A stretch of DNA of 64,000 bases. It comes from Elusimicrobiota bacterium (lineage in GTDB: Bacteria; Elusimicrobiota; Elusimicrobia; UBA1565). Below, piece after piece: positions 1 through 64,000 of this stretch (its first letter is position 1; every line of letters begins with the position of its first letter). The notes beneath the pieces were generated by a model. That model worked only from the letters and a program-made list of their open reading frames with translations. It searched no databases and was not told where the DNA came from. Location: NCBI GenBank assembly GCA_016196755.1, contig JACPXC010000045.1, positions 124,001-188,000 of the forward strand, read 5' to 3'. Both the position numbers and the translations under genes were made by a program.

Positions 1-204
1 AGCGCGTCCTGCGGTCGGGTGACTTTTTTCATCGTTGGTATGTTAGAAATTGTGCGCGACAATTGGAAACTCTGGATGGCGAGCGCGTTAGCGAAAAAGA
101 CAGCGCACGACAAGAGAAATTTTAGTTTTCCTCCAGCGCGCTCGTCCCGCTCCGACCGGGATGGAGAGAAGGAAGAGGAGGGCGGCGGTCACGAGCGGTA
201 GCTC
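1..204. other. Intergenic left edge, no supported gene
   Basis: This stretch is clearly richer in A+T than the rest of the window. It holds a short perfect inverted repeat, AATTGT-GCGCG-ACAATT, at 48-64. A 60-codon open frame crosses it but is Arg/Glu-rich at its end, has no ribosome binding site and resembles no family I know. I see no promoter that can be assigned to a gene. Confidence 0.4.
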
Positions 205-831
205 TTAATTGTTTTCCTCGTTCACGGCGTCCCAGTATTCTTTGGAACGCGTGATGAGCGGCGAATCGGGCGTCACCTTCAGGCTGTCGCCGGGGATCAG
301 CACGCCGTAGACCCGCTTGGTCCAGGCGTCGGAGTCCTTCTCGTTGAGGGTGGGTTGGCACGACTCGTTTAGGTCGTAGCGGAGGCCGCGAGTGCAGATG
401 TAGTCGTAGCAGAACGGGTTCCTGAGCAGCCGTTTGGAGTCCTTGTCCCAATAAAGGCCGGACCGGTTCTTGACCAGCGCTTTGCAGTCCCGCAGCCGGA
501 ATATCGCTCCCCAGGATTCGGAGCCGCTGTAGGTGTTCACGAGGACATACTCCCCGGTCTCGTCCAGATGCAAGCCGCTGATGATGCTCTGTTCGATGAC
601 GCAGCTGCTCGTCGAACGCTCGACGCGAAGCCAGCCCTCCCATTTCGGCCGGGACGGTTCGTCGACGTCGAAGCCGTCGATGCTCAGGCGATAGTTCTTG
701 GTCTCCAGGACGGTGGTGGCCGAGGCCGTCGAGAGCTCAGCTCCCGCGACGATGTCATGGAAGACGCAGGAGGCCGACGCCTTCGCCGACGCCGGAACGG
801 CCAGCCAGCCGAACAAAAGCAGGGCATTCAT
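205..831 (-). CDS. Secreted protein of unknown function
   Basis: A 208-residue protein with a short hydrophobic N terminus (MNALLLFGWLAVPASAKA) that looks like a Sec signal peptide cleaved after about residue 16-18. The mature part has six or more cysteines (for example SCVFHD, SSCVIEQ, FCYDYICTRG, NESCQP), which suggests disulfide bonds and a periplasmic or extracellular location. The middle part alternates hydrophobic and charged residues like a beta-rich fold. A good ribosome binding site, GGAGAAG, lies just before the ATG, so this gene is leadered. It stands alone between the window edge and tRNA-His. I do not recognise the family. Confidence 0.7.
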   Translation of the reverse strand: MNALLLFGWLAVPASAKASASCVFHDIVAGAELSTASATTVLETKNYRLSIDGFDVDEPSRPKWEGWLRVERSTSSCVIEQSIISGLHLDETGEYVLVNTYSGSESWGAIFRLRDCKALVKNRSGLYWDKDSKRLLRNPFCYDYICTRGLRYDLNESCQPTLNEKDSDAWTKRVYGVLIPGDSLKVTPDSPLITRSKEYWDAVNEENN

Positions 832-925
832 AGTCTTCTCCGCAAGGACAAGGCCTTATGCCGTGAGGCAGCCGGCTGAAGCTGCTCTCGGTGGACAGCG
901 GTCCGCCTGACTTCGGCTGAAAATC

Positions 926-1000
926 TGGGGCGACCGACGGGGATCGAACCCGCGTGTCCAGGTCCACAACCTGGCGCTCTACCATTGAGCTACGGCCGCC
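926..1000 (-). tRNA. tRNA-His (GTG anticodon)
   Basis: The minus strand folds into a complete cloverleaf: acceptor GCGGCCG/CGGTCGC with one G-T pair, D-arm GCTC/GAGC, anticodon stem CCAGG/CCTGG with loop TTGTGGA, and T-arm GCGGG-TTCGATC-CCCGT. The anticodon GTG reads His codons. The diagnostic extra G at position -1 (base 1000) is encoded and faces C73. The CCA end is also encoded (928-926), unlike the tRNA-Arg elsewhere in this window. It is a single gene, 44 bp beyond the response regulator stop. Confidence 0.96.
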
Positions 1001-1044
1001 GCAAGACGGCTATTCTAGCGTTTCACCGTCAGGCAGGCAAGGAT

Positions 1045-1731
1045 TTAGGCGTCGAGCCGGTAGCCGAAGCCGCGCACGGTGACGAGTTTCTCGGCGGCGG
1101 CGCCGAGCTTCTCGCGCACCTGGCTGACCGTGACGTCGACGACCTTGGTCTCGGGCGACTGCCCCGGGGCGTAGCCCCAGAGGGTCTCGAGCAGGAACTC
1201 GCGCGAGAGCACCCGGCCCTTCTGCGAGGCCAGCATGGCCAGGAGGTCGAACTCGCGCGCGGCCAGGGCGGTGAGCTTGCCCTTGATCGTGAGCTTGCGC
1301 GAGTCGAAATCGAACTTGAACGGGCCGTGCTCGAGGGTCTCGGGCTTGCCGAGGCGTCCCGAGCGGCGCAGCAGGGCCTCGACGCGGGCCAGGAGCTCGC
1401 CCTGGTGGAAGGGCTTGGTCAGGTAGTCGTCGCCGCCGGCCCGCAGGCCCTCGATCTTGTCGTCGGCGCTCCCCTTCGCGGTCAAGAACAGGATCGGGGT
1501 CTTGCGCGTGCGCGAGCCGCGGCGCAGCTCGTGGCAGAAGTCCACGCCCTCGCCGTCGGGCAGGGTGCGGTCGACCAGATACATGTCGAAGTCCTCGCCC
1601 TTCGTGCGCTCGCGCGCGGCCGCGATCGTCGAGGCCAGCTCGATCGAGTAGCCCTCCGCGGTGAGCAGGTCGTTGAGCAGCGTTGAGGAGGACTCCTCGT
1701 CCTCGACGACCATGATCCTAAAGCGCGCCAT
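1045..1731 (-). CDS. OmpR/PhoB-family response regulator
   Basis: A 228-residue two-component regulator. The receiver domain (residues about 4-118) shows the acidic pair in VVEDEE, the phosphoacceptor Asp in [10 protein letters not shown], the conserved Thr in LFLTAKG and the Lys in YLTKPF. A winged-helix OmpR-type DNA-binding domain follows (about 130-226), with [12 protein letters not shown] and the VRGFGYRL end typical of the family. No histidine kinase gene adjoins it, so its partner is unknown; two kinases lie 40-55 kb away. The ATG lies 8 nt after a CATAAT box, so the message is probably leaderless. Confidence 0.93.
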
Positions 1732-1739
1732 TGCGCTCT

Positions 1740-1768
1740 ATTATGGGGTGCGGGCACGGCCGCGTCAA
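1740..1768 (-). promoter_or_regulatory. Promoter of the OmpR-type regulator
   Basis: On the minus strand TTGACG (1768-1763) is followed after 17 bp by CATAAT (1745-1740). The ATG at 1731 comes 8 nt later, which leaves no room for a ribosome binding site. This is a good example of the layout seen repeatedly in this window. Confidence 0.65.
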
Positions 1769-1815
1769 GACATCGTCGCTTGACCGCTTCGGGACAAGAT
1801 TGCCTTAATCCCGGA

Positions 1816-3399
1816 ATGAAGGGGGCGCTCGAAACCGAGGGGGTCGAGCTCCGCGGGACGGTGGCCGCGGAGCACGCCTCCGTCCTCACCCCCGAGGCCC
1901 TGTCCTTCGTCGTGGGGCTCGAAAGGCGCTTCGGCGCGCGCCGCCGCGAGCTCTTGGCCGCGCGCGTCGACCGGCTGGCCGCCATCGAATCCGGCACGGA
2001 CCCCGCCTTCCCGAAGGACTCCGAGGAGCTGCGACGCTCCGATTGGAAGGTCGCCCCCCCTCCCGCCGACCTCCTGGACCGCCGCGTCGAGATCACCGGG
2101 CCGCCCGAGCGCAAGATGGTCATCAACGCGCTCAACTCCGGGGCCAAGGTGTTCATGGCCGACTTCGAGGACTCCCACTCCCCGCTCTGGTCCGCCACCC
2201 TGGCCGGCCAGCGCAACCTCATGGACGCGGTGCGCCGGACGATCGCCTTCCGCAGCCCCGAAGGCAAGGACTATAGGCTCAACGAGCGCACTGCCGTCCT
2301 GTTCTGCCGCCCGCGCGGCTGGCACCTGGAGGAGAAGCACGTCCTCGTGGACGGGAAGCCGATGTCGGGCTCGCTCTTCGACTTCGGCCTCTACCTGTTC
2401 CACAACGCCAAGGAGCTCCTGGCCCGCGGGACGGGGCCCTATTTCTACCTGCCGAAGCTGGAAGGCCGCCGCGAGGCCGCGCTCTGGAACGACGTCTTCG
2501 TCCATTCCCAGGAGGCGCTGGGGATCCCGCGCGGCTCCATCCGCGCTACCGTCCTCATCGAGACCATCCTCGCGGCCTTCGAGATGGACGAGATCCTCTG
2601 GGAGCTGCGCGAGCACTCCGCCGGCCTCAACTGCGGCCGCTGGGACTACATCTTCTCCTTTATAAAGAAGTTCTCCTCCCGCAAGACGATGCTGCTGCCC
2701 GACCGCGCCCTCGTGGGCATGACCGCGCCGTTCTTGCGCGCCTACTCCCTGCTCCTCATCGAGACCTGCCACAAGCGCGGCGCCCACGCCATGGGCGGGA
2801 TGGCCGCGCAGATCCCGATCAAGGGCGACCCGGCCGCCAACGAGGCGGCCATGGCCAAGGTGCGCGCCGATAAGGAGCGCGAGGCCGGCGACGGCCATGA
2901 CGGCACCTGGGTGGCCCATCCCGGCCTCGTGTCGACGGCGGCCGGGATCTTCGACCGCCTCATGCCGGAGCCGAACCAGGTCGCCAGGCGCCTCCCGGAC
3001 CTCAAGGTCTCACCCGCCGACCTCCTGGCCGTCCCCCCCGGCGCCGTCACCGAGGCCGGCCTGCGCCAGAACCTCTCGGTGGGCGTGCAGTACCTGGCCG
3101 CCTGGCTCTCCGGGAACGGCTGCGTGCCGCTCCACAACCTGATGGAGGACGCGGCCACCGCGGAGATCTCGCGCGCGCAGCTCTGGCAGTGGGTCCGCCA
3201 CGGCGCCAAGCTCGCCGACGGGCGCGTCGTCACCGCGGCCTTGGCCCGCTCGACGCTGGCCGAGGAGCTGGCCGGGATCGACGCGGCCCGCTACGCGCCC
3301 GGCAAGCTCCAGCTGGCCGCCGAGCTCTTCGAGACGATGACGACCGCGGAGCGGTTCGTGGATTTCTTGACCATCCCCGCCTACCAGCGGTTGGACTGA
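1816..3399 (+). CDS. aceB: Malate synthase A
   Basis: Malate synthase condenses glyoxylate with acetyl-CoA to malate, the second step of the glyoxylate shunt, in the cytoplasm. The protein is 527 residues from the ATG at 1816, close to the usual 530-540 of the A isoform. Family blocks are clear: [14 protein letters not shown] near residue 110, the [15 protein letters not shown] block near residue 280, [14 protein letters not shown] and [15 protein letters not shown] at 1780 would add 12 residues with no support. The downstream gene is isocitrate lyase, 11 bp away with an AGGAGAGG site between, so the pair forms a glyoxylate-shunt operon for growth on acetate or fatty acids. Confidence 0.96.
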
Positions 3400-3410
3400 C
3401 AGGAGAGGCG

Positions 3411-4754
<1,344 letters not shown>

Positions 4755-4773
4755 AACCTAAGGCGCTCCTTCC

Positions 4774-5295
4774 TTGTCCAAGCTCTCGCCGGAGGAGTTC
4801 GTCCGGAGGACGATGGAGGGCGTCTATGCGCTGGCGCTGCGGCTGACCGGGAATCCCTCCGACGCCTGGGACTTGGCGCAGGAGACCTTGGTCAAGGCCG
4901 TAAAGAGCCTGGCCGCATTCCGTGACGAGTCCGACCCGCGGACCTGGGCCTACCGCATCACGGTCAACGCCTGGAAGAACCGCGTCGCCTCGGCCGGCGA
5001 GCGCTTCCGGCGCGCGACGGAGCCGTTGGAAGCGCCGGACGGCGGACCGCGGCCGCTGCCGGCCGGCGACCCGCCCGCCGACGAACCGCTCGAGCGCGCC
5101 GAGAGGAAGGCGGCCGTCGAAGCCGCGCTGGCCGGCCTGGAGCCCGAGGACCGCGCCTGCCTCCAACTGCGCGAGTTCGACGCGCTGTCGTACGAGGAGA
5201 TCGCCGGGACGCTGCAGATCCCGGTGGGCACCGTGAAGTCTAGGCTGCATCGCGCCCGGCTGGCTCTGGCCAAGGCGCTGGAACGCTATCGATGA
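4774..5295 (+). CDS. ECF-type RNA polymerase sigma factor
   Basis: A 173-residue extracytoplasmic-function sigma factor. Region 2 spans about residues 8-70 (ALRLTGNPSDAWDLAQETL, then RTWAYRITVNAWKN), and region 4 spans about 115-170 (LEPEDRACLQLREFDALSYEEIAGTLQIPVGTVKSRLHRAR, including the helix-turn-helix). It probably redirects RNA polymerase to a small regulon. Its TTG start has little ribosome binding support. The stop overlaps the next start by 4 bp, and that gene encodes an anti-sigma factor, the usual partner. The pair sits beside pilin genes, which may be its targets; that is inference. Confidence 0.92.
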   Translation: MSKLSPEEFVRRTMEGVYALALRLTGNPSDAWDLAQETLVKAVKSLAAFRDESDPRTWAYRITVNAWKNRVASAGERFRRATEPLEAPDGGPRPLPAGDPPADEPLERAERKAAVEAALAGLEPEDRACLQLREFDALSYEEIAGTLQIPVGTVKSRLHRARLALAKALERYR

Positions 5296-5789
5296 CCTGC
5301 GACGAAGAAGCCCTCACCGAGTACCTCGACGGCGAGCTTTCTCCGGAGCGCTGCGCGGTGGTGGAGGCGCACGTGAAGGACTGCGCGTCCTGCCGGGCCA
5401 CGCTCGAAAAGCTCAAGGCCGGCTCGACGGCGTTCCGGGCCCATGGACACGTGGACGTCCCGGTCGGGCTCGAGAAGGCCGCCTTCCCCGATAAGGGCCG
5501 CGACACCGCCGGCCGGGAGCGGCCCTGGGTCCCGGCGCTGGTCGTCGCTTCCCTGACGGCCGTCGTCTTCGTCTCGGGCAAGCTGCTCAAGCCGCAGGTC
5601 TCTGGCATCTTCAATCAGGCGATGGGGATGATCTCGGGGGCCGCGTCGACGGTGGGGGACGGCGGCGGCATGGGAACTCCCGTCGGCGGCGATGCCGGTT
5701 CGAGTCTCCTTTCACTCCTCTTGGTCGGCGGCGCCGTCGCGGGCGTCGCCGCGGCTTTGGTCTACCTCTGGAAGCGCCGCCGCCGATAG
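5292..5789 (+). CDS. Zinc-finger anti-sigma factor with a pilin-like membrane segment
   Basis: A 165-residue protein. The N terminus is a zinc-binding anti-sigma domain of the zf-HC2/ZAS type, with the signature His27-x3-Cys31-x2-Cys34 after an acidic helix (EYLDGELSPERC). A first membrane segment covers about 80-95 and a second about 138-160, ending in KRRRR. Residues 91-126 align without gaps to residues 32-67 of the Flp-like pilin encoded at 6483-6692; I count 18 of 36 identical, including GK-x2-KPQ and the Gly-rich tail. That similarity is not part of any standard anti-sigma family. It presumably holds the neighbouring sigma factor at the inner membrane and may sense pilin status. Confidence 0.85.
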   Translation: MTCDEEALTEYLDGELSPERCAVVEAHVKDCASCRATLEKLKAGSTAFRAHGHVDVPVGLEKAAFPDKGRDTAGRERPWVPALVVASLTAVVFVSGKLLKPQVSGIFNQAMGMISGAASTVGDGGGMGTPVGGDAGSSLLSLLLVGGAVAGVAAALVYLWKRRRR

Positions 5790-5792
5790 GAG

Positions 5793-6287
5793 TTAATAGG
5801 CCGTCCACACCGTGCCTTTCGAGTCGGTGTGCTGGCAGCTCAGCCAGAAGTCCCCTTTGTGCCGCACCGTGCCCATCAAGGGGGCGGTCTCGGTCTCCCA
5901 ATACACCCAGAGCCCTCCCAGCGAGCCGTCGTAGCCCGACGGAGCGCCCAGGCCGAGCCGGCATGGCGGCCCCATGAGCAGCCCGACGCAGACGATGTCG
6001 CTCTCGGCGTGATAACCCGGCGCCCTGGCCTTGGGGATCTTGGTCAGGTACTTCCCGTTGACGGTCAACGAGGAGAGGTCGTCGGCGGGGAAGTTCCCCT
6101 CCATGTCCGAGTAATAGATGGACAGGGCCGACCGGATGGCGCCCATGTTGCCCTTGACCGAGCCCTCTTGCGACTTCCGGACCAAGTCCGCGAACTTCGG
6201 GACGGCGACGGCCGCCAGGACCCCGATGATCGCCACGACGATCATCAACTCTATGAGCGTGAAGCCCGACTGTTTCTTCTCCCGCAC
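5793..6287 (-). CDS. Type IV pilin-like / pseudopilin protein
   Basis: A 164-residue prepilin. After a short basic leader the class III signal G/FTLIELMIVVAIIGVLA marks prepilin peptidase cleavage before Phe9 with the conserved Glu5 of the mature protein. The rest of the N-terminal helix (PKFADLVRKSQEGSVKGNM) resembles GspG/PilE-type proteins. The C-terminal globular part has three cysteines (DIVCVG, PPCRLG, LSCQHT). The GTG start is set by a strong AAAGGAGGGG site. It faces the sigma/anti-sigma operon tail to tail with a 3-bp gap. No assembly ATPase or prepilin peptidase gene is in the window. Confidence 0.9.
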   Translation of the reverse strand: MREKKQSGFTLIELMIVVAIIGVLAAVAVPKFADLVRKSQEGSVKGNMGAIRSALSIYYSDMEGNFPADDLSSLTVNGKYLTKIPKARAPGYHAESDIVCVGLLMGPPCRLGLGAPSGYDGSLGGLWVYWETETAPLMGTVRHKGDFWLSCQHTDSKGTVWTAY

Positions 6288-6406
6288 AACCCCTCCTTTG
6301 CGCCGCTAGGTATGAATTATCAAGGAGCGGAGCTTTCGAACCGGCGCGCTTGGGGTGCGGTACCTCAGGTTAGCCGAGCCCTCTCCCGGCCGCCAGAGGG
6401 GCGCCC

Positions 6407-6422
6407 TGTGACCCTCGTCACA
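6407..6422. promoter_or_regulatory. Candidate CRP-family operator
   Basis: The sequence TGTGA-CCCTCG-TCACA matches exactly the 16-bp consensus half-sites and spacing of cAMP receptor protein family sites. It lies 60 bp before the ATG of the Flp-like gene and 120 bp before the divergent type IV pilin gene, so either could be controlled. No CRP-family gene is visible in this window. Confidence 0.5.
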
Positions 6423-6482
6423 GCGAGAACAAATCCTCCCTCCCCTTGTCCAAACTCGCGACCCTCAGGGTCGGGAGGCCGT

Positions 6483-6692
6483 ATGGACTGCATCCGCCAG
6501 GAGCTCCGCTACTTCAAGTCGCGCCGTGGGCAGGGCATCGTCGAGTACCTGCTCATGCTGTCGGTCATCGTCGGCGTCGTGCTCGTCATCGGCAAGATGT
6601 TCAAGCCCCAGATCGCCGGGGTGTTCACCGGGGTCATGGACAAGATCCAGAAGGCGGCGGAGTCGGTGGGAGGGACGGGCGGGGGCTACTGA
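6483..6692 (+). CDS. Flp-like small pilin
   Basis: A 69-residue protein. A charged leader (MDCIRQELRYFKSRRG) is followed by QGIVEYLLMLSVIVGVVLVIG, a hydrophobic helix containing the Gly and Glu-Tyr pattern of Flp/Tad pilins. The C-terminal half is amphipathic (KPQIAGVF, MDKIQKAAESV) and ends in a Gly-rich tail with Tyr. The ATG at 6483 is preceded by GGGAGG. A perfect CRP-type site lies upstream. Its residues 32-67 are mirrored in the anti-sigma factor at 5292-5789. No Tad secretion genes lie nearby, so it may be assembled by machinery encoded elsewhere. Confidence 0.8.
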   Translation: MDCIRQELRYFKSRRGQGIVEYLLMLSVIVGVVLVIGKMFKPQIAGVFTGVMDKIQKAAESVGGTGGGY

Positions 6693-6765
6693 TCAGCGCT
6701 GGCAGACCAGGAAGTATACGCTGGTCCGGCCGGCCATGCGGACCTTGTGAAGAGGCGTGCCCGGT
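6693..6765 (-). pseudogene. Remnant of a second mutM 3' end (direct repeat of 8366-8410)
   Basis: Bases 6693-6737 match the last 45 bases of mutM (8366-8410) at 42 positions, starting exactly at the stop codon. Read on the minus strand the remnant encodes HKVRMAGRTSVYFLVCQR and a stop, against PMAGRTSVYCLVCQR in mutM. One zinc-finger cysteine has become Phe and the CG before HK has become PL, so it cannot form the Fpg zinc finger. Weaker similarity runs on to about 6765. The two copies bracket the HEAT/TPR gene, which suggests insertion or segmental duplication at this spot. Confidence 0.7.
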
Positions 6766-6773
6766 GCTAGACT
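6745..6773 (+). promoter_or_regulatory. Promoter of the HEAT/TPR gene
   Basis: TTGTGA (6745-6750) and TAGACT (6768-6773) are separated by 17 bp, and the ATG at 6782 follows 8 nt later. The promoter lies inside the mutM remnant. No ribosome binding site precedes the ATG, so a leaderless message is likely. Confidence 0.5.
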
Positions 6774-6781
6774 AGCGCGTC

Positions 6782-8362
6782 ATGGCGGATTCCAGCCTCG
6801 TGGAGTATCTGCGCGCCAACCGCGGGTCTCACACCGTGGAAGAATTGCGCCAATCCCTCCTTTGGCAGGGCGCGGCCCCGGCGGAGATCGAAGCGGCGAT
6901 CGCGGAGGTTTTCAGTCCGCCCCGCAGGTCTTTCTTGGTCAAGGCGGCGTTGGGGGCGGGCATCCTTCTTCTTCTCTATTTGGCGATGTTGGCACTGCTG
7001 GCGGAGCTGAGTGCCAGGAACACCCTGCCGGGCGTGGTGCCGTCTTTAGGAAGCGCGTTTGCCATGAGCTCTATATCGGATGCGGACAGGCAGGCCCGCG
7101 CGGACTATCGGACGCATTATTTGCAGCCTCGGGCGCACATGCGCCTCGCTCTGTTGCTGTTCCAAAAAGGAATACGAAGCGATGCGTTTCATGTTTTGGA
7201 AAACGCTCGGGAGCTGTTCCCGAAAGAGTTATTCCTGTCCGCTCACGGCGAGATGCTTGAAGAACTGCTCAGAGACGGCAAGCTCTCGGAGGAGTTGAAG
7301 CGGCCGCCGTCGAAGCGGCCGGGAAGCAAGCTCAGCATCGATAAGGGGCTCCTGTATTTCTTGGCCGGCTATTTCGTCAAGCCGACCGAGCCGGCCTACC
7401 ATCGATCCGGAGGCACGCGCGAGGCTATCGTCGCGGCGCTGCGCGAGAGTCGCGCCCACATCCTCAGGAACACGAAGAGCGCCGAGGGGCTCATGCCCTA
7501 TTTGAATTCGGAAGACGCGTCTATGCGGGCTCAGGCCTGCATCACAGCCGCTCAGCTAAACGATCCGAGCTTGATCGATCCGCTGGTCAACCGCCTCGAT
7601 GACGATATGGGCAACGTTCGGACGAGCGCGGGCCAAGCCCTCCTGGACATGTCCAAGACTCACCGGGATCAGGTCTTGGCGCTTTGGGAGCGCCTGGAGT
7701 TCGCGCGTAGTCCGTTCGTACGCAGCAAGAGATTGGAGATATTCAAGAATCTGGATCCGCAAAGAGCTCTGCCCGCTATAATCAAAACCCTAGACGATCC
7801 CGAACCCTACATGCGCTTGGCCGCGTCTAGGGCCCTGGTCGGGGGCTATGAATCCGATCCTGGGATAAAGGCTGCCCTTCTAGGTCATTACTACGCTGAA
7901 AAGGATCCGGAGGTCCTTGCCGCTTTAGGAGCTCCTATGGAGGTCGCTGTCCACAACGGAGAAACGGCCTTGGAGAAAAAGGACTATTTGCGCGCCATCG
8001 CGGAGTACAGCAAAGTGCTGCAGTTCGAACCCGAGCCCGAGGTCGCGAGAAGGGCCTCTCAGGTGCTGGGAGAAGCGAATAGAGCGCTCGGCCGCTATCC
8101 CGAAGCGGAGGCGGCGTTCCGCCGGCAGTTGGCTTTATCGGGGGATGCCCCCCACCGCTACCTGATTTTTTGCGACATCACGGAATCACTCTCCATGCAG
8201 GGGAAGGTCGGCGCGGCGGCGGAGTCGTTGCGCCAGTGTCTGCTGGGCAGCAAGAAGTCGGGGAATTTAAGGGATGTCCTGCGAAATTGCGGGCGGGAGC
8301 CCGGGCTGGCCGGGTTGCGCGCGAGTCCGTTTTATAAACAAGTGCTAAGAGAGTTTCGCTGA
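6782..8362 (+). CDS. Membrane-anchored HEAT/TPR repeat protein
   Basis: A 526-residue protein. The first 45 residues are a small soluble region (YLRANRGSHTVEELRQSLL) followed by one membrane helix at about 58-78. Residues about 210-400 form HEAT-type repeats (PYLNSEDASMRAQACITAAQ, then DPEPYMRLAASRALVG). Residues about 400-510 look like TPR units (ALEKKDYLRAIAEYSKVLQ, then ALGRYPEAEAAFRRQLA). It should be a scaffold for protein contacts rather than an enzyme. Codon use differs from its neighbours, with ATA, TTA, AGA and many A/T-ending codons, which hints at recent acquisition. It lies between two copies of the mutM 3' end. Confidence 0.8.
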   Translation: MADSSLVEYLRANRGSHTVEELRQSLLWQGAAPAEIEAAIAEVFSPPRRSFLVKAALGAGILLLLYLAMLALLAELSARNTLPGVVPSLGSAFAMSSISDADRQARADYRTHYLQPRAHMRLALLLFQKGIRSDAFHVLENARELFPKELFLSAHGEMLEELLRDGKLSEELKRPPSKRPGSKLSIDKGLLYFLAGYFVKPTEPAYHRSGGTREAIVAALRESRAHILRNTKSAEGLMPYLNSEDASMRAQACITAAQLNDPSLIDPLVNRLDDDMGNVRTSAGQALLDMSKTHRDQVLALWERLEFARSPFVRSKRLEIFKNLDPQRALPAIIKTLDDPEPYMRLAASRALVGGYESDPGIKAALLGHYYAEKDPEVLAALGAPMEVAVHNGETALEKKDYLRAIAEYSKVLQFEPEPEVARRASQVLGEANRALGRYPEAEAAFRRQLALSGDAPHRYLIFCDITESLSMQGKVGAAAESLRQCLLGSKKSGNLRDVLRNCGREPGLAGLRASPFYKQVLREFR

Positions 8363-8365
8363 AGC

Positions 8366-9157
8366 TCAGCGCTGGCAGACCAGGCAGTAGACGCTGGTCC
8401 GGCCCGCCATCGGCCGGCGGGTCTTGACCAGCTTGTGACCGCAGGTCCCGGTGGCGCGCCCGTAGACCGCGTGCGCGAGGTGGGCCCGTCCCGGATGGCC
8501 CAGCGGGTCGAGGAAGGCCTCGTCGCTCAAGGTCGAGCCGCCGGTCTCGATGCCCGCGGTCAGTACCCGCTTGACGGCGGCGACGAGCCGCTCGCGCTCC
8601 GCCGCGCTCAGCGACGCCGCGGCGCGGGCCGGCCGCACGCCGGCCAAGAACAGCGCCTCGGTGGCGTAGATGTTTCCCACCCCGGCGACGACGGCCTGGT
8701 CGAGCAGCAAGGCCTTGACCGGGGCGCGGCGCTTGCGGAACTCGCGGGCCAGGTGCGCGGCGTCGAAAGCGGCCTCGAGCGGCTCGGGGCCGAACTCGGG
8801 AAGCGGACAGGCGATGCGCCCGAAGCGGCGCGGGTCGACGAAGCGCATCGACTCGGGGCCGAAGTCCATCCGGAAGCGCTCATGAGCCTGGGTCGGAGCG
8901 GCGCTGGGCGCCAGGAACAGGCGGCCCGACATGCCGAGGTGTCCCGTGAGCGTCCTGTCACCGGAGAAGTCGAGCAGGAGATACTTCCCCCGCCGCCGGG
9001 CCGCGAGGAACTCGGAGTCCACGAGTCCCGTCAGCGCCTTCGGCGGAGGCCGGCGGTAGAAAGTCACCTTCGGCACCACGACCGCGCTGACCCGCCGCCC
9101 GACCAGCCGCTCGGCCAGCACGCGGCGCACCGTCTCGACCTCCGGCAGCTCGGGCAT
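8366..9157 (-). CDS. mutM: Formamidopyrimidine-DNA glycosylase
   Basis: A 263-residue base-excision repair glycosylase/AP lyase that removes 8-oxoguanine and ring-opened purines. It begins with the catalytic MPELPEVETV, with Pro2 as nucleophile and Glu3. The conserved Lys is in RRRGKYLLLDF, and TGHLGMSGRL and AGVGNIYATEALF are family blocks. The C-terminal zinc finger reads CGHK then YCLVCQ, so one ligand is His in place of Cys (Cys-His-Cys-Cys), a point to check. The ATG overlaps the stop of the upstream cytochrome assembly gene by one base. The last 45 bases are duplicated at 6693-6737. Confidence 0.94.
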   Translation of the reverse strand: MPELPEVETVRRVLAERLVGRRVSAVVVPKVTFYRRPPPKALTGLVDSEFLAARRRGKYLLLDFSGDRTLTGHLGMSGRLFLAPSAAPTQAHERFRMDFGPESMRFVDPRRFGRIACPLPEFGPEPLEAAFDAAHLAREFRKRRAPVKALLLDQAVVAGVGNIYATEALFLAGVRPARAAASLSAAERERLVAAVKRVLTAGIETGGSTLSDEAFLDPLGHPGRAHLAHAVYGRATGTCGHKLVKTRRPMAGRTSVYCLVCQR

Positions 9158-9972
9158 CAGCGGAAATGCGACGCGCCGAACATCGTCACGAGCACCGAGG
9201 CGAAGGCGGCCGTGCCGAGAAGGGCCCCGCGCCGGCCGCGCAGGCCGCCGAAGAACTGGCCGTAGAGGCAGGCGCCGTAGAGGGTCCAGGTGACGAGGGC
9301 CAGGGTCTCCTTCGCGCTCCAGCCCCAAGCGCGGCCGAAGGCGGCCTTCGACCAGACCATGCCCATGACCAGGCCCAGCGTCAGGACCGGCCAGGAGAAC
9401 GCCAAAGTCGAGCCGTGCAGGCGGTCGAGCTCCTCTAAGGCCGGCAGGCGGTAGCAGAGCGCGCTGGGCTTCTTGGACTTGAGCTGGCGCTCCTGGACGA
9501 GCCGGGCCAGGCCCACGCCGAAGGCGTTGGCGAAGCCGGTGTAGGCCAGCATCAGAAGCATCGGGTGGATGTTGAGCCAGTAGCTGCGCAGGCCCTCGGC
9601 CAGAGGCCCGCCCTTGGGGTCGATCAAGAGCGCCGCCCCGCCGGCCAAGAGGGTCCACGGCAGGACGAACGCGCCGAGGATGCCGAGCCGCCCCACCCCC
9701 TCGACGACGAGGAACACCAGGGCGTTGGTGAAGGCCAGCCAGGACAGCAGGCCGTGCAGGGTCGCCATCGGGAAGAACCAGCGGTTCTCGGGCCAGACCC
9801 AGAACTCGCGCAGCAGCGTGCAGAAGGAGCCCAGGTGGAAGAACGCGCCCAGCCCCAGGAGGCGCCACATCCAGCGCGGCAGGCGCTCGTCGCGCGAGCC
9901 GAGATAGGCGAGCGCCAGGCCGGTGGCCGCCGCGTAGAGCGCGAAGGCGATGAGGAGTAGGGCCTTGAGCAT
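9157..9972 (-). CDS. CcsA/HemX-like cytochrome c assembly membrane protein
   Basis: An integral membrane protein of 271 residues with about eight helices and the CcsA/HemX pattern: histidines in LGAFFHLGSF, ATLHGLLSW, WLNIHPMLLM and RLHGSTLAFSW, and a Trp motif RAWGWSAKETLALVTW that corresponds to a shortened WGxWWxWDxKE heme-handling signature. It probably supports heme delivery for cytochrome c or hemA-linked heme synthesis. I start it at the ATG at 9972 because the ATG at 9984 overlaps a TAAGAT -10 box (9988-9983). It is followed by mutM with a one-base overlap. A complete CcsBA is encoded separately at 21277. Confidence 0.85.
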   Translation of the reverse strand: MLKALLLIAFALYAAATGLALAYLGSRDERLPRWMWRLLGLGAFFHLGSFCTLLREFWVWPENRWFFPMATLHGLLSWLAFTNALVFLVVEGVGRLGILGAFVLPWTLLAGGAALLIDPKGGPLAEGLRSYWLNIHPMLLMLAYTGFANAFGVGLARLVQERQLKSKKPSALCYRLPALEELDRLHGSTLAFSWPVLTLGLVMGMVWSKAAFGRAWGWSAKETLALVTWTLYGACLYGQFFGGLRGRRGALLGTAAFASVLVTMFGASHFR

Positions 9973-9993
9973 CGGTGTGTCCATCTTATCAAC

Positions 9994-10023
9994 TTGCCGC
10001 TTCCGCGTCATTCTTGCTAGAGT
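9994..10023 (+). promoter_or_regulatory. Promoter of the CADD-like gene
   Basis: TTGCCG (9994-9999), an 18-bp spacer and TAGAGT (10018-10023) precede the ATG at 10064. The leader of about 30 nt carries a GAGGAG ribosome binding site, so this is a leadered gene. It overlaps the divergent promoter of the CcsA-like gene. Confidence 0.45.
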
Positions 10024-10063
10024 CGGCGGACCGTTTTCGAGGACGCGCTTTCGAGGAGAAAAC

Positions 10064-10747
10064 ATGGACTGGAAGGCCATCGACGCCACGATCGAAGAGC
10101 TCTCGCTCCTGAAGCACCCGTTCTACCAAGCCTGGTCGGCCGGCCGGCTGACCCAAGACGACCTGCGGACCTACTCGAAGGAGTACTACCACCTCGAGAA
10201 GAACTTCCCGCGCCTGGTCAGCCGCGTCCATTCCATCACCGCCGACCCCGAGGTCCGCCTCTCGCTGGTCGAGAACCTGGCCGACGAGGAGATCGGCCCC
10301 GAGAACCACCGCGAGCTGTGGCTGCGCTTCGCGGAGGGCCTGGGCCTCTCCCGCGCCGAGGTGACCGGCTCCGAGCCGAGTGCTGCGACCCGCGCCGCGT
10401 TCGACGCGCTTTTCGCGCTCTGCTCCGCGGACCCGGTGACGGGCCTGGCGGCGCTCAACGCCTACGAGTCCCAGCTCCCCAAAGTCTCCGACTCCAAGAT
10501 CGCCGGCCTCAAGGCCTTCTACGGCTTCTCGGAGCCGCGCGCCCTCGGTTTCTTCGAGGTGCATCGCCTGGCCGACGTCTGGCATTCGGAGAACGCGCGC
10601 AAGGCCGTGGACGCCGCGGGCGGCGACCAGGCCCGCGTCGATGCGGCGACCCGCGCGGCCTGCGCGGCGCTCTTGAGCTTCCTCGACGGCGTCGACGCCG
10701 ATACGCGCCAGAAGCGGGAAGGCGCGACGGCCTGCGCCGCCTGCTGA
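10064..10747 (+). CDS. CADD-type heme-oxygenase-fold protein, candidate para-aminobenzoate synthase
   Basis: A 227-residue all-helical protein of the TenA/PqqC superfamily, closest by eye to chlamydial CADD. The dimetal ligands are all present: Glu75 and His82 (LADEEIGPENH), Glu135 (AYESQLP), His167, Asp171 and His174 (FEVHRLADVWH). Tyr21 in HPFYQAW and Lys145 in SDSKIAGL sit where CADD has the Tyr and Lys needed for its self-sacrificing synthesis of para-aminobenzoate. It may therefore supply the folate precursor without PabABC; that is inference from residues. The tail (KREGATACAAC) has two cysteines. DUF420 and MFS genes follow. The main alternative is another PqqC/TenA-like enzyme. Confidence 0.85.
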   Translation: MDWKAIDATIEELSLLKHPFYQAWSAGRLTQDDLRTYSKEYYHLEKNFPRLVSRVHSITADPEVRLSLVENLADEEIGPENHRELWLRFAEGLGLSRAEVTGSEPSAATRAAFDALFALCSADPVTGLAALNAYESQLPKVSDSKIAGLKAFYGFSEPRALGFFEVHRLADVWHSENARKAVDAAGGDQARVDAATRAACAALLSFLDGVDADTRQKREGATACAAC

Positions 10748-10802
10748 CACGCCACCTCCCTGGCCGACGGTTAACGCGGGGCTCAACGCCGCCAGCGCGG
10801 CA

Positions 10803-11165
10803 TTGCTGGCCGTCGGTTGGCGCCATGCGCGGGCCGGCCGCCGCGAGGAGCATAGGGTCTGCATGCTCGGCGCGTTGGCCTGTTCGTGCGTCTTCCTGGC
10901 CTCCTATCTCGCCTATCACCACCAGGTAGGCTCCGTGCGCTTCCAAGGGACCGGCGCGCCGCGGCTGGTCTATCTCTCCATCCTGTTCACCCATACCGTC
11001 TTGGCCAGCGCCGTTCCGTTCATCGCCGGCCGGATGGTCTGGCTGGCGTGGAAGGGCCGCATCGAAGCCCACCGGGCGCTGGGGCGCTGGGGCATGCCGG
11101 TCTGGCTCTACGTCTCGGTGACGGGCGTGGTCGTGTACGGGATGCTCTATGGGCTGGGCGGATGA
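10803..11165 (+). CDS. DUF420 membrane protein (start uncertain)
   Basis: A small membrane protein with about four helices of the DUF420/YozB type, a family often linked to cytochrome oxidase assembly. Histidines in ASYLAYHHQVG, YLSILFTHTVLA and IEAHRALGRW are the conserved positions. The first usable codon here is TTG at 10803, giving 120 residues. The family-typical N-terminal motif PTVNAGLNAASAALL is encoded in the same frame from about 10764, but no ATG, GTG or TTG lies there. The true start may be a rare codon or coupled to the end of the CADD gene. Its stop overlaps the MFS start by 4 bp. Confidence 0.8.
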   Translation: MLAVGWRHARAGRREEHRVCMLGALACSCVFLASYLAYHHQVGSVRFQGTGAPRLVYLSILFTHTVLASAVPFIAGRMVWLAWKGRIEAHRALGRWGMPVWLYVSVTGVVVYGMLYGLGG

Positions 11166-12367
11166 GCGGCGCGAAGGGCATCCGAGGCGTGGGGCTGACG
11201 GCGCTCGAGCTGCGCAACGTCGCGGGCTTAAGCGGCATCTTCGCCCTGCGGATGCTGGGCCTCTTCCTCGTCTTGCCGGTCCTGAGCGTCCATGCCCTGA
11301 CCCTCGAGGGCGCCACGCCTATGTTGGCCGGCATGGCCGTGGGATTCTACGGCCTGAGCCAGACCCTCTTCACCGTGCCGATGGGGCTCTTGTCCGACCG
11401 CTGGGGCCGCAAGCCGGTCATCGCCGCGGGCCTGCTCGTCTACGCGGCGGGCAGCGTCGTCGCCGCCACCGCCGCCGGCATCGTCCCCCTCCTCATCGGG
11501 CGCTTCATCCAGGGCGCCGGGGCCATCTCGTCGGCCGTCATCGCCCTGGCCGCCGACCTCACGCGCGAGGAGGTCCGAGGCCGCGCGATGGCGGTCATCG
11601 GCATCTCGATCGGCGCCAGCTTCGCCCTGGGGTTCGCGGTGGGTCCGGTCATGAGCGCGCATTGGGGCGTGCCGTCGCTGTTCTGGAGCACGGCCGCGCT
11701 CGACCTCGTCGCCATCCTCTACCTCGTGACGATGGTCCCCACTCCCGTCGTCGAGAAGCCGCTCGAGCTCACGCGGGCCCACGTGGGCGCTATCCTGCGC
11801 GACCGCAACCTGTTCTCGCTCGACCTGCTCATGTTCATCCTCCACACCAGCCTCACCGCGGTCTGGGTCGTGACACCCAGGCTGCTCATGGCGCACTGGG
11901 ACCGCCGCCAGATGTGGCACGTCTACCTGCCGATGATCCTCATCGCCGGCCTCGTGATGCTCCCCGCCGTCGGCGTGGCCGAGGCCAAGGGCAAGCTCAA
12001 GGCCCTGCTCTTCGCCGGCGTCGGCGTCTCCGCCGCGGGCTCGCTCATCATGGCCCTCTCCGACGGCCGCGCCGTCATGACCGCGGTGGGCCTGGTGGTC
12101 TTCTTCACGGGCTTCAACCTCATCGAGCCGGTCCTGCCGTCCTTGGTGACGCGCTTCGCGCCGCGCGAACTGCGCGGCACGGCGGTCGGCGTCTTCAACA
12201 CCAGCCAGTTCCTGGGCGCCTTCTGCGGCGGGGCCCTGGGCGGCTTCTTCCTCGGCCACGGCCGCTACGGATTGTATTGGGCCCAGTTGGCGCTTTGCCT
12301 GCCTTGGGCTTGGGCCGCGTTCCGGCTCGACGACCCCCCGGCCCGGCCGGCGCCGGCGGCGGCATGA
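11162..12367 (+). CDS. MFS transporter, YajR-like
   Basis: A 401-residue major facilitator protein with 11-12 predicted membrane helices. The loop between helices 2 and 3 carries the family signature GLLSDRWGRKPVI. The order of hydrophobic segments and the opening RNVAGLSGIFALRMLGLFLVLPVL resemble YajR-type putative efflux proteins. The substrate cannot be deduced. YajR itself has a C-terminal ferredoxin-like domain, which is absent here, as the protein ends in a Pro/Ala tail. It overlaps DUF420 upstream and the next membrane protein downstream by 4 bp each, so the four genes are probably co-transcribed. Confidence 0.9.
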   Translation: MSGAKGIRGVGLTALELRNVAGLSGIFALRMLGLFLVLPVLSVHALTLEGATPMLAGMAVGFYGLSQTLFTVPMGLLSDRWGRKPVIAAGLLVYAAGSVVAATAAGIVPLLIGRFIQGAGAISSAVIALAADLTREEVRGRAMAVIGISIGASFALGFAVGPVMSAHWGVPSLFWSTAALDLVAILYLVTMVPTPVVEKPLELTRAHVGAILRDRNLFSLDLLMFILHTSLTAVWVVTPRLLMAHWDRRQMWHVYLPMILIAGLVMLPAVGVAEAKGKLKALLFAGVGVSAAGSLIMALSDGRAVMTAVGLVVFFTGFNLIEPVLPSLVTRFAPRELRGTAVGVFNTSQFLGAFCGGALGGFFLGHGRYGLYWAQLALCLPWAWAAFRLDDPPARPAPAAA

Positions 12368-12825
12368 AGGCCAAGCTCCTTCCCGCCCTCCTGGCCACCC
12401 TGGTGGTGACCGGCTCCGCGTTCGGCGCGGGCAAGGCCGTCGAAGCCCTGCCGGAGGGCGTCGTCCGGGACGCCGGCGAGCGCTGGATCCTCGAGCCCGG
12501 CCGCGAGCTCGCCGAGCGGGTCGGCGACTCGCGCGCGGTGCGCAAGGCGCGCAAGAAGGCGGCCCGACGGCTCGAGGACGCCGCCGAGAGGGCCGGCGAC
12601 GCCCTGGAGGACGCCGGCGTGGCCGATGCCGATCGCGTCGCGGCGCTCTACACGACGGGAGCCTGGGCCGCGGCGGGATTTGTCGTCTGCCTCCTGGCGG
12701 CGATGGCCCTGGGCGTCTCTTCCCTTATGAGCGCGCTGGCCCTGGGGTTGAAGGTCAGCCTGGCGTTCTTCTTTTTGCAGGGCGCGCTCGTCTGCGGGGC
12801 GGTATTCCTAGTCGGGAGGCAATAG
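12364..12825 (+). CDS. Membrane protein of unknown function
   Basis: A 153-residue protein with an N-terminal signal peptide or anchor (LLPALLATLVVTGSAFGAG), a strongly charged helical middle (AVRKARKKAARRLEDAAERAGDALED, about residues 60-85) and two C-terminal membrane helices (about 98-120 and 127-148). It belongs to an operon: its ATG overlaps the MFS stop and its TAG directly abuts the glutathione peroxidase ATG. I do not recognise a family. The amphipathic middle could lie on the periplasmic membrane face. Confidence 0.65.
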   Translation: MKAKLLPALLATLVVTGSAFGAGKAVEALPEGVVRDAGERWILEPGRELAERVGDSRAVRKARKKAARRLEDAAERAGDALEDAGVADADRVAALYTTGAWAAAGFVVCLLAAMALGVSSLMSALALGLKVSLAFFFLQGALVCGAVFLVGRQ

Positions 12826-13398
12826 ATGACCTTGAAGCTCATCCTCGCCGCGGCGCTGGCCCTGACGGCCGGCGCGGCGGCGCCCAAGAGAGGCAAACCC
12901 ATGACCACGGCCGAGAAGTCCAAGTTCTACTCCTTCGAGATGAAGGACAACGCCGGCAAGGCTCGCAAGCTCGGCGACTACAAGGGCCAGGTGCTCCTGG
13001 TCGTCAACACGGCGTCGAAGTGCGGCCTCACCCCGCAGTACAAGGGGCTCGAGGAGGTCTACCAGAAGTACAAGGGCAAGGGCTTCGCGGTGGCGGCGTT
13101 CCCCGCCAACGAGTTCGGGGCCCAGGAGCCGGGCTCGGACGCCGAGATCAAGAACTTCTGCGCGCTCAACTACAAGACGACCTTCGACCTCTATTCGAAG
13201 ATCGTCGTGAAGGGGCCGAACATCCACCCGCTCTACGCCTACCTGACCAAGGAGTCCCCGTTCACCGGCGACATCGGCTGGAACTTCGCGAAGTTCTTGA
13301 TCGCCAAGGACGGGACGGTGGCCGCCCGCTTCGACCCCAAGGTCGAGCCGAACTCCCCCGAAATCGTCAAGAAGGTCGAGGAGCTGCTGGCGAACTAG
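12826..13398 (+). CDS. Periplasmic glutathione peroxidase-family thiol peroxidase
   Basis: A 190-residue Gpx/BtuE-family peroxidase with a signal-peptide-like N terminus (LKLILAAALALTAGAAA). The catalytic residues are visible: Cys in NTASKCGLTPQY (cysteine, not selenocysteine), Asn/Gln in FPANEFGAQEPG and Trp-Asn in GDIGWNFAKF. Bacterial Cys-type members generally use thioredoxin-like reductants to reduce H2O2 and organic peroxides. A second Cys in IKNFCALNY may be the resolving one. It is the last gene of its operon. Its TAG overlaps the stop of the convergent nfu gene in a shared CTAG. Confidence 0.92.
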   Translation: MTLKLILAAALALTAGAAAPKRGKPMTTAEKSKFYSFEMKDNAGKARKLGDYKGQVLLVVNTASKCGLTPQYKGLEEVYQKYKGKGFAVAAFPANEFGAQEPGSDAEIKNFCALNYKTTFDLYSKIVVKGPNIHPLYAYLTKESPFTGDIGWNFAKFLIAKDGTVAARFDPKVEPNSPEIVKKVEELLAN

Positions 13399-13967
13399 CC
13401 TTTGTAGTAGGGGTTCTCGCCGGCGTCGTGGTCGGTGACGTCCTTGATCTCGTCGAGCTGGGGGATGGCCTCGCGGAGGCTCCGCTCGACGCCCTGCTTG
13501 AGGGTGGCCGTGGAGCTGGCGCAGCCCTGGCAGCCGCCGGTCAGGCGCACGAAGACCGTGGCGTCCTTGACGTCGACGAGGATGATCTCGCCGCCATGCG
13601 AGGCCACTGCCGGGTTGATCTCGGTCTCGAGGACGTGGGCCGCCTTCTCTCGGATCTGGGCGGTGGTCGGCAGGTTGGTCGGGGTGCCGGGGGCCACGGC
13701 GGCCTTGCCCGAGGCGGCGTGCTTCTTGAGGAGTTCGGCCACCTGCTTGGTGATGACCGGCCAGTCGTCGTAGCTGTCTCGCGTCACCGAGAGGACCGGG
13801 CCGTTGATCTTGACGCCGACGACGGTGTCGACGCCGAAGACCGCGGAGGCCAGCGGCGAGTCCTTGGCCATGGCGGCGTCGCCGAACCAGAAGGCGCCTT
13901 CGGCCAGGGGCTTGTCGAGCTCGAAGCGGCAGGTGACGAGGTTCGAGGCGAGCCGGGTGGTCAGCAT
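13395..13967 (-). CDS. nfuA: Nfu-type iron-sulfur scaffold protein
   Basis: A 190-residue protein with two parts. Residues about 1-85 are an Nfu_N domain (VTCRFELDKPLAEG, ASAVFGVDTVVGVKI). Residues about 105-180 are the NifU C-terminal domain with the cluster-binding CxxC in LTGGCQGCASSTATL and the family block ASHGGEIILVDV. It would carry 4Fe-4S clusters to target apoproteins. A Pro/Ala linker joins the domains. The gene starts one base after the stop of a rhodanese-like gene and is surely co-transcribed with it, which may link sulfur handling to cluster delivery. Confidence 0.92.
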   Translation of the reverse strand: MLTTRLASNLVTCRFELDKPLAEGAFWFGDAAMAKDSPLASAVFGVDTVVGVKINGPVLSVTRDSYDDWPVITKQVAELLKKHAASGKAAVAPGTPTNLPTTAQIREKAAHVLETEINPAVASHGGEIILVDVKDATVFVRLTGGCQGCASSTATLKQGVERSLREAIPQLDEIKDVTDHDAGENPYYKG

Positions 13968-13968
13968 G

Positions 13969-14346
13969 TCAGTACCTCGGGATGAGCGGGTCGACGGCCT
14001 GGGACCAGGCGTCGATGCCGCCCGCCAGGGCCTGGACCTGGGTGAAGCCGCGGCTGACCAGGGCCTTGGCGGCGTTGAGGCCGTCGCGGCCGGAGTGGTC
14101 GTAGAGGGCGATCGGCGTGGCCTTGTCCCACTTGGCGAAGATCTCCTCGACGAGCTGGCGCGTGGCCAGCTTGGCGCCCTCGATGCGCAGCATGCGGTGC
14201 TCGAGCTCGCTGCGCACGTCGAGCAGGACGAGCTTGGGATCGGACTTGAGCCGGGCGGACAGGTCCAGGGGGCTGATGAGCAGCTTGGACTCGGCCTCGA
14301 CGGCCTCGGCGGGACGGATGGAGACGTTGAGCTTCTTGGCGGCCAT
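13969..14346 (-). CDS. Rhodanese-like domain protein lacking the catalytic cysteine
   Basis: A 125-residue single rhodanese domain. Typical blocks are VLLDVRSELEHRMLRIEGAKL and AAKALVSRGFTQVQALAGGIDAW. The active-site loop reads IALYDHSGRDGLNAA: where sulfurtransferases have Cys at the start of the loop this one has Asp, so persulfide transfer by the standard mechanism is not possible. The gene precedes nfu by one base, so a binding or regulatory role near iron-sulfur assembly is a reasonable guess. No other Cys is present in the protein, so rescue from within the chain is excluded. Confidence 0.85.
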   Translation of the reverse strand: MAAKKLNVSIRPAEAVEAESKLLISPLDLSARLKSDPKLVLLDVRSELEHRMLRIEGAKLATRQLVEEIFAKWDKATPIALYDHSGRDGLNAAKALVSRGFTQVQALAGGIDAWSQAVDPLIPRY

Positions 14347-14374
14347 ACCGGTATTCTAGCAGTTCGGAGGGAGG

Positions 14375-15304
14375 CTAGTCTTCGCCGACGGTGATGGTGC
14401 TCTGTCCCATGGCGCCCTTCTTGACCTCGATGGGGATGTCCATGAAGGTGTTGAGGTTGCCGTCGAAGCTCTTGCCGGCGTGGTCGCGGCTGCCGTCCTC
14501 GAGGCCGGGGTCGGAGCCCATCTTGAGCGCGTGGGCGCCGTTGGCGTTGACCTTCTGGAGGGCGTTCAAGGTCGGGCTGTTGTACTTGGGGTCGATGCCG
14601 TTCTTGGTCAGGATCGGGGACTCGCCTTCCTCGCCCGAGCCCGAGCCTTCGCCCTCCTTTCCCCCGCCCAGCCCGGTCGGGGCGGCCGCGGCGGCGCGGT
14701 TCTTGAGCTTCTGGATCATGCCGCCGAAGGAGGCCTCGAAGGCGGAGGAGTCCGGCGGCGGGCCGGAGACCGCGGTCTGCCGCTTCGAGTCTTTGTAGCC
14801 GTAGTTGCGCGTGTCGCCTTTGCCGCGGGCCTTCATCTGGACGAGGGCCAGGCGCAGGGCCTCCTCCTTCTCGGCGTCGGTGAGCTTGGCGGCCGCGGCG
14901 GCCAACTCCTCCAGAGAGCCGCCGCCCATGGCGGCGGCCGCGGCGGCCTGGTCCAAGAAGGCCTGGCAGGCGGGCCCTTCGCAGGCGGCGTCGCCCGGCG
15001 CCCCGCCGCCGATCGCCGGCGGCAGTCCGCCGCCCGAGAGGTCCGGCGGAGTCGAGCCCATGCTGGAGACCGGGGCCTCGAGGCCGGAGCCCTTGACGGC
15101 CGCGGCGGCGCGGGCATGGACCCGCGGGATGAAGGAGGCCATCAACTGGTCGAGGAAGGCGCCGCTGGCGGCGGCTTGGCCGGCGCTGACGCCGCCCACG
15201 ACGACGGCGCCGCGCCAATCTCCCGAGGCGCGCAAGGCCAGCACGAGGGCGACGGTGAAGGCCGAGGCTAAGGAGGTGGAAAGGGTCAGCTTGCCGCGTT
15301 CCAT
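14375..15304 (-). CDS. Secreted or anchored low-complexity protein
   Basis: A 309-residue protein from the ATG at 15304. It opens with a hydrophobic segment (LASAFTVALVLALRASG) that may be a signal anchor, continues through Ala/Gly-rich stretches (AAAAAMGGGSLEELAAAAAKL), and has one charged helix (LTDAEKEEALRLALVQMKARG). The acidic end includes DPGLEDGSRDHAGKSFDGN. Two Cys occur in a short loop (ACEGPACQ). Open frame continues upstream but has no credible start. The start codon lies inside a perfect 17-bp palindrome. I recognise no family; composition resembles other secreted proteins of this window. Confidence 0.65.
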   Translation of the reverse strand: MERGKLTLSTSLASAFTVALVLALRASGDWRGAVVVGGVSAGQAAASGAFLDQLMASFIPRVHARAAAAVKGSGLEAPVSSMGSTPPDLSGGGLPPAIGGGAPGDAACEGPACQAFLDQAAAAAAMGGGSLEELAAAAAKLTDAEKEEALRLALVQMKARGKGDTRNYGYKDSKRQTAVSGPPPDSSAFEASFGGMIQKLKNRAAAAAPTGLGGGKEGEGSGSGEEGESPILTKNGIDPKYNSPTLNALQKVNANGAHALKMGSDPGLEDGSRDHAGKSFDGNLNTFMDIPIEVKKGAMGQSTITVGED

Positions 15305-15317
15305 ATCGTCGATATGG
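15301..15317. promoter_or_regulatory. Perfect palindrome over a start codon
   Basis: CCATATCG-T-CGATATGG is an exact 8-1-8 palindrome that includes the ATG of the gene at 14375-15304 (minus strand). It could be an operator for autoregulation or a structure that hides the start. Confidence 0.4.
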
Positions 15318-15348
15318 TAGCAGGCGATTTCCGGCTTCGCCAGGGCCC

Positions 15349-15546
15349 TCAGCCCTTGTTCATGTTCAGCGGCAGCTGCAGGATCCGCTTGTTGCCGCGG
15401 GGCACGGCCAGGGACCAGGTCCCGCCGATGAACACCGGGATGCCGGAGGCGGAGCCGGAGGAGATCTTCTTGCCCCACGACTTGAGCAGGGTGGCGGCGG
15501 GGCGGTCCTTTAAGGACGAGGGGTCCGTGGGGGTCTTGGGTGGCAT
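15349..15546 (-). CDS. Small protein of unknown function
   Basis: A 65-residue basic protein (MPPKTPTDPSSLKDRPAATL, then GIPVFIGGTWSLAVPRGNKR). It has no signal peptide or membrane helix and no cysteine. The ATG follows a GGAG about 10 nt upstream. It lies 44 bp upstream of the secreted protein gene at 14375-15304 on the same strand, so the two may be co-transcribed. Pro/Gly content and the short beta-like core suggest a small beta barrel, but no family is recognised. Confidence 0.5.
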   Translation of the reverse strand: MPPKTPTDPSSLKDRPAATLLKSWGKKISSGSASGIPVFIGGTWSLAVPRGNKRILQLPLNMNKG

Positions 15547-15576
15547 ATATTCCTAGGTCTCCTGCGTCCGATAGTA

Positions 15577-15737
15577 TGGGACATGGGCCCAAGCCTCACC
15601 TGGGACCGGGGGCCCATGGGATTATAGCATGAGGCCTAGTAATTATTGGGACCATGGGCCTATGATGTTCCGGAGAGCGCTCTCTGGGTCCGGTGTCCCA
15701 TGGCAGGCTCGGGTCTCTCGGCCCTGGACAGGGGGCC
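15577..15737. repeat. Cluster of TGGGACC/CATGGG repeats in a divergent promoter region
   Basis: Five imperfect copies of a GGGAC-CATGGGCC motif lie between two divergent genes: 15577-15590 (TGGGACATGGGCCC), 15601-15620, 15647-15660 (TGGGACCATGGGCC), 15685-15703 and 15725-15737. Several contain the palindrome CCATGG. Spacing is about 24-46 bp, so sites fall on varying DNA faces. They end just before the TATACT box of the gene at 15762. Confidence 0.5.
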
Positions 15738-15754
15738 AAGTGGGGGTCTATACT
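15725..15754 (+). promoter_or_regulatory. Promoter of the secreted Ala/Gly-rich protein
   Basis: TGGACA (15725-15730), 18 bp, TATACT (15749-15754), then the ATG at 15762 after 7 nt. The -35 box lies within the last copy of the GGGACC-type repeats. Confidence 0.5.
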
Positions 15755-15761
15755 GTCGGCG

Positions 15762-17369
15762 ATGAGATTTTCCTCTATAGGCAGAGCCGTTCTGGCTTCC
15801 TTGTTTGTCCCCGGACTCGCCGGTGCCAATACCCGGGTAGGGACTACTCCGATGGTCGGCGAGGCTGGCGTCGGCGGCGCCGGAACGGCTGGGGCGAGCG
15901 CCCGCGTCACGGGTCAGACGTTCACCCCCGGGGCCGGCTACGGCGGCTACAACGGCGGCTTGAGCGTCAGCGGCATCGTCAATCCGAATACTCCGACCGC
16001 GGTAGGCACGGGCGGCGCACCTCGCGCCGTGGCCGCGGCCGCGGACCCGCGCACCTCCTTGCCGCCCTCGGCCGCCTCCGTCGGCGCGCCTTCCCCCTCC
16101 GCGTTCGTCGGCCAGGGCGCCCCTGAGACCCGCCCCTCGGCGGCCCAGGCCGGAGCCGGCTCGATGGTCCCCGGCGGGACCCTGCCGCCGCCCGGAGACG
16201 CGCGCGCCGACAACCCGGCCGGCGGGATGTCGACCATCGGCGGCGCCATGAAGGGCCTCGATAACGCCAAGAAGGACGAGAGGGCCGGCCAGAGCGGCGC
16301 GGTCGGCGGCCATCTCGACAAGCTGTTCGATTTCTCGCGCGGCCGCGCCGGCGACTCCGCTCTGCCCACCGATTCCCCCTCCGCCGCCCACAACGCCGGC
16401 GCCTACGGCACCGCCGTCCAAGGCCTGCCCGACCCCAAGGTCGTCGGCGTGGCGCCGGCCCTGGCCAAGGTCCAGAGCCTGGCGCGCGGGGCCGAGCATG
16501 CCGACGCCCCTGCCCTCTACGGCAGGGCGGTGGACATCGCCCGCGAAGGCCTTCCCGAGCGCGAGGCCGCGGCCCGCGTCGCCGGCCTTAAGAAGGAAGC
16601 CGCCGTGCGCGCCCCCGCGGCCGTCAAGGATTTGACCGAGAAGGCCCTTAGCGCCGCCGCGGCCGGCCGCACCAGCGACGCCGCGCGCTTCGCCAAGAGC
16701 GTCCACGGCTGGGACGAACTGCTGCGCGCTCCCGGCCAGCCTTACGTCGAGAACGTCGGCGACGTGGCCCGGACCGTCCAGCACGTTCTGACGAACGCCC
16801 TCGAGAAGCCCGGCCGCGCCGCCCCGGCGCCGAAGATCCGCGTCGAGCAGGTCCGCGCCTCGGGCGGTCGCCCCGCCTTCGTCCGGGTCAAGTTCAAGCA
16901 CGCCAACGCGTCGGACGCCCCGATGCCGGTCGTCCCGCAGTCCCTGGCCTCGATGCTCGCCCTGCCCGAACTCAAGGGCTTCATGGCGCTCGACGGGCCT
17001 CTGGAGCTCGAAGGGTCGGGCATGGCCTCCGATTTCAACATGCGCTCCTCGGCCGGCGTCCTGAGCTCGGCGCGCGCCGCCATGGCCCAGGGCGGCTCTC
17101 TGTGGTCCGGCTTCTGGGTGGCGGCGCGGGCGTTGGGCGGGTCGGTCCTGTCGCTCTGGGACGAGCTCCGAGCCTTCCTCATCCGCGCGCTCCAGTCCCT
17201 CGGCATCCTGCGCGCCGCATTGCCGGCGGGCCCCGAGGTCGAAGCTCCTTCCGCGCAGGTCCTGGCCGAACTGCGGGCCCTGCCCGCCGAGCGCGCCGAG
17301 CGTCCCGCCCCGGCGGCCTCGGGCCTCGATGCCTTGGGCCTGGGCTATCGCGTCGTCTTGGCCCGTTGA
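15762..17369 (+). CDS. Large secreted Ala/Gly-rich protein, FD-x-x-R module
   Basis: A 535-residue protein with a signal peptide (IGRAVLASLFVPGLAGA, cleavage near residue 22). Gly/Ala/Pro-rich sequence follows to about residue 170, then a short block HLDKLFDFSRGRAGDS that resembles the FDGAR block of the two PepSY proteins at 34599 and 37091. Residues about 215-300 are helical (ALYGRAVDIAREGLPEREAAARV). A more ordered C-terminal part (about 340-500) contains KIRVEQVRASGGRPAFVRVKFKHA. It is translationally linked to the next gene, whose TTG start overlaps its stop. No known family; probably periplasmic. Confidence 0.75.
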   Translation: MRFSSIGRAVLASLFVPGLAGANTRVGTTPMVGEAGVGGAGTAGASARVTGQTFTPGAGYGGYNGGLSVSGIVNPNTPTAVGTGGAPRAVAAAADPRTSLPPSAASVGAPSPSAFVGQGAPETRPSAAQAGAGSMVPGGTLPPPGDARADNPAGGMSTIGGAMKGLDNAKKDERAGQSGAVGGHLDKLFDFSRGRAGDSALPTDSPSAAHNAGAYGTAVQGLPDPKVVGVAPALAKVQSLARGAEHADAPALYGRAVDIAREGLPEREAAARVAGLKKEAAVRAPAAVKDLTEKALSAAAAGRTSDAARFAKSVHGWDELLRAPGQPYVENVGDVARTVQHVLTNALEKPGRAAPAPKIRVEQVRASGGRPAFVRVKFKHANASDAPMPVVPQSLASMLALPELKGFMALDGPLELEGSGMASDFNMRSSAGVLSSARAAMAQGGSLWSGFWVAARALGGSVLSLWDELRAFLIRALQSLGILRAALPAGPEVEAPSAQVLAELRALPAERAERPAPAASGLDALGLGYRVVLAR

Positions 17370-19303
17370 GGGCCCTGCTCGCCGGGACGCTCCTCGTCCT
17401 GGCGTCCCCCGTCGGCTCCGAAGTCCTGCTCGTCCGCCGCGGCAAGCCCGCGCCCGAGGCGGTCCGCGCCTGGTACGCGGCCCTCGACGCACTGCTGAGC
17501 GAGGCCGACGCGCTGAGCGCGCGCGTCGCCGCGGCCGCGGCCGCCCCGCGCGGCCCGGACGCCGCCGAGGCCGCCCAGCGCCTCGAGCGGCTGGCAGGCC
17601 ACGCGGCCCTGGCGGTGGGGGCGTCGGCCGCCAAGGAAGCCTCGGCGCTGGCCGCGGCGCTGGTTGTGGCGGCAAGGTCCGCCGGTCCGCTCCCCCCCGC
17701 CGACGCCGACCTGCTCTCCGACCCGCAAGGCAAGTCGGCCTTCCGCATGGCGGGGACTCTGCGCGAGCGCGCCCTCGAGGCGGCCGGCCCAAAGGCCGCC
17801 GCCAACGCCCTGCTCTCCGAGGAGGGCGGCGCCTGGGAGCTGCCCTTTCTGGCCGTCGACGACCTCTCTGGTGCGCGCGCCACGCCGGTGCTCTCCGCGC
17901 TGGCCGCTGCGTCGCGCGCGGCCCCTCCCGAGCAAGCGGCGGCTTCCCTCCGCCGGGCCTGGCTGCGTTCGGCCGGGATCTCGGTCAGCCTCGACCTCTC
18001 GGCCCCGCCGGGCTCCCCCGCCGTGCGCCTGCGCGCCGAGCCGCCCGGCGCCGGGCCGCTCGACCAGGCGGCGTTCTATTTCCTGGCCCGCGCCCTCTTC
18101 GAGTGCGGCTTCGCGGTAGCCGCCGACGCCGGCGTGGTCCGGGCCTCGTTCGGGGCCGAACGCGGCGCCGGGCCCGAGGAGCGCGCGGAGAGCTTCGCGG
18201 CGGCCTGGGGCGCGGCGGCGGCGTCCCGCCGCCTGCCGGCCCTGCTCAAGTCCTATCTGTCCGACACGATGACCCGGCGCCAGAGCGAGGAACGCCTCGA
18301 GGCCTTGGCGCGCGCCTTCGCGGCCGAGGGACGCCTGCCGCTGGCCGGCGACGGCCCCGACGCCCTGCGCCAGGGGATGGCGGCCTGGATCGCGAAGGCC
18401 GGCGCCCGCCAGACCCTGCGCGCCCAGTTTGACGCCGTCTTGGCCGGACTCGGCTTGGCGGCCTTCCCGCCCGGCCTCCAGGTCGGCCAGCGCACGATCG
18501 ACATCCACTACAACGAGCCCATGGGCGCCGCCTTGGCACGCGGCCAGGCCCGGCGCGCCGGGGGACGCTTCCTGCTCGACCCGCGCTGGGACGCGCTCGA
18601 GCGCGCCGGCGCGGCCGCGGCCATCCCTCCGGACTGGCGCGGCCGCCTCGTCCCCGCTCTGGCCTGGTCGACGCCCGCCGGTGTGGTCGGCGGCGCGCGC
18701 GTCGAGCGCGGACAATGGCGCGTCGGTCCGGACGCCTGGCTCATCGTGCTGTTGGTGCGCGGCCCCGATGGGCGGCCGGCCAGGCTGGCCGCCGAGTCGT
18801 CCGGCTCGACGGGAGGCCGTCGCGCGGTGAACGTCGAGACGGCCTTGAGCCGCCTCGACGAGCTCGGACTGGTCTCCCCGGTCTCGGCGGCCGCCCCTGG
18901 CGCTCCCGCCGAGCAGGCCTGGGCCGGCGTCCCGCTGGCTCCCGGGGGACCGGTGGAGGGCGAGCTGACTTTCGACGCGCGGCGGGCCGAGTCGGGGAAG
19001 ATCTTCGTCACGCCGTATCTCGCGCCCAACGACGTGGCGCCGGCGGGCAAGGCCAAGGCCATCGTCTCGACCTCCGGCGGGCCGGCGGTGGCCGTGACGG
19101 CGGCGCGCGCGAAGGTGCCGGCCGTCGACCTGCCGCGCGCCTCATGGGGCGAGGGCGCGGGCCTGGCGCTCGAGCAGGCTCTGCTGGGGCCGGCCAAAGG
19201 CGGCAGACGAGCTGTCGCGGGGGCGCGCCGGGTCCTCCTGCGCGAAGGCGACCGGATCCGCGTTGATGGTACGCGCGGGACGCTAGAGCTGCTTCCTCAA
19301 TAG
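17366..19303 (+). CDS. Secreted protein with a degenerate PEP-utilising swivel domain
   Basis: A 645-residue protein starting at a TTG that overlaps the previous stop. A signal peptide (LRALLAGTLLVLASPVG) suggests export. The middle is helical and unassigned. The last 100 residues follow the phosphohistidine swivel fold of PEP synthase/PPDK: IFVTPYLAPNDV, IVSTSGGPAVAVTAARAKVPAV, then LLREGDRIRVDGTRGTLELL. In true enzymes the loop reads TxxGGxxSHxAIxAR; here Ala-Val-Ala replaces Ser-His-Ala, so the phospho-carrier His is gone. It is thus a pseudoenzyme or a binding module. Its 3' end overlaps the convergent flippase gene by 21 bp. Confidence 0.75.
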   Translation: MRALLAGTLLVLASPVGSEVLLVRRGKPAPEAVRAWYAALDALLSEADALSARVAAAAAAPRGPDAAEAAQRLERLAGHAALAVGASAAKEASALAAALVVAARSAGPLPPADADLLSDPQGKSAFRMAGTLRERALEAAGPKAAANALLSEEGGAWELPFLAVDDLSGARATPVLSALAAASRAAPPEQAAASLRRAWLRSAGISVSLDLSAPPGSPAVRLRAEPPGAGPLDQAAFYFLARALFECGFAVAADAGVVRASFGAERGAGPEERAESFAAAWGAAAASRRLPALLKSYLSDTMTRRQSEERLEALARAFAAEGRLPLAGDGPDALRQGMAAWIAKAGARQTLRAQFDAVLAGLGLAAFPPGLQVGQRTIDIHYNEPMGAALARGQARRAGGRFLLDPRWDALERAGAAAAIPPDWRGRLVPALAWSTPAGVVGGARVERGQWRVGPDAWLIVLLVRGPDGRPARLAAESSGSTGGRRAVNVETALSRLDELGLVSPVSAAAPGAPAEQAWAGVPLAPGGPVEGELTFDARRAESGKIFVTPYLAPNDVAPAGKAKAIVSTSGGPAVAVTAARAKVPAVDLPRASWGEGAGLALEQALLGPAKGGRRAVAGARRVLLREGDRIRVDGTRGTLELLPQ

Positions 19304-20707
19304 AGGAAGCCAGGCGACGGGCACGGCGAGGACCAGGGCCAGTCGCAGGGCGAGCCAGTTGCCCGGCTCGAGCCGGCCTTCGAGGCCCAGCGCCACCGTC
19401 CCCGCGGCGGCGACCGGGAGCAGCGCGGCGCCCAGCGTCCCCCATTCGTAGGGTACCGGCCAGGCCCGGCGCGCGAAGAAGTGCATCTGCCAGGCCATGG
19501 CCGCGTAGGCGACCAAGGTGGCCCAGGCCGCTCCCACCATGCCGAAGCGCGGGATGAGCAGGAAGTTCGCCGCCACGTTCACGAAGGCGCCCAGCGCCGT
19601 CACCGCCGCCACGGAGGCGGTCTGCTTGGCGATGGTCACGGGCGCCAGGAAGTTTATGTAGGCGCCGTGGAAGACGTAGGCGAACAGGACGATGGGGACG
19701 ACCCCCAGCCCTTCCCAGTAAGCGCGATGGATCAGCGGCCGCCCCAGCAGCTCGAAGCGGACCAGGTCGGGGATGAAGAGCGAGAGGGCGAGCGCCGTCC
19801 AGGCCATGCCCGCCACCGACAGCGTCAGCACGCGGGCCAGGAGGGCGGGCGTCTCCGGCTTCTCGGCGCGCTCGAGGTAGAACGGCCGCCAGGCTTGGTC
19901 GAAAGTGCTGACCAGGAGCATCATGAAGATCCCCATGCGGTAGTTGGCCTGATAGATGCCCACCGTGGCGCTGTCGGTCAGCTTGAGCAGGATGGGGCGG
20001 TCGATGACCTGGACCATCATGGCCCCGAGGCCCGCGGGGACCAGCGGCAGGCCGAACCGGAACATGGCCTCGGCCAGCGGGCGCTCGAAGCGGCCGCGCA
20101 GGCGCGAGGCGATGACCGGCGCCAGCAGGGCCAGCGAGGCCGCCGAGGACGCCACGCCGGCCAGGAATACCCCGCGCACGCCGAGCTTGAGCCCGCCCAC
20201 GAAGGCGATGTTGAGGACCACCGAAAGGACGATGTTAAACGACTTGATGCCCGCGTAGGCCCAGGCCCGGTGGCGCAGGCGCAGCTCGGCGAAGGCCGGG
20301 GCCGCCAAGGAGTCGAGCAGGACGATGGCCGCCATGCAGCGGCCCACCGTACCGGCCGCCACCGATATGCCCCCCGCGGCGGCCAGCGGCGTGGCGAAGA
20401 AGGCCAGGGAGCCCGCGGCGACGGCGCCCCAGGCCGCCAGCGACCAGAACGCGGTGGAGAACGAGGCCTCGGCCCGGGCGTCGTCGGCGCCCGTCGCGAA
20501 GCGCAGGTAGGCCTGGTCGAGCCCCAGGAGCAGGAAGATGTTGAGGAAGGCCAGGTAGGAATAGGCGGTCGACACCGCGCCGTATTCCCCGGGGGCGAGG
20601 TAATGCGTGTAGAACGGCAGGAGCAGGAAGTTGAGCAGGCGCGCCACCACCGTCGAGAGGCCGTACACGACGGCTTCCTTGCCGAGGAGTCCGAGGTCTT
20701 TGCGCAC
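19283..20707 (-). CDS. Polysaccharide flippase (Wzx/MVF type)
   Basis: A membrane protein of about 474 residues with 12-14 helices of the MOP/MVF superfamily polysaccharide exporters. N-terminal features are KEAVVYGLSTVVARLLNFLLLPFYTHYLAPGEYG and FLNIFLLLGLDQAYLRF; the second half has MVQVIDRPILLKLTDSATVGIYQANYRMG. It probably flips lipid-linked sugar units or O-antigen across the inner membrane, consistent with the glycosyltransferases at 24246-27337. I prefer the GTG at 20707, which follows a TAAACT box by 8 nt; a TTG at 20734 would add nine residues and leave only 18 bp to the divergent lipoprotein gene. Confidence 0.9.
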   Translation of the reverse strand: MRKDLGLLGKEAVVYGLSTVVARLLNFLLLPFYTHYLAPGEYGAVSTAYSYLAFLNIFLLLGLDQAYLRFATGADDARAEASFSTAFWSLAAWGAVAAGSLAFFATPLAAAGGISVAAGTVGRCMAAIVLLDSLAAPAFAELRLRHRAWAYAGIKSFNIVLSVVLNIAFVGGLKLGVRGVFLAGVASSAASLALLAPVIASRLRGRFERPLAEAMFRFGLPLVPAGLGAMMVQVIDRPILLKLTDSATVGIYQANYRMGIFMMLLVSTFDQAWRPFYLERAEKPETPALLARVLTLSVAGMAWTALALSLFIPDLVRFELLGRPLIHRAYWEGLGVVPIVLFAYVFHGAYINFLAPVTIAKQTASVAAVTALGAFVNVAANFLLIPRFGMVGAAWATLVAYAAMAWQMHFFARRAWPVPYEWGTLGAALLPVAAAGTVALGLEGRLEPGNWLALRLALVLAVPVAWLPLLRKQL

Positions 20708-20752
20708 CGGGGCCGAGTTTATCAATTTGTACAATCTACGCAGGAGCTTCCC

Positions 20753-21280
20753 ATGATATTCCTGCTAGCCGCCGCCCTCTTGCTCGCCTCCGCCTGCAAG
20801 AAGGACGAGATCCAAGTCTATCGGGTCGCCAAGCCCGCCGACGCGGTTGGGGCCCCCGTCGCGGGCATGATGGGCTCCCTGAGCTGGCCCGCCCCGGCGG
20901 GCTGGACCGCGAAGCCCGGCTCGGGCATGCGCCGCGCCACGTTCGTGGTGCCGGGCGCGGCCGGCCCCGGCGACCTCTCGGTCGTGTCGCTGCCCGGAGA
21001 CGCCGGGGGCCCGCTCGCCAACGTCAACCGCTGGCGCGGCCAGGTGGGCCTGCCGCCGTGGGACGAGGCGGCCTTGCGCGCCGCCGCCGAGCCGGTGAGC
21101 TCGCCCGCGGGGGCCTTCACCGTGGTCGACCTGCCCGGCGCCTCCCAGCGCATGCTGGCCGCCCTCCTGACCCGCGGCGGCGAGACCTGGTTCTTCAAGC
21201 TGGTCGGGCCCGACGCTACGGTCGGGGCCGCGAAGCCCGCCTTCAAGACCTTCCTCTCCGGCGTCAAGCCGGCCGGATGA
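20753..21280 (+). CDS. Lipoprotein ahead of cytochrome c assembly gene
   Basis: A 175-residue protein with a lipoprotein-type signal (IFLLAAALLLASAC, Cys15 as likely lipidated residue). The body (SLSWPAPAGWTAKPG, then LPGDAGGPLANVNRWRGQVGLPP) matches a small family that I recall next to ResB/CcsA genes in several phyla, but its role is not known. An AGGAG site precedes the ATG. The stop overlaps the start of ccsBA by 4 bp, so it probably helps cytochrome c maturation or electron transfer in the periplasm. Confidence 0.8.
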   Translation: MIFLLAAALLLASACKKDEIQVYRVAKPADAVGAPVAGMMGSLSWPAPAGWTAKPGSGMRRATFVVPGAAGPGDLSVVSLPGDAGGPLANVNRWRGQVGLPPWDEAALRAAAEPVSSPAGAFTVVDLPGASQRMLAALLTRGGETWFFKLVGPDATVGAAKPAFKTFLSGVKPAG

Positions 21281-24249
21281 GCCTAGTCGGCTGGCGCCGC
21301 GCCGCCTCCGGCCTCGGGCTGACCCTGACGGCGATGGGCCTGCTCGCGGCCCTGGTCGTCCTCTGTACCCTGGGCCAGGTCGAGATCGGCACGTTCAACG
21401 CCATCGACCGCTACTTCCGCGCCTTCATGCTCTGGGGGCGCCTGCCCGGCACCGAGCTGAGCCTGCCGCTTTTCCCGGCCGGCGGGGCCGTGGGGCTGCT
21501 CTTCCTCGTCAACCTCACGGCCGTCATGCTCTGGCGCCTGCCCCGCACGCGCCGCAAGGCCGGGCTCTGGTTCGTGCACGTCGGCCTGGCGCTCTTCGTG
21601 GTCGGCGAGTTCGCCACCGGCATGCTGGCCGTCGAGTCCCAGATGGCGATCGAGGAGGGCGCCTCGATGAACTACTCCGAGGCCCCGCGCCGCGACGAGC
21701 TGGCCGTCGTCGACCTCTCCGACCCCGAGCTCGACACCGTCTATGCCGTCCGCCAGGAGGCCCTGCGCGAGGGCCGGGTGCTGACGCATCCCGCCTGGCC
21801 GTTCACGGTCAAGGTCGTCTCTTCTTTCGCCAACGTCGCGGCCGGCCGGCGGCCGCCGGGCGGGGCCCTCCCTCCCTCGTTGGCCGACCAAGGACTCGGG
21901 CCGTCCCTGGTGCTCCAGCCCCTGCCGCCGGTCTCGCTCGACGACCAGCGCAACCAGGCCGCGGCGTTTCTCGAGCTCAGCACGGGCGGCAAGCGGCTGG
22001 GGACCTGGCTGGCCTCGAGCTCCCTGGGCCTGGTCCAGGAGTTCACGGCCGGCGGCCGGCGCTGGGGCCTGGTCCTGCGCCCCGAGCGCCACTACCTGCC
22101 GTTCACGGTGAGCTTGAAGGACTTCAGCCACGACCTCTACGCCGGCACCGACATCCCCAAGAACTTCTCCAGCCTCGTGCGCTTGAGCAACGCCGCCACC
22201 GGCGAGGACCGCGACGTCCTGATCTGGATGAACCATCCCCTGCGCTATTTGGGACGCACCTTCTACCAGGCCAGTTTCGGGAAGGGCGACACGCTCTCGG
22301 TCCTGCAGGTGGTCGTGAACCCGGCCTGGCAGCTGCCTTATCTCTCCTTCGGGCTGGTGACGCTGGGGCTCCTGCTCCACTTCGGCCTCATGCTCTCGGA
22401 GGCCAAGCCTCCCGCGGCTGCCGAGCCGGGTCTTCCTGCGGCGGGCTTGGGAAGGGCCGGAGCGGCCGCCGCGGGCCTGGCCCTGCTCTACGCCGCGGCG
22501 GGCTTTCTCCCTCCGCGCGCGCGGCCGGTAGACGCGAGCCGCTTCGGCGGCTTGCCCGTCTTGGCCAACGGGCGGGTCAAGCCGCTCGATACCATCGCCC
22601 GCAACTCGCTCTTGGTCATCGGCGGCAAGCAGACGCTCAAGGACGGCAAGGAGACCGTGGACGCGGCGTCCTGGCTCCTCGAGCTGGCGGCCGACCCGGC
22701 CAAGGCCGCGGAGCGGCCGCTCTTCGTCGTCCACGACCCCGATCTTCTCGGCCTGCTCGGCCGGCGCGAGGACGGCAAGGCGGTGATGTCCTGGACCCAG
22801 CTCGCACCCCACCTCGAGGAGGTCGACCGCCAGGCCGGGCGCGTGTCGCGCGTCGACGCCAAGCTCCGCACGCGCTTTGAGACCGCGGCGCACACCCTGC
22901 ACGGCCAGCTCATGCTCTTCCACCGCCTGCGCGCCACCCTCTATTCCGATGACGCGCCCTCGCGGCGCCAGGAAGCCGCCGAGTACGGCCTGGCGCTGGC
23001 CGAGGGCCTGTCCGACTTCACGGGCCGCGCCCGGCGCGGCGAGCGCCCCACGCCCGCCCTCCTGCGCCTCGGCCGCTTCTTCAACCGCTACCGCACCCTC
23101 GACGCGGCCGCCTATTACAAGCCCGTGCCTCCGGCGCCCGGGGCCTCGGAGGACGCCTGGCGCACCGTGCCCGACGACCTGCTGGCCGCGATGCAGGCCG
23201 GCCGCCTGAGCGCCGAGGCGGAGGCCTGGGCGACGGCCTTGGACTCGGCCCGCGCCGGCGACGCGGCGGCCTACCGCGGCGCGCTCGAGACGCTCGAGGG
23301 CTCGGCCTTGGCCCGCGCCCCGCACGCGGCGCGGCGCGCGCGCTGGGAGGTCGTCTTCAACCGCGTCCAGCCGTTTACGCGCGGCATGGCGCTCTATCTG
23401 GCCTCCTTCCTCTGCGCGATGCTCTCCTACCTCGCCTGGGGCCCGCAGCTGCGCCGCGCGGCGCTGGCCCTCCTGGGCTCGGCCCTCGTCATCCACACCG
23501 CGGGCCTGGCGGCGCGCATGGTCCTGCAGGGCCGCCCGCCGGTGACCAACCTCTACTCCTCGGCCGTCTTCGTGGGCTGGGTGGCCGTCCTGCTGGCTTT
23601 CCTGCTCGAGCGCTGGAGCCGCCGCGGCCTGGCGGCGGCGGTCGGCGCGGGCGCGGGCTTTGCCACCCTCCTCATCGCCCACCACCTCTCGGCCGCCGGC
23701 GACACGATGGAGATGATGCAGGCCGTGCTCGACTCGAACTTCTGGCTGGGCACCCACGTCGTGACGATCACGATAGGCTACGCCGCCACTTTCCTGGCGG
23801 GCCTCCTGGCGCACGTCTGGATCCTGCGCGAACGCTGGGGCACGCTCAAGCCCGAGGAAGGCAAGTCGCTCTACAAGATGACCTACGGGACGTTGGCCTT
23901 CGCCCTGCTGTTTAGCTTCGTCGGCACGGTCCTCGGCGGCATCTGGGCCGACCAGAGCTGGGGCCGCTTCTGGGGCTGGGACCCCAAGGAGAACGGGGCC
24001 TTCCTTATCGTTCTCTGGTGCGCGATCGTCCTGCACGCGCGCATGGGCGGCTTCGTGCGCGAGCGCGGCTTCATGGCGCTGACCGTGGTGGGCTGCATCG
24101 TCACCGCGCTGTCGTGGTTCGGCGTCAACATGCTGGGCATCGGCCTGCACTCCTACGGCTTCATGGACAAGGCCGCCGGCTGGCTGGCGGCGTTCTGCGC
24201 CTCGCAGGTCCTGGTGGCCGCGGCGGCGGTGCTCCCGCGCCGAGCGTGA
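21277..24249 (+). CDS. ccsBA: Fused ResB-CcsA cytochrome c biogenesis protein
   Basis: A 990-residue System II cytochrome c synthetase. The ResB part (about residues 1-390) has early helices, a large periplasmic region (SLKDFSHDLYAGTDIPKNF, then NHPLRYLGRTFYQASFG) and a helix near 355-375. After a long insert with PVLANGRVKPLDTIARNSLL, the CcsA part (about 700-990) carries PPVTNLYSSAVFVGW and the heme-binding WWD domain WADQSWGRFWGWDPKENGA. Conserved histidines flank it (IAHHLSAAGD, LGTHVVTI, GIGLHSYGF). It moves heme outward and attaches it to apocytochrome c. The lipoprotein lies upstream; a GT39-type gene overlaps the end. Confidence 0.94.
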   Translation: MSLVGWRRAASGLGLTLTAMGLLAALVVLCTLGQVEIGTFNAIDRYFRAFMLWGRLPGTELSLPLFPAGGAVGLLFLVNLTAVMLWRLPRTRRKAGLWFVHVGLALFVVGEFATGMLAVESQMAIEEGASMNYSEAPRRDELAVVDLSDPELDTVYAVRQEALREGRVLTHPAWPFTVKVVSSFANVAAGRRPPGGALPPSLADQGLGPSLVLQPLPPVSLDDQRNQAAAFLELSTGGKRLGTWLASSSLGLVQEFTAGGRRWGLVLRPERHYLPFTVSLKDFSHDLYAGTDIPKNFSSLVRLSNAATGEDRDVLIWMNHPLRYLGRTFYQASFGKGDTLSVLQVVVNPAWQLPYLSFGLVTLGLLLHFGLMLSEAKPPAAAEPGLPAAGLGRAGAAAAGLALLYAAAGFLPPRARPVDASRFGGLPVLANGRVKPLDTIARNSLLVIGGKQTLKDGKETVDAASWLLELAADPAKAAERPLFVVHDPDLLGLLGRREDGKAVMSWTQLAPHLEEVDRQAGRVSRVDAKLRTRFETAAHTLHGQLMLFHRLRATLYSDDAPSRRQEAAEYGLALAEGLSDFTGRARRGERPTPALLRLGRFFNRYRTLDAAAYYKPVPPAPGASEDAWRTVPDDLLAAMQAGRLSAEAEAWATALDSARAGDAAAYRGALETLEGSALARAPHAARRARWEVVFNRVQPFTRGMALYLASFLCAMLSYLAWGPQLRRAALALLGSALVIHTAGLAARMVLQGRPPVTNLYSSAVFVGWVAVLLAFLLERWSRRGLAAAVGAGAGFATLLIAHHLSAAGDTMEMMQAVLDSNFWLGTHVVTITIGYAATFLAGLLAHVWILRERWGTLKPEEGKSLYKMTYGTLAFALLFSFVGTVLGGIWADQSWGRFWGWDPKENGAFLIVLWCAIVLHARMGGFVRERGFMALTVVGCIVTALSWFGVNMLGIGLHSYGFMDKAAGWLAAFCASQVLVAAAAVLPRRA

Positions 24250-25895
24250 GCCGCAAGCGGCGGCGCGAGGAGGCCCCTCCGCTCCCCGAGGCCGCCGCCG
24301 AGTCGAAGACCCTCTGGGCGCTCTACGCCCTGGCCCTGGCGGTACGGTTCGCCCATCTGTTCTGGTACCGCGGCGACTTTTGGCTGACCGTCCCCCTGCT
24401 CGACGACTCCATCTTCGAGTCCTGGGCCGACCTCCTCGCCAAGGAAGGCTGGCGGGCGCCCAGCCTCGGGGCCTTCGACTTCAACCCCGCCTACCCGTAC
24501 TTCCTCGCCGCCTTCCGGGCCGTCTTCGGCCGCTCCCAACTCGTCCTCTTCGCCTTCCAGCACGCCCTGGGCGCCGCCACGGCCCCCCTGCTCTATCTCG
24601 TCGCGCGGCGGGCTTTCGCCGACCGCGGCGCCGGCCTGGCGGCCGGGGCGCTGGCCGCGCTCTATGGCCCCGCGCTGTTCTTCGAGTCGCGCCTGCTCGG
24701 CGAGTGCTGGATCTTCCTCGCCAACGCGGCGGCGCTGTGGCTGCTCGGCCGGGCCGCCGGGCGGCCGTGGCTGTCCTGGGGCCTGGGCGGACTCTGCCTC
24801 GGCGTCTCGGCGGTGTTCCGCCCGACGGCGCTGGCCTTCGTCCCCGCCGTCGCGGTCTGGGGCTTGTGGACCCTGCGCGCCGAGCGCCGGGTGCTGGCGG
24901 GAGCGGCCGCGGCGTTCGCCGTCGGCCTGTGGCTGCCGCTCCTGCCGTTTCAGGTCCGCAACCGCCTGGTCGTCCCGCAGGCCGGCTGGGGCCTGACCAC
25001 CTCGTCGGGCGGGGTCAACCTCTACCTCGGCAACAACCCCGAGGCCGACGGCTTGAACCAGGCCCCCTCCTTCGTGCGCTACGGTCCGGGCCACGAATAT
25101 CAGGACTTCGCCGACGAGGCCGGGCGGCGCCTCGGGCGCCCGCTCTCTCGCGCCGAAGTCTCCTCGTACTGGAGCGCCGAGGTCCGGCGCTTCTTCCGCG
25201 AGCGGCCGGCCGAGGCCGTGCGCCTCTTGGGACGCAAGGCGGCGTTCTTCTGGAACCACAAGGAGCCGCCCGACAATTTCTTCCTGGCGATATTCGAGCG
25301 CTTCACGAAGCTGGGGCCGGTGCCTCTGGCGTCATGGGGCTTGGTCGGGCCGCTGGGCCTGGCGGGCTTCTTATGGAGCCTGGCCGGCGAACGGCGGCAT
25401 TGGCTGCTCCACGCCTACGCGCTGAGCGCGTTCGCGGTCTGCCTGGCCTTCTACGTGTTGGCCCGCTACCGCTTCCCGGCCGCCGCCGGGCTCATCCCGT
25501 TTGCGGGTCTGGCGCTCGCGCGCCTCGTGGAGCACGCGCGCGCCAAGGCCTGGGGCAAGTCCGCCGCGCTGGGCGGGCTCTGCGCGGCCGCATTCGCGTT
25601 CTCTCGCCTGCCGCTCATCGGCGACGAGGACCCCGGCGTCTCCCACTACAGCATGGCCGTCATCTACGCCAACCGAGGTTGGAAGGATAAGGCGCTCGAG
25701 GAGTACCGCGCCTCGGTTGAGGCCGTCCCGACGTTCAAGGCCTCCTGGCTCAACATGGGCATCCTGCTCGCCGAGCTGGGACAAAACGCAGGCGCGGCCG
25801 AGGCGCTGGAGCGGGCCGCCGGTCTCGAGGCGGACCCGGCCAGGAAGGAGCTCCTGGCCGACAACGCGGCGCGCCTGCGGGGCGGGCGGCCGTGA
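24246..25895 (+). CDS. GT39/PMT-like membrane glycosyltransferase with C-terminal TPRs
   Basis: A 549-residue protein with about ten membrane helices. The first periplasmic loop has the acidic pattern TVPLLDDSIFESWADLLAKEG and FNPAYPYFLAAF, typical of GT-C enzymes that use polyprenyl-phosphate sugars. The last 90 residues are TPR-like (GWKDKALEEYRASVEAVPTFKASWLNMGILLAELG). It probably transfers a sugar outside the inner membrane, to protein or glycolipid. The GTG start overlaps the ccsBA stop by 4 bp, and its own stop overlaps the next GT39-like gene, so it is part of this operon. Confidence 0.85.
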   Translation: MSRKRRREEAPPLPEAAAESKTLWALYALALAVRFAHLFWYRGDFWLTVPLLDDSIFESWADLLAKEGWRAPSLGAFDFNPAYPYFLAAFRAVFGRSQLVLFAFQHALGAATAPLLYLVARRAFADRGAGLAAGALAALYGPALFFESRLLGECWIFLANAAALWLLGRAAGRPWLSWGLGGLCLGVSAVFRPTALAFVPAVAVWGLWTLRAERRVLAGAAAAFAVGLWLPLLPFQVRNRLVVPQAGWGLTTSSGGVNLYLGNNPEADGLNQAPSFVRYGPGHEYQDFADEAGRRLGRPLSRAEVSSYWSAEVRRFFRERPAEAVRLLGRKAAFFWNHKEPPDNFFLAIFERFTKLGPVPLASWGLVGPLGLAGFLWSLAGERRHWLLHAYALSAFAVCLAFYVLARYRFPAAAGLIPFAGLALARLVEHARAKAWGKSAALGGLCAAAFAFSRLPLIGDEDPGVSHYSMAVIYANRGWKDKALEEYRASVEAVPTFKASWLNMGILLAELGQNAGAAEALERAAGLEADPARKELLADNAARLRGGRP

Positions 25896-27337
25896 AGGCG
25901 ATGGTCTTCTGGACGCTGGTAGGCGCGCTGGGCCTGTTCACCCACCTGCGCGGCCTGGGCGCTTCGGCGCTCTGGCAGGACGAGGCCGAGACCGCGGTGC
26001 TGGCGCGGCGCGTACAGAGCTACGGCGTCCCGCGCGTCGACGACGGGGTCAACCTCGTCAGCCAGAACCAGGGCCGCGACGCCGACGCCGCGGGGCGCTG
26101 GAACTATTCCCCATGGCTGGCGTTCTACCTGGCCGCGGCCTCGATGGCCGTCCTGGGGCCGACGGCGTTCGCGGCGCGCCTGCCGTTTTCGCTCTGCGCG
26201 CTGGCGGCGCTGGTCCTGCTCTTCCGGCTCTCACGGCGCTGGTCGGGTTCCGACGGCGTGGCCGCGGGGGCCGTGGCGCTGACCTCGCTCAGCGTCCCCT
26301 GGCTGCTCCATGCCCGGCAGTGCCGCTGGTATGGTCCCGGAGCCCTATTCTCCCTCTGCCTGTGGTGGGCCTACGAGGAGTGGCTGGCCCGCGCACCGCG
26401 TGCGCGCCTGAAGCTCGCGCTGGCGTCGGCGGCGCTCTTTTACACGAACTTCCTGGTGTTCTTCGCGGCGGCGGGCGGGCTCGCGCTGCATTTCCTTGCC
26501 GCGCGGGCCCGCCAAAGGCCGCCCGAGCGCGGCGACGTCCGCGCGGCCGCCCTCCTTTTCCTGCTCCTCCTCCCGGGGATGGCCTACTTCGACGTCCTCG
26601 GTCGAGCCGACGGCAGCGGCGGGGTGCCGGTGTCGCGCCTGATGAACCTGCGCGAGATCCTGGCCGGCGCCGACGCGCACGTCTTCCCGTTCTGGGCCGC
26701 CGCGCTGGCGGCGGTCCTTGCTTGGCGCACGCCGCGCCTGCGCCGCCCCCTGGCCTTGCTGTCCGGCGGCCTCCTGACCCTGGTCCTGGCGCCGCACTTC
26801 TTCTTTCGCTATCTCATCATCTTCATCCCGTTGGCCGCGCATCTGTTGGCCGAGACGGCGGTCTTGAGCGGCTATCCCGCCGCGCTGGCGGCCGCCCTTC
26901 TGCTGACCAACGCCGCCAGCCTCGGCCCATGGCTGGGCCTCGGGCCGTTCCTGAAGCGCGACCTGCGCGGGTTCGCCGCCGAGCTGCGCGCGCCGGTCCA
27001 AGACCCGGTGCGCGCCGCCGCCGAGCTCATGGCCAAGACGGCCCGGCCGGGCGACGTCGCCCTGGTCAGCTATCCCGACCTCTCCTTCATGTTCCACGTC
27101 CCCGGCCTGCGCGTGGTCGGCGGCGGGCAGGGGCCGCGGCCGGTGCAAGCCGAGGCGGTACGCTTCGCCGTGGTGCGCGACGAGCGTGAGAAGTCGACGT
27201 TTCCCTTGGACTGGTCGCGCTATGACGCGGTCCCACTCGACGCCCCGAACGGCCCCTGGGGGAACCGCCCCGACCCCGGCCTCCACGTCTTCCGCACCCT
27301 GGGCGGCCCCCCGGCCGTGGTCTACGTCAAAAGGTAG
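25892..27337 (+). CDS. GT39/ArnT-like membrane glycosyltransferase
   Basis: A 481-residue GT-C glycosyltransferase with about ten helices. The catalytic acidic pair of the first loop is visible in ALWQDEAETAVLARRV, followed by a loop with YSPWLAFYLAAAS. Later histidines in LAPHFFFRYLIIFIPLAAH fit the family. The C-terminal region (ELMAKTARPGDVALVSYPDL) is a soluble periplasmic domain as in ArnT-like proteins. Acceptor and sugar are unknown. It is the last gene of the five-kilobase-plus operon that begins with the lipoprotein at 20753. Confidence 0.88.
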   Translation: MKAMVFWTLVGALGLFTHLRGLGASALWQDEAETAVLARRVQSYGVPRVDDGVNLVSQNQGRDADAAGRWNYSPWLAFYLAAASMAVLGPTAFAARLPFSLCALAALVLLFRLSRRWSGSDGVAAGAVALTSLSVPWLLHARQCRWYGPGALFSLCLWWAYEEWLARAPRARLKLALASAALFYTNFLVFFAAAGGLALHFLAARARQRPPERGDVRAAALLFLLLLPGMAYFDVLGRADGSGGVPVSRLMNLREILAGADAHVFPFWAAALAAVLAWRTPRLRRPLALLSGGLLTLVLAPHFFFRYLIIFIPLAAHLLAETAVLSGYPAALAAALLLTNAASLGPWLGLGPFLKRDLRGFAAELRAPVQDPVRAAAELMAKTARPGDVALVSYPDLSFMFHVPGLRVVGGGQGPRPVQAEAVRFAVVRDEREKSTFPLDWSRYDAVPLDAPNGPWGNRPDPGLHVFRTLGGPPAVVYVKR

Positions 27338-27349
27338 ACCCGCCGCCCC

Positions 27350-27378
27350 TTGAATTGTAGGCACTAGGTGCCTATACT
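27350..27378 (+). promoter_or_regulatory. Toxin-antitoxin promoter with operator in the spacer
   Basis: TTGAAT (27350-27355), 17 bp, TATACT (27373-27378). The spacer is almost filled by the perfect palindrome TAGGCAC-TAG-GTGCCTA (27358-27374). TGTAGGCA occurs at 27356-27363 and again at 27378-27385, so a second half-site flanks the start. This is the expected arrangement for autorepression by the antitoxin. The ATG follows the -10 box by 8 nt. Confidence 0.7.
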
Positions 27379-27386
27379 GTAGGCAT

Positions 27387-27641
27387 ATGAAGAAGGCGAG
27401 CGGGCAGTACACCATCCGCAAGGTCCCGGCGTCGGTCGACGCCGCTCTTCGGGCGAAGGCGCGGCGCCAGGGAAAGAGCCTCAATGCCGTCGCGCTCGAG
27501 GCTCTCCGGACCGGGGCCGGCGTCGCGGAGCAAGTCAGACATCGCGACCTGGACTCCTTCTTCGGTTCTTGGGTCCCCGACGAGGCGGCGGACAAAGCGC
27601 TCAAGGACCAGCGCCGCATCGACCCGGACCTCTGGGCGTGA
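27387..27641 (+). CDS. Ribbon-helix-helix antitoxin (FitA/VapB type)
   Basis: An 84-residue antitoxin. The N-terminal half is an Arc-like ribbon-helix-helix DNA-binding domain (YTIRKVPASVDAALRAKARRQGKSLNAVALEALR). The C-terminal half (DLDSFFGSWVPDEAADKALKDQRRIDPDLW) is the flexible toxin-binding tail, with the typical W-x-PD-E-AD pattern of FitA-like antitoxins. The stop overlaps the toxin start by 4 bp. Its own palindromic operator lies in the promoter spacer. The message appears leaderless. Confidence 0.9.
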   Translation: MKKASGQYTIRKVPASVDAALRAKARRQGKSLNAVALEALRTGAGVAEQVRHRDLDSFFGSWVPDEAADKALKDQRRIDPDLWA

Positions 27642-28021
27642 GGCTGGCCCTCGACACGAACGCCTATCGGGCCGCCGCGGATTCGGACCCTCGAACCATA
27701 GAAATACTCTCTCGGGCGGAAGAGATCTGGATTCCCTTCGTCGTTCTGGGCGAACTGCGGGGAGGATTCGCCGCCGGTGCGATTCCCTTGAAGAATGAGG
27801 CCGCTTTGACGTTCTTCTTGGGTTCGCCGCGCGTCCGCATCCTTCTCGCCGACGATCAGACGACGCATCATTACGCGTTCCTTTATGGCCAACTTCGCCG
27901 TCAAGGGACTCCGATCCCCACCAACGACCTTTGGATCGCCGCCCTCGTCGTCCAACACGACCTCCCTCTTCTGAGCTCCGATTCCCACTTCACCCACCTT
28001 CCCCAGATCGCCCGCCTCTGA
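27638..28021 (+). CDS. vapC: PIN-domain toxin ribonuclease (VapC type)
   Basis: A 127-residue PIN-domain nuclease. The acidic metal-binding residues are in place: Asp in RLALDTNAYR, Glu in VVLGELRGGF, Asp in IPTNDLWIAALVV and Asp in LLSSDSHFTHL. VapC toxins cleave specific RNAs, often initiator tRNA or the sarcin-ricin loop, when released by their antitoxin. The GTG start overlaps the antitoxin stop. Codon use is more A/T-ending at the end of this gene than in its neighbours, consistent with horizontal spread of such modules. Confidence 0.9.
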   Translation: MRLALDTNAYRAAADSDPRTIEILSRAEEIWIPFVVLGELRGGFAAGAIPLKNEAALTFFLGSPRVRILLADDQTTHHYAFLYGQLRRQGTPIPTNDLWIAALVVQHDLPLLSSDSHFTHLPQIARL

Positions 28022-28032
28022 GCTTCCCACTA

Positions 28033-28061
28033 TTGACGCGCTTGGGAGGGCTCTCTACACT
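28033..28061 (+). promoter_or_regulatory. Promoter of the zinc-ribbon protein
   Basis: TTGACG (28033-28038), 17 bp, TACACT (28056-28061), then GTG at 28068 after 6 nt. The same two hexamers with the same spacing occur at 51068-51096. Confidence 0.65.
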
Positions 28062-28067
28062 TAGGAC

Positions 28068-28811
28068 GTGAAGCCGCCCGTTTGTCCCGTCTGCGAGACG
28101 CCGGTGGTCGGCGGGGCCACGGTCTGCGGTTACTGCAAGCGGGTCTTCCAGCCCGGGGACTTCTCGCCTACGGCCGGCCTGCACGCGCCGCCGCCGGAAG
28201 CGGAGGCTCCGCCTCCCGCGAAGGGGAAGGGCCCTTATCTCTATATCAGCTTCGGGGTCTTGGCTTTGGCCGCCGGGCTCTTTCTGCGCCGGGACGTTCC
28301 CATCGTGGAGCCGGTGGGAGGAGACCCCGGCGTCCCTGCCGCCGCGACGCCCGCACCGCCGCCGATCCCCGCGCCTCCGCCCGCTCTTCCCCCAGCGCCC
28401 GAGCTCCCGTCCCGCCCCGCCGACGGCAGCGCCATCCCGAAAGGGGCCAAGAGAGTCACCGTCGAGGGTCGGATCTTCGACGCCGCCAGCGGGAAGGCGT
28501 TGCCCGGGGTCGAGCTCGTCTTCAAGAGCGGCGGCGGCGGCGAGCGCTTCTTCACGCTCAGCGACGCGAAGGGCGGCTACCGCGCGCGCCTAGCCTGGGA
28601 GGCGTCGGGCTACGGCGTGGCGCTGCGCGTGCAGCGCAGCACGGTCAGCTTCATGGAGGACTCGATCCCGCCGGTGAGATCGCTCGACGCCGAGAAGCGC
28701 CGCGAGGCGGCCCGGGACCTCGAGGGCCGCATCGCCGAGCCCGAGGAGGTATTCGTCGAGCCCGGACAGCGCCTCAAGCGCGATTGGGTGGCGGTCTCCC
28801 CGCACAAATGA
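28068..28811 (+). CDS. Zinc-ribbon membrane protein with carboxypeptidase-regulatory-like domain
   Basis: A 247-residue protein. The N-terminal zinc ribbon has two CxxC pairs (VCPVCETP and VCGYCKRV). A membrane helix at about 62-75 (LYISFGVLALAAGLFL) is followed by a Pro-rich stretch (PAPPPIPAPPPALPPAPELP). The outer domain (about 125-190) is of the CarboxypepD_reg type, with VEGRIFDAASGKALPGVELVF and the SDAKGGYRARL turn. It probably spans the inner membrane with the ribbon inside and the beta domain outside. Function is unknown; a sensing or scaffold role is plausible. Confidence 0.8.
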   Translation: MKPPVCPVCETPVVGGATVCGYCKRVFQPGDFSPTAGLHAPPPEAEAPPPAKGKGPYLYISFGVLALAAGLFLRRDVPIVEPVGGDPGVPAAATPAPPPIPAPPPALPPAPELPSRPADGSAIPKGAKRVTVEGRIFDAASGKALPGVELVFKSGGGGERFFTLSDAKGGYRARLAWEASGYGVALRVQRSTVSFMEDSIPPVRSLDAEKRREAARDLEGRIAEPEEVFVEPGQRLKRDWVAVSPHK

Positions 28812-28813
28812 GA

Positions 28814-28841
28814 AGGGCCGCGCGGTTTCCCGCGCGGCCCT
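28814..28841. terminator. Strong hairpin between convergent genes
   Basis: A perfect stem GGGCCGCGCG / CGCGCGGCCC with loop GTTTCC starts just after the stop of the zinc-ribbon gene and before the end of the convergent ahcY. There is no T-run on either side, so it may act as a bidirectional end-protecting hairpin more than an intrinsic terminator. Confidence 0.6.
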
Positions 28842-28862
28842 CGCTCTCCGTCAGGCCCGCTC

Positions 28863-30179
28863 TTAGTAGCGGTAAGTCTCGGGCTTGTACGGCCCCTCGA
28901 CCTTGATGCCGAGGTACTTGGCCTGCTTGTCGTTGAGGCTGGTCAGCTTCACGCCGATCTTCTTTAAGTGCAGGCGAGCAACCTTCTCGTCGAGTTCCTT
29001 GGGCAGGATGTAGACCTTGTTCTTGTACTTGCCCGTGCCCTTGGCGTTCCAGAGCTCCATCTGGGCGAGCACCTGGTTGGTGAAGCTGTTGGACATAACG
29101 AAGCTCGGGTGGCCGTTGGCGCAGCCCAGGTTGACCAGGCGTCCCTCGGCCAGGACGGTCAGGTGCTTGCCGTCGGGCCAGACGTACTGGTCGACCTGCG
29201 GCTTCACGTTGACCTTCTTGAGCTTCTTGTCGTTGTTGAGGCTGGCGATGTCGATCTCGAGGTCGAAGTGGCCGATGTTGCAGACGATGGCCTGATTCTT
29301 CATGGCGTCCATGTGCTCGCGGCGGATGATGTCGCAGCAGCCCGTGGTGGTCACGAAGATGTCGCCCAAGGGAGCGGCCTCCTCCATCGTGACGACCTGG
29401 TAGCCTTCCATCGCGGCCTGGAGGGCGCAGATCGGGTCGATCTCGGTGATGAGGACCCGGGCGCCCTGCCCGCGCAGCGACTGGGCGCAGCCCTTGCCCA
29501 CGTCGCCGTAGCCGGCGACGACCGCGGTCTTGCCCGCGATCATGACCGAGGTCGCGCGCTTGATGCCGTCTAGGAGCGACTCGCGGCAGCCGTAGAGGTT
29601 GTCGAACTTGGACTTGGTGCAGGAGTCGTTGACGTTGATGGCGGGCATCGGCAGCTTGCCGGCCTTCTCGCGCTCGTAGAGGCGATGGACGCCGGTGGTC
29701 GTCTCCTCGGAGAGGCCCACGATGTCCTTGACCATGGCGGGGTACTTGTCGATGACGATGTTGGTCAGGTCGCCGCCGTCGTCCAAGAGGATGGTCGGGC
29801 CCGAGCCGTCGGGCCAGCGCAGGGTCTGCTCGATGCACCAGTCGTACTCGGCTTCCGTCTCGCCCTTCCAGGCGAAGACGGGCGTCTTGCCGGCCTTGGC
29901 GATGGCCGCCGCGGCGTGGTCCTGGGTCGAGAAGATGTTGCAGGAGGACCAGCGGACGCTGGCGCCGAGCGCCTCGAGGGTCTCGATGAGCACCGCGGTC
30001 TGGATGGTCATGTGCAGGCAGCCGGCGATGCGGGCGCCCTTGAGGGGCTGCTTGGCGCCGTACTCCTCGCGCAGGGCCATGAGGCCCGGCATCTCGGTCT
30101 CGGCGATCTCGATCTCCTTGCGGCCCCAGTCGGCGAGGGTAATGTCCTTAACCTTGTAGTCCATCGTGGCGGTGGTCAT
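28863..30179 (-). CDS. ahcY: S-adenosylhomocysteine hydrolase
   Basis: A 438-residue NAD-dependent enzyme that splits S-adenosylhomocysteine into adenosine and homocysteine and so relieves product inhibition of methyltransferases. Family blocks are [35 protein letters not shown], the NAD-binding [17 protein letters not shown], the substrate block [13 protein letters not shown] and the end [10 protein letters not shown]. Length fits the bacterial and archaeal norm. A TATAAT box lies at 30219-30214 with a leader of about 34 nt and AGG just before the ATG, too short for a SAH riboswitch. Confidence 0.97.
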
Positions 30180-30213
30180 CCTGTTTGGTCTCCGTCCGTC
30201 TTAGAATCGGGAT

Positions 30214-30219
30214 ATTATA
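30214..30219 (-). promoter_or_regulatory. -10 box of ahcY
   Basis: TATAAT on the minus strand, about 35 bp before the ahcY ATG. The -35 region is not clear. It overlaps A+T-rich sequence (TATTAT at 30213-30218) that can serve the divergent rhomboid gene. Confidence 0.5.
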
Positions 30220-30232
30220 TCTTATCTCCGTC

Positions 30233-30859
30233 ATGTTTCCGTTACGCGACAATATCCGCGCGCGGTCGGTCCCGTTCTTCACCATAGGCCTCATCCTGGC
30301 CAACGCGGCGGTCTTCTGGCACGAACTGAGCCTGGGGCCGCGCTTGGAGCCTTTCCTCAAAGCCCACGGCCTCATCCCGGCCCGCCCCTCGGCCGACGAC
30401 CTGTTCACCTCGATGTTCCTCCACGGCGGCTGGACCCACGTCATCGGCAATCTCTGGACGCTATGGATATTCGGCGGAAACGTCGAGGACCGCATGGGGC
30501 ATCTCCGCTTCCTGGCCTTCTATCTGCTCTGCGGGCTGGCGGCCGGGGCCGTGCAGGTCTTCGCCGCCCCCGCCTCGACGATCCCCGTCATCGGGGCGTC
30601 GGGCGCCATCGCCGGGGTGCTGGGCGCCTACATCCTGTTCTTCCCCACCGCGCGCGTGACGACGGTGGTGCCGGTCTTCATCTTCCTTCATTACGCCGAG
30701 ATCCCGGCGTTCATGTACCTGGGGGTCTGGTTCTTCACCCAGGTCTACTCGGGGACGCTCTCGCTGGGGGCCGACTTCGGCGGCGTGGCCTGGTGGGCGC
30801 ACGTCGGGGGATTCCTCGCCGGGATGGTGTTCGGCTTCCGGCACCGCAAACGGCGCTAG
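30233..30859 (+). CDS. Rhomboid-family intramembrane serine protease
   Basis: A 208-residue membrane protein with six helices. The rhomboid signature is complete: the HGGWTHVIGNLWTLWIFGGNVED block with His and Asn, the catalytic Ser in VIGASGAIAGVLGAYI and the catalytic His in VAWWAHVGGFLAGM. It cleaves single-pass substrates within the membrane; the substrate is unknown. The ATG at 30233 is the first that leaves a normal N terminus (FPLRDNIRARSVPFFTIGLI). It is divergent from ahcY and convergent with the receiver gene, whose end it overlaps by 4 bp. Confidence 0.93.
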   Translation: MFPLRDNIRARSVPFFTIGLILANAAVFWHELSLGPRLEPFLKAHGLIPARPSADDLFTSMFLHGGWTHVIGNLWTLWIFGGNVEDRMGHLRFLAFYLLCGLAAGAVQVFAAPASTIPVIGASGAIAGVLGAYILFFPTARVTTVVPVFIFLHYAEIPAFMYLGVWFFTQVYSGTLSLGADFGGVAWWAHVGGFLAGMVFGFRHRKRR

Positions 30860-31233
30860 GCGGGCGTCAGCGAGCGCATGAGCTCGCCGAGGCGGCGGGC
30901 GTCCGGCGGCTTGATGAGGTAGGAACTCGCCCCCAGCTCGACGGCCGTGGCATGCGTACTCTCCTGATGCGACGCCGAGAGCACCACGATGGCGACCCCG
31001 TCGAGCGCCCGTTGCCGGCGGGCCCAGACCAGGACCTCGAAGCCGCTCAAGTCGGGCAGGTTCAGGTCGAGGAACACCAGGGCCGGCGCGGGGGACCGCG
31101 CGAGGTAGTCCAGGGCCTCCTGGCCGCCCTTCGCCCAGTGCACGGGGTTCGGGATGCCCGCGCTGGTCAGGGTGTACCGGAACAGGCTGGCGTGCTCGGG
31201 GTCGTCCTCGACGAGCAGGATGGTCCCATCCAT
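30856..31233 (-). CDS. Single-domain response regulator (Rcp1-like)
   Basis: A 125-residue receiver without output domain. It shows the acidic pair in LVEDDPEHASLF, the phosphoacceptor Asp in LVFLDLNLPDLSG and the Lys in SSYLIKPPDARR. The extended loop before the Asp is typical of Rcp1-type partners of phytochrome-like kinases. The ATG at 31233 follows a TATCCT box by 6 nt. A second protein of this type is encoded beside the large kinase at 41908. Its kinase is not identified. Confidence 0.88.
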   Translation of the reverse strand: MDGTILLVEDDPEHASLFRYTLTSAGIPNPVHWAKGGQEALDYLARSPAPALVFLDLNLPDLSGFEVLVWARRQRALDGVAIVVLSASHQESTHATAVELGASSYLIKPPDARRLGELMRSLTPA

Positions 31234-31311
31234 GCCATAAGGATAGGCGGGAAGCCGCGGCCGTGGTATTGTGGCCGTGTAGTCTAATGTCAAGAATCTA
31301 GGACTTTTGGC

Positions 31312-31331
31312 CCTTAATCTTTAAAGGCCGG
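31312..31331. repeat. 20-bp repeat copy A, flanking the iron operon
   Basis: The 20 bases starting CCTTAATCTTT and ending AAGGCCGG match 18 of 20 positions of a second copy at 39827-39846. The copies bracket the whole 8.4-kb iron-acquisition operon in the same orientation. In the second copy the TTAATC part acts as the -35 box of the amylase gene; no such role is seen here. Confidence 0.45.
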
Positions 31332-31402
31332 CTCTGGCAGCATCTCCTCCTTTGTGGCTACGACATGGTCGCGTTCTAGCCGACACATCCTGCCTCTCCC
31401 CA

Positions 31403-31457
31403 TTGATGTCGAATTTTAATCATGCTATGATTTTTCTATTGAGACTTAGTCTCAATA
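31403..31457 (+). promoter_or_regulatory. Iron-operon promoter with Fur-type operator
   Basis: TTGATG (31403-31408), 17 bp, TATGAT (31426-31431). A perfect 21-bp palindrome covers the expected transcription start (31437-31457); its core is TGAGACT-T-AGTCTCA, the 7-1-7 geometry of Fur boxes. A repressor bound here would block RNA polymerase, so transcription is expected when iron is low. A GGAGAGG ribosome binding site precedes the first ATG at 31491. Confidence 0.65.
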
Positions 31458-31490
31458 AGAAATCGACGCATCGAGGCCGGAGAGGACGCG

Positions 31491-31715
31491 ATGAGGATTG
31501 AGTTGGCGGAGCAGGGCGAAGGAGCGGTCTGGCTGTGCGGGGAATGTGACGACGTCCATATGCGCTGGCAGAACTGGGTGCTAACGCTCACCCGGGAACA
31601 GTTCTCCGGCCTTTCCCGCATGGCCTCTGCGGCCGAACTGAAGCTCGCGGGCGCGCCGGGGCCCGATTCGAGCAAAACGGCCTGCGGCCATCGGGGGCGG
31701 ACTTGGCTCCAATAG
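31491..31715 (+). CDS. Small first protein of the siderophore operon
   Basis: A 74-residue protein (MRIELAEQGEGAVWLCGECD, then MRWQNWVLTLTREQFSGLS). It has a CxxC pair that could bind metal or be redox active, and a third Cys near the end (TACGHRGRTW). The start is supported by GGAGAGG and by the Fur-type promoter just upstream. It overlaps the start region of the IucA/IucC gene by 13 bp. Small proteins with a similar WxCxxC and Trp-rich stretch occur in bacterial iron loci, but I cannot name a family. Confidence 0.65.
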   Translation: MRIELAEQGEGAVWLCGECDDVHMRWQNWVLTLTREQFSGLSRMASAAELKLAGAPGPDSSKTACGHRGRTWLQ

Positions 31716-33475
31716 AAGAGAGCCGCGGCGAAGTCATGGGGCGCGTCTTCAACGCGCTCTGGCGCGAGAGCTTCGCCAGCAGCCGCCGCCGGGCGCGCGT
31801 CTGCGGCGAGGGCGGCGGGGACTTCGCGGTCGTGACCCTGGCCGGCGGGGTCGAGGTCATGGGACGGCTCGATGACGCCCGCTCGCTCGAGACCCTGTCC
31901 ACCTCCCCTCCTTATTATGTCCGCTTCCGGCAATCCGGGAGCATCGAGGAGCTCACCGACGCCGACCAGTTGGCGGCCCTCCTGCCGGCGGGCCCGGATT
32001 CGGTCTCTCGTCTCTGCGAGGAAGTCGGCCAGAGCGTCCGCAATATGGCGATCTTCCTTGAGCGCAGCGACGAGCGGCTCGGGGAGCTGCCGGGCCGCCC
32101 GGGTCAGGGCGCCCTGGCCCGGGCGTTCGGCCGCGCGCGCTTCCGCGGCTGCCGGCCCGAGGAGTACATCGAGAGCTGGGTCCTGCGCGGGCATGCCCTG
32201 CACCCCGGCGCGAAGACCCGCCTGGGATTTTCCGCCGCCGACGTCGAGCGCTACTCGCCGGAGTTGGGCCGCCAGGTCGGCCTGCGCTTCATGGCCGTGC
32301 GCAAGACCCATCTGGTCGACAGCCGTTCCGTCTCTGCCGACTCCTCCTACCCCGCGGCCTGGGCCGCTGCCTTCGAGGACTCCTTCCGGCGGCGTTCCCT
32401 CCCCTCATCGGACTTCGAGGTATTGCCGGTGCACCCGTGGCAGTGGAGCAACGTGCTCAAGGGGATGTTCAAGGCCGAGCTCGAGAGGGGCGTCCTCGTC
32501 CCGCTGGACGCCGTCGTCGAGGCCCAGCCGCTGGCGTCGCTGCGGACGCTGGCCCCCCTGGGCGACCTCCACGCCCCCCAGCTCAAACTGCCGCTGGCGA
32601 TCCAGGCGACAAGCGTCCCCCGGACCATCACCCCCCCCACCGTCGAGAACAGCCCGCGGCTGGCCGACCTGCTGGGGCGGATCCTGGACCGGACCCCGGA
32701 CCTCGCCCGCCTGGTCTCGCTCTCCCCGGAGACGCGCGGCGCGCACTTCCAGGAGCCCGGGGCGCCTGCCGACGCCGAGAAGTCCCGCCACCTCACCATG
32801 CTCCTGCGCCGCCGTCCCGAGCGCCGTCCCGGCACGTGGCTGGTGCCGAACGTCGTCCTGGCCGAGCTGTCCCCGCTGGATGGGCGCCCGTTCGTGAGCG
32901 AGCTCGTCGAGCGGGCCGGCGGGGATGCCCTGTCCTATTTCCGTGACTATGTCCTGCTCTCATCGCGGGTCACGCTGGGCTTGCTGGCCCGCTTCGGCCT
33001 GGGGATCGAGGCGCACGCGCAGAACACCCTGACCTATCACCGCCGGGGGACGCCGGCCGACTGGGTGCTCCGCGACTTCGGGGGCATGCGCATCGACCGG
33101 CGACGCCTGAGGGAGGCCGGCCTCGACGTCGAACTCCACCCCGGCACCTTGATGGAGACGCGCGACGACCTGGAGCTGGTCTCGAGCTTTCACCATTGCC
33201 TGTTGCAGGGGAACCTCGCCCCGCTGGCCGGCGCGCTGGCGGGCGCCTTCGGGGTCCCCGAGGCGGAGCTCTGGCGCGCCGGCCGCGAGGCCGCGCGGGC
33301 GGCCTGGGAGGAGCAGCGCGCGTTTATCGGGGGTGAGCGCGGCGACGAGCTCGGAGGCCTTCTGTTCCGTCCCCGCGTCGTGGTCAAGGCGTTGACGCGC
33401 ATGCGCCTGTCCGACGAGCCCTGGCGCGACGAGTTCTGCGAGGTCGAGAACCCGCTGGCGGACACGGTCTCTTGA
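31703..33475 (+). CDS. NRPS-independent siderophore synthetase (IucA/IucC family)
   Basis: A 590-residue adenylating ligase that joins a carboxylic acid such as citrate to an amine or hydroxylamine during siderophore assembly. Family blocks are EEYIESWVLRGHALHPGAKTRLGF, LPVHPWQWSNVL, LAIQATSVPRTITPP and the C-terminal IEAHAQNTLTYHRRG-VLRDFGGMR. The C-terminal FhuF-like/reductase-associated part runs to VVKALTRMRLSD. Either the TTG at 31703 or the ATG at 31736 could start it; the first keeps the N-terminal helix ESRGEVMGRVFNALWRES. Only one synthetase and no monooxygenase or decarboxylase gene is present, so the product is unclear. Confidence 0.93.
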   Translation: MAPIEESRGEVMGRVFNALWRESFASSRRRARVCGEGGGDFAVVTLAGGVEVMGRLDDARSLETLSTSPPYYVRFRQSGSIEELTDADQLAALLPAGPDSVSRLCEEVGQSVRNMAIFLERSDERLGELPGRPGQGALARAFGRARFRGCRPEEYIESWVLRGHALHPGAKTRLGFSAADVERYSPELGRQVGLRFMAVRKTHLVDSRSVSADSSYPAAWAAAFEDSFRRRSLPSSDFEVLPVHPWQWSNVLKGMFKAELERGVLVPLDAVVEAQPLASLRTLAPLGDLHAPQLKLPLAIQATSVPRTITPPTVENSPRLADLLGRILDRTPDLARLVSLSPETRGAHFQEPGAPADAEKSRHLTMLLRRRPERRPGTWLVPNVVLAELSPLDGRPFVSELVERAGGDALSYFRDYVLLSSRVTLGLLARFGLGIEAHAQNTLTYHRRGTPADWVLRDFGGMRIDRRRLREAGLDVELHPGTLMETRDDLELVSSFHHCLLQGNLAPLAGALAGAFGVPEAELWRAGREAARAAWEEQRAFIGGERGDELGGLLFRPRVVVKALTRMRLSDEPWRDEFCEVENPLADTVS

Positions 33476-34602
33476 GCTTGCTCGCCCTCTGCCTCTGCCA
33501 GCTGGCCGCCATCTGCGCCTACGAGATGGGCACTCCGTTTATCCCCGCGCTGCTCGCTTCTATGGGCGTCTCGGAGACGGGCGCCTTGATGCGCTGGACC
33601 GGCTGGGCGGACGCCGCCGCGCTCGGCCTCGGCCTGTTCTCGACGCCCTTCTGGGCGCGGCTCGGGGACGCGCGCGGCCGGAAGCTCATGCTCCTGCGCG
33701 CGCACCTGGGGCTGGGCGCGGCGCTCTTCGCCGTCTCTCTGGCGCGCACCCCGCTCGAGGTCGTGCTGGCGCGGGCCCTGCAGGGGGCATTGGCCGGAGT
33801 CACCGCCGCCACGCTGGCGGCCGTGTCCGAGGAGGAGCGGGCCTCTTCCCGGATGGGGTGGGTGCAGTCGTCGTGCCTGGCCGGCGCCTTCATCGGCCCT
33901 TTCCTCGGCGCCCTGGTCCTGCGCTTCGCCGCCCCCGCGGCGGTCTTTCGCGCCGGCGCCGTCCTCTGCCTGCTTTCTCTGCTCGCCACGGCGCTGTTCG
34001 TCGGAGAGCCGGCTCGGAAGGCGGCCGAGGTCGCGGAACCTCTCCCCCCAGCCCGCGGCTTCGGGGCGGCGGGCGCGCTGGCGGCCTGGATCTTCGCCTG
34101 GCGGGCGCTGGAGGACCCGGTACTCCCGGTCTACGCGCGTCAACTGGCCGGCGAGAGCTCCTGGGCGCTGTGGATGGCCGTCATCCTCGGGGCCTCGCGC
34201 CTGACGGCGATGCTCTCGGCCCCGGCCTGGGGGCGCTGGGCGGACCGCCTGGGTCCGGAGCGCGTCCTGCGCGCCGCGGTCTGCGGGACGGCCGCGCTGA
34301 CCTTAGCCCAGCTCCTGGCCCGCGGGCCGCTGGAGCTGGCCTTGGTCCGGGCCGCGCTCGGGCTCTTCGCCGGGGCCATCGCCACCTGCGTCTACGCCGA
34401 GGCCGTCGGACGCGTCCCGGGCCGCCGTCGCGGCGAGGCCGTGGCGTTGGCGGTCACGGGCGGCCGCCTCGGCGATTGCGTGGGCAGCGCGGGCGGCGGC
34501 GTCCTCGCCGCGGCGGCCGGCGTGCCCGGCCTGTTCGCGGCGATGGGCGCGGGACTCCTGAGCTCGCTCCTCCTCATCCGGCGTCCCCCCGAGACGGCAT
34601 GA
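33472..34602 (+). CDS. MFS transporter, probable siderophore exporter
   Basis: A 376-residue MFS protein with 10-12 helices. The helix 2-3 loop has the motif FWARLGDARGRKLML and the helix 8-9 loop the mirror motif WGRWADRLGPERVL. It starts at TTG in a 4-bp overlap with the synthetase stop, and overlaps the next gene start in the same way. MFS exporters commonly sit beside NIS synthetases and release the finished siderophore, so that is the likely job. Substrate specificity cannot be read from sequence. Confidence 0.88.
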   Translation: MSLLALCLCQLAAICAYEMGTPFIPALLASMGVSETGALMRWTGWADAAALGLGLFSTPFWARLGDARGRKLMLLRAHLGLGAALFAVSLARTPLEVVLARALQGALAGVTAATLAAVSEEERASSRMGWVQSSCLAGAFIGPFLGALVLRFAAPAAVFRAGAVLCLLSLLATALFVGEPARKAAEVAEPLPPARGFGAAGALAAWIFAWRALEDPVLPVYARQLAGESSWALWMAVILGASRLTAMLSAPAWGRWADRLGPERVLRAAVCGTAALTLAQLLARGPLELALVRAALGLFAGAIATCVYAEAVGRVPGRRRGEAVALAVTGGRLGDCVGSAGGGVLAAAAGVPGLFAAMGAGLLSSLLLIRRPPETA

Positions 34603-37094
34603 CGCGCAAGCTGCTCTTCCGTTGGCACGTGGGGCTGGGCAAGTTCGGCGGCGCGCTGATCCTGATTTGGGCCCTCAGCGGCACCGTCATGACGGTCCAG
34701 CCGATGCTCCTGCGCGCCCTCGACCCCGGCTTCCCGTCCCTGCGCGCCGAGCCCGCGGACCTGGGCGCCTTCTCGGTCCCCCCGGCGCGCCTGGGATCCA
34801 AGACGGCCTCCGCGTCCCTTCGGACCTTCCGCGGACGGAGCTGGTACGAGCTGACCTTGGCGGACGGCGCCGTCGAGGCTTACGACTCCCGCACCGGCGC
34901 GCCGGTGGCCGCGCTGCTCAGCGAGGCCGAGGTCGTCGTGGGCTTGGCCGAGCGCCTGGCCGCCTCCCGATGGACGACCGGCGCCGCCGTCCTCATGGAC
35001 CGGCACGACGACCAATACCGGAAGGGACGCCTCCCGGTCTACAAGGTCCGCATGAGCGGGCCCGGCGCGGTGGTGCTCTACATCTCGGCGCGCGACGGGG
35101 GCGTCGAGTCGGTGACGACGCGCTGGTCGCGGCTCATCCGCTGGCTGGGCCTCGGCGTCCACACATGGAACTTCGCCGCCGTCATGCGCCGCCACGACGA
35201 TGAGCGTGGCTTGGCCCTGGCGGCCTTGGTCTCGGTGCCGCTGGCGGCGCTGGCTGCCATCGCCTACGCCTTGCTGGCCGCGCGCTCGCGCGGGAAGAAG
35301 GGGGCCGCCGCGGTCCTGGCGGGGCTGCTGGCTTTCCATGGCTCGGCCCCCCCGGCCCAGGCGGCCTTCATCGCCGTCAGGGCGGCCGGCCGCGCGGCGG
35401 CCGCGGCGCCGCCGGTCGCCCTGCCGCCCGTCGGCGTCGCCGCGGCTCCGCCTCTTGCTTCTCCCGCGGGACCTGCCGGCCTCCGGCTGCCGTCGCCGAG
35501 CCTGCCCGCTCTCTCGGTCCAGCCCGCGCTCGCCCTCGCCGCGGCCCGGGCCATTCCCGCCGCGGCCGAACCGGCGCGGGCCCTGCCGCGTTTGCCGGCG
35601 GAGGCCTCTCGCGCGGAGCCGGCCGGCGTTTTTGTCTCCGTGGAGCGTCTTTCTCCGGCGCGCGGTCCGGAGGGCCGGGGCCCCCGGGAAGGCTTCGCGG
35701 CGGCGTCGCGGATGTTCTTCGACGGGGCTCGTCGCCCGTCGGGCTCGACCGTCTCGCCCGTCGTCCCGGAACCCGGCCGGTCCGAGTCCCAGCCGCTCGG
35801 GCGGCCGCCCGTGGCGGCGGAGCCCCCCGCCGCCGCCGTGCCTCCGCCTGCCCCGGCGGGCGTCCCCGACGGCAAGGGGATCTGGGGGCTTTACATCACC
35901 CACGCCGTCCACATAGCCAGCCTCGCCCTCGTGTGGCGGATCGCCTGGCCGCTGTTCGTGCTCGAGGTCGCCGGCAAGGGCGGGCTGGGCCTGCTCGGCA
36001 CCGTCGACCAGTTCTCGGACCTGGCCCTCGGCGTGGCCGCGGGCGTCGTCATCGACCGCCTGCTGCCGTCGCGCTCGATGGCGGCGGCCGCGCTCGTGCG
36101 CGCCGGGGTCGGCGCGGCCCTGGCGGCGGCCGCCGCGTGGTGGTCCCCGGGGCTGCCCTTCCTGCTCGGCCTCTCGGCGGTCCATGCCTTCGCGATGACG
36201 GTCATCTATCTCGGCCAGGCGGCGGTGAGCCCCGCCGCGGCCGGCGGGGACGCCGAGCGCCTGCAGCGCCTCAACATAGTCTTGAAGCTCATCACCGTCG
36301 CCGTCGCCATCCCGGGGTCCTATGCCGGCGGCTGGCTGGTGGCGCACATCGGCACTCCGGCCGCCTTCGCGGCCTATGCCCTGCTCAACGCGCTGGTCCT
36401 GGCCCCGCTCTACGCCAAGCTGCTGCCGAGGGACCAGGCTCCCGAGCGCGCCGAGGCCGCCGGCCCGCCGCCGGCCGGCCTCGGGGAGGTCCTGCGCTTC
36501 ATCCTCGACGGCAGGGTCCTGCTCGGCCTCTTCGCCGCCACGGCCGCGGCCATGACCTTCGCGGAACCCTTCCGCAACACCGTCCTGCCGATCGTCGCCA
36601 AGGAGCTCCTGCGCGGCGGTCCGGTCCTGCTCGGGCACCTGATGACGGCGCTCTACGTCGGGCAGTGCCTGGGCGTCCTGGCCCTGCTCCGGTGGTCGAA
36701 AGCCATTGCCCCGCGCTGGTGGATCGCGCTGGCGGGGCTCGGGATGGCAGCGTCCTGGCTGCTGGTCCTGGTCCCGGCCTATCCGCCGATGATCTACGCC
36801 GCGGTCTTCCTCATGAGCCTGCTCACCCAGCCCGCCGCGACGATGATCAAGACCCTGCTCCAAAAAGAGACGGCGGAGCGGCGGCCCGAGCTCCTGGGGC
36901 GCGTCCTCGGCGTCCACCTGATGTTCTACGCGCTGGTGGCCGGCGGCGAGACCGCGCTCCTGGCATGGGGATTCTCCGCCTTCACCGGAGGGTTCTTGGC
37001 GCCTATCGTGCCGTTGGCCGTCGCGTACACCGGGCTGGCCGCCGTCGTCCTCGTCCTGGTCCTGACCGTCCTCAAGAAAGGAGACCTACGATGA
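34599..37094 (+). CDS. PepSY-MFS fusion membrane protein
   Basis: An 831-residue protein with three parts. Residues 1-230: a PepSY-TM unit with helix FRWHVGLGKFGGALILIWAL, a periplasmic PepSY domain (SWYELTLADGAVEAYDSRTG, YRKGRLPVYKVRMSGPG) and GVHTWNF followed by a helix. Residues about 235-425: a second signal-like segment (AVLAGLLAFHGSAPPAQA) and an Ala/Pro-rich linker with MFFDGARR. Residues about 430-831: an MFS-type half with 10-12 helices (IWGLYITHAVHIASLALVWRI, GVVIDRLLPSRSM). PepSY-TM proteins include ferric-siderophore reductases, so it may couple uptake to iron release; this is inference. It overlaps both neighbours by 4 bp. Confidence 0.85.
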   Translation: MTRKLLFRWHVGLGKFGGALILIWALSGTVMTVQPMLLRALDPGFPSLRAEPADLGAFSVPPARLGSKTASASLRTFRGRSWYELTLADGAVEAYDSRTGAPVAALLSEAEVVVGLAERLAASRWTTGAAVLMDRHDDQYRKGRLPVYKVRMSGPGAVVLYISARDGGVESVTTRWSRLIRWLGLGVHTWNFAAVMRRHDDERGLALAALVSVPLAALAAIAYALLAARSRGKKGAAAVLAGLLAFHGSAPPAQAAFIAVRAAGRAAAAAPPVALPPVGVAAAPPLASPAGPAGLRLPSPSLPALSVQPALALAAARAIPAAAEPARALPRLPAEASRAEPAGVFVSVERLSPARGPEGRGPREGFAAASRMFFDGARRPSGSTVSPVVPEPGRSESQPLGRPPVAAEPPAAAVPPPAPAGVPDGKGIWGLYITHAVHIASLALVWRIAWPLFVLEVAGKGGLGLLGTVDQFSDLALGVAAGVVIDRLLPSRSMAAAALVRAGVGAALAAAAAWWSPGLPFLLGLSAVHAFAMTVIYLGQAAVSPAAAGGDAERLQRLNIVLKLITVAVAIPGSYAGGWLVAHIGTPAAFAAYALLNALVLAPLYAKLLPRDQAPERAEAAGPPPAGLGEVLRFILDGRVLLGLFAATAAAMTFAEPFRNTVLPIVAKELLRGGPVLLGHLMTALYVGQCLGVLALLRWSKAIAPRWWIALAGLGMAASWLLVLVPAYPPMIYAAVFLMSLLTQPAATMIKTLLQKETAERRPELLGRVLGVHLMFYALVAGGETALLAWGFSAFTGGFLAPIVPLAVAYTGLAAVVLVLVLTVLKKGDLR

Positions 37095-39160
37095 CCGTTC
37101 TGAAGAACGCCGTCCGCCGCTCCCTGGCCGCGCTTTTGTGCGCCCTCTTCGCGCTGGCTGACTGCCCGCGGGCGTTCGCGCAGGCGCGCGCGGCCGTCCG
37201 GGCCGGCGCGTCCGCGCCGTCGGCCCTGCCGGCGCTGGCGCCGGCCGTCGGCGCGCGAACCGGGGCGGCCATGCTCCGCTATGCGGGCCTGCCCGGACCC
37301 TCCCTCGTCGTTCCCTCGTCGCCGATCCCGGCCGCCGCCGCGCCCCAAGCCGCCATCTCCGCCTTCACCGCGGCGGCCGCGGCTCTTCCTCCCGCGGCCG
37401 CCGCGGTCCGGGCGGCGCGGTCCTTGGCCGTGCCAAGGGAGCGCGCGGCGGTCCCCGTCGCGGACAGGGAGCCGCGCGCCGAGAAGTCCGCGGACGCCTC
37501 CCTGCGCGCGGCGGCCGAGGGCTCGAAGGGACCCTCCGCTTCCGCGGCCCTCCAGGGCGCCCTCTTCGACGGCGCTCGTCCGCGCCGGGACACGGACACG
37601 GTCCTGGTATCCGTGGCGCCAAGCGTTCCCGCGAGGAGCCTGCTCGGGCCGGCGGCCGCGGCGGCCGGGCTCGGCGCCGCCGGGCTGACGGCGGCCTGGG
37701 GGCTGAGCCATCTCTCGGCATCCGAGCTGCACGTTGGGTTCGGTTTGACCTTCGGCTGGATGGCGATGTGGCAGGCCGTCACGGGGACCTTGAGCCTCCT
37801 GCGCCCGGTCTTGCTCGAGAGCCTGGACCCCGCGCTGCCGGAGCAGGTCATGGCGGATTTCGAGTCCACCGCGTTCAGCGCGTCGCCCGCCGCGGCCGCG
37901 CGCGCCGCACTCGAGGCGTCCGGACCGGGGGCCAAGATCCGGACGATGACCCTCAGGACGGCGCCCACCTCGGGGCGCAAGCGCTGGTACGAGTTCGAGC
38001 TCGAGGACGGCCGGGTCGTCAATGTCCATGGGCGCACGGGGAAGGTCATCCGTTCGCCCCGCAGCCGGGCCTTCATCCTCGGCCAGGCCGAACGCTGGCT
38101 GGGGGGCAGCGCCTGGAAGGTCGAGGGCCGCCCCGAGCTTCTGACTGAGGACGGCGAGTATTACCGCAAGGGCGAGACCCCGCATTACCGGGTCCGGCTC
38201 TCCGGCCCCGGGGACCACGAGGCCTTCTTCTCGGCGCGAGATGGACGCCTGCTCGCCGTCCACTCCCGGCTCTCCCGCGTCCTGCGCTGGGTCGGGATGG
38301 GGCCGCATGCCTGGGGGATCAAGCTCCTGCGCCCGTACGACGCCTTGAAGCGCCTGGTCGCGCCGCTCCTGATGGGGGCTCCGCTCGTCATCATCGCGGC
38401 CACGGCGCTCTGGATGCGCGTCAGCGGCGGCTTCGCGCTCGACCTGCCGTCCTTGTCCTGGTCGGCCTACGAGTGGCACCGCTTCTTCGGCTCCTACGCG
38501 CTCTTCGCGCTGCTCACGGCCGCCACGACCGGGCCGCTGTCGATGCTCATTCCGCTGGTCAACAAGCATGTGACCCCGGCCCTGCCGCCCCTTCCGGCGG
38601 CCGACCCGGCCGGCTTCGTCCTGTCGCCCGCCGAGGCGGCCGAGGCGCTGGGGCCCGGCGCCGCGGTCAAGAGGATGGAGGCACGCTGGGGCGGCGGCGA
38701 GGCCTGGTACGCCTTCGTCCTGGCCGACGGCTCCGAGGCCGCGGTATCGGCGGCCGACGGAAAGCCTCTCCCTCCGGTGCGCGACGGCGCCTGGGTCTCG
38801 GCCGCCGCGGCGCGCTGGCTGGAGGGCTCCCCCTGGTCCCCGAAGGGCGCGGCGGTACCGGTGACGGAGTTCGACGACCTGTTCCGCAAGGGCGAGTTGC
38901 CCGCCTACCGCCTCGAGCTCGACGGTCCGGGAGGGTTCGTCGTGTACCTCTCGGCGCGCGACGGACGCCTCATCCCGACGTATGGGGAGTTCTCGCGCCT
39001 CGAGCGCTTCCTCGAGCGGCGGATCTACGGCGTACACGCCCTCGACTTCGGGTTCTTCAGCCGGCATGAGACCCTGCGCCGGGCGCTCCTCATCGCCTTC
39101 GTGACGGCTCCGGTGTTCCTGACCGTCCTCGCCGCCTTCGCGGCGCGGTGGGGGTTCTGA
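37091..39160 (+). CDS. Tandem PepSY-TM protein, candidate ferric-siderophore reductase
   Basis: A 689-residue protein. A signal peptide (RRSLAALLCALFALADCPRAFAQA) leads into an Ala/Pro-rich region to about residue 155 that ends with ALFDGARPRRDTD, like the linker of the previous protein. Two PepSY-TM units follow. The first has helix ELHVGFGLTFGWMAMW, domain RWYEFELEDGRVVNVHGRTG and PHAWGIKLLRPYDALKRL. The second has YEWHRFFGSYALFALL, domain AWYAFVLADGSEAAVSAADG and IYGVHALDFGFF. Paired histidines at helix ends could bind heme, as in PepSY reductases. ATGA overlap upstream, TGATG overlap downstream. Confidence 0.88.
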   Translation: MTVLKNAVRRSLAALLCALFALADCPRAFAQARAAVRAGASAPSALPALAPAVGARTGAAMLRYAGLPGPSLVVPSSPIPAAAAPQAAISAFTAAAAALPPAAAAVRAARSLAVPRERAAVPVADREPRAEKSADASLRAAAEGSKGPSASAALQGALFDGARPRRDTDTVLVSVAPSVPARSLLGPAAAAAGLGAAGLTAAWGLSHLSASELHVGFGLTFGWMAMWQAVTGTLSLLRPVLLESLDPALPEQVMADFESTAFSASPAAAARAALEASGPGAKIRTMTLRTAPTSGRKRWYEFELEDGRVVNVHGRTGKVIRSPRSRAFILGQAERWLGGSAWKVEGRPELLTEDGEYYRKGETPHYRVRLSGPGDHEAFFSARDGRLLAVHSRLSRVLRWVGMGPHAWGIKLLRPYDALKRLVAPLLMGAPLVIIAATALWMRVSGGFALDLPSLSWSAYEWHRFFGSYALFALLTAATTGPLSMLIPLVNKHVTPALPPLPAADPAGFVLSPAEAAEALGPGAAVKRMEARWGGGEAWYAFVLADGSEAAVSAADGKPLPPVRDGAWVSAAAARWLEGSPWSPKGAAVPVTEFDDLFRKGELPAYRLELDGPGGFVVYLSARDGRLIPTYGEFSRLERFLERRIYGVHALDFGFFSRHETLRRALLIAFVTAPVFLTVLAAFAARWGF

Positions 39161-39783
39161 TGAAGGCCCTCCTCTTCCTGTCCGCGTCGCTGGCGCAGGC
39201 CCAGATGCGGGCGTCCGTTGTGAGGCCGGCGCCCGCGCCGGCGGCTCCGGTCGTCGCGGCGCCGCTCTCCATCGTCTCGGTGCCCGCATCGGTGGCCGCG
39301 CCGCGCCTGACGCTCCCGGTCCTGACGGTGCCTATCCCGCTTTCGGCGGCGGGCTCCGCGGTGGCCCCTGAAGTCCGCGCAAGCGCCGAAGAATCCGCGT
39401 TAGCCAAGCTTGACGCGGCGGGCTTCGACCGAGAGTTGGCCGACCGCGGCCTGATCCTTTGGCGGCTGCTTCGCGCGAGCAAGCGCAGCGGGGAGCGGGC
39501 CTATCTCACCATCGGTCTGCCGCCCGACGGCCGTCCTTACGACCGCAAGGAGCCGGACCCCAGGCGCGAGAAAGAGCTCAAGACGCGCCTCGAGGCCTCG
39601 GAGAAAGACATCGCCGCGCTGGCGGCGCGCATCCTCGGCCTGCCCGAGGAGAATGTATCCGTCCGAGGCGACCTGGCGGAGTCCTGCTGCGGGGCGGGCT
39701 GCCAGGGCTGCCTGCGCGCCGACCCGGAGCAGTCCGAGAAGTGGACGGACTCCGCCCCGTTTCGCCGGGGCAAGCGGCGCTAG
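39160..39783 (+). CDS. Secreted protein with CCxxxCxxC motif
   Basis: A 207-residue protein, last in the iron operon. A short signal peptide (KALLFLSASLAQAQ) is followed by an Ala/Pro/Val-rich stretch to about residue 75. The helical part (EESALAKLDAAGFDRELADRGLILW, RREKELKTRLEASEKDIAALAARIL) precedes the motif ESCCGAGCQGCLRAD near the C terminus. The CCGxGCxxC pattern recalls the small oxidoreductase-like domain and could bind iron or an iron-sulfur centre. Start and previous stop share one base. Function unknown; being co-regulated with PepSY proteins hints at a role in iron handling in the periplasm. Confidence 0.75.
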   Translation: MKALLFLSASLAQAQMRASVVRPAPAPAAPVVAAPLSIVSVPASVAAPRLTLPVLTVPIPLSAAGSAVAPEVRASAEESALAKLDAAGFDRELADRGLILWRLLRASKRSGERAYLTIGLPPDGRPYDRKEPDPRREKELKTRLEASEKDIAALAARILGLPEENVSVRGDLAESCCGAGCQGCLRADPEQSEKWTDSAPFRRGKRR

Positions 39784-39789
39784 ACAAGA

Positions 39790-39804
39790 GGGGCCTTTAG
39801 GCCC
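39790..39804 (+). terminator. Weak hairpin after the iron operon
   Basis: GGGCC-TTTA-GGCCC forms a 5-bp G+C stem 7 bp after the operon stop. No T-run follows, so termination may depend on Rho or be partial. Confidence 0.35.
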
Positions 39805-39826
39805 AGCCGACGTTGCCCCATCCAGT

Positions 39827-39857
39827 CCTTAATCATTTAAGGCCGGTCAAGTAACAT
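39827..39857 (+). promoter_or_regulatory. Promoter of the GH13 gene within repeat copy B
   Basis: TTAATC (39829-39834), 17 bp, TAACAT (39852-39857), then the ATG at 39866 after 8 nt. The -35 box lies in the 20-bp repeat (39827-39846, CCTTAA-TCAT-TTAAGG core) that also occurs at 31312-31331, on the other side of the iron operon. Confidence 0.5.
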
Positions 39858-39865
39858 CCCTTCCT

Positions 39866-41833
39866 ATGTGGGAGGTGGTCCGCGCCTTATGGGCGTTGGC
39901 GGCGGCCGTCGCTGTGGCGGCCGGTCCGGTCTCCCCGCGCGCCCAACTGGAGCGCCTCTCCGGCGGGCGCCTCCCCGAGGCGGTCTTCGACGGTTCCGGC
40001 CTCAAGTCCTCCCCCTATTGGCTGCCCGACGCCAAGGACGTCCTCTCGCGCGGGACCAAGGCTCCCGACGGCCGCGCCATCCTGCCGTTCACGTTCCACA
40101 TGAGCGACGGCGGCGCCGTGACGGCTCCCGCGGCGGGCCTGGAGGGCTTCGTCTGGGCCGAGGGCGAGATCCGCAAGTACAAAGGCCGCGAGGCCGTCCT
40201 CCACCACCTGGGCGACTACTTCAAGTATCTCGACGCCCTGCTGGCCCCGGTATCGTGGTCGGGCGAGGCGCGCGCGGCCATCCGCGCCATCGAGGCCGAC
40301 AACCCCGACCCGGGAGCCCGCTACGACACGCTGATGGAGTTCGTGGCCGCCTACACCGAAAAGCTCCGCAAGGCCACGGCCGCGGCCGACAAGGCCGGCT
40401 GGTCGCGGTCGGCGCGCATCTACGAGCTCTTCCCGCGCGCCTACAACTTGGAAGGCAAGCGCCGCGCCGGCGCGAAGGAATTCCCCTCCGGAAAGTTCTT
40501 CGCCGACTTCAGGGAAGACGACCTGCGCGAGATCCAGGAGAAGGGCTTCGACGCCATCTGGGTCATGGGCATCATGCCGATCGGCGAGCGCGGCCGCGGC
40601 GGCTCGGGCGGCGGCTCGCCGTACTCGGTCTCCGACCACGCGGCCATCCACCCCGACCTGGGCTCGAAGCAGGACTTCCGCGCCTTCGTCGGCCGCGCGC
40701 ATGCCCTCGGCCTTCGCATCGTCATCGACTTCATCCCCAACCACACCTCGATGGACTCGAAGATGCTCAAGGAGCATCCGGACTGGTTCATCCACCGCCC
40801 GGCCGGCGCCGGCAAGCCGCCGCGCGGCTACTTCACGCAGACCGCGCCCGACGGCCGCGAGCTCTGGGTGCGCCACGGCGGCTACGACTCCTACGGCCAG
40901 CGCGACTACTGGGAGGACACCGCCCAGGTCGACTACTCGAGCCCGGGCCTGCGCCGCAGCATGGTCAACGTCGTCGCGGCCTGGGTCGCCGAGACCGGCG
41001 TCGACGGCTTCCGCGTCGACATGGCCTACCAGGTCACCAACGCCTACTTCGGCCGCAACTGGTCCGGAGAGCTGGGCGGAGCCCTGCCCAAGCGCGAGTT
41101 CTTGGAGGAGCTCATCACCGAGGTGAAGGCCCGCTATCCCGGGGTGGCTTTCCTCTGCGAGGCCTACGACCGCTTCGACGACCTCTCGTCGGCGGGCTTC
41201 GACCTCATCTACGCCAAGAACAACATGGACCGCCCGGGCGGCCACGCCGGGATGTACGACGCCCTGACCAGCAAGGACCCGGGCTGGATCCGCGAGGCCC
41301 TGCGCCGGCAGTCCTTCCTCGACTGGCAGCAGGGCGGGATGGCCCAGGTGGTCTTCGCCGGCAACCACGACGAGGTCTCCCCGCGCCGCGCCTTCGGCCC
41401 GTGGATGGGCGGGGCCTCTTTCCTGACCCTCATGATGCCGGGGGCTCAGCTCTTCTACGGCTCCGCCGAGGTCGGGTTCGACGCGGCCGTCCCCCACGAG
41501 CACAAGCCGATCCCCTTCAGCGTGCCGGTGCAGATCGACTGGGCCAACGCCGACCAGTCGACCAAGCGCTTCTACGACGAGACCTTCAAGCTCCAGCGCT
41601 CGGTGGCGGCCCGCCTGGGCCGGGCGTCGATGGAGGTCCTGCCGCCCGAGGGCTGGCCCAAGTGGGTGGGCTACCTGCTCTGGCCCGAGGCCGGGCGCCC
41701 GGGCGCGCCGCGCGCGGTGGCGGTGCTGGCCAATCCCACCGACCGCTCGGTGAGCGTGGAGTTCGACCATCCCAAGCTCGGGCGCCACCGCTCCACGCTG
41801 GCGCCCTACGGCTACGACCTGGTCTCGTTCTAG
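39866..41833 (+). CDS. Secreted GH13 alpha-amylase-family enzyme
   Basis: A 655-residue glycoside hydrolase with a signal peptide (VRALWALAAAVAVAAGPVSPRA). The catalytic barrel starts near residue 175 (RIYELFPRAYN). Family regions are IDFIPNHTS, GFRVDMAYQ with the nucleophile Asp, FLCEAYD with the acid/base Glu and VFAGNHDE with the third acidic residue. The N-terminal 170 residues do not look like a known carbohydrate-binding module. Activity on alpha-1,4 glucans or related glycosides is likely; substrate and transferase/hydrolase choice cannot be set. The gene is monocistronic, with a hairpin at its stop. Confidence 0.92.
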   Translation: MWEVVRALWALAAAVAVAAGPVSPRAQLERLSGGRLPEAVFDGSGLKSSPYWLPDAKDVLSRGTKAPDGRAILPFTFHMSDGGAVTAPAAGLEGFVWAEGEIRKYKGREAVLHHLGDYFKYLDALLAPVSWSGEARAAIRAIEADNPDPGARYDTLMEFVAAYTEKLRKATAAADKAGWSRSARIYELFPRAYNLEGKRRAGAKEFPSGKFFADFREDDLREIQEKGFDAIWVMGIMPIGERGRGGSGGGSPYSVSDHAAIHPDLGSKQDFRAFVGRAHALGLRIVIDFIPNHTSMDSKMLKEHPDWFIHRPAGAGKPPRGYFTQTAPDGRELWVRHGGYDSYGQRDYWEDTAQVDYSSPGLRRSMVNVVAAWVAETGVDGFRVDMAYQVTNAYFGRNWSGELGGALPKREFLEELITEVKARYPGVAFLCEAYDRFDDLSSAGFDLIYAKNNMDRPGGHAGMYDALTSKDPGWIREALRRQSFLDWQQGGMAQVVFAGNHDEVSPRRAFGPWMGGASFLTLMMPGAQLFYGSAEVGFDAAVPHEHKPIPFSVPVQIDWANADQSTKRFYDETFKLQRSVAARLGRASMEVLPPEGWPKWVGYLLWPEAGRPGAPRAVAVLANPTDRSVSVEFDHPKLGRHRSTLAPYGYDLVSF

Positions 41834-41850
41834 CGGGGCGGAGCCCCGCT
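41832..41850 (+). terminator. Hairpin at the end of the GH13 gene
   Basis: AGCGGGGC-GGA-GCCCCGCT is a perfect 8-bp stem with a 3-nt loop overlapping the TAG stop. No T-run follows. Confidence 0.5.
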
Positions 41851-41907
41851 GGTGCGCCTGAAAGCGTGCACAACCCAGAGAGGTGTAAGAGACGCCGGAT
41901 TTCAAGC

Positions 41908-42333
41908 CTAGAGCGCGGCCAGCAGCTCCTCGACCTTGCGGGCCACGGCGGCGAAGGAGTCGAAGCTGATGGGCTTCTGGATGTAGAGGTTGGTCCCGAG
42001 CTCGGCCGCGCGATTGCGGTCCTTGTCCTCGCTAGACGAGGTCAGGACGACGACCAGGACGTGCTTGAGCAGCGCGTCGGCCTTGAGCCGCCTCAGGACC
42101 TCGAGGCCGTGGACCTTGGGGAGGTTCAAGTCGAGCAGGATGAGGGCCGGGGTGTCTCCCTTGTCGCGGCCCTCGTGCTTGCCGGTGGCGAATAGGAAGT
42201 CGAGCGCCGCGGCGCCGTCGTTGACCACGACGACCTTGTGCGGGAAGCCCGCCTCCTTGAAGGCGATGCGGGTCAGCTCGACGTCGTCGGGGTTGTCCTC
42301 GACGTGGAGGACGTAGATGGCGTCCTTGCTCAC
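41908..42333 (-). CDS. Single-domain response regulator (Rcp1-like)
   Basis: A 141-residue receiver. Key residues: acidic pair in LHVEDNPDDVELT, phosphoacceptor Asp in ALILLDLNLPKVHG, Thr/Ser in VVVLTSSSEDKD and Lys in LYIQKPISFDS. The long loop KHEGRDKGDTP before the Asp strand is typical of Rcp1-type proteins. Its GTG start overlaps the stop of the giant CheB-CheR-kinase gene by 4 bp, so it is almost surely the direct phosphorylation partner of that kinase. Confidence 0.93.
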   Translation of the reverse strand: MSKDAIYVLHVEDNPDDVELTRIAFKEAGFPHKVVVVNDGAAALDFLFATGKHEGRDKGDTPALILLDLNLPKVHGLEVLRRLKADALLKHVLVVVLTSSSEDKDRNRAAELGTNLYIQKPISFDSFAAVARKVEELLAAL

Positions 42334-45300
42334 GGCTTGTCCGTGGCGCGCCGCCCGTAGTTGCGCGGGACGGGGGGCTCGTCGGGCCGGATCAGCGAGA
42401 AGAAGAAGGTCGCGCCGCGCTCGACGCCGCCGTCGGCCCAGATGCGCCCTCCGTGGCGCTTGATGATGCGCTGGACGATGGTCAGCCCGACACCCGTGCC
42501 GGGGAACTCGTCGACCGTGTGCAGGCGCTGGAAGGTCTGGAAGAGCTTGTCGGCGTAGACCATGTCGAAGCCCGCCCCGTCGTCTCTGACGAAATAGACC
42601 GTCTCGCCGCCGCGCTCGGCGGCGCCGAACTCGATCCGGGCCTTCTCGTGCTTGCTCGTGAACTTCCAGGCGTTCTCGAACAGGTTGGACAGCGCTATGC
42701 GGAGGAGGCGGTCGTCGCCGCCGGTCTTAAGGCCCGGGGCGACGACCAGCTCGACCTTGCGGCCGGGCTGGCGGGCGGCCAGCTCCTCGAGGATCGAGCG
42801 CGCCAGGCCGCTCAGGTCGACGGGCACATGGCGCATCTCGGCGCGGGTCAGGCGGGCCAGGTCGAGCAGGCTGTCGATGAGGTGGGACATCTTGGTCGTG
42901 GCCGCGGCGATGCGCTCGCAGTAGTTCTTGGCCTGCTCGTCGAGGCTGGCGGCGTGGTTCTTGGAGAGGATCCGGCTGAATCCCTCGATGCCGCGCAGCG
43001 GGGTGCGCAGGTCGTGGGCGACGGAGTAGCAGAACGCCTCGAGCTCCTCGTTGGAGGCGGTCAGCTCCAGGGTGCGCTGGCGGACCCGGCGCTCGAGCTC
43101 GACGTTCTGGCGCTCGACCTCCTTGACCGCGATCTTGCGGTCGGTGATGTCGAGCAGCGAGAGGACGATCATCCGGTCCTCGTCCCCCCACTCGAGCTCG
43201 CGCGCGTTGACGAGGATCGTGCGCGTGCCGAGGTCCTTGAAGGCGTGCTCGAACTCGAAGTCGGCCACGCCCTTGTCGCGCGGCAAAGCGCCCTGCAGGA
43301 GCTTGCGGAGCTTGGGGATGTCCCACTGGCCGCCCCCCATCTCGAAGAGCGGGCGGTTCTCGATCTCGCCCAGGGAGAGGCGGAACGCCTCGCAGAAGGT
43401 GCGGTTGGCCTTGCGCACGAAGAGGCCGGTGTCGAGCAGGAGCATCGGCGGCCCGACCTCGACGACCGCCTTGGTCTTCTCCAGGGAGCGCTTGAGGTCG
43501 GTGATGTCGACGATCGTCAGGACGGCGCCGTCGACCTTGTTGTCGACCGCCAGGTAGGGCCGGGCGCGCAGGGAGAACCAGCGGCCGGCGCGGTCCCGGA
43601 CCTCGGTGGCGCGCTGGCCGACCGTCGAGACCACCTCGGAGACGTACTTCTCGAGCTCGGGGAAGTCGATGTTGCTCTTGACCGCGCGCAGCGGCCGGCC
43701 TACGTCGGTGGCCATCAGGTTGAAGAGCGCCTGGGCGGGCGGCGTGAAGCGCTCGATGCGCAGGTCGCGCCCGAGGAGCAGGATCGCCGCGTCGACGTTG
43801 GCCAGGAGGTTGTTTAAGTCGCCCGTCATCCGGGTCAGCTCGGCGTTGCGCGTCCCCATCTCCTCGTTGACGGTGGTCAACTCCTCGTTGGAGGACTCGA
43901 GCTCCTCCTTCGAGGTCTCGAGCTCCTCGTTGATGCTCTGGAGCTCCTCGTTGGAAGACTGGACCTCTTCGCTGGAGGCCTGGAGCTCCTCGTGGGCGGC
44001 CTCGTATTGCTCCTGGAACGACTGCAGGTAGTCGCGGGTCTCCGAGAGCTCCGTGGCGAGCCGCTCGACCTCGCGGGCCTCGCCGCGCGCGGTGAGCGGG
44101 CGGCCTTTGGGCGCCGCGGCCGGCGGCGGCGGTTCGGCGGGCCGCGTCCCGGTGTCGAAGAAGACCAGGAAGCAGCGCTCCTTGAGGTTCTTGAGCGGCA
44201 TGACCTCGAGATTCAGCTTGCGCGTGCGGCCTCCGAGCTCGAGGGGCACGTCGGCGCGGCGCACGCGCCGGTTGTCGCGCTTGGCGGCGTTGACGGCCGT
44301 GCGCAGGGGCAGGAGCAGGCCCTCGCGGGCCATCTTGAGCAGGTTGAAGCTGGCCTTGCCGCGCGGCGGCTGCAGGAAGGGGCCGGTGGCGCCGCGGAAC
44401 TGGAGCACCTCGAAGGCGTCGTTGATGAGCACGCTGGGCGGGGCGTACTTGCTGAGCGTCACCCGGTCGGCCTCGCGCTGGATGTCGAGCTCTCTGTACT
44501 CCGGCGCTCTCGACTGCTCGGGCGCCGCCGGCTTCTCGCCGTGGGCGCGGTGGAGCGCGAAGGAGAAGTGCAGGGGGCGGCTCGGCCCCGGGATCTTCGC
44601 GTAGATCCGCTGCTTCTTGTCGACGCTGGTGAAGAGCTCCGCGAAGCCGCCCACCGTCTCCGACGCCCCGAGGAAGAGCGCTCCGGAGGGCTTCAAGGCG
44701 TAGTGGAACGACGGGATGACCTTCTTCTGGACCTCGGGGTCGAGGTAGATGAGGAGGTTCCGGCAGCTGATCAAGTCCATGCGCGAGAACGGCGGGTCGG
44801 AGATGAGGTCGTGCTTGGCGAACACGCACATGTCGCGGATCGACTTGTTGACCCGGTAGCCGCCCTTCTCCTCGGTGAAGAAGCGGCGCAGGCGCTCCGG
44901 CGAGACGTCCTGGAGCAGGCCGGGCGGATAGAAGCCGGCCCGGGCCTTCTCGAGCACGGCCTCGTTGAGGTCGGTCGCGTAGATCTGCAGGGCGGCCCTG
45001 CGCGGGTCGCCCATGAACTCGAGCAGGAGCATGGCTATCGAGTAGACCTCCTGCCCTGCGGCGCAGCCGGCCACCCAGACCCGGACGGGGTCCTCGGCGC
45101 CGCGGCCCTTGAAGAGCTTGGGGAAGACCTCCTGCGACAGGGCCCGGAACGCGTCCGGGTTGCGGAAGAACCCGGTGACGCTGATGAGGACGTCCTGATA
45201 GAGGGCGTCGCGCTCGGCCGCGTCGGAGCGCAGGCGCTGGACGTAGGCGTCGAGTTCGCCTAGCTTGAGCAGGATCATGCGCCGGTTGATGCGGCGCTGG

Positions 45301-46004
45301 AGCGTGGCGGGCTTGTAGCGCGAGAAATCGACGCCGGTGTGGTTGCGCAGGAGCAGCACGATCTTCTCGTAGTGTCCGGGCTTGCCGGGCTTGCCGGGCT
45401 TGCCGGGAGCTTGGGGCGCGTCCTCGGCCGACACCTCGAGGAAGGGATGGCGGGCGATGCGGACGAGCTCGGCGGCGATGGCCTTGGGCGAGAGCACGAC
45501 GTCGACGCAGCCCGCGTTGACCGCGCTGGTCGGCATCCCGTCGTACTTGGCGCTGGCGTCCTGGGCGATCGTGATCCCGCCCTCGGCCTTGATGGCCTCC
45601 AAGCCGAAGGTCCCGTCGGTGGCCGTGCCCGAGAGGATGACGCCGACGGCGCGTTCGCCGCAGTCCTTGGCCAGCGACTCGAAGAAGGCGTCGACCGAGC
45701 GCCGCGGGACGTTCTCCACGCGGCGGCGCAGCTTGAGGATGCCCGCCTCGATGGAGATCTCGGCGTTTGGCGGGATGATGTAGACGTTGTTGGGCTCGAC
45801 CGTCATGCCGCCGACGGCCTCGCGCACTTTCATCGGCGTGGCCTTGGCGAGGAGGGCGGCCAGGGCGCTCTTGTGCGAGGGGTCCAGGTGCTGGACGAAC
45901 ACGAAGCCCAGGCCGGTGTCGCCGGGCAGGTGCTCGAGGAGCTGTCGGAACGCCTCCAGCCCGCCGGCCGAGGCGCCGATGCCTACGATAGTGAAGCCGC
46001 TCAC
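42330..46004 (-). CDS. CheB-CheR-PAS-histidine kinase fusion
   Basis: A 1224-residue signalling protein from the GTG at 46004. Order: CheB methylesterase (about 1-185; Ser in VGIGASAGG, His in VQHLDPSH, Asp in SGTATDGT); linker PGKPGKPGKPG; CheR methyltransferase (about 205-470; WVAGCAAGQEVYSIAM, SCRNLLIYLD); a PAS-like region; a coiled coil of EEL-x3-N repeats (about 640-715); two PAS domains; HisKA with VAHDLRTPLRGI; and a HATPase (NLFENAWKF, RDDGAGFDM, GTGVGLTIVQRI). It should combine glutamate methyl/demethylation-type inputs with phosphorelay to the overlapping receiver gene. It is cytoplasmic, with no membrane helix seen. Confidence 0.94.
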   Translation of the reverse strand: MSGFTIVGIGASAGGLEAFRQLLEHLPGDTGLGFVFVQHLDPSHKSALAALLAKATPMKVREAVGGMTVEPNNVYIIPPNAEISIEAGILKLRRRVENVPRRSVDAFFESLAKDCGERAVGVILSGTATDGTFGLEAIKAEGGITIAQDASAKYDGMPTSAVNAGCVDVVLSPKAIAAELVRIARHPFLEVSAEDAPQAPGKPGKPGKPGHYEKIVLLLRNHTGVDFSRYKPATLQRRINRRMILLKLGELDAYVQRLRSDAAERDALYQDVLISVTGFFRNPDAFRALSQEVFPKLFKGRGAEDPVRVWVAGCAAGQEVYSIAMLLLEFMGDPRRAALQIYATDLNEAVLEKARAGFYPPGLLQDVSPERLRRFFTEEKGGYRVNKSIRDMCVFAKHDLISDPPFSRMDLISCRNLLIYLDPEVQKKVIPSFHYALKPSGALFLGASETVGGFAELFTSVDKKQRIYAKIPGPSRPLHFSFALHRAHGEKPAAPEQSRAPEYRELDIQREADRVTLSKYAPPSVLINDAFEVLQFRGATGPFLQPPRGKASFNLLKMAREGLLLPLRTAVNAAKRDNRRVRRADVPLELGGRTRKLNLEVMPLKNLKERCFLVFFDTGTRPAEPPPPAAAPKGRPLTARGEAREVERLATELSETRDYLQSFQEQYEAAHEELQASSEEVQSSNEELQSINEELETSKEELESSNEELTTVNEEMGTRNAELTRMTGDLNNLLANVDAAILLLGRDLRIERFTPPAQALFNLMATDVGRPLRAVKSNIDFPELEKYVSEVVSTVGQRATEVRDRAGRWFSLRARPYLAVDNKVDGAVLTIVDITDLKRSLEKTKAVVEVGPPMLLLDTGLFVRKANRTFCEAFRLSLGEIENRPLFEMGGGQWDIPKLRKLLQGALPRDKGVADFEFEHAFKDLGTRTILVNARELEWGDEDRMIVLSLLDITDRKIAVKEVERQNVELERRVRQRTLELTASNEELEAFCYSVAHDLRTPLRGIEGFSRILSKNHAASLDEQAKNYCERIAAATTKMSHLIDSLLDLARLTRAEMRHVPVDLSGLARSILEELAARQPGRKVELVVAPGLKTGGDDRLLRIALSNLFENAWKFTSKHEKARIEFGAAERGGETVYFVRDDGAGFDMVYADKLFQTFQRLHTVDEFPGTGVGLTIVQRIIKRHGGRIWADGGVERGATFFFSLIRPDEPPVPRNYGRRATDKP

Positions 46005-46173
46005 CAGGCTCGGACTGTATAAATTGTGGGGTCGAATTAATATGACGGCGAGTAAATATTCCCGATGGATTTGTGACGGCCTATCGCGTCGGCGCCCAAT
46101 CAAGATCGGCCTCAACCCTATCCGCAGCGGCGCCCTGAGCGGCCTGGCCGGCTCGTTGCATTAGACATGAAGG

Positions 46174-46524
46174 ATGAAGGTCCTTCTGGTCGATGACGAC
46201 AGGAGTACGGTGGTCCTCCTCCGCCTCCTGCTGACGGGGGCGGGCTGGGAGGTCGACGCGGCGCTCGATGTCCGCTCAGCGCTGGGCTTTCTTAAGGAGA
46301 AGGCCTACGACTGGCTGGTCGTCGACGGACAGCTCCGGCCGATGGACGGTTTCGAGCTGGCCGAGCGGGCCAAGGTCATCCAGCCGAGGCTCAGGATAGC
46401 GATGATCAGCGGGGTTTATGAGGCGGTCGACGTCAGGGACCGCCCCATCGCCGCGTTCTTCCCCAAGCCCGTGGACGTCGACGCCCTCATCGCCCGCCTA
46501 AGGCAGGCCGAGCCCGCTGTATAA
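46174..46524 (+). CDS. Single-domain response regulator
   Basis: A 116-residue receiver divergent from the giant kinase. It has the acidic residues in VLLVDDDRSTVVLL, the phosphoacceptor Asp in YDWLVVDGQLRPMDG and Lys in AAFFPKPVDVDAL. There is no output domain. The ATG follows AAGG and a TTAGAC box by about 6-7 nt. The shared divergent region with the CheB-CheR-kinase gene suggests that it takes part in the same pathway. Its last bases overlap the degenerate membrane-protein frame on the other strand. Confidence 0.88.
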   Translation: MKVLLVDDDRSTVVLLRLLLTGAGWEVDAALDVRSALGFLKEKAYDWLVVDGQLRPMDGFELAERAKVIQPRLRIAMISGVYEAVDVRDRPIAAFFPKPVDVDALIARLRQAEPAV

Positions 46525-46953
46525 AAGGAAGATGCCTAGGGCCGTAAACAGCGACCCTCCCCACCGGCGCAGCCGCGCGGGTCCGGCCTTGAGCGCCAGG
46601 CGCTCGGCCGCCGGCAGAGTCAGGAGGACGAGGGCCGCCAGCGTCCCGAAAAACACCGGCCAGGGCCGGCCGGACTCCGCCGCCAGCGCGGCGGCCGCCA
46701 GGCCCGGCGGCCCCACGGCCGCGCGGCCCATGAGCGCCGCGGCCCCGAGCCCGGCCAGGAGCGCTCCGCAGCCGAGGATCGCCAGGCGCGGCGGCAGGGA
46801 GGCGTGGACCCAGCTTCCGGCCAGCGCGGCGACGGCGGCCAGGACGACGCGGGCGGCCAGAGCCGAGACCTTGGAGGCCGGCGGGCTAGGGTCATCGCCT
46901 AGGCCGGCAAGCAGGATCAGCGCGAAGGCCGAGACCGAGAGCGGCGTGGAGGC
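46498..46953 (-). pseudogene. Degenerate GDT1/TMEM165-like membrane protein without a start codon
   Basis: The frame is open from the base after the gltA stop (46954-46956) to 46498, 151 codons. It encodes four to six hydrophobic segments whose layout resembles the two-repeat UPF0016/GDT1 cation transporters: FALILLAGLGDDPSP where the family has ExGDKTQ, and AAALAAESGRPWPVFFGTLAALVLL in the second repeat. Both ExGD(K/R)(T/S) signatures are lost. No ATG, GTG or TTG occurs before the internal ATG at 46731. It is either a decayed gene, started by CTG, or reached by reading through the in-frame TAG of gltA. Confidence 0.5.
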
Positions 46954-48244
<1,291 letters not shown>

Positions 48245-48252
<8 letters not shown>

Positions 48253-48670
48253 TGGGAGCCCCTTTGCCCGGGACGGCCGGCGGCAGGAGGCGGTCGCCGG
48301 TCAGGTCCCTGATCGTCTGCATCAAAGTGGCCATCCGCACCGGCTTGTGGAGCAGGCGGGTGAACGGGTCGCCGAGCGGCACCAAGCGCTTGGCCTGCTC
48401 GATCTGCATCCCGGTCAGGAAGATGACGGGGGTCTTCTGGAATCCCTTGCTCGCGCGAAGACGCTTGTAGGCGTCGAGGCCCGAGCCCCAGATCGGCATC
48501 ATGATGTCCATGATCAGCAGGGCGGGCTTCAAGGCCTCGAGCTGGATGACGGCCTGGGCGGCGTCGTTGCAGTGCGTGGCGCGCAAGCCTTGGCGCTCGA
48601 GGAACTCGCAGATCATCTCCGCGACCACGTTCTCGTCGTCGACGACCAGGACCTTGCGGGGGGCGGACAC
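48245..48670 (-). CDS. Single-domain response regulator
   Basis: A 141-residue receiver with the acidic pair in VLVVDDENVVAE, phosphoacceptor Asp in LLIMDIMMPIWGSG, Thr in IFLTGMQIEQ and Lys in RLLHKPVRM. The C terminus (RLLPPAVPGKGAPNG) is flexible with no output domain. It is the first gene of a two-gene unit with gltA, an unusual pairing. The GTG is only 6 nt after the -10 box. Confidence 0.88.
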
Positions 48671-48676
48671 GACGAC

Positions 48677-48706
48677 ATGTTACTCGTTTCCCGAGCGGGC
48701 TTTCAA
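48677..48706 (-). promoter_or_regulatory. Promoter of the receiver-gltA unit
   Basis: TTGAAA (48706-48701), 18 bp, TAACAT (48682-48677), then GTG at 48670 after 6 nt on the minus strand. Confidence 0.6.
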
Positions 48707-48710
48707 CCGC

Positions 48711-49346
48711 TCAGAAACGGGTCCTGGGCAGGAGCTTGCGGGGGTCGAGGGCCTTCTTCTCGCGCCGGACCTCGAAGTGGACGTGCGGCCCGGTGGAGCG
48801 TCCGGTCGAGCCCACCGTGGCGATGAGGTCTCCCCCCTTGAGGCGGGCGCCCTTGCGCACGCGCAGGGCCGAGTTATGGGCGTAGAGCGAGGTGGTCTTC
48901 TCGTCGTGGCGCACGATGAGGACGTTGCCGTAGCCGCGCAGGGTGTTCCCCGCGTAGATGACATCGCCCGGGGCCGCGGCGTAGACCAGGTCGCCCTCGT
49001 CGGCGGCGATGTCGATGCCGTCGTGGCGCTTGCCCCAGCGTCGGCCGTATTCGGAGCTGACCACGCCGGCCTTCAGCGGCCAGCGCCACATCCCGCCGTA
49101 GACCCGCACCTTGAACGGCCGGAAGCCCGCCGCAAACGAGCCCCCGGCCTTTGGATCGAGCTGGATGCCGGCCTCGCGCAGGACCTGGAGCAGGGCCTTC
49201 TCGTCGTGGGCGCCCTTGTCGCGGTACTTGCGCAGGGCCTCGGCGCGCTTGGTGTAGCGGTCCCAGTCGACGTCGCCCTGTCCCACCGACGGCGCGGCGG
49301 CCCAGGCGGCGCAGAGGACCGCGGCGAAGAGCCGGAGCACGCTCAT
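48711..49346 (-). CDS. Secreted M23-family peptidoglycan peptidase
   Basis: A 211-residue protein with a signal peptide (VLRLFAAVLCAAWAAAPSVG). A short helical region is followed by the LytM/M23 zinc peptidase domain (about 95-205). Zinc ligands are His and Asp in GKRHDGIDIAADEG and His in GPHVHFEV; the other active-site His is in SLYAHNSALRV. The flanking GYGNVLIVRHDEKTTSLYAH and GSTGRSTGPH are typical. It should cut peptide cross-links in the cell wall, in the periplasm. All zinc ligands are kept, so it may be active and not an EnvC-like activator. Confidence 0.92.
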   Translation of the reverse strand: MSVLRLFAAVLCAAWAAAPSVGQGDVDWDRYTKRAEALRKYRDKGAHDEKALLQVLREAGIQLDPKAGGSFAAGFRPFKVRVYGGMWRWPLKAGVVSSEYGRRWGKRHDGIDIAADEGDLVYAAAPGDVIYAGNTLRGYGNVLIVRHDEKTTSLYAHNSALRVRKGARLKGGDLIATVGSTGRSTGPHVHFEVRREKKALDPRKLLPRTRF

Positions 49347-49352
49347 CGCGAT

Positions 49353-49381
49353 AGTGTGGCGGGCGCCCGCGCTCCCGTCAA
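49353..49381 (-). promoter_or_regulatory. Promoter of the M23 gene
   Basis: TTGACG (49381-49376), 17 bp, CACACT (49358-49353), then ATG at 49346 after 6 nt, on the minus strand. Confidence 0.6.
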
Positions 49382-49400
49382 GTACGCCGTCCAATTCGGC

Positions 49401-49406
49401 TATAAT
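49401..49406 (+). promoter_or_regulatory. -10 box of the FolD-like gene
   Basis: A perfect TATAAT with the ATG at 49414, 7 nt further on. The -35 position overlaps the -35 box of the divergent M23 gene, so the two promoters may compete. Confidence 0.55.
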
Positions 49407-49413
49407 CGACGCC

Positions 49414-50292
49414 ATGACCGCCGTGCTCGACTGCCGGGGGCTGGCCGACGGGTTCTTCGCCTGGGTCCGCGAGCGCCGCGCCGAGCTGCCCTACACGCCC
49501 GGCGTGGCGACCTTGCTCCTGCGCGGCCACACCGACGCCGCCTCGACCCAGTACCGCGACCTCATCCTCAAGGACGCGCGCTCGCTCGGGATGATGGCGC
49601 GCTCGGTGGAGGCGCGCGACGAGGCCGAACTCCTGGCCGCGCTCGAGAACCTCAACGCCGACCACGAGGTCCAGGGCATCGTCATCATGTACCCCCTGCG
49701 CGCGCGCCGGCCCGACCACGAGGTGATGGACCTGGTCTCGCCGGGCAAGGACATCGAGGGCCTGCACTCGGTCAACCTCGGCTACCTGCTCAAGTTCCGG
49801 CGCTACTTAGACGAGTCGCGCGGCCTCAAGTGCGTCGTCCCGGCCACCGCGAAGGCCGTGCTCAAGGCCCTGGTCTCGCGTCCCGAGGCGCCCATCGAGG
49901 GCGCGTTCTGCACCATCGTCAACAACTCCATGCGGGTGGGCAAGCCGCTCGGCCTCATGCTCGAGAATCTCGGGGCCACCGTCGTAAAATGCTATGACAA
50001 GACGCCGCGCGAGGCGCTCGAGGCCTGCGTGCGCCGCTCGGACATCGTGGTCACCGCGGTGCCCGGCACGGCGTTCCGCCTCGACCCCTCCTGGGTGAAG
50101 CCCGGGGCGGCGGTGGTGGACGTGTCGTTTGAGGGGAACGTGGACGCCTCGGCGCTGATGGGGCGGGCGGGCCTGGTCACCGCGCCCGAGAACCGCATCG
50201 GCCGCCTCACGCGCGCGATGATGTTCGTCAACCTGATCTACTGCTGCGCCGCCGCCTCCGGGGTTCCGGAGTCGGCCGGGAGGGGAGCTTGA
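49414..50292 (+). CDS. Divergent FolD/MTD1-like methylenetetrahydrofolate dehydrogenase
   Basis: A 292-residue protein of the methylene-THF dehydrogenase/cyclohydrolase fold. STQYRDLILKDARSLGM keeps the Tyr and Lys of the family active site, and SPGKDIEGLHSVNLG is the PxKDxDG block. But GIVIMYPL lacks the Gln of the usual QLPLP motif, and the NAD(P) loop reads IVNNSMRVGKPLG where FolD has GRSxxVGxP. Both changes recall the eukaryotic NAD-dependent MTD1 type, which lacks cyclohydrolase activity. It may thus be a dehydrogenase only. A NarL-type regulator overlaps its stop. Confidence 0.85.
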   Translation: MTAVLDCRGLADGFFAWVRERRAELPYTPGVATLLLRGHTDAASTQYRDLILKDARSLGMMARSVEARDEAELLAALENLNADHEVQGIVIMYPLRARRPDHEVMDLVSPGKDIEGLHSVNLGYLLKFRRYLDESRGLKCVVPATAKAVLKALVSRPEAPIEGAFCTIVNNSMRVGKPLGLMLENLGATVVKCYDKTPREALEACVRRSDIVVTAVPGTAFRLDPSWVKPGAAVVDVSFEGNVDASALMGRAGLVTAPENRIGRLTRAMMFVNLIYCCAAASGVPESAGRGA

Positions 50293-50960
50293 AGCGGGCG
50301 AAAGCGAAGGGCCTCAAGGTCATGCTGTGCGACGACGAGATGCTGTTCCGGGACATCCTCAAGGACCGGCTCAAATCGGAGCGCGACATCACCGTCATCG
50401 GCGAGGCCAACAGCGGCGTCGAGGCCCTGCGCCTGGTCAAGGAGCTCAAACCCGACGTCGTGCTGATGGACATCAGCATGGCCGGCGGCAGCGGCATCGA
50501 GGCCACGCGCCAGATCACCAAGGCCGTCCCCGGCACCAAGGTCCTGATGCTGTCCTCCTACACCGACGAGTCCCATGTGATGGAGGCCGTGCAGGCCGGC
50601 GCCTACGGCTATATCTCCAAGAAGCTCCCCACCCAGGAGCTCGTGCGCGCCCTGCGCGCCTTCGCCGAGCAGGGCACCCTCCTGCCGTCGCCGCTCATGC
50701 AGCGCATGGTCAGCCGGCTCAATTCGGTCAACCGCGTCTCGGCCTCGAGCCCGCTGGGCGACCTCACCCAGACCCAGATGAAGGTCCTGGCCCTGCTCGG
50801 GGAAGGCAAGGCCAACAAGGAGATCGCCGAAGAGCTGGGCTGCAACGTCAAGACGATCAAGAACCACCTCAACGTCCTGTTCCAGAAGTTCGACGTCAAG
50901 AACCGGACCGAGGCCGTCGTGAAGGGCATCCGCACCGGCCTCATCTCCGGCCGCTTCTAA
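50289..50960 (+). CDS. NarL/FixJ-family response regulator
   Basis: A 223-residue regulator. The receiver domain (about 9-125) has MLCDDEMLFRDIL, phosphoacceptor Asp in DVVLMDISMAGGSG and Lys in GYISKKLPTQEL. The LuxR-type helix-turn-helix (about 158-218) reads LTQTQMKVLALLGEGKANKEIAEELGCNVKTIKNHL. The TTG start overlaps the FolD-like stop by 4 bp. The partner kinase is unknown. The TAA stop forms the first bases of a 17-bp tandem repeat and hairpin element. Confidence 0.93.
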   Translation: MKRAKAKGLKVMLCDDEMLFRDILKDRLKSERDITVIGEANSGVEALRLVKELKPDVVLMDISMAGGSGIEATRQITKAVPGTKVLMLSSYTDESHVMEAVQAGAYGYISKKLPTQELVRALRAFAEQGTLLPSPLMQRMVSRLNSVNRVSASSPLGDLTQTQMKVLALLGEGKANKEIAEELGCNVKTIKNHLNVLFQKFDVKNRTEAVVKGIRTGLISGRF

Positions 50961-51044
50961 CGGTGCCAGTTGTTTAACGGTGCCAGTTGTTGACTTGTTG
51001 ACTTTCGTCTGCGACGAAAGTCAACAAGTCAACAACTGGCACCG
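50958..51044. repeat. Long perfect hairpin with a 17-bp tandem repeat at a stop codon
   Basis: TAACGGTGCCAGTTGTT is repeated head to tail at 50958-50974 and 50975-50991; the first copy starts with the stop codon of the NarL gene. From 50978 the sequence forms a perfect 32-bp inverted repeat (50978-51009 and 51013-51044) with a TGC loop. Arms start CGGTGCCAG and end CTGGCACCG, as in many REP-type or miniature mobile elements. There is no T-run. It may be an inserted repetitive element that also works as a transcription end. Confidence 0.8.
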
Positions 51045-51067
51045 ATGTAACATTTCGTGTAGGACTC

Positions 51068-51096
51068 TTGACGTTCCGGGGGGCGTCCGATACACT
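51068..51096 (+). promoter_or_regulatory. Promoter of the phosphoesterase gene
   Basis: TTGACG (51068-51073), 17 bp, TACACT (51091-51096). The TTG at 51068 is in frame with the gene but belongs to the -35 box, so the protein must start later, at the GTG at 51110. Confidence 0.65.
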
Positions 51097-51109
51097 TAAG
51101 GTACCCTCC

Positions 51110-52045
51110 GTGGACGAGACATCCTTAGCCCCCGCCGAGCTCCTAGAGGCTCTCCCGGCCGTCGTTGAGACCCCGGAATCCCTGCTGGCCGAGATCTCCG
51201 CGCCGTTCCGCACGCGGCGCCAGCTGGCCCGCCTGGAGTCCTCCTCTCGCACGGCTTCCGACACCTTTCGGTTCGCGGTCCTCGGCGACGCCGAGCCGGG
51301 GCGCTTCTGGATCTTCCGGCGGCTCTTCAACAAGCCCGGGGTATTCGAGACCCAGGTGCGGCGCGTCCAGGACGAGGCCTGCGACTTCACGATGCAGCTC
51401 GGCGACATGGTCAGCCGCGGGACGGTCGGCAACTACCTGGCCTTTTTCGAGAACCTTTCGGCCTGGGGCGTAACGACCCCCTACTTGACGACGATCGGCA
51501 ACCACGACCGGCGTTTCCCGCACGGGGTCACCGACGCCCGCTTGTACCGCTCCTGCTTCGGGTCGACCAACTACTCCTACGACCGAGGAGGCTGGCGCTT
51601 CGTCTCGCTCGACTCGAGCGCCATGCGCGTGACGCCCAGCCAGCTGCGCTGGCTCGACCGCGTGCTGGACACCCCTCTCAAGACCGCGGTATTCACCCAC
51701 ATCCCCCCGGCCGTCCTGCGCGAGTGGACCGACTATCACGGCGCGCGCGGGGTCGGGGGCTTCAAGGAAGGCGCCGCCGAGTTCACCGACCTCCTCTCGC
51801 GCCGGGCGGTGCGGCGCGTCTACATGGGGCACATCCACGCCTTCGGCGTGCAGGACTACAAGGGCGTGCGCTACGTGCTGACCGGCGGCGGCGGCTCGCC
51901 GCTGTTCCCCTGCGGCGTCTCCGACCGGTTCCATCACTACCTCGTGGTGACGGCCGGCCCCGACGGCCTGCGCGAGACCGTGCGCTGCGCCGACGGGCGC
52001 GACCTGACGATCCCTCAGGCCCGCGTCGTGCTCTCCCGGGCCTGA
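51110..52045 (+). CDS. Calcineurin-like metallophosphoesterase
   Basis: A 311-residue two-metal phosphoesterase. Motifs in order: FAVLGDAEPG (DxE where many have DxH), MQLGDMVSRG (GDxx), IGNHDRRF (GNHD), KTAVFTHIPP and MGHIHAFG (GHxH). The N-terminal 60 residues are an acidic helical extension (LAPAELLEALPAVVETPES). Substrate is unknown; relatives act on nucleotides, phospholipids or phosphoproteins. The GTG start is chosen because the upstream TTG lies in the promoter. The 3' end overlaps the convergent transporter gene by 31 bp. Confidence 0.9.
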   Translation: MDETSLAPAELLEALPAVVETPESLLAEISAPFRTRRQLARLESSSRTASDTFRFAVLGDAEPGRFWIFRRLFNKPGVFETQVRRVQDEACDFTMQLGDMVSRGTVGNYLAFFENLSAWGVTTPYLTTIGNHDRRFPHGVTDARLYRSCFGSTNYSYDRGGWRFVSLDSSAMRVTPSQLRWLDRVLDTPLKTAVFTHIPPAVLREWTDYHGARGVGGFKEGAAEFTDLLSRRAVRRVYMGHIHAFGVQDYKGVRYVLTGGGGSPLFPCGVSDRFHHYLVVTAGPDGLRETVRCADGRDLTIPQARVVLSRA

Positions 52046-52875
52046 GACAGGCTCCCCAGCGCCATCGCGGCGAGGATGATCGTCCCCCCCAGCGCCTGAC
52101 GCGCCGTGAAGGCCTCCCCCCCCAGCGTCCAGGCCGTCAATGCCGCGAACACGGGCTCCAGCGTGAAGATCAAGGACACCTTGAGCGGCGGGACCTCCTT
52201 CTGCGCCTTCATCTGGATGAGGAAGGCCGAGAGGTTCGGGATAAGGGCTAGGAACCAGACCGCGGCCCAGGCCCGCGGGGTAGGAACGCCGAGCGCGGCC
52301 CCTTGGAAGCTCGCCAGGGCGAACGCCCCCGCCGCGCAGACCCAGAACTGGTGGAAGGCCAGCAGGACCGGGTCGCTGCCCTTGACGTAGGCGTCGGTGG
52401 CCAGGAGGTGCGCGGCGTAGGCCATCGCAGAGACCAAAGTCAGCGCGTCGCCCTTGTTGAAACCCTCCGCCCCCCCGGTCAGGACCCAAAGGCCGGCCAG
52501 CGCCAGCGCCGTCTCCAGCCATTGAGCCTTGGTCGGCGGGCGGCGCAGGACGGCCAGCAATCCAAGAGGCACGAAAAGCACGAAGAGCCCGGTGATGAAG
52601 CCCGAATTCGAGGCCGTCGTGTAGGCCAGGCCGGCGGTCTGGGTCCAGTACAGGACGAGCAGGATGGCGCCGAGGACGGCCCCCTGCTTGAGCTGGGCCG
52701 CGGGCCGCGCCCGCCGCAGCACCCAAGGCAGGAGGCAGAGCGCCGAGAGCGCGAAGCGCCAGCCTACCATCGAGGCCGGCGCGACGGACGCCAAGGTGTC
52801 CTTGACGAGGACGAAGGTCGAGCCCCAGACGACGCAGCAGTAGACCAGCCCGAGGTCGAGCCAGGTGAACCTCAC
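52015..52875 (-). CDS. EamA/DMT-family transporter
   Basis: A 286-residue membrane protein with ten helices in two EamA repeats, about 5-135 and 145-280. The repeat openings are VYCCVVWGSTFVLVKDTL and DALTLVSAMAYAAHLLATD; the end of the second (IFTLEPVFAALTAWTLGGE) is typical. Such proteins export amino acids or other small metabolites. The GTG start overlaps the stop of the dipeptide epimerase gene by 4 bp, so it may move a related peptide or amino acid. Confidence 0.9.
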   Translation of the reverse strand: MRFTWLDLGLVYCCVVWGSTFVLVKDTLASVAPASMVGWRFALSALCLLPWVLRRARPAAQLKQGAVLGAILLVLYWTQTAGLAYTTASNSGFITGLFVLFVPLGLLAVLRRPPTKAQWLETALALAGLWVLTGGAEGFNKGDALTLVSAMAYAAHLLATDAYVKGSDPVLLAFHQFWVCAAGAFALASFQGAALGVPTPRAWAAVWFLALIPNLSAFLIQMKAQKEVPPLKVSLIFTLEPVFAALTAWTLGGEAFTARQALGGTIILAAMALGSLSQARESTTRA

Positions 52876-53924
52876 GCGGCGCTCAGCCAGGGCCCCGCGC
52901 GCGTGAAGTCGCCGGCGGGCTGATCGGCCTCGAGCAGCCAGTCCGAGTCCAGGTCGACGAAGCCAAAGGCTCCCGTCCCCAGCGCCAGTCCGACGCTGGG
53001 CGAGAGGCCCAGCGCGGACTCCTGCATGCAGCCGATCATGAGCCCGGCGCCCGCCGCGCGCGCGGCCGCTACGGTCTCGACGGCGCCGATGAGGCCCATC
53101 TTCGCCACCTTCACGTTGACGACGGCGGCCGCCCCGGCGGCGAGGACCCGCACGGCGTCCTCCGGTCCCTGCACGCTTTCGTCGGCGGCCACCGGCACGG
53201 GACAGCGCCGGCTTACCCAGGCCAGGCCGCCCAGGTCCGCGGCCGGCACCGGCTGCTCGACGAGGACCGCCCGCAGCCCGCGCCTCAGGCAGGCCTCGCT
53301 CAGGCGCACGGCGCCGGCCCGGCCCAGGCGCTGGTTGCCGTCGAGGATGAGGGCAGGGCGCCGGCCGCCGCGCCGTCCCGCGGCGTCGGCGGCCTCGGCG
53401 CGGGCCAGGTCCGCGGCGTAGCCCGTGCCGACCTTGACCTTGAGGACGCGGAAGCCCTCGGCGGCCGCGCGCTGGGCCGCGGCGGCGGTCTCGGCGGGCG
53501 GCGCGGCGGAGAGGGTGAGATCGGTCTCGACGCGCGCCTTGGCGCCGCCGAACCAGGCCGCCCAGCCGAGGCCCAGGGAACGGCGGACCGCGTCGGTCAG
53601 CGCGCACTCGAGCGCCGCGGCGGCGGGCAGGACGGTCCGGCCCGCCGCCCGGGTCGCTCGGGTCAGCGCGGCCAGGGCGCGGGCGTCGCGCCCCCGGCAG
53701 GAGGCCGCCATGCGGCGAAGGGCGGCCGCGAGCATGGTCGGGCGCAGGCGCGCGTTGACGACCGAGCCGGAGGCCTCCCCCCAGCCCTCGACGCCGGAGC
53801 GCAGGCGCACGCCGACCAGGACGTTCTCCGTCGAATCCTTGCGGCCCAGGGCGGTGATGAAGGGAGTCTTGAGGCGGATGGTTCGCCGCTCGACGGTGAA
53901 CGCGGCGACGGCGAATGGATTCAC
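52872..53924 (-). CDS. Enolase-superfamily dipeptide epimerase
   Basis: A 350-residue protein of the muconate-lactonising subgroup. Catalytic and metal residues are in order: Lys-x-Lys in RVLKVKVGTG, Asp in LILDGNQRLG, Glu in AVLVEQPVP, Asp in VAADESVQG and Lys in VVNVKVAKMG. The end FGFVDLDSDWLL resembles L-Ala-D/L-Glu epimerases used in murein peptide recycling. I start it at the GTG at 53924, which follows a TATAGT box; an upstream start would read through that promoter. Exact substrate is uncertain. Co-transcribed with an EamA transporter. Confidence 0.88.
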   Translation of the reverse strand: MNPFAVAAFTVERRTIRLKTPFITALGRKDSTENVLVGVRLRSGVEGWGEASGSVVNARLRPTMLAAALRRMAASCRGRDARALAALTRATRAAGRTVLPAAAALECALTDAVRRSLGLGWAAWFGGAKARVETDLTLSAAPPAETAAAAQRAAAEGFRVLKVKVGTGYAADLARAEAADAAGRRGGRRPALILDGNQRLGRAGAVRLSEACLRRGLRAVLVEQPVPAADLGGLAWVSRRCPVPVAADESVQGPEDAVRVLAAGAAAVVNVKVAKMGLIGAVETVAAARAAGAGLMIGCMQESALGLSPSVGLALGTGAFGFVDLDSDWLLEADQPAGDFTRAGPWLSAA

Positions 53925-53933
53925 CGTCGGAAA

Positions 53934-53966
53934 TATACTATAAATCGCCGACCATGAAGCTGTCAC
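53934..53966. promoter_or_regulatory. Face-to-face overlapping promoters
   Basis: TATACTATAAA at 53934-53944 contains a plus-strand TATACT (53934-53939) and TATAAA (53939-53944) for the gene at 53954, and a minus-strand TATAGT (53942-53937) with GTGACA (53966-53961) 18 bp upstream for the epimerase at 53924. The two genes cannot easily initiate at the same time. Confidence 0.5.
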
Positions 53967-55027
53967 TGACGGCGCTCTGCGTCCTCCTCCTGGCCCCGTC
54001 CGTCCGGGCCAAAGGCGAGCGTTGGGAGCTCGGCGGCGTGGAGTTCTACGGCAGCGACCGCGTCGACGCGGACCGCTTCGCCGCCAAGCACGCCGCGGAC
54101 ATCCGCCACATGCTCAATCGCTGGGGGGCCGCCGCCAAGCCCGCTCAGGCCCAGGCCGAGGCCCTGCGCGTCAAGCTCGAGGCCGCGGCCAAGGAGATGG
54201 GCGGCTTCGGCTGGGCCGGCCTCGAGGTCGTGGAACTCGGGGACTCCGAGGGCGGCTCGAGCAAGGTCCTCCTGATGGTGGATGTCGTCGAGAAGGACCA
54301 GATGTCCCAGCGCTACCCTTTCCGCCCGCCGCCGACCAAGGACGTGCCGGACCCGGCCGGCCTCATCGCCAAATGGGCGGGCTACGAGGACGCCGGGCGC
54401 CAGGCGGCGCTCGCCAGCGGCGCCGATCTCAAGCGCACGGCCTGTCCCGCCTTTTATTGCCCGGAGGGCACCGGGACCCCGGAGATGAACGCGGTCGAGA
54501 GCCTGTTCCTCGACAAGGTGGCCGCCAACAAGAAGGCGCTGGCCGAGGTCCTGCGCGAGGACAAGGACGGCCGGAAGCGCGCTCGGGCGCTGTTCCTGCT
54601 CACCTACCTGCGCGACGCCGACGAGGTCATCGGCCACGTGCTCGCCGCCCTGCTCGACCCCGACACCAGGGTCCGCGAGGCCGGGGTGACCATCCTCAAC
54701 GACATCGCCATCCATCACAAGGACGTCGTCTTGCCGATCAAGGAGGCGGCGCGGATGCTCGACTATCCGACGTCGACCGACCGCCAGCGTGCGCTGGCCC
54801 TGTTCCTGAGCGTGGGCGACAACCCCGATCAGCGCTCGCTGGTCTACGGCCCCCCCGCCGACCAGTTCCTGCGCCTCTTGCGCACCAAGCACCCGGGCGT
54901 GCGCGACATGGCCCACACCCTCCTGAGCATCCTCTCCAAGGAGAGCCACGCCGTCGACGACTACGAGGCCTGGGACAAATGGCTCTGGCGCGCGCGTCAG
55001 GCGCAGATACGCAAGGGCGGCGAGTAG
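53954..55027 (+). CDS. Secreted HEAT-repeat protein of unknown function
   Basis: A 357-residue protein with a signal peptide (LSLTALCVLLLAPSVRA). The first domain (about 20-130) has the alternating pattern ELGGVEFYGSDRVDADRFAAKHAADI and LLMVDVVEKDQ, reminiscent of POTRA-like or FMN-binding periplasmic folds, without a firm match. Residues about 165-345 are HEAT-like helices (RARALFLLTYLRDADEVIGHVLAALLDPDTRVREAG). Two Cys are in TACPAFYCPEG. A small membrane protein gene follows after 5 bp and is probably co-transcribed. Confidence 0.8.
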   Translation: MKLSLTALCVLLLAPSVRAKGERWELGGVEFYGSDRVDADRFAAKHAADIRHMLNRWGAAAKPAQAQAEALRVKLEAAAKEMGGFGWAGLEVVELGDSEGGSSKVLLMVDVVEKDQMSQRYPFRPPPTKDVPDPAGLIAKWAGYEDAGRQAALASGADLKRTACPAFYCPEGTGTPEMNAVESLFLDKVAANKKALAEVLREDKDGRKRARALFLLTYLRDADEVIGHVLAALLDPDTRVREAGVTILNDIAIHHKDVVLPIKEAARMLDYPTSTDRQRALALFLSVGDNPDQRSLVYGPPADQFLRLLRTKHPGVRDMAHTLLSILSKESHAVDDYEAWDKWLWRARQAQIRKGGE

Positions 55028-55032
55028 GCTCC

Positions 55033-55272
55033 TTGTTCGCGGCGGCCGCCCCGGTCGTCCATAAGATCACCGAGGCCGACCTCAACCGGCCCGACGCCTC
55101 CAAGCTCGGCATGCAGTTGTCGCAGGCCGTGGTGGGCAAGGCGGTCCTTTCCATGCTCTTTGCGACGATGGCGTTCTATTACCTGCACACCGGGCGGCGC
55201 CACAACGACCCCGGCCGGCTCGTCTGGGCGGCGGCGTTCGGTATCCTGACCGTCCTGGTCTGGTGCGTGTGA
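55033..55272 (+). CDS. Small membrane protein
   Basis: A 79-residue protein from a TTG start with two short hydrophobic segments (VLSMLFATMAFYYLHTG and RLVWAAAFGILTVLVW). The N-terminal part (VVHKITEADLNRPDASKLG) is soluble. It comes 5 bp after the HEAT-repeat gene. No family recognised; it may anchor its neighbour. Confidence 0.6.
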   Translation: MFAAAAPVVHKITEADLNRPDASKLGMQLSQAVVGKAVLSMLFATMAFYYLHTGRRHNDPGRLVWAAAFGILTVLVWCV

Positions 55273-55287
55273 GCCGGAAATAGGGAG

Positions 55288-55359
55288 TGTCCCCACCAGG
55301 AATCGAACCTGGATTCCCTGCTTAGAAGGCAGGTGCTCTATCCATTGAGCTATGGGGAC
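55288..55359 (-). tRNA. tRNA-Arg (TCT anticodon)
   Basis: Minus-strand cloverleaf: acceptor GTCCCCA/TGGGGAC, D-arm GCTC/GAGC, anticodon stem CCTGC/GCAGG with loop CTTCTAA, T-arm CCAGG-TTCGATT-CCTGG, discriminator A. The anticodon TCT reads AGA/AGG, codons that are rare in this G+C-rich window. CCA is not encoded, in contrast to tRNA-His. Confidence 0.95.
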
Positions 55360-55398
55360 GCGACGCTGATTCTACCAACAATATCCAGCGTCGGCTGT

Positions 55399-57978
55399 TT
55401 ATCGGCGGGCAGTGGAAGGAAACGACGGCAGCAGCATGTGGAAGGCGGAGCCTTTCCCGAGCTCGCTCTCCGCCCAGATGCTGCCGCCGTGCGCCTCGAC
55501 GATCTTCTTGACGAGGTGCAGGCCCAGTCCGATGTTGCCCTTCGAGTCGCCCTTCTCGACGCGGAAGAAGCGGTCGAAGACTCGGCGCAGGTGCTCCGGG
55601 GCGATCCCTACCCCCTCGTCGCGCACGCTCAGCCGGACATGGTCCTCGAGCCGGTGGGCCGACACCCAGACGCGGCCGCCGGGCGTATTGAAGCGCAGCG
55701 CGTTGGTGACGAGGTTCTCGAGGGCCAGCGCCAGATAGCGCCGGTCGACGTCGGCCCATAGCCCGCGAGGCACCTTGTTGAGGACGCGGACACGGCGCTT
55801 GCGGCAGAGCGGCGCGATCCCGCTCAGGTACTCCGCGACCAGCCGGCCCAGGTCGAGCGCCTCGCGCTTGAGCTCCCTGCCGGCCTCCAGGCTCGAGAGG
55901 GTCAGCACGTCCTCCACCAGCCAGGCCAGCCGGTCGGCGTGGCTGCGGATGATGCGCACGAAGCGCTTGCGGTGGGCCTTGTCCTCGAGCGCGCCGCCCA
56001 GGAGCGTGTCGGTGAAGCCCTTGATCGCCGCCACCGGCGTCCGGAACTCGTGCGAGACGTTCGAGACGAAGTCCTTCTGGGTGCGCTCGCTCTCGCGCAG
56101 CGTCTCCTCGGCCTCCTTGATCTCGGTGATGTCGACGGCGAGGATGATCACACCCGCGGGACGGCCGGAGGCTCCCGCGGTCGGTACCAGGTCCCGCCGG
56201 AGCCACCGTCTGCCTCCTTTAGGCGAGTCGACCTGCTCGATGACGCCGAGCTTGGGCACGCCGGAGCCGATGACGGCCAGGTCCTCCTCGTGATAGCGGT
56301 CCGCGTCCTGCGGGAACAGCTCGTAGGCCGAGCGTCCCTCGACGCGGGAGGTCGGCAGGCCGAACCAATCGGCCGCGGAGCGGTTGCAGCGCAGGATACG
56401 GTTCTCCGCGTCCTTGAACCAGATCATCGCGTTGACCGAGTCCAGGATGAGCTGCTGCTCGGCGCGCTTGCGCTGGAGGGCGTCCTCCGTCTGCCGGCGC
56501 TCGAGGAACTGCCCGACCTGCTTGCCGACGCCGTCGAAGAGCTCGAGCACCTTGGGAGGCGGCCTGCGGCTGGTCCCGCTCAAGAACTCGACGGTGCCGA
56601 GCGGGCCCGCGCGGCCCATGATGGGGACCAGGAACGCCCCGCGCAGACCCGCCTCCCGGGCGGCCTTGGCGCGCGGGAAGTTGGCGTAGCCCTCCAGGTT
56701 CCCGATCCACACGGCCTTGCCGCCCGTCCACGTCAGACCCGGTAGGTCGGCGCCGCGGCGGATCTCAGACCAGGCCTTGAGCGCCCGGAGCCGGCCGCGC
56801 GGGACCTCGGCCGCCCGCCAGGAGGCGATGGGCTTGAGCGCGCCCGCGTCCGGTTCGGCCTGCCAGACGAAGCCCGCGTGCCAGTCGAACGTCTCGCAGA
56901 CGGTCTTCAAGAACCCGCGCAGGGCCTCGGGGACCGTCTGCGCGCTCCAAAGGATGCGCGCCGCGGCCGCTTGGACGCTCAGGATGTCCTCGCCGGCCTT
57001 CTTCTCGGTCACGTCCATCACCACCCCGCAGACCCTCGCGGCCTTGCCGGACTCGTCGCGTATCACGCTGCCATGGTCCTCCATCGACAGCAGGAGGCCG
57101 TCGTGGCGGACCATGCGGAAGCGGACCGTATAGTCGCCGCAGCGGGCGATGGCGTCGCGCACCGTGGCCTCGTAGCGCGCTTGGTCGGCCGGGTGGATGC
57201 GGTCGAGGTTCAGGCCGGGGGCGAGCTCGGCGCCGGGTTCGAGGCCGTAGATCTCCCGCGCGTTGGCCGAGCGGTCGATGAGGCCGGTCTTGAGGTCCCA
57301 GTTCCAGGCGACCATGCGCGTCGCCGAGAGGGCGCGCGTGAGCGTCTCGTCGCTCCGGCGCGAGAGCGCGTAGAGCCGCGAGCTCTCGATGGCCGCGCCC
57401 ACCCGGAGGCCGAGCTCCTCGCCCAACTGCATGTCGGCCGCGCTGGGGGCGCGGCCGCCGGCGTTATGCCCGAAGCTGAGGGCCCCGATCGCGCGCCCGT
57501 TGGCCTTCAAGGGCACGCAGACGAAATGCCCGGCGCCGAGCCGGCGGAGCAGCCGCGGGAGGGCGGACTCCCCGGGGGGCGCGCGGAAGCAGTCCGGCCC
57601 GACGGAGGTCACGAACTCCGGGCGGCCGGTGCGCACGACGCGGAGGATCGGGTGCGAGGCGGGGTCCGGCGGGAAGCGCCGCCGCAAATCGCGCAGCAGC
57701 TCGAGCCTGCCGTGCTTGACGTCGGCTAGCGCTATCGGCTCGAGCGCTCCGGCTTGGTCGACTAAGTCGATCAAGCACCACTGCCCTATCCTGGGCACGG
57801 CCAGCGCGGCGAGGTTGGAGAGCACCTTCGGCAGCTCGAGGCTTTCCGAGAGCATGCGGCTGGCCTCGCTCAGGAAGCTCAGCCGCTGGTGCGCGGCGAC
57901 GGTCTGGTGCCAGAGCTTGGCCTCGCGCTCGGGGGCGCGGCGGCGGCGCTCGACGCTGAGGGACTGTCGCGTGATCAA
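55399..57978 (-). CDS. GAF/PAS-domain sensor histidine kinase
   Basis: An 859-residue soluble kinase. Order: GAF (about 45-200; VPRIGQWCLIDLVDQAG, FVCVPLKANGRAIGALSFGH), PAS/PAC (about 210-330; TRMVAWNWDLKTG), second GAF (about 340-500; FDWHAGFVWQAE, GAFLVPIMGRAGPLGTVEF), second PAS (about 510-635; MIWFKDAENRILRCN), HisKA with SNVSHEFRTPVAAIKGF and HATPase (LVTNALRF, RDEGVGIAPEHL, IGLGLHLVKKI). It senses unknown cytoplasmic or small-molecule signals. No regulator gene adjoins; an orphan regulator elsewhere in the window could be the partner. A TATACT box (57991-57986) lies 7 nt before its TTG start. Confidence 0.93.
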   Translation of the reverse strand: MITRQSLSVERRRRAPEREAKLWHQTVAAHQRLSFLSEASRMLSESLELPKVLSNLAALAVPRIGQWCLIDLVDQAGALEPIALADVKHGRLELLRDLRRRFPPDPASHPILRVVRTGRPEFVTSVGPDCFRAPPGESALPRLLRRLGAGHFVCVPLKANGRAIGALSFGHNAGGRAPSAADMQLGEELGLRVGAAIESSRLYALSRRSDETLTRALSATRMVAWNWDLKTGLIDRSANAREIYGLEPGAELAPGLNLDRIHPADQARYEATVRDAIARCGDYTVRFRMVRHDGLLLSMEDHGSVIRDESGKAARVCGVVMDVTEKKAGEDILSVQAAAARILWSAQTVPEALRGFLKTVCETFDWHAGFVWQAEPDAGALKPIASWRAAEVPRGRLRALKAWSEIRRGADLPGLTWTGGKAVWIGNLEGYANFPRAKAAREAGLRGAFLVPIMGRAGPLGTVEFLSGTSRRPPPKVLELFDGVGKQVGQFLERRQTEDALQRKRAEQQLILDSVNAMIWFKDAENRILRCNRSAADWFGLPTSRVEGRSAYELFPQDADRYHEEDLAVIGSGVPKLGVIEQVDSPKGGRRWLRRDLVPTAGASGRPAGVIILAVDITEIKEAEETLRESERTQKDFVSNVSHEFRTPVAAIKGFTDTLLGGALEDKAHRKRFVRIIRSHADRLAWLVEDVLTLSSLEAGRELKREALDLGRLVAEYLSGIAPLCRKRRVRVLNKVPRGLWADVDRRYLALALENLVTNALRFNTPGGRVWVSAHRLEDHVRLSVRDEGVGIAPEHLRRVFDRFFRVEKGDSKGNIGLGLHLVKKIVEAHGGSIWAESELGKGSAFHMLLPSFPSTARR

Positions 57979-58069
57979 GACCGGAAGTATACGAGGAATT
58001 CATTGCCGCCTCGTCGCATCCACGTCAATTAGTCGTGACATGGGGTCCTAGGAAACCGTCCACGTGCAG

Positions 58070-58099
58070 TTGAGGCGCAGGCCGCAAATCGGCTTTAAT
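58070..58099 (+). promoter_or_regulatory. Promoter of tpx
   Basis: TTGAGG (58070-58075), 18 bp, TTTAAT (58094-58099). The leader of about 25 nt includes CAGGAGAGACC before the ATG at 58129, so this gene is leadered, unlike many others here. Confidence 0.55.
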
Positions 58100-58128
58100 C
58101 CCGTATCGCGTCGTACCCAGGAGAGACC

Positions 58129-58623
58129 ATGGCCACGATCACCTTGAAGGGCAATCCGATCAACACCTCCGGCACCCTGCCGGCCGTCGGCAGCCAAGCC
58201 CCCGATTTCAGCGTCGTCAAGGAGGACTTGAGCGAGGCCCCCCTCTCCTCGTTCTCGGGCCGCAAAGTCCTCAACGTCTTCCCGAGCGTCGACACCGGCG
58301 TCTGCGCCAACAGCGTGCGCCAGTTCAACACGCGCGCCGCGGCTTTGAAGGACACCGTCGTCCTCAACCTCTCCAAGGACCTGCCCTTCGCCTTGAAGCG
58401 CTTCTGCGGCGCGGAGGGGATCAAGAACGCCCAGGCCGCCTCGGTCTGGCGCTCCGACTTCGCCCGGAAGTACGGCCTCGAGATCGTCGACGGGCCGCTC
58501 AAGGGCCTGTGCTCGCGGGTCGTCCTCGTCCTCGACGGCTCCAACAAGGTCGTCTACGCCCAGCAGGTGGCCGAGATCGCCGCCGAGCCGGACTACGACG
58601 CGGCGCTCAAGACGCTGGCCTGA
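58129..58623 (+). CDS. tpx: Thiol peroxidase Tpx
   Basis: A 164-residue atypical two-cysteine peroxiredoxin. It starts with ITLKGNPINTSGTLPAVGSQAPDFSVV. The peroxidatic Cys is in FPSVDTGVCANSVRQFN and the resolving Cys in LKRFCGAEGIKN; the catalytic Arg is in GLCSRVVLVLD. It reduces H2O2 and alkyl peroxides with thioredoxin, in the cytoplasm or periplasm. No signal peptide is seen. A clear AGGAGA site sets the start. It is the second peroxide-removing enzyme in the window. Confidence 0.96.
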   Translation: MATITLKGNPINTSGTLPAVGSQAPDFSVVKEDLSEAPLSSFSGRKVLNVFPSVDTGVCANSVRQFNTRAAALKDTVVLNLSKDLPFALKRFCGAEGIKNAQAASVWRSDFARKYGLEIVDGPLKGLCSRVVLVLDGSNKVVYAQQVAEIAAEPDYDAALKTLA

Positions 58624-58654
58624 GTATCCGCCCTTTCTGTTAGAATGTTCCGTC

Positions 58655-58753
<99 letters not shown>

Positions 58754-59059
58754 ATGCCTTCTTTGCCTGACGGCGGCAGTCTTTCCGGCGCTCACCTGGT
58801 CACCGTTTTCGAGGCGGTGAACACCGACCTAAAGGAGGTCTACGTCGCGACGACCCAGTTGCTCAGCGACGCTCTCGGCAAGGACTTCCTGGCGCGCCCC
58901 CCGAAGGCCGTCGCGCACTGGATGCCGGAGCATCGCGTTCTGTTCCGCTGCATCGAATATTCGATCGCCGTCAGCGACGCCGAGGCCTTCATCGACCATT
59001 ACTCGAAGAGCGATATCCTGGTCGGCTGGAAGGTGTTCCAGGGTTCCCGGACGCCATGA
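58754..59059 (+). CDS. Protein of unknown function behind a repeat tract
   Basis: A 101-residue soluble protein (SGAHLVTVFEAVNTDLKEVYVATTQLL, then HWMPEHRVLFRCIEYSIAVSDAEAFIDHYSKS). The stretch DLKEVYVATT faintly recalls the opening strand of GIY-YIG-like folds, but no catalytic set is visible. There is no ribosome binding site; the preceding TAG of the repeat-coded leader touches its ATG. Its expression may depend on the number of repeat units. Function unknown. Confidence 0.6.
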   Translation: MPSLPDGGSLSGAHLVTVFEAVNTDLKEVYVATTQLLSDALGKDFLARPPKAVAHWMPEHRVLFRCIEYSIAVSDAEAFIDHYSKSDILVGWKVFQGSRTP

Positions 59060-59080
59060 CGGTCCTCGCGGAAGGCTGAG

Positions 59081-59605
59081 CTAGATCGGCCGGTGGCGGA
59101 CGTCGGGCGGCGGGGGCACCCCGTCTTCGGGCGCCGTCATCCCCAGCGTCGTCACCAGCAGCGCGCCGAAGCCCCACCAGCTGAGCCAGGGTAGGACGAA
59201 CTTGTTGACCAGGGGGACGAAGGCCAAGGCCGCCTGCGCCGCGAAGCCCGCGTTGAAGGCCTTAAACGGGTTCTTGGCCGGGTCGATCTTAAAGAACGTC
59301 GCCGCCAGGTTCACGCAGCCCTGCGCGCAGCCCGCCAGCGCGGCCAGCACGCCGAAGCCGAAGACGGTCATGAGCATGCTCGTGGGCGTGTCCTTGAGCA
59401 GGCGGACGCCCACGAGATAGACGACCAGGAACACGGCGGGATAGACGATGGCATGCCAGCGGTGGGTGGCGGCCGCCCGGAAGGCCCGGTCCGGCCGCTC
59501 GGGGGCTAGCGCGGCGAGCAGGTTCCCGATAACGAATTGAGCCCCGAAGATGGCGAGGACCACGAGCCAGGCTCCTTTCCCGCCTTCCAGGAGACCGGGT
59601 TTCAA
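59081..59605 (-). CDS. Integral membrane protein of unknown function
   Basis: A 174-residue protein with four membrane helices (LVVLAIFGAQFVIGNLLAAL; WHAIVYPAVFLVVYLVGVRLL; SMLMTVFGFGVLAALAGCAQG; NKFVLPWLSWWGFGALLVTTLG). Between helices 3 and 4 is KIDPAKNPFKAFNAGFAAQ. The TTG start overlaps the stop of the dicarboxylate symporter gene by 4 bp, so the two are co-transcribed. It ends in a Pro/His-rich tail (PPPPDVRHRP). No family recognised. Confidence 0.7.
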   Translation of the reverse strand: MKPGLLEGGKGAWLVVLAIFGAQFVIGNLLAALAPERPDRAFRAAATHRWHAIVYPAVFLVVYLVGVRLLKDTPTSMLMTVFGFGVLAALAGCAQGCVNLAATFFKIDPAKNPFKAFNAGFAAQAALAFVPLVNKFVLPWLSWWGFGALLVTTLGMTAPEDGVPPPPDVRHRPI

Positions 59606-60900
59606 GCCGGCGCCTTCTCCTCGGCCGCGCCGACGCAGGCCGCTATGGCCAGGTCGCCGCCCACGTTGACCACGGTGCGGCTCATGTCGAGCAGGCGGTC
59701 GACGCCGAGGATGATGCCGATGGCCTCGCCGGGCACGCCGATGTTGACGAGGACGACGACGATGAGCGGCAAAGAGCCCCCCGGCACGCCGGCCGTCCCC
59801 ACCCCGGCCATGACCGACCATAGGACGACCATGACCTGCTGGCCGAAGCTCAGCGGCACGCCGAAGAACTGGGCCAAAAAGAGCACGGTCACGCCCTCGT
59901 AGAGGGCCGTGCCGTTCTGGTTGGCGGTGGCGCCGATCGTCAGGACGAAGTCCCCCACTGCGCGCGGGATCTTGAGGTCCTCGCGCGCCGCGCGCAGGGT
60001 CAGCGGCAGGGTGGCGCTAGACGAGCTCGTTGCGAAAGCGGTCAGGAGCACCGACGAGGAGGCCTTGAGGAACGGCCACGGCTCGCGGCGCGCGATGAAC
60101 TTGAGAGCGAGGCCGTAGACCACGACGGAATGGAGCGTCAGGGCGCCGAGCACCAGGGCCATGTATTTGGCCAGCAGGCCCACCACCTCGATGCCCGCCG
60201 TGGCGGTCACCGAGAACACCAGGGCGGCCACGCCGGCGGGGGCCAGCCGCATGGCAAATCCGATGATCTTGAGCATGGCGGCCTGCAGGGTCCGCAGGAG
60301 GTCCTTGAGCGGCTTCGACTCCGAATCCGGCATCGAGGACAAGGCGGCCCCCAGGGCCAGGCTGAAGACCATCAGCGGGATGAGGCCGCCCTCGAAGGCG
60401 TTGACCGCCTCGGCCAGCGGGTTCTTGGGGATGAGCTCGGTCAGGGTCTGGACGGCGCTCTTGGATCTCTTGGCGTTCTCGATCGAGCGGTCCACGGTGG
60501 CGCTGCCCGAGAACGAGGCGATGAGCTTGGCGCGCGAGGCCTCGGGCAGGCCCACCCCGGGCTTTACGACGTTCGTCAAGACGACGCCGAGCAGGACCGC
60601 CGCCCCGGAGAACAGCACGGTGAACACCAGGGTCCGCAGGCCGATACGGCCGACCTTGCCCACGTCGCCGATCTCGGCTACGCCGAGGATCAGGGCCGAA
60701 GGGACCAGCGGCACCACGGCCATGAAGACCAGGCGCAGGAAGAGCTGGCCGACGGGCTGGGCGACGCTGGCGATGAACCAGTCGAGCGTGCCGGTGCCGC
60801 CGATCGTGGCGCGGGCGATGAGGCCGAGGACGACGCCGGCGGCCAGACCGATGAGGATCGGTACGTGCGAACTGCGTTTGGCCGCGGACATCGCCGACAT
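59602..60900 (-). CDS. Dicarboxylate/amino acid:cation symporter (DAACS family)
   Basis: A 432-residue transporter of the GltP/DctA family. Family blocks: FLRLVFMAVVPLVPSALILGV, the Ser-rich hairpin FATSSSSATLPLTL, TIGATANQNGTALYEGV in place of NMDGT (here N-QNGT), hairpin 2 AGVGTAGVPGGSLPLI and helix 8 GVDRLLDMSRTVVNVGGDLA with the Arg and Asp that choose substrate. It takes up dicarboxylates or acidic amino acids with Na+ or H+. ATGs at 60900 and 60891 are both possible. C4-dicarboxylate uptake would suit the glyoxylate-shunt physiology. Confidence 0.92.
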   Translation of the reverse strand: MSAMSAAKRSSHVPILIGLAAGVVLGLIARATIGGTGTLDWFIASVAQPVGQLFLRLVFMAVVPLVPSALILGVAEIGDVGKVGRIGLRTLVFTVLFSGAAVLLGVVLTNVVKPGVGLPEASRAKLIASFSGSATVDRSIENAKRSKSAVQTLTELIPKNPLAEAVNAFEGGLIPLMVFSLALGAALSSMPDSESKPLKDLLRTLQAAMLKIIGFAMRLAPAGVAALVFSVTATAGIEVVGLLAKYMALVLGALTLHSVVVYGLALKFIARREPWPFLKASSSVLLTAFATSSSSATLPLTLRAAREDLKIPRAVGDFVLTIGATANQNGTALYEGVTVLFLAQFFGVPLSFGQQVMVVLWSVMAGVGTAGVPGGSLPLIVVVLVNIGVPGEAIGIILGVDRLLDMSRTVVNVGGDLAIAACVGAAEEKAPA

Positions 60901-60931
60901 CGTAGCAAGGAATGCGCTTGTGACGCGCGAG

Positions 60932-61711
60932 CTAGCGGCCGAGCAGCAGCAGGATGACGGCCGCAAGCCCGACGCGGTAGACGGCGAAGCTCCCCATCCC
61001 GCGCTCCCCCAGCAGCTTGAGCAGACCGCGGATCGCGGCGATCCCCACCAGCCCCGAGGCGGCGATCCCGGCCCAGAACGCCGGCTCGCCCAGGAGCGGC
61101 AAGGCGTCCTTGGCCTTATGCAGGCCGGCCGCCGCGGTGATCGGCATGGCGAGCAAGAACGACAGCCGCGCCGCGCTGACCCGGTCAAATCCCAGGCCCA
61201 GGCCGGCCGTCATCGTGATCCCCGAACGCGACACGCCGGGGACCAGGGCCAGGGTCTGAGCCAAGCCGATGAGGAGGACGTCCTTGAGGGAGGCCGAGCC
61301 CACGCCGCGCTCCTTGCGCCCCGTCCGGTCCGCCCACCACAACAGCACGCCGAAGGCGGCCAAGGCGACGGCGATGCGGGCCGGGTCGCGGAAGACGGTC
61401 TCGATCCGGTGCTCGAGGATGAGGCCGGCCACGCCGGCCGGGAGCGTGCCGACCACCATGGCGTCGAACAGGCGCCGGCTCTCGGTGTCGGCGCGCCTCA
61501 GGCCGTCCTTGGCCAGGCTCCACCAGTCCCGCCAGAAGCAGGCGATGAGGGCGGCCAGGGTGCCCATGTGCAGGGCCACGTCGTAGGCCAGGCCCTGGTC
61601 GGCCCAGCCGAACAGGCGGGGGGCCAGCACCAGGTGGGCCGAGCTCGAGATCGGCAGGAACTCGGCCAGGCCTTGGATGGTCCCTAGGATGACGGCTTGG
61701 GCTACGGTCAT
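60932..61711 (-). CDS. uppP: Undecaprenyl-diphosphatase
   Basis: A 259-residue membrane phosphatase (BacA/UppP) that recycles undecaprenyl diphosphate to the monophosphate for peptidoglycan and polysaccharide synthesis. Both signature regions are intact: GLAEFLPISSSAHLVL near the N terminus and VPGVSRSGITMTAGL. Eight membrane helices are predicted. It overlaps the stop of the upstream nagZ-like gene by 4 bp, so a cell-wall operon is likely. Confidence 0.96.
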   Translation of the reverse strand: MTVAQAVILGTIQGLAEFLPISSSAHLVLAPRLFGWADQGLAYDVALHMGTLAALIACFWRDWWSLAKDGLRRADTESRRLFDAMVVGTLPAGVAGLILEHRIETVFRDPARIAVALAAFGVLLWWADRTGRKERGVGSASLKDVLLIGLAQTLALVPGVSRSGITMTAGLGLGFDRVSAARLSFLLAMPITAAAGLHKAKDALPLLGEPAFWAGIAASGLVGIAAIRGLLKLLGERGMGSFAVYRVGLAAVILLLLGR

Positions 61712-62856
61712 GGGTCTTCCTCCGGCTCGTCGGGGTCGACGCCGCGCAGGCGCGACTTAAAGTGTTGGATGCGCAGGTTGGCCTCGACGAGCCGGCGGCG
61801 CGGCAGGCGGCCGCTCCGCACCGCCGAGACCAGGGCGGCGACTACGCGGCCGGCGGGCGAGGCGCGGCGCGAGCCTTGGACGTTGGAGAGGATCAGCATG
61901 TCGGCGCCGGCGCCCACGGCGCGCACCGCGGCATCCTCGAGGGTGTAGGATGCCGAGACGGCCCCCATCTGCAGGTCGTCGGTCAGGACCAAGCCGTCGA
62001 AGCCCAGGTCCTCGCGCAGGAGGCCGGTGATCACCGCGCTCGAGACCGTGGCGATGTCGTCGGGGTCGAGGTTCGCGTTGTAGAGGTGGCCGAGCATCAC
62101 GCAGTCGGCGACGTCGGCCTCGATGAGGATGCGGTAGGGCGCCAGCTCGAGGTCGGGCCGGGCGGTCTCGGTGACGTCGACGGCGCCTTTATGGGAGTCG
62201 TCGCGGCTCGAGCCGTGCCCCGGGAAATGCTTGAGGCAGCTCAAGACCCCGGCGTCATAGAGTCCCTCGGCGAAGGCCCGGGCCTGGCGCGCGACGACGG
62301 CGGGGTCGTCCGAGAAGGCGCGCTTCCAGCGTCCTATGGCGGGGCTGTCGGGGTCTAAGGCCAGGTCGACGACCGGGGCCAGGTCCCAGTTGAGGCCGGT
62401 CTCGGCCATGGCCTCCCCGATGCGCCGGCCCGCGGCGCGCGCCCGCTCGGGCGAGCCGCGCCCGAGCTCGGCGGCGCTGGGCAGGTCCTCGAGGCCGGCC
62501 AGAGGGGCCAGGCGGTTGACGACGCCGCCCTCGACGTCGGCGGCCAGGAGCAAGGGCGGCGCCCCGCAGCGCCGGGCCAACTCCTGCAGGTCGCGGGTGA
62601 AGCGCGTCAGTTGGCTCCGCGAGCGGATGTTGCGCGGCCGTGCGCGGCCGCCGGTGTCGCGGTCGAAGAGGACTAGGCCGCCGACCTTGAGGCCGCAGAC
62701 CAGCTTCTCGAAGGGCCCGCCCGGGACGGCGGCGTCGCCGGGGGCGCCGACCAGGAGCAGCGCGGCGGCCTGGCGCGAGAGCTCATCGGGGACGGCGGTC
62801 AGGGTCCCGGTCGAGGCGAGGGCGGCGGCGGCGGCGGCTGAGACGATGAAGCTCAC
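61708..62856 (-). CDS. nagZ: GH3 beta-N-acetylhexosaminidase (NagZ-like)
   Basis: A 382-residue family 3 glycoside hydrolase. The NagZ signature CLKHFPGHGSSRDDSH gives the His-Asp acid/base dyad, and the nucleophile Asp is in VLTDDLQMGAVS. Other blocks are LLLAADVEGGVVNRL and NWDLAPVVDLALDP. NagZ removes GlcNAc from anhydro-muropeptides during wall recycling. The N terminus (FIVSAAAAAALASTG) may be a weak signal peptide, so it could be periplasmic where E. coli NagZ is cytoplasmic. GTG start overlaps the M23 gene stop. Confidence 0.92.
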   Translation of the reverse strand: MSFIVSAAAAAALASTGTLTAVPDELSRQAAALLLVGAPGDAAVPGGPFEKLVCGLKVGGLVLFDRDTGGRARPRNIRSRSQLTRFTRDLQELARRCGAPPLLLAADVEGGVVNRLAPLAGLEDLPSAAELGRGSPERARAAGRRIGEAMAETGLNWDLAPVVDLALDPDSPAIGRWKRAFSDDPAVVARQARAFAEGLYDAGVLSCLKHFPGHGSSRDDSHKGAVDVTETARPDLELAPYRILIEADVADCVMLGHLYNANLDPDDIATVSSAVITGLLREDLGFDGLVLTDDLQMGAVSASYTLEDAAVRAVGAGADMLILSNVQGSRRASPAGRVVAALVSAVRSGRLPRRRLVEANLRIQHFKSRLRGVDPDEPEEDP

Positions 62857-64000
62857 CGCTTGGCCGCGGTGGTCGTCTCCAAGGCGGCCAGACGCTTGGC
62901 CAACAGGGCCTGAAAGAGCGCGTTCTTGGCCCGGGGCACGGTCCGGGCGCGCTGGATCTTGAGGCCGAGGAAGTTGATGAACTTCCCGTCGCGCTCGATC
63001 TGGAAGTGCAGGTGCGGGCCGGTGGAGAGCCCGGTCGAGCCCACCGTGCCGATGACCTGGCCCTGGCGGACGTTCGCGCCGCGCCGCACGCCGATCGAGT
63101 TGAGGTGCCCGTAGAGCGTCTCGAAGGCGCCCGCGTGGCGGATCTCGACCACGTTGCCGTAGCCGCCCTTGCGGCCGGCGAAGACGACCCGGCCGGCCCC
63201 GATGCTGACCACCGGCGTGCCGCGGGGCGCGGCGTAGTCGATGCCGTGGTGCGGGCGCACGCGGCGCAGGATGGGGTGCCAGCGGCCCTTCGTGAAGGTG
63301 GAGGAGATGCGCCGGTAGTTGAGCGGGGCGCGCAGGAACATGCTCTCGAGCGCGTCGCCCTTGTGGTTGAAGAAGTCGCCCTCGAAGAGCACCCCCACCT
63401 CGCGCCCGGCGACCTTGCCGTCGTAGAGCCCCGCCACCACCTCGCGGCCCCAGACCCGGCCGTCCGGCGTGCGTTCCTCCGCCCAGGACGCGGCGTAGCG
63501 GTCGCCGTCGCGAACCTCGGTCAGGAAATCGACGCTCCACTGGAAGACGTCGGCGAACTCGCTGATGACCTCGGCCGGCACGCCGTCGCGGCTCATCGAC
63601 AGCCAGAGGTTTCCGCGGATGGCGCCGCGGACGCTGTGGAGCCGCGCGACGACCATCGGGTCGACGACCTTGCCCTCGTACTTCGTCCCGACCTGCTTGA
63701 TGACGATGCGCTTCTTGCCGCGGCGTATGGTCAGGTGCATGAAGGCGCCGGCGCTCGTCTTCTCGACGCGGAAGGAGTCTCCGCGGTGCTCGCGCCCCGT
63801 GCCGCCCAAGGGCTTGAGCGCGGCGAAGAGGGCGGCGGTCTCCTTGGCGTCGGAGCCCGACTCCTTGAGGGCCTCGCGCAGGGAGTCGGCGCCGAGGTCG
63901 TCCTCGAACACCGTGACCTGCTGGTAGGGCTGGTCGTAGAGCGCCGCGCGGATCTGGAGCGCGGCCTTGATCTTGAGGCCGGCCGAGAGCAGCAGGGCCG
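62853..64000 (-). CDS. M23-family murein endopeptidase (MepM-like), 5' end missing
   Basis: The frame stays open to the right edge of the window, so the N terminus is missing; at least 381 residues are present. The outermost visible sequence is LLLSAGLKIKAALQIRAALY, then a domain with ADVFQWSVDFLTEVRDGDRY as in MepM proteins. The C-terminal LytM domain has RPHHGIDYAAPRGTP with His and Asp zinc ligands, ETLYGHLNS and GPHLHFQIERDG. It should cut cross-links in peptidoglycan during growth. First in an operon with nagZ and uppP. Confidence 0.93.
   Translation of the reverse strand, partial: ALLLSAGLKIKAALQIRAALYDQPYQQVTVFEDDLGADSLREALKESGSDAKETAALFAALKPLGGTGREHRGDSFRVEKTSAGAFMHLTIRRGKKRIVIKQVGTKYEGKVVDPMVVARLHSVRGAIRGNLWLSMSRDGVPAEVISEFADVFQWSVDFLTEVRDGDRYAASWAEERTPDGRVWGREVVAGLYDGKVAGREVGVLFEGDFFNHKGDALESMFLRAPLNYRRISSTFTKGRWHPILRRVRPHHGIDYAAPRGTPVVSIGAGRVVFAGRKGGYGNVVEIRHAGAFETLYGHLNSIGVRRGANVRQGQVIGTVGSTGLSTGPHLHFQIERDGKFINFLGLKIQRARTVPRAKNALFQALLAKRLAALETTTAAKR

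Follow-up and report, generated by a model that had tools for sequence, protein, structure and literature searches.

Does the gene at positions 10064-10747 of this stretch of Elusimicrobiota DNA encode a genuine self-sacrificing synthase of para-aminobenzoate (pABA) of the CADD type? A first-pass annotation had proposed this from the letters of the window, by which we mean the whole 64,000-nucleotide stretch that was analysed. The chlamydial gene CT610, which encodes CADD, was tied to folate genes by 2007 (PMC1971073, cited here from its accessible part), and the pABA role, the self-sacrifice and a related enzyme from Nitrosomonas europaea have been described in the accessible parts of PMC11965152 and of the review PMC13108848. 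Based on the family score, the invariant residues, the presence of FolP and the missing PabB and PabC, a self-sacrificing pABA synthase is the best reading of the gene, and we consider it highly probable that it is a genuine CADD-type enzyme supplying pABA for folate synthesis in this bacterium.

Gene, protein family and relation to PqqC

The open reading frame is intact on the forward strand, with an ATG at 10064 and a stop codon at 10745-10747.

10054..10058, forward strand: likely ribosome binding site AGGAG, 5 nt before the ATG, as read from the sequence
10064..10747, forward strand: CADD-family protein of 227 aa, predicted self-sacrificing 4-aminobenzoate synthase, from TIGR04305 and the 1rcw and 9pj4 alignments

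An alternative in-frame ATG lies upstream at 9950. We favour the start at 10064 and regard the one at 9950 as less likely, because an ATG is found at the same position (MDWK) in three related genomes (G203, G202 and G088), each time behind a purine-rich GGAG-type site. The NCBIfam search with the 227-residue protein gave three matches, with no TenA model among them. The protein scored 234.7 bits with TIGR04305 ('CADD family putative folate metabolism protein'), above the curated cut-off of 200, whereas the PqqC model TIGR02111 gave 56.1 bits against a cut-off of 240 and the BesC model 36.6 bits against 500. The Pfam models Haem_oxygenas_2 and TENA_THI-4/PQQC (PF03070), the latter shared by the superfamily, gave 89.1 and 76.8 bits, respectively. 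The scores with TIGR04305 and Haem_oxygenas_2 exclude a chance reading frame. Among solved structures, the best alignment was obtained with Chlamydia trachomatis CADD (1rcw, E 4e-41), and two entries described as '4-aminobenzoate synthase' also aligned (8va9, E 7e-41; 9pj4, E 4e-38). We treat 9pj4 as the N. europaea enzyme (NE1434, NePabS) or a near relative, since its sequence fits the numbering and the peptides in the accessible part of PMC11965152 with a single exception, a K in place of Q just ahead of HPFY. Structure prediction of the CADD protein from two sequences yielded a mean pLDDT of 53.9, which was too poor for use. The family score and the alignment with 1rcw bear out the proposal of a CADD-type protein, and the product is a confirmed member of a known family in another phylum.

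The window protein and PqqC have a heme-oxygenase-like fold in common, and this fold, together with the PF03070 and TIGR02111 scores, is what would suggest that a member of the PqqC or TenA family had been mistaken for CADD. We regard such a misreading as extremely improbable: the score is far below the PqqC cut-off, whereas the CADD score exceeds its own, and the two PqqC-like proteins in a joint alignment differ from the window protein at the active site. The Tyr/Lys pair of CADD (Tyr21 and Lys145 in the window protein) is absent from all five more distant relatives in this alignment. All six metal-ligand columns are retained in the proteins from Caballeronia and G212, which have other residues at both positions; five of the six are retained in the G224 protein and a single one in a Thioclava PqqC and in an S. 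meliloti relative, although these distant rows are only 18-26% identical and their alignment is uncertain. The 9pj4 protein, on the other hand, keeps all ligands and key residues. A first tree of all 22 rows, in which the outgroups were very distant, had long branches that met and gave no resolution. Once the three long-branch rows (G212, G224 and Caballeronia) were removed, the 16 Elusimicrobiota sequences together with 9pj4 formed a group apart from both PqqC-like rows, with 100/100 for the split; neither tree contained a TenA row. The placement within a PqqC clade, which the annotation had named as evidence against its claim, was therefore not seen. In the trees built after this removal, the sequence from G061, a member of another family, grouped with the genus of the window genome (95/94 and 97/94) on a long branch, from which we claim no gene transfer.

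Two weak matches from the phylum, G212 (38.6 bits) and G224 (24.1 bits), were excluded from the CADD set, being about 24% identical and without the Tyr/Lys pair. They are other heme-oxygenase-like proteins (loci L061 and L062, respectively) with most or all of the metal ligands. Among 14 control genomes, Sulfolobus acidocaldarius gave the sole match to the CADD model, below the cut-off.

Key residues, predicted chemistry and metal choice

The residues considered here are located as follows, with C. trachomatis (Ct) and N. europaea (Ne) numbering in brackets.

10124..10126, forward strand: codon of Tyr21 (Ct Y27, Ne Y25), the predicted sacrificial tyrosine, by alignment; invariant in 16/16
10286..10309, forward strand: stretch with metal ligands Glu75 and His82, by alignment and conservation
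10463..10468, forward strand: Tyr134 (Ct Y141, Ne F148) and metal ligand Glu135, by alignment
10496..10498, forward strand: codon of Lys145 (Ct K152, Ne K159), the predicted amino-group donor, by alignment; invariant in 16/16
10550..10552, forward strand: Phe163 (Ct Y170, Ne F177), the second metal-selecting position, of the Nitrosomonas type, by alignment; role from the accessible part of PMC11965152
10562..10585, forward strand: stretch with metal ligands His167, Asp171 and His174, by alignment and conservation
10715..10744, forward strand: C-terminal tail, ending in TACAAC; a tail cysteine occurs in 17/17 Elusimicrobiota C-termini

All six dimetal ligands, three His and three carboxylates, are present in the alignment columns (E75, H82, E135, H167, D171 and H174). 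They match E81, H88, E142, H174, D178 and H181 of the C. trachomatis protein, which we take to be the metal ligands of CADD. Tyr37, Tyr41 and Trp86 correspond to Tyr41, Tyr45 and Trp99 of NePabS (the Trp pair was counted by hand). In NePabS, Tyr25, Tyr41 and Lys159 are essential, and changing Tyr45 or Trp99 lowers the activity (PMC11965152). Twelve key positions, as well as Trp86, are unchanged in all 16 full-length Elusimicrobiota sequences, of which 15, including that of the window, come from the order and one (G061) from another family; together they represent four families. The statement of the first-pass annotation that the six ligands, Tyr21 and Lys145 are conserved at matching spacing thus holds in the alignment.

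If the window protein behaves like the two proven enzymes, the dimetal site would react with O2 and reductant, and an oxidising hole would move via aromatic residues to Tyr21, whose side chain would be cleaved off, leaving glycine. By the same analogy, the carboxylate oxygens would stem from O2 and the amino group would be donated by Lys145, which would thereby be converted to aminoadipate; each polypeptide would produce one pABA and then be spent. O2 is probably available, since COX1-family matches occur in all 16 CADD-bearing genomes of the order, a feature that does not discriminate them from the CADD-lacking ones (34 of 40).

Two positions occupied by either Tyr or Phe set the metal use: both are Tyr in CADD, which uses Mn/Fe, and both are Phe in NePabS, which uses Fe/Fe, while the F148Y variant of NePabS accepts either metal set and mixed metals in the laboratory (PMC11965152, accessible part). 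The combination Tyr134/Phe163 is fixed in 16/16 Elusimicrobiota sequences and mixes the Chlamydia and Nitrosomonas types. Its resemblance to NePabS F148Y leads us to predict that the Elusimicrobiota enzyme is Fe/Fe-using or mixed-metal and not strictly dependent on Mn/Fe. The fixed pair can be regarded as a natural version of that variant, offering a ready test of metal choice.

The C. trachomatis protein (CT610; 1rcw/8va9) resembles the window protein in the fold family, the six ligands, Tyr27, Lys152 and Tyr141 near the metals, but has Tyr170 where the window protein has Phe163. According to the accessible part of PMC1971073, its gene clusters with folate genes, unlike the window gene. CADD has also been reported to act in host-cell apoptosis; nothing in the window data supports such a role. 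NePabS shares Tyr25, Tyr41, Tyr45, Trp99, Lys159 and all ligands with the window protein, and its Phe177 equals Phe163, but it has Phe148 in place of Tyr134. The 9pj4 protein is 40.8% identical to the window protein and contains a 9-residue insertion that the latter lacks. Like the window gene, NE1434 lies outside a folate cluster (PMC11965152, accessible part).

pABA and folate genes in the genome and the phylum

The genome to which the window belongs comprises 4.59 Mb in 67 contigs, with an estimated completeness of 100% and contamination of 2.74%, and a search with the CADD protein gave one match in it. FolP is present (273.7 bits against a cut-off of 162.6), its gene lying between genes read as ftsH and glmM, so that folate synthesis requires pABA. 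A second pterin-binding match is part of a 1173-residue open frame, probably MetH. Just one PF00425 chorismate-binding protein was found. It is of the TrpE type and encoded in an operon with trpG, trpD, trpC/F, trpB, trpA and shikimate genes (names partly from reading translations). TrpE models matched it best, with 441 bits, below the cut-off of 517.7, and PabB models scored lower and also below their cut-offs. Its motif is PIAGT in place of the PabB motif PIKGT, whose Lys binds chorismate (PMC7552465, accessible part). As a control for this motif, among 30 chorismate-binding loci of the phylum the three above the pabB cut-off have PIKGT and the other 27 P[IL]AGT. The only class-IV aminotransferase (PF01063) is IlvE (430.6 bits against a cut-off of 363), which reached 144 bits on the PabC model, below 176.9. 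Where the annotation had suggested a search for pabA, pabB and pabC, the PF00425 and PF01063 matches in this genome thus included neither a PabB- nor a PabC-type protein, while TrpG, which could serve as PabA, is present. TrpG notwithstanding, the missing PabB and PabC indicate that the genome has no classical pABA route, although Pfam could miss a divergent PabC, which may be the case for the third gene in the G150 cluster described below.

We examined 198 evenly chosen Elusimicrobiota genomes and found CADD in five, four above the cut-off and G088, in which the ends of two contigs each carry a piece of the gene. Within the order, the distribution is patchy, with CADD in 16 of 56 genomes (15 above the cut-off and G088; the weak matches G212 and G224 are left out of this count). 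FolP matches occur in 15 of the 16 CADD-bearing genomes (14 above the cut-off), G218 being the exception, and in 29 of the 40 others, an enrichment that is not significant (Fisher test, p = 0.15). Seven of the 16 have no chorismate-binding protein and nine have one, always with PIAGT. A second PF00425 protein was found in the order only in G150 and G160, both without CADD, and in 0/16 CADD-bearing genomes. The additional protein carries a motif with Lys, PMKGT, and lies beside a GATase. The only models that it matches with an E value of 1e-40 or better are those of PabB, and it stays below every one of their cut-offs. Since G150 and G160 belong to the same genus as the CADD-bearing G181 and G189, this suggests that one pABA route was replaced by the other within that genus, but two genomes are too few, and the mutual exclusion of CADD and PabB is not significant (Fisher test with two PabB genomes, p = 0.48).

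The pab clusters of these two genomes (G150, L063:2797-4987; G160, L064:1660-3218 and a downstream frame) consist of the GATase gene, the PMKGT PabB-like gene and a third gene. The last, at the position of pabC, encodes 208 aa and is 78% identical between the two genomes; for the G150 copy, neither Pfam (E 0.01) nor NCBIfam (E 1e-40) gave a match. It is a candidate for an unusual aminodeoxychorismate lyase.

FolP is matched in 180 of the 198 genomes (in 176 above the cut-off), any chorismate-binding protein occurs in 83, and both occur in 79. A FolP match without a chorismate-binding protein occurs in 101/198, and G061 is the only one of these with CADD. This leaves 100/198 genomes in which FolP is matched while CADD and chorismate-binding proteins are both missing, a figure hand-counted from tables that include some incomplete genomes and that would be at least 96 if the four FolP matches below the cut-off were false. 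In the order, 27 of 44 FolP-bearing genomes have neither CADD nor a second chorismate-binding protein. The missing PabB therefore fits a function of CADD in pABA synthesis but is no proof of it. The idea that CADD replaces PabABC accordingly stands insofar as PabB and PabC are missing here, and is weakened insofar as PabB absence is common in the phylum without CADD. Uptake of pABA or another route may be common among those FolP-bearing genomes, and how they obtain pABA is a broader puzzle for the phylum.

In two CADD-bearing genomes the FolP gene is broken: that of G198 (G198:C63:22903-23703) has an internal TGA, and that of G214 (G214:C1:3135239-3136008) is in two overlapping frames. Either sequencing error or decay may account for this.

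Gene neighbourhood, competing readings and range of the route

The following genes adjoin the CADD gene in the window.

9157..10005, reverse strand: cytochrome c assembly protein of the CcsA type, divergent neighbour, from PF01578 (116.4 bits on 9157-10089); the start codon is uncertain and the listed frame extends to 10089
10803..11165, forward strand: DUF420 membrane protein, downstream neighbour, from PF04238 (116.7 bits); the start may be slightly upstream of 10803
11162..12367, forward strand: MFS transporter, from PF07690, on the longer frame 10886-12367

In all four CADD-bearing genomes of the family (G000, G202, G203 and G088), CADD is flanked by MutM and CcsA to one side and by DUF420 to the other, and the two gene pieces in G088 occupy matching halves of this MutM-CcsA-CADD-DUF420 block. 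The MFS gene is next to DUF420 in G203 and G088 also, following it in the three family genomes whose contig reaches that far. The conserved block argues that CADD is native and against contamination. No folate gene is among the four scanned neighbours in the window (CcsA, DUF420, MFS and MutM), and no Rfam match to an RNA regulator was found in 9800-12500. An origin from a mobile element was considered and rejected: the CADD protein gave no phage match, and its 13 plasmid matches are 26.8-29.4% identical, three of them annotated as PqqC.

These neighbours raise the question of whether the protein might be a dimetal oxidase of the CADD fold that kept the residues while acting mainly on another substrate, for example in respiratory or haem/cytochrome physiology. 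The constant flanking by CcsA and DUF420 in the family would fit this, as would the many FolP-bearing relatives that live without CADD or a recognised pABA route. However, the neighbours change elsewhere, to YwiC and a histidine kinase in G181 and to a following histidine kinase in G189. Moreover, an oxidase of another substrate would not need Tyr21 and Lys145, yet both are constant in 16/16 sequences, whereas the five more distant relatives do without them. We therefore find this explanation quite unlikely. Somewhat less remote, but still improbable, is that the gene works while most pABA is imported from the community and CADD is merely a back-up; the 100/198 genomes with FolP and no recognised route would be compatible with such import, whereas the sacrificial residues, invariant across four families, point to selection for the reaction itself. 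A more far-reaching proposal, which we hold to be speculative, would make the Elusimicrobiota enzymes a natural third type of self-sacrificing pABA synthase (Tyr/Phe, with Fe/Fe or Mn/Fe), in which a conserved Cys tail aids metal loading or electron supply, and would have the FolP-bearing relatives without CADD and PabB use an undiscovered pABA source. A self-sacrificing pABA synthase of the known kind remains our preferred reading.

The annotation had further expected that a likely free-living carrier would widen the known range of the pathway. This expectation was not supported, because the enzyme of N. europaea, which is free-living, is already biochemically proven, and the accessible part of PMC11965152 names Wolbachia, Rickettsia, Chloroflexi, Sphingomonas and Nitrosomonas, with Chloroflexi and Sphingomonas as putative carriers. 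The window bacterium is probably free-living like N. europaea, judging from its 4.6-Mb genome, the trp/shikimate operon and a groundwater link via G203, of the same genus: the CADD protein of G203 is identical to that of an Elusimicrobia groundwater MAG (JACRDU010000138), which is 77% identical to that of the window. Together with Nitrosomonas, the Elusimicrobiota case adds evidence that the route is not bound to intracellular life. Judging from titles and abstract openings, none of the papers retrieved on Elusimicrobiota concerns this enzyme. What is new is the phylum, the occurrence in 16/56 genomes of the order and the fixed Tyr/Phe pair beside the metals. A known system, not a new one, is thereby extended to one more phylum, with a very probable function, and the self-sacrificing pABA route takes its place in Elusimicrobiota as a patchy trait of the order.

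A minor observation concerns the C-terminal tail. All 17 Elusimicrobiota CADD C-termini that were read contain at least one Cys within the last 15 residues, and the Chlamydia protein has SCHQSY as its C-terminus, judging from the CT610 reverse primer given in PMC1971073.

Follow-up and report, generated by a model that had tools for sequence, protein, structure and literature searches.

A predicted Fur-controlled siderophore operon with linked PepSY genes in a member of the Elusimicrobiota

A compact locus in the genome of an Elusimicrobiota bacterium encodes one NRPS-independent-type (NIS) siderophore synthetase, an exporter and two PepSY proteins, and none of its six genes specifies a TonB receptor, ABC importer, oxygenase or decarboxylase, as a first-pass annotation had correctly read from the window (the whole 64,000-nucleotide stretch analysed). 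How, then, would iron bound by the secreted product return to the cell? The annotation proposed a self-contained scheme with iron freed by, or entering through, the PepSY and major facilitator superfamily (MFS) proteins. Here, using comparisons across the phylum, we propose that the locus is probably a Fur-repressed siderophore operon that makes and exports the chelator and frees its iron by reduction in the periplasm, with receptor and import genes lying elsewhere in the same regulon.

The six overlapping or coupled genes span 31491–39783, with a promoter and a perfect palindrome in front, all where they had originally been placed (Table 1). Because the genes overlap or almost abut, mostly through 4-nt overlaps of the ATGA/TTGA type, a single transcript very likely covers all six. 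The palindrome overlaps the expected transcription start site; when the intergenic sequence was shuffled 20,000 times, perfect palindromes with arms as long as these turned up in only 10 cases. The gene identities assigned from raw sequence were also borne out, including that of the PepSY part of the fusion, which is supported by its 35–38% identity to the neighbouring tandem PepSY protein.

Table 1. Features of the operon, in window coordinates.
Feature	Position	Strand	Basis
Sigma-70-like promoter: −35 TTGATG (31403–31408), 17-bp spacer, −10 TATGAT (31426–31431)	31403–31431	+	Read from sequence
Predicted Fur operator, perfect 21-bp palindrome TATTGAGACTTAGTCTCAATA	31437–31457	.	Same box at other iron genes, six-genome set
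74-aa mini-protein, CxxCxxVH motif	31491–31715	+	Conserved; in other families, beside fur and fur-exbBD-tonB-receptor genes
NIS siderophore synthetase (IucA/IucC)	31703–33475 (alternative ATG start 31736)	+	Pfam, NCBIfam, tree, motifs
MFS exporter, MdtG/FslB/LbtB type	33472–34602	+	Pfam, NCBIfam, BLAST
PepSY–MFS fusion, 831 aa	34599–37094	+	Pfam/NCBIfam, BLAST; conserved in G199 and G195
Tandem PepSY_TM protein, 689 aa, FoxB/PiuB architecture	37091–39160	+	Pfam, alignment, predicted secondary structure
Secreted CC protein, invariant CCGAGCxxCL (CCxxxCxxC)	39160–39783 (alternative GTG start 39148)	+	Alignment

A strict search for the palindrome (TTGAGACTNAGTCTCAA) returned only the operon's own copy, and a regulon became visible once the five central bases were left free. 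The resulting pattern (ATTGAGANNNNNTCTCAAT, at most two mismatches) matched 28 sites in six related genomes, compared with none for the reversed pattern used as a control and about 3.8 predicted from base composition. In the window genome, such sites lie in front of this operon, of a tonB–receptor pair (contig C41) and of an FTR1–cytochrome c gene paired with one for a Bfd ferredoxin (C13), and they flank a fur gene (C29) on both sides. In relatives, the operator precedes feoB and bacterioferritin and also accompanies fur, then apbE and a porin; another family of the class has a box of this type (ATTGAGACTGATTCTCAAT) ahead of a fur–porin–FMN_bind–PepSY–apbE–feoB cluster. Because the same operator recurs at fur, feoB, FTR1–Bfd, tonB–receptor and bacterioferritin genes, the palindrome is, as firmly as sequence comparison allows, a Fur box, in line with the Fur-type assignment first made. 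The operon is thereby placed inside a predicted Fur regulon readable across several families, and we regard a Fur box legible across families of this phylum as new. Counting against the preferred reading, the search located no such site close to feoB in the window genome itself.

A box of the Fur family can in principle be a PerR or Zur site, and the operator here might belong to either, in which case the operon could serve another metal or act mainly as a stress or export system rather than in iron scavenging. PepSY_TM proteins, moreover, can serve copper-related respiration, as does CrpH (PMC13038864). We consider such a role very improbable, given the identity of the genes that share the operator—fur, feoB, FTR1, bacterioferritin and tonB—and the bacterioferritin gene that adjoins the operon itself in relatives.

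Among 341 genomes of the phylum searched for the synthetase and the tandem PepSY protein, an intact synthetase is encoded in three: the window genome and two members of another family of the same order (G199 and G195; synthetases 43–44% identical). A search for the same gene order in relatives, suggested with the original reading, found all six genes together in both. One additional gene (DUF6607) lies between the PepSY–MFS and CC genes in G199. In G195, the PepSY–MFS protein, the CC domain and the tandem PepSY protein are continuous in one 1477-aa open reading frame, either a genuine fusion or an assembly error. A genuine fusion would be difficult to reconcile with the signal peptide seen on the CC protein of the window genome and of G199, because MFS proteins normally have a cytoplasmic C terminus. 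A further genome, G196, keeps the operator, the mini-gene, a 117-codon stump covering only the N-terminal part of the synthetase and an adjoining bacterioferritin gene, and its locus reads as a decayed remnant of the operon. The synthetase was found neither in two genomes of the same genus nor in any other genome examined from the same family, and its distribution is thus patchy; the operon extends predicted NIS siderophore synthesis to a phylum in which so few genomes retain an intact enzyme. Strong homologues of the tandem PepSY protein are confined to the same three of 341 genomes, in a search limited to a handful of scored candidates in each genome, which could miss a very divergent copy. 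Other PepSY_TM subfamilies are represented in additional genomes of the phylum; within the tandem subfamily, linkage to siderophore genes is strict, and no PepSY gene of this kind was found in a relative lacking them, the finding that was to have refuted the original reading.

The synthetase matches the Pfam models for IucA_IucC (8e-52) and the FhuF-like C-terminal domain (3e-18), and its synthetase motifs are intact, with HPWQ, S/RT, K, EAHxQN and RDxGG invariant. In a tree, it clusters with LbtA of Legionella and the single-NIS enzymes of rhizobia (87/90), at an open fork where branches are long. Its gene directly adjoins that of the exporter, an MFS_1 protein in Pfam whose best and second-best NCBIfam models are E. 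coli MdtG and FslB, respectively, and which matches Legionella LbtB in BLAST (1.9e-13). In E. coli, one NIS enzyme together with one MFS protein of this type is enough for rhizoferrin to be produced from citrate and putrescine and exported (PMC7857480). It is very probable that the operon serves to make an iron chelator and release it from the cell; we predict a citrate-type product, possibly rhizoferrin-like. We go no further than this because, although the best NCBIfam model for the window synthetase is FslA (169.5 bits, below the cut-off of 1000), the enzymes of the three genomes score 169, 119 and 117 bits against it, the latter two falling below LbtA (323) and the rhizobial enzyme (285). 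It is quite possible that the product is another citrate or dicarboxylate amide, built from a different amine or amino acid: the FslA scores and long tree branches are consistent with this, and the cluster of the rhizobial enzyme also contains cysteine-synthase-like, octopine-dehydrogenase-like and PLP-enzyme genes. Arguing for the rhizoferrin-like product instead, the operon has no amino-acid precursor genes, its exporter is of the LbtB/FslB type and the window genome encodes, elsewhere, a biosynthetic arginine decarboxylase (SpeA; 833.9 bits, cut-off 369).

The same core is familiar from the NIS–MFS pair of Ralstonia pickettii, lbtABCU of Legionella and fsl/fig of Francisella, in which a single NIS gene is likewise directly followed by an MdtG/LbtB-type MFS gene; rhizoferrin and legiobactin loci also resemble the operon in having no precursor oxygenase. 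No PepSY genes are found among the genes of these loci that we compared or that are cited, and a literature search returned no report of PepSY together with rhizoferrin. Beyond these loci, the operon has two PepSY proteins, the CxxC mini-protein and the CC protein, with a TonB receptor in the regulon. Legionella additionally has LbtC and LbtU, neither of which has a counterpart here.

By alignment and predicted secondary structure, the tandem PepSY protein repeats a TM–PepSY–TM layout twice, as in FoxB, after a signal peptide and an Ala/Pro-rich leader. An invariant histidine lies by each membrane helix (H214, H406, H463 and H649), the positions being read with the published histidine rule (PMC10866019). 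The match to PepSY_TM (PF03929) is 2.5e-6, with 28.0 bits for the protein alone against a gathering score of 28.8, rising to 35.8 bits with its frame neighbours; the G195 and G199 homologues exceed the cut-off. An AlphaFold model of the core was poor (pLDDT 59), and Foldseek with this weak model retrieved the single PepSY proteins YpeB and YpmB, FoxB (7ABW) not being among the matches; PDB sequence profiles of the tandem and PepSY–MFS proteins gave nothing relevant. FoxB-type proteins reduce ferrisiderophores through two His-ligated haems (PMC13038864; PMC10866019), and the PepSY_TM ferrisiderophore reductases FoxB, PiuB, FpvG and HiuB are iron-regulated, as is predicted here (PMC10866019, PMC13001220, PMC13038864). 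Unlike them, the tandem protein is encoded within a biosynthetic operon without its receptor, and it is remote from them in sequence, with a long Ala/Pro-rich leader. For Caulobacter, the Hiu proposal has Feo take up the Fe(II) so released (PMC13001220); a similar pairing here is supported by the cluster described above, which comes from the same class and joins PepSY and feoB in one unit behind an operator of this kind. Against the preferred reading, no electron donor was identified for the proposed PepSY reduction.

Contrary to the original description, the operon is not self-contained. Outside it, the window genome encodes TonB and a receptor as well as the FTR1–cytochrome c/Bfd unit, both behind the shared operator, and also FeoB, away from the operon, and the arginine decarboxylase. 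Two further TonB receptor genes or fragments are present, one adjoining a second PepSY_TM gene, and the G199 operon has a TonB receptor gene immediately upstream. From these locations, the operon would provide synthesis, export and reduction, with entry across both membranes encoded elsewhere, and iron need not pass through the PepSY and MFS proteins at all. Of the scheme first proposed, a Fur-controlled siderophore operon with linked PepSY genes is supported and self-containment is not; for iron entry, reduction followed by Fe(II) uptake through FTR1 or FeoB is simpler. A TonB-independent route of the Legionella type (LbtU/LbtC) had been considered for the missing receptor and was dropped once the tonB–receptor operon with the same operator was found. 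The absence of an ABC importer extends, for the FecCD family, to the whole window genome, in which no FecCD-type permease was found; one is present in 13 of 14 control genomes.

The PepSY–MFS fusion comprises a TM–PepSY–TM module (residues ~1–235) and an MFS part (~430–831) joined by an Ala/Pro-rich linker with an internal signal-peptide-like stretch. Pfam detects MFS_1 and the PepSY module is invisible to it, yet this module resembles both modules of the tandem protein (BLAST E-values down to 1e-30). For the MFS part, NCBIfam gave only TIGR00900, an efflux-type family, and BLAST gave no significant match to Legionella LbtC. The fusion, which has no relative in the plasmid collection searched, may couple reduction to transport, or recycle or re-export the apo-siderophore. 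We think it doubtful that it acts as an inner-membrane importer, its reductase half-module feeding an MFS permease for the siderophore or freed iron in place of ABC importers. The missing FecCD importer would fit such a role, as would conservation of the fusion in all three genomes, the G195 reading frame, which suggests a physical complex, and the precedent of FptX as a single-subunit permease for pyochelin (PMC10866019); the efflux-type family assignment and the lack of detectable similarity to LbtC argue the other way, and FeoB and FTR1 already give Fe(II) entry. Somewhat less probable still is a one-chain reductase–permease, complexed with the tandem PepSY and CC proteins and again replacing ABC importers, in which a haem-bearing PepSY half-module would reduce the ferric complex at the mouth of the MFS part, coupled to transport of iron or of recycled apo-siderophore. 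PepSY and a permease serve one siderophore elsewhere too, as in the pyochelin locus with FptC (PepSY) and FptX (a 12-TM single-subunit permease), and RhtX (PMC10866019). FptC and FptX are separate polypeptides, whereas here PepSY and MFS are in one chain; we count the fusion as new, and as a natural construct it makes the link between PepSY reduction and transport directly testable.

From the observed gene content, conservation, shared operator, linkage and partner genes, we infer how the preferred reading, that of synthesis, export and reductive release, would run biochemically, what it would yield and what the fusion, mini-protein and CC protein would contribute to it. Under iron shortage, Fur would leave the palindrome, and the single NIS enzyme would join citrate to an available amine, putrescine derived from the SpeA product giving rhizoferrin. 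The LbtB/FslB-type MFS protein would export the product, and the ferric complex would return through a TonB-dependent receptor. The FoxB-like tandem PepSY protein would then pass electrons through two His-ligated haems to reduce the bound Fe(III) in the periplasm, with Fe(II) entering via FTR1 or FeoB. The fusion would most likely support this reductive step by moving or recycling the siderophore beside the reductase.

The operon is a new arrangement of known parts, every one of which has known kin. NIS–MFS pairs and PepSY-bearing siderophore clusters have been described; conservation of these six genes as one unit is new. In Acinetobacter, the baumannoferrin cluster (bfn) likewise combines NIS enzymes, transport genes and a PepSY protein (BfnJ), together with a (2Fe-2S) utilisation protein; it is larger, with several biosynthetic genes and a TonB receptor inside, and the part of the report cited here does not mention a PepSY–MFS fusion (PMC10483418).

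Neither of the two remaining proteins has a significant Pfam match. A model of the CC protein gave scattered weak matches (E of at least 0.009), with the tautomerase superfamily first and KH and metal-binding MamM domains among the rest, and we therefore claim no fold for it. A homologue of the CC protein in another genome (G181) has a neighbourhood without recognised iron genes. For the mini-protein, an assignment to DUF6686 (PF20391) was rejected at 15.2 bits against a gathering score of 23.9. In other families, its gene adjoins fur (G007) and lies inside a fur–exbB–exbD–tonB–receptor stretch (G161), positions from which it likely has a general part in iron homeostasis, perhaps as a small sensor of metals or redox state. 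The CxxCxxVH mini-protein would be a previously unrecognised component of iron homeostasis, and we count both the family and its link to Fur/TonB loci as new.

The CxxCxxVH mini-protein belongs to a small, conserved protein family linked with iron genes: in two genomes of other families, G161 and G007, fur adjoins its homologues. In the window genome (G000), the operator of the siderophore operon also precedes a unit in which an FTR1–cytochrome c fusion is followed by a Bfd-type ferredoxin. Elsewhere in this genome, a second PepSY_TM gene and its neighbouring receptor, the latter broken off by the end of contig C58, are a FoxA/FoxB-like pair. The PepSY protein of the FeoB cluster in G007 contains a BNR-like insert, and the cluster as a whole looks like a flavin/haem route in which iron is reduced ahead of FeoB.

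Coordinates of the iron-related features
Feature	Genome	Position	Remark
Mini-protein homologue locus	G161	L134:5669-11077	within a fur-mini-exbB-exbD-tonB-receptor stretch
Mini-protein homologue locus	G007	L133:6683-7860	adjoins fur
FTR1 permease-cytochrome c domain fusion, then Bfd-type ferredoxin	G000, C13	L063:918-3097	
Second PepSY_TM gene, adjoining receptor	G000	L075:3868-5207	C58 contig end
fur-porin-FMN_bind-PepSY-ApbE-FeoB cluster	G007, C13	L137:3211-9527	Fur-type palindrome ahead
Long Ala/Pro-rich leaders	G000	window 35300-35880 and 37170-37690	
PepSY-MFS, CC domain and tandem PepSY in a single 1477-aa frame	G195	L020:11785-16218	

Each Ala/Pro-rich leader of the operon's PepSY proteins comes after a signal-peptide-like stretch with a terminal 'FDG' box. 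One of the two is internal to the PepSY-MFS fusion and, if exported, would be at odds with normal MFS topology; the leader region of the tandem PepSY protein also matched a protein of a further genome, G203. In the apparent triple fusion of G195, both signal peptides are missing at the joints. Immediately after this frame lies an ORF that appeared ATP-grasp-like by eye (L020, about 16220-17195); its product might attach a further substrate to the siderophore, or it might have no connection with the operon. In G199, the operon is preceded by an AbiE-type-like gene pair and a serine-recombinase-like gene (L019:2291-3917 and L076:6338-7933), all judged by eye, so that this copy may be located on a mobile island.
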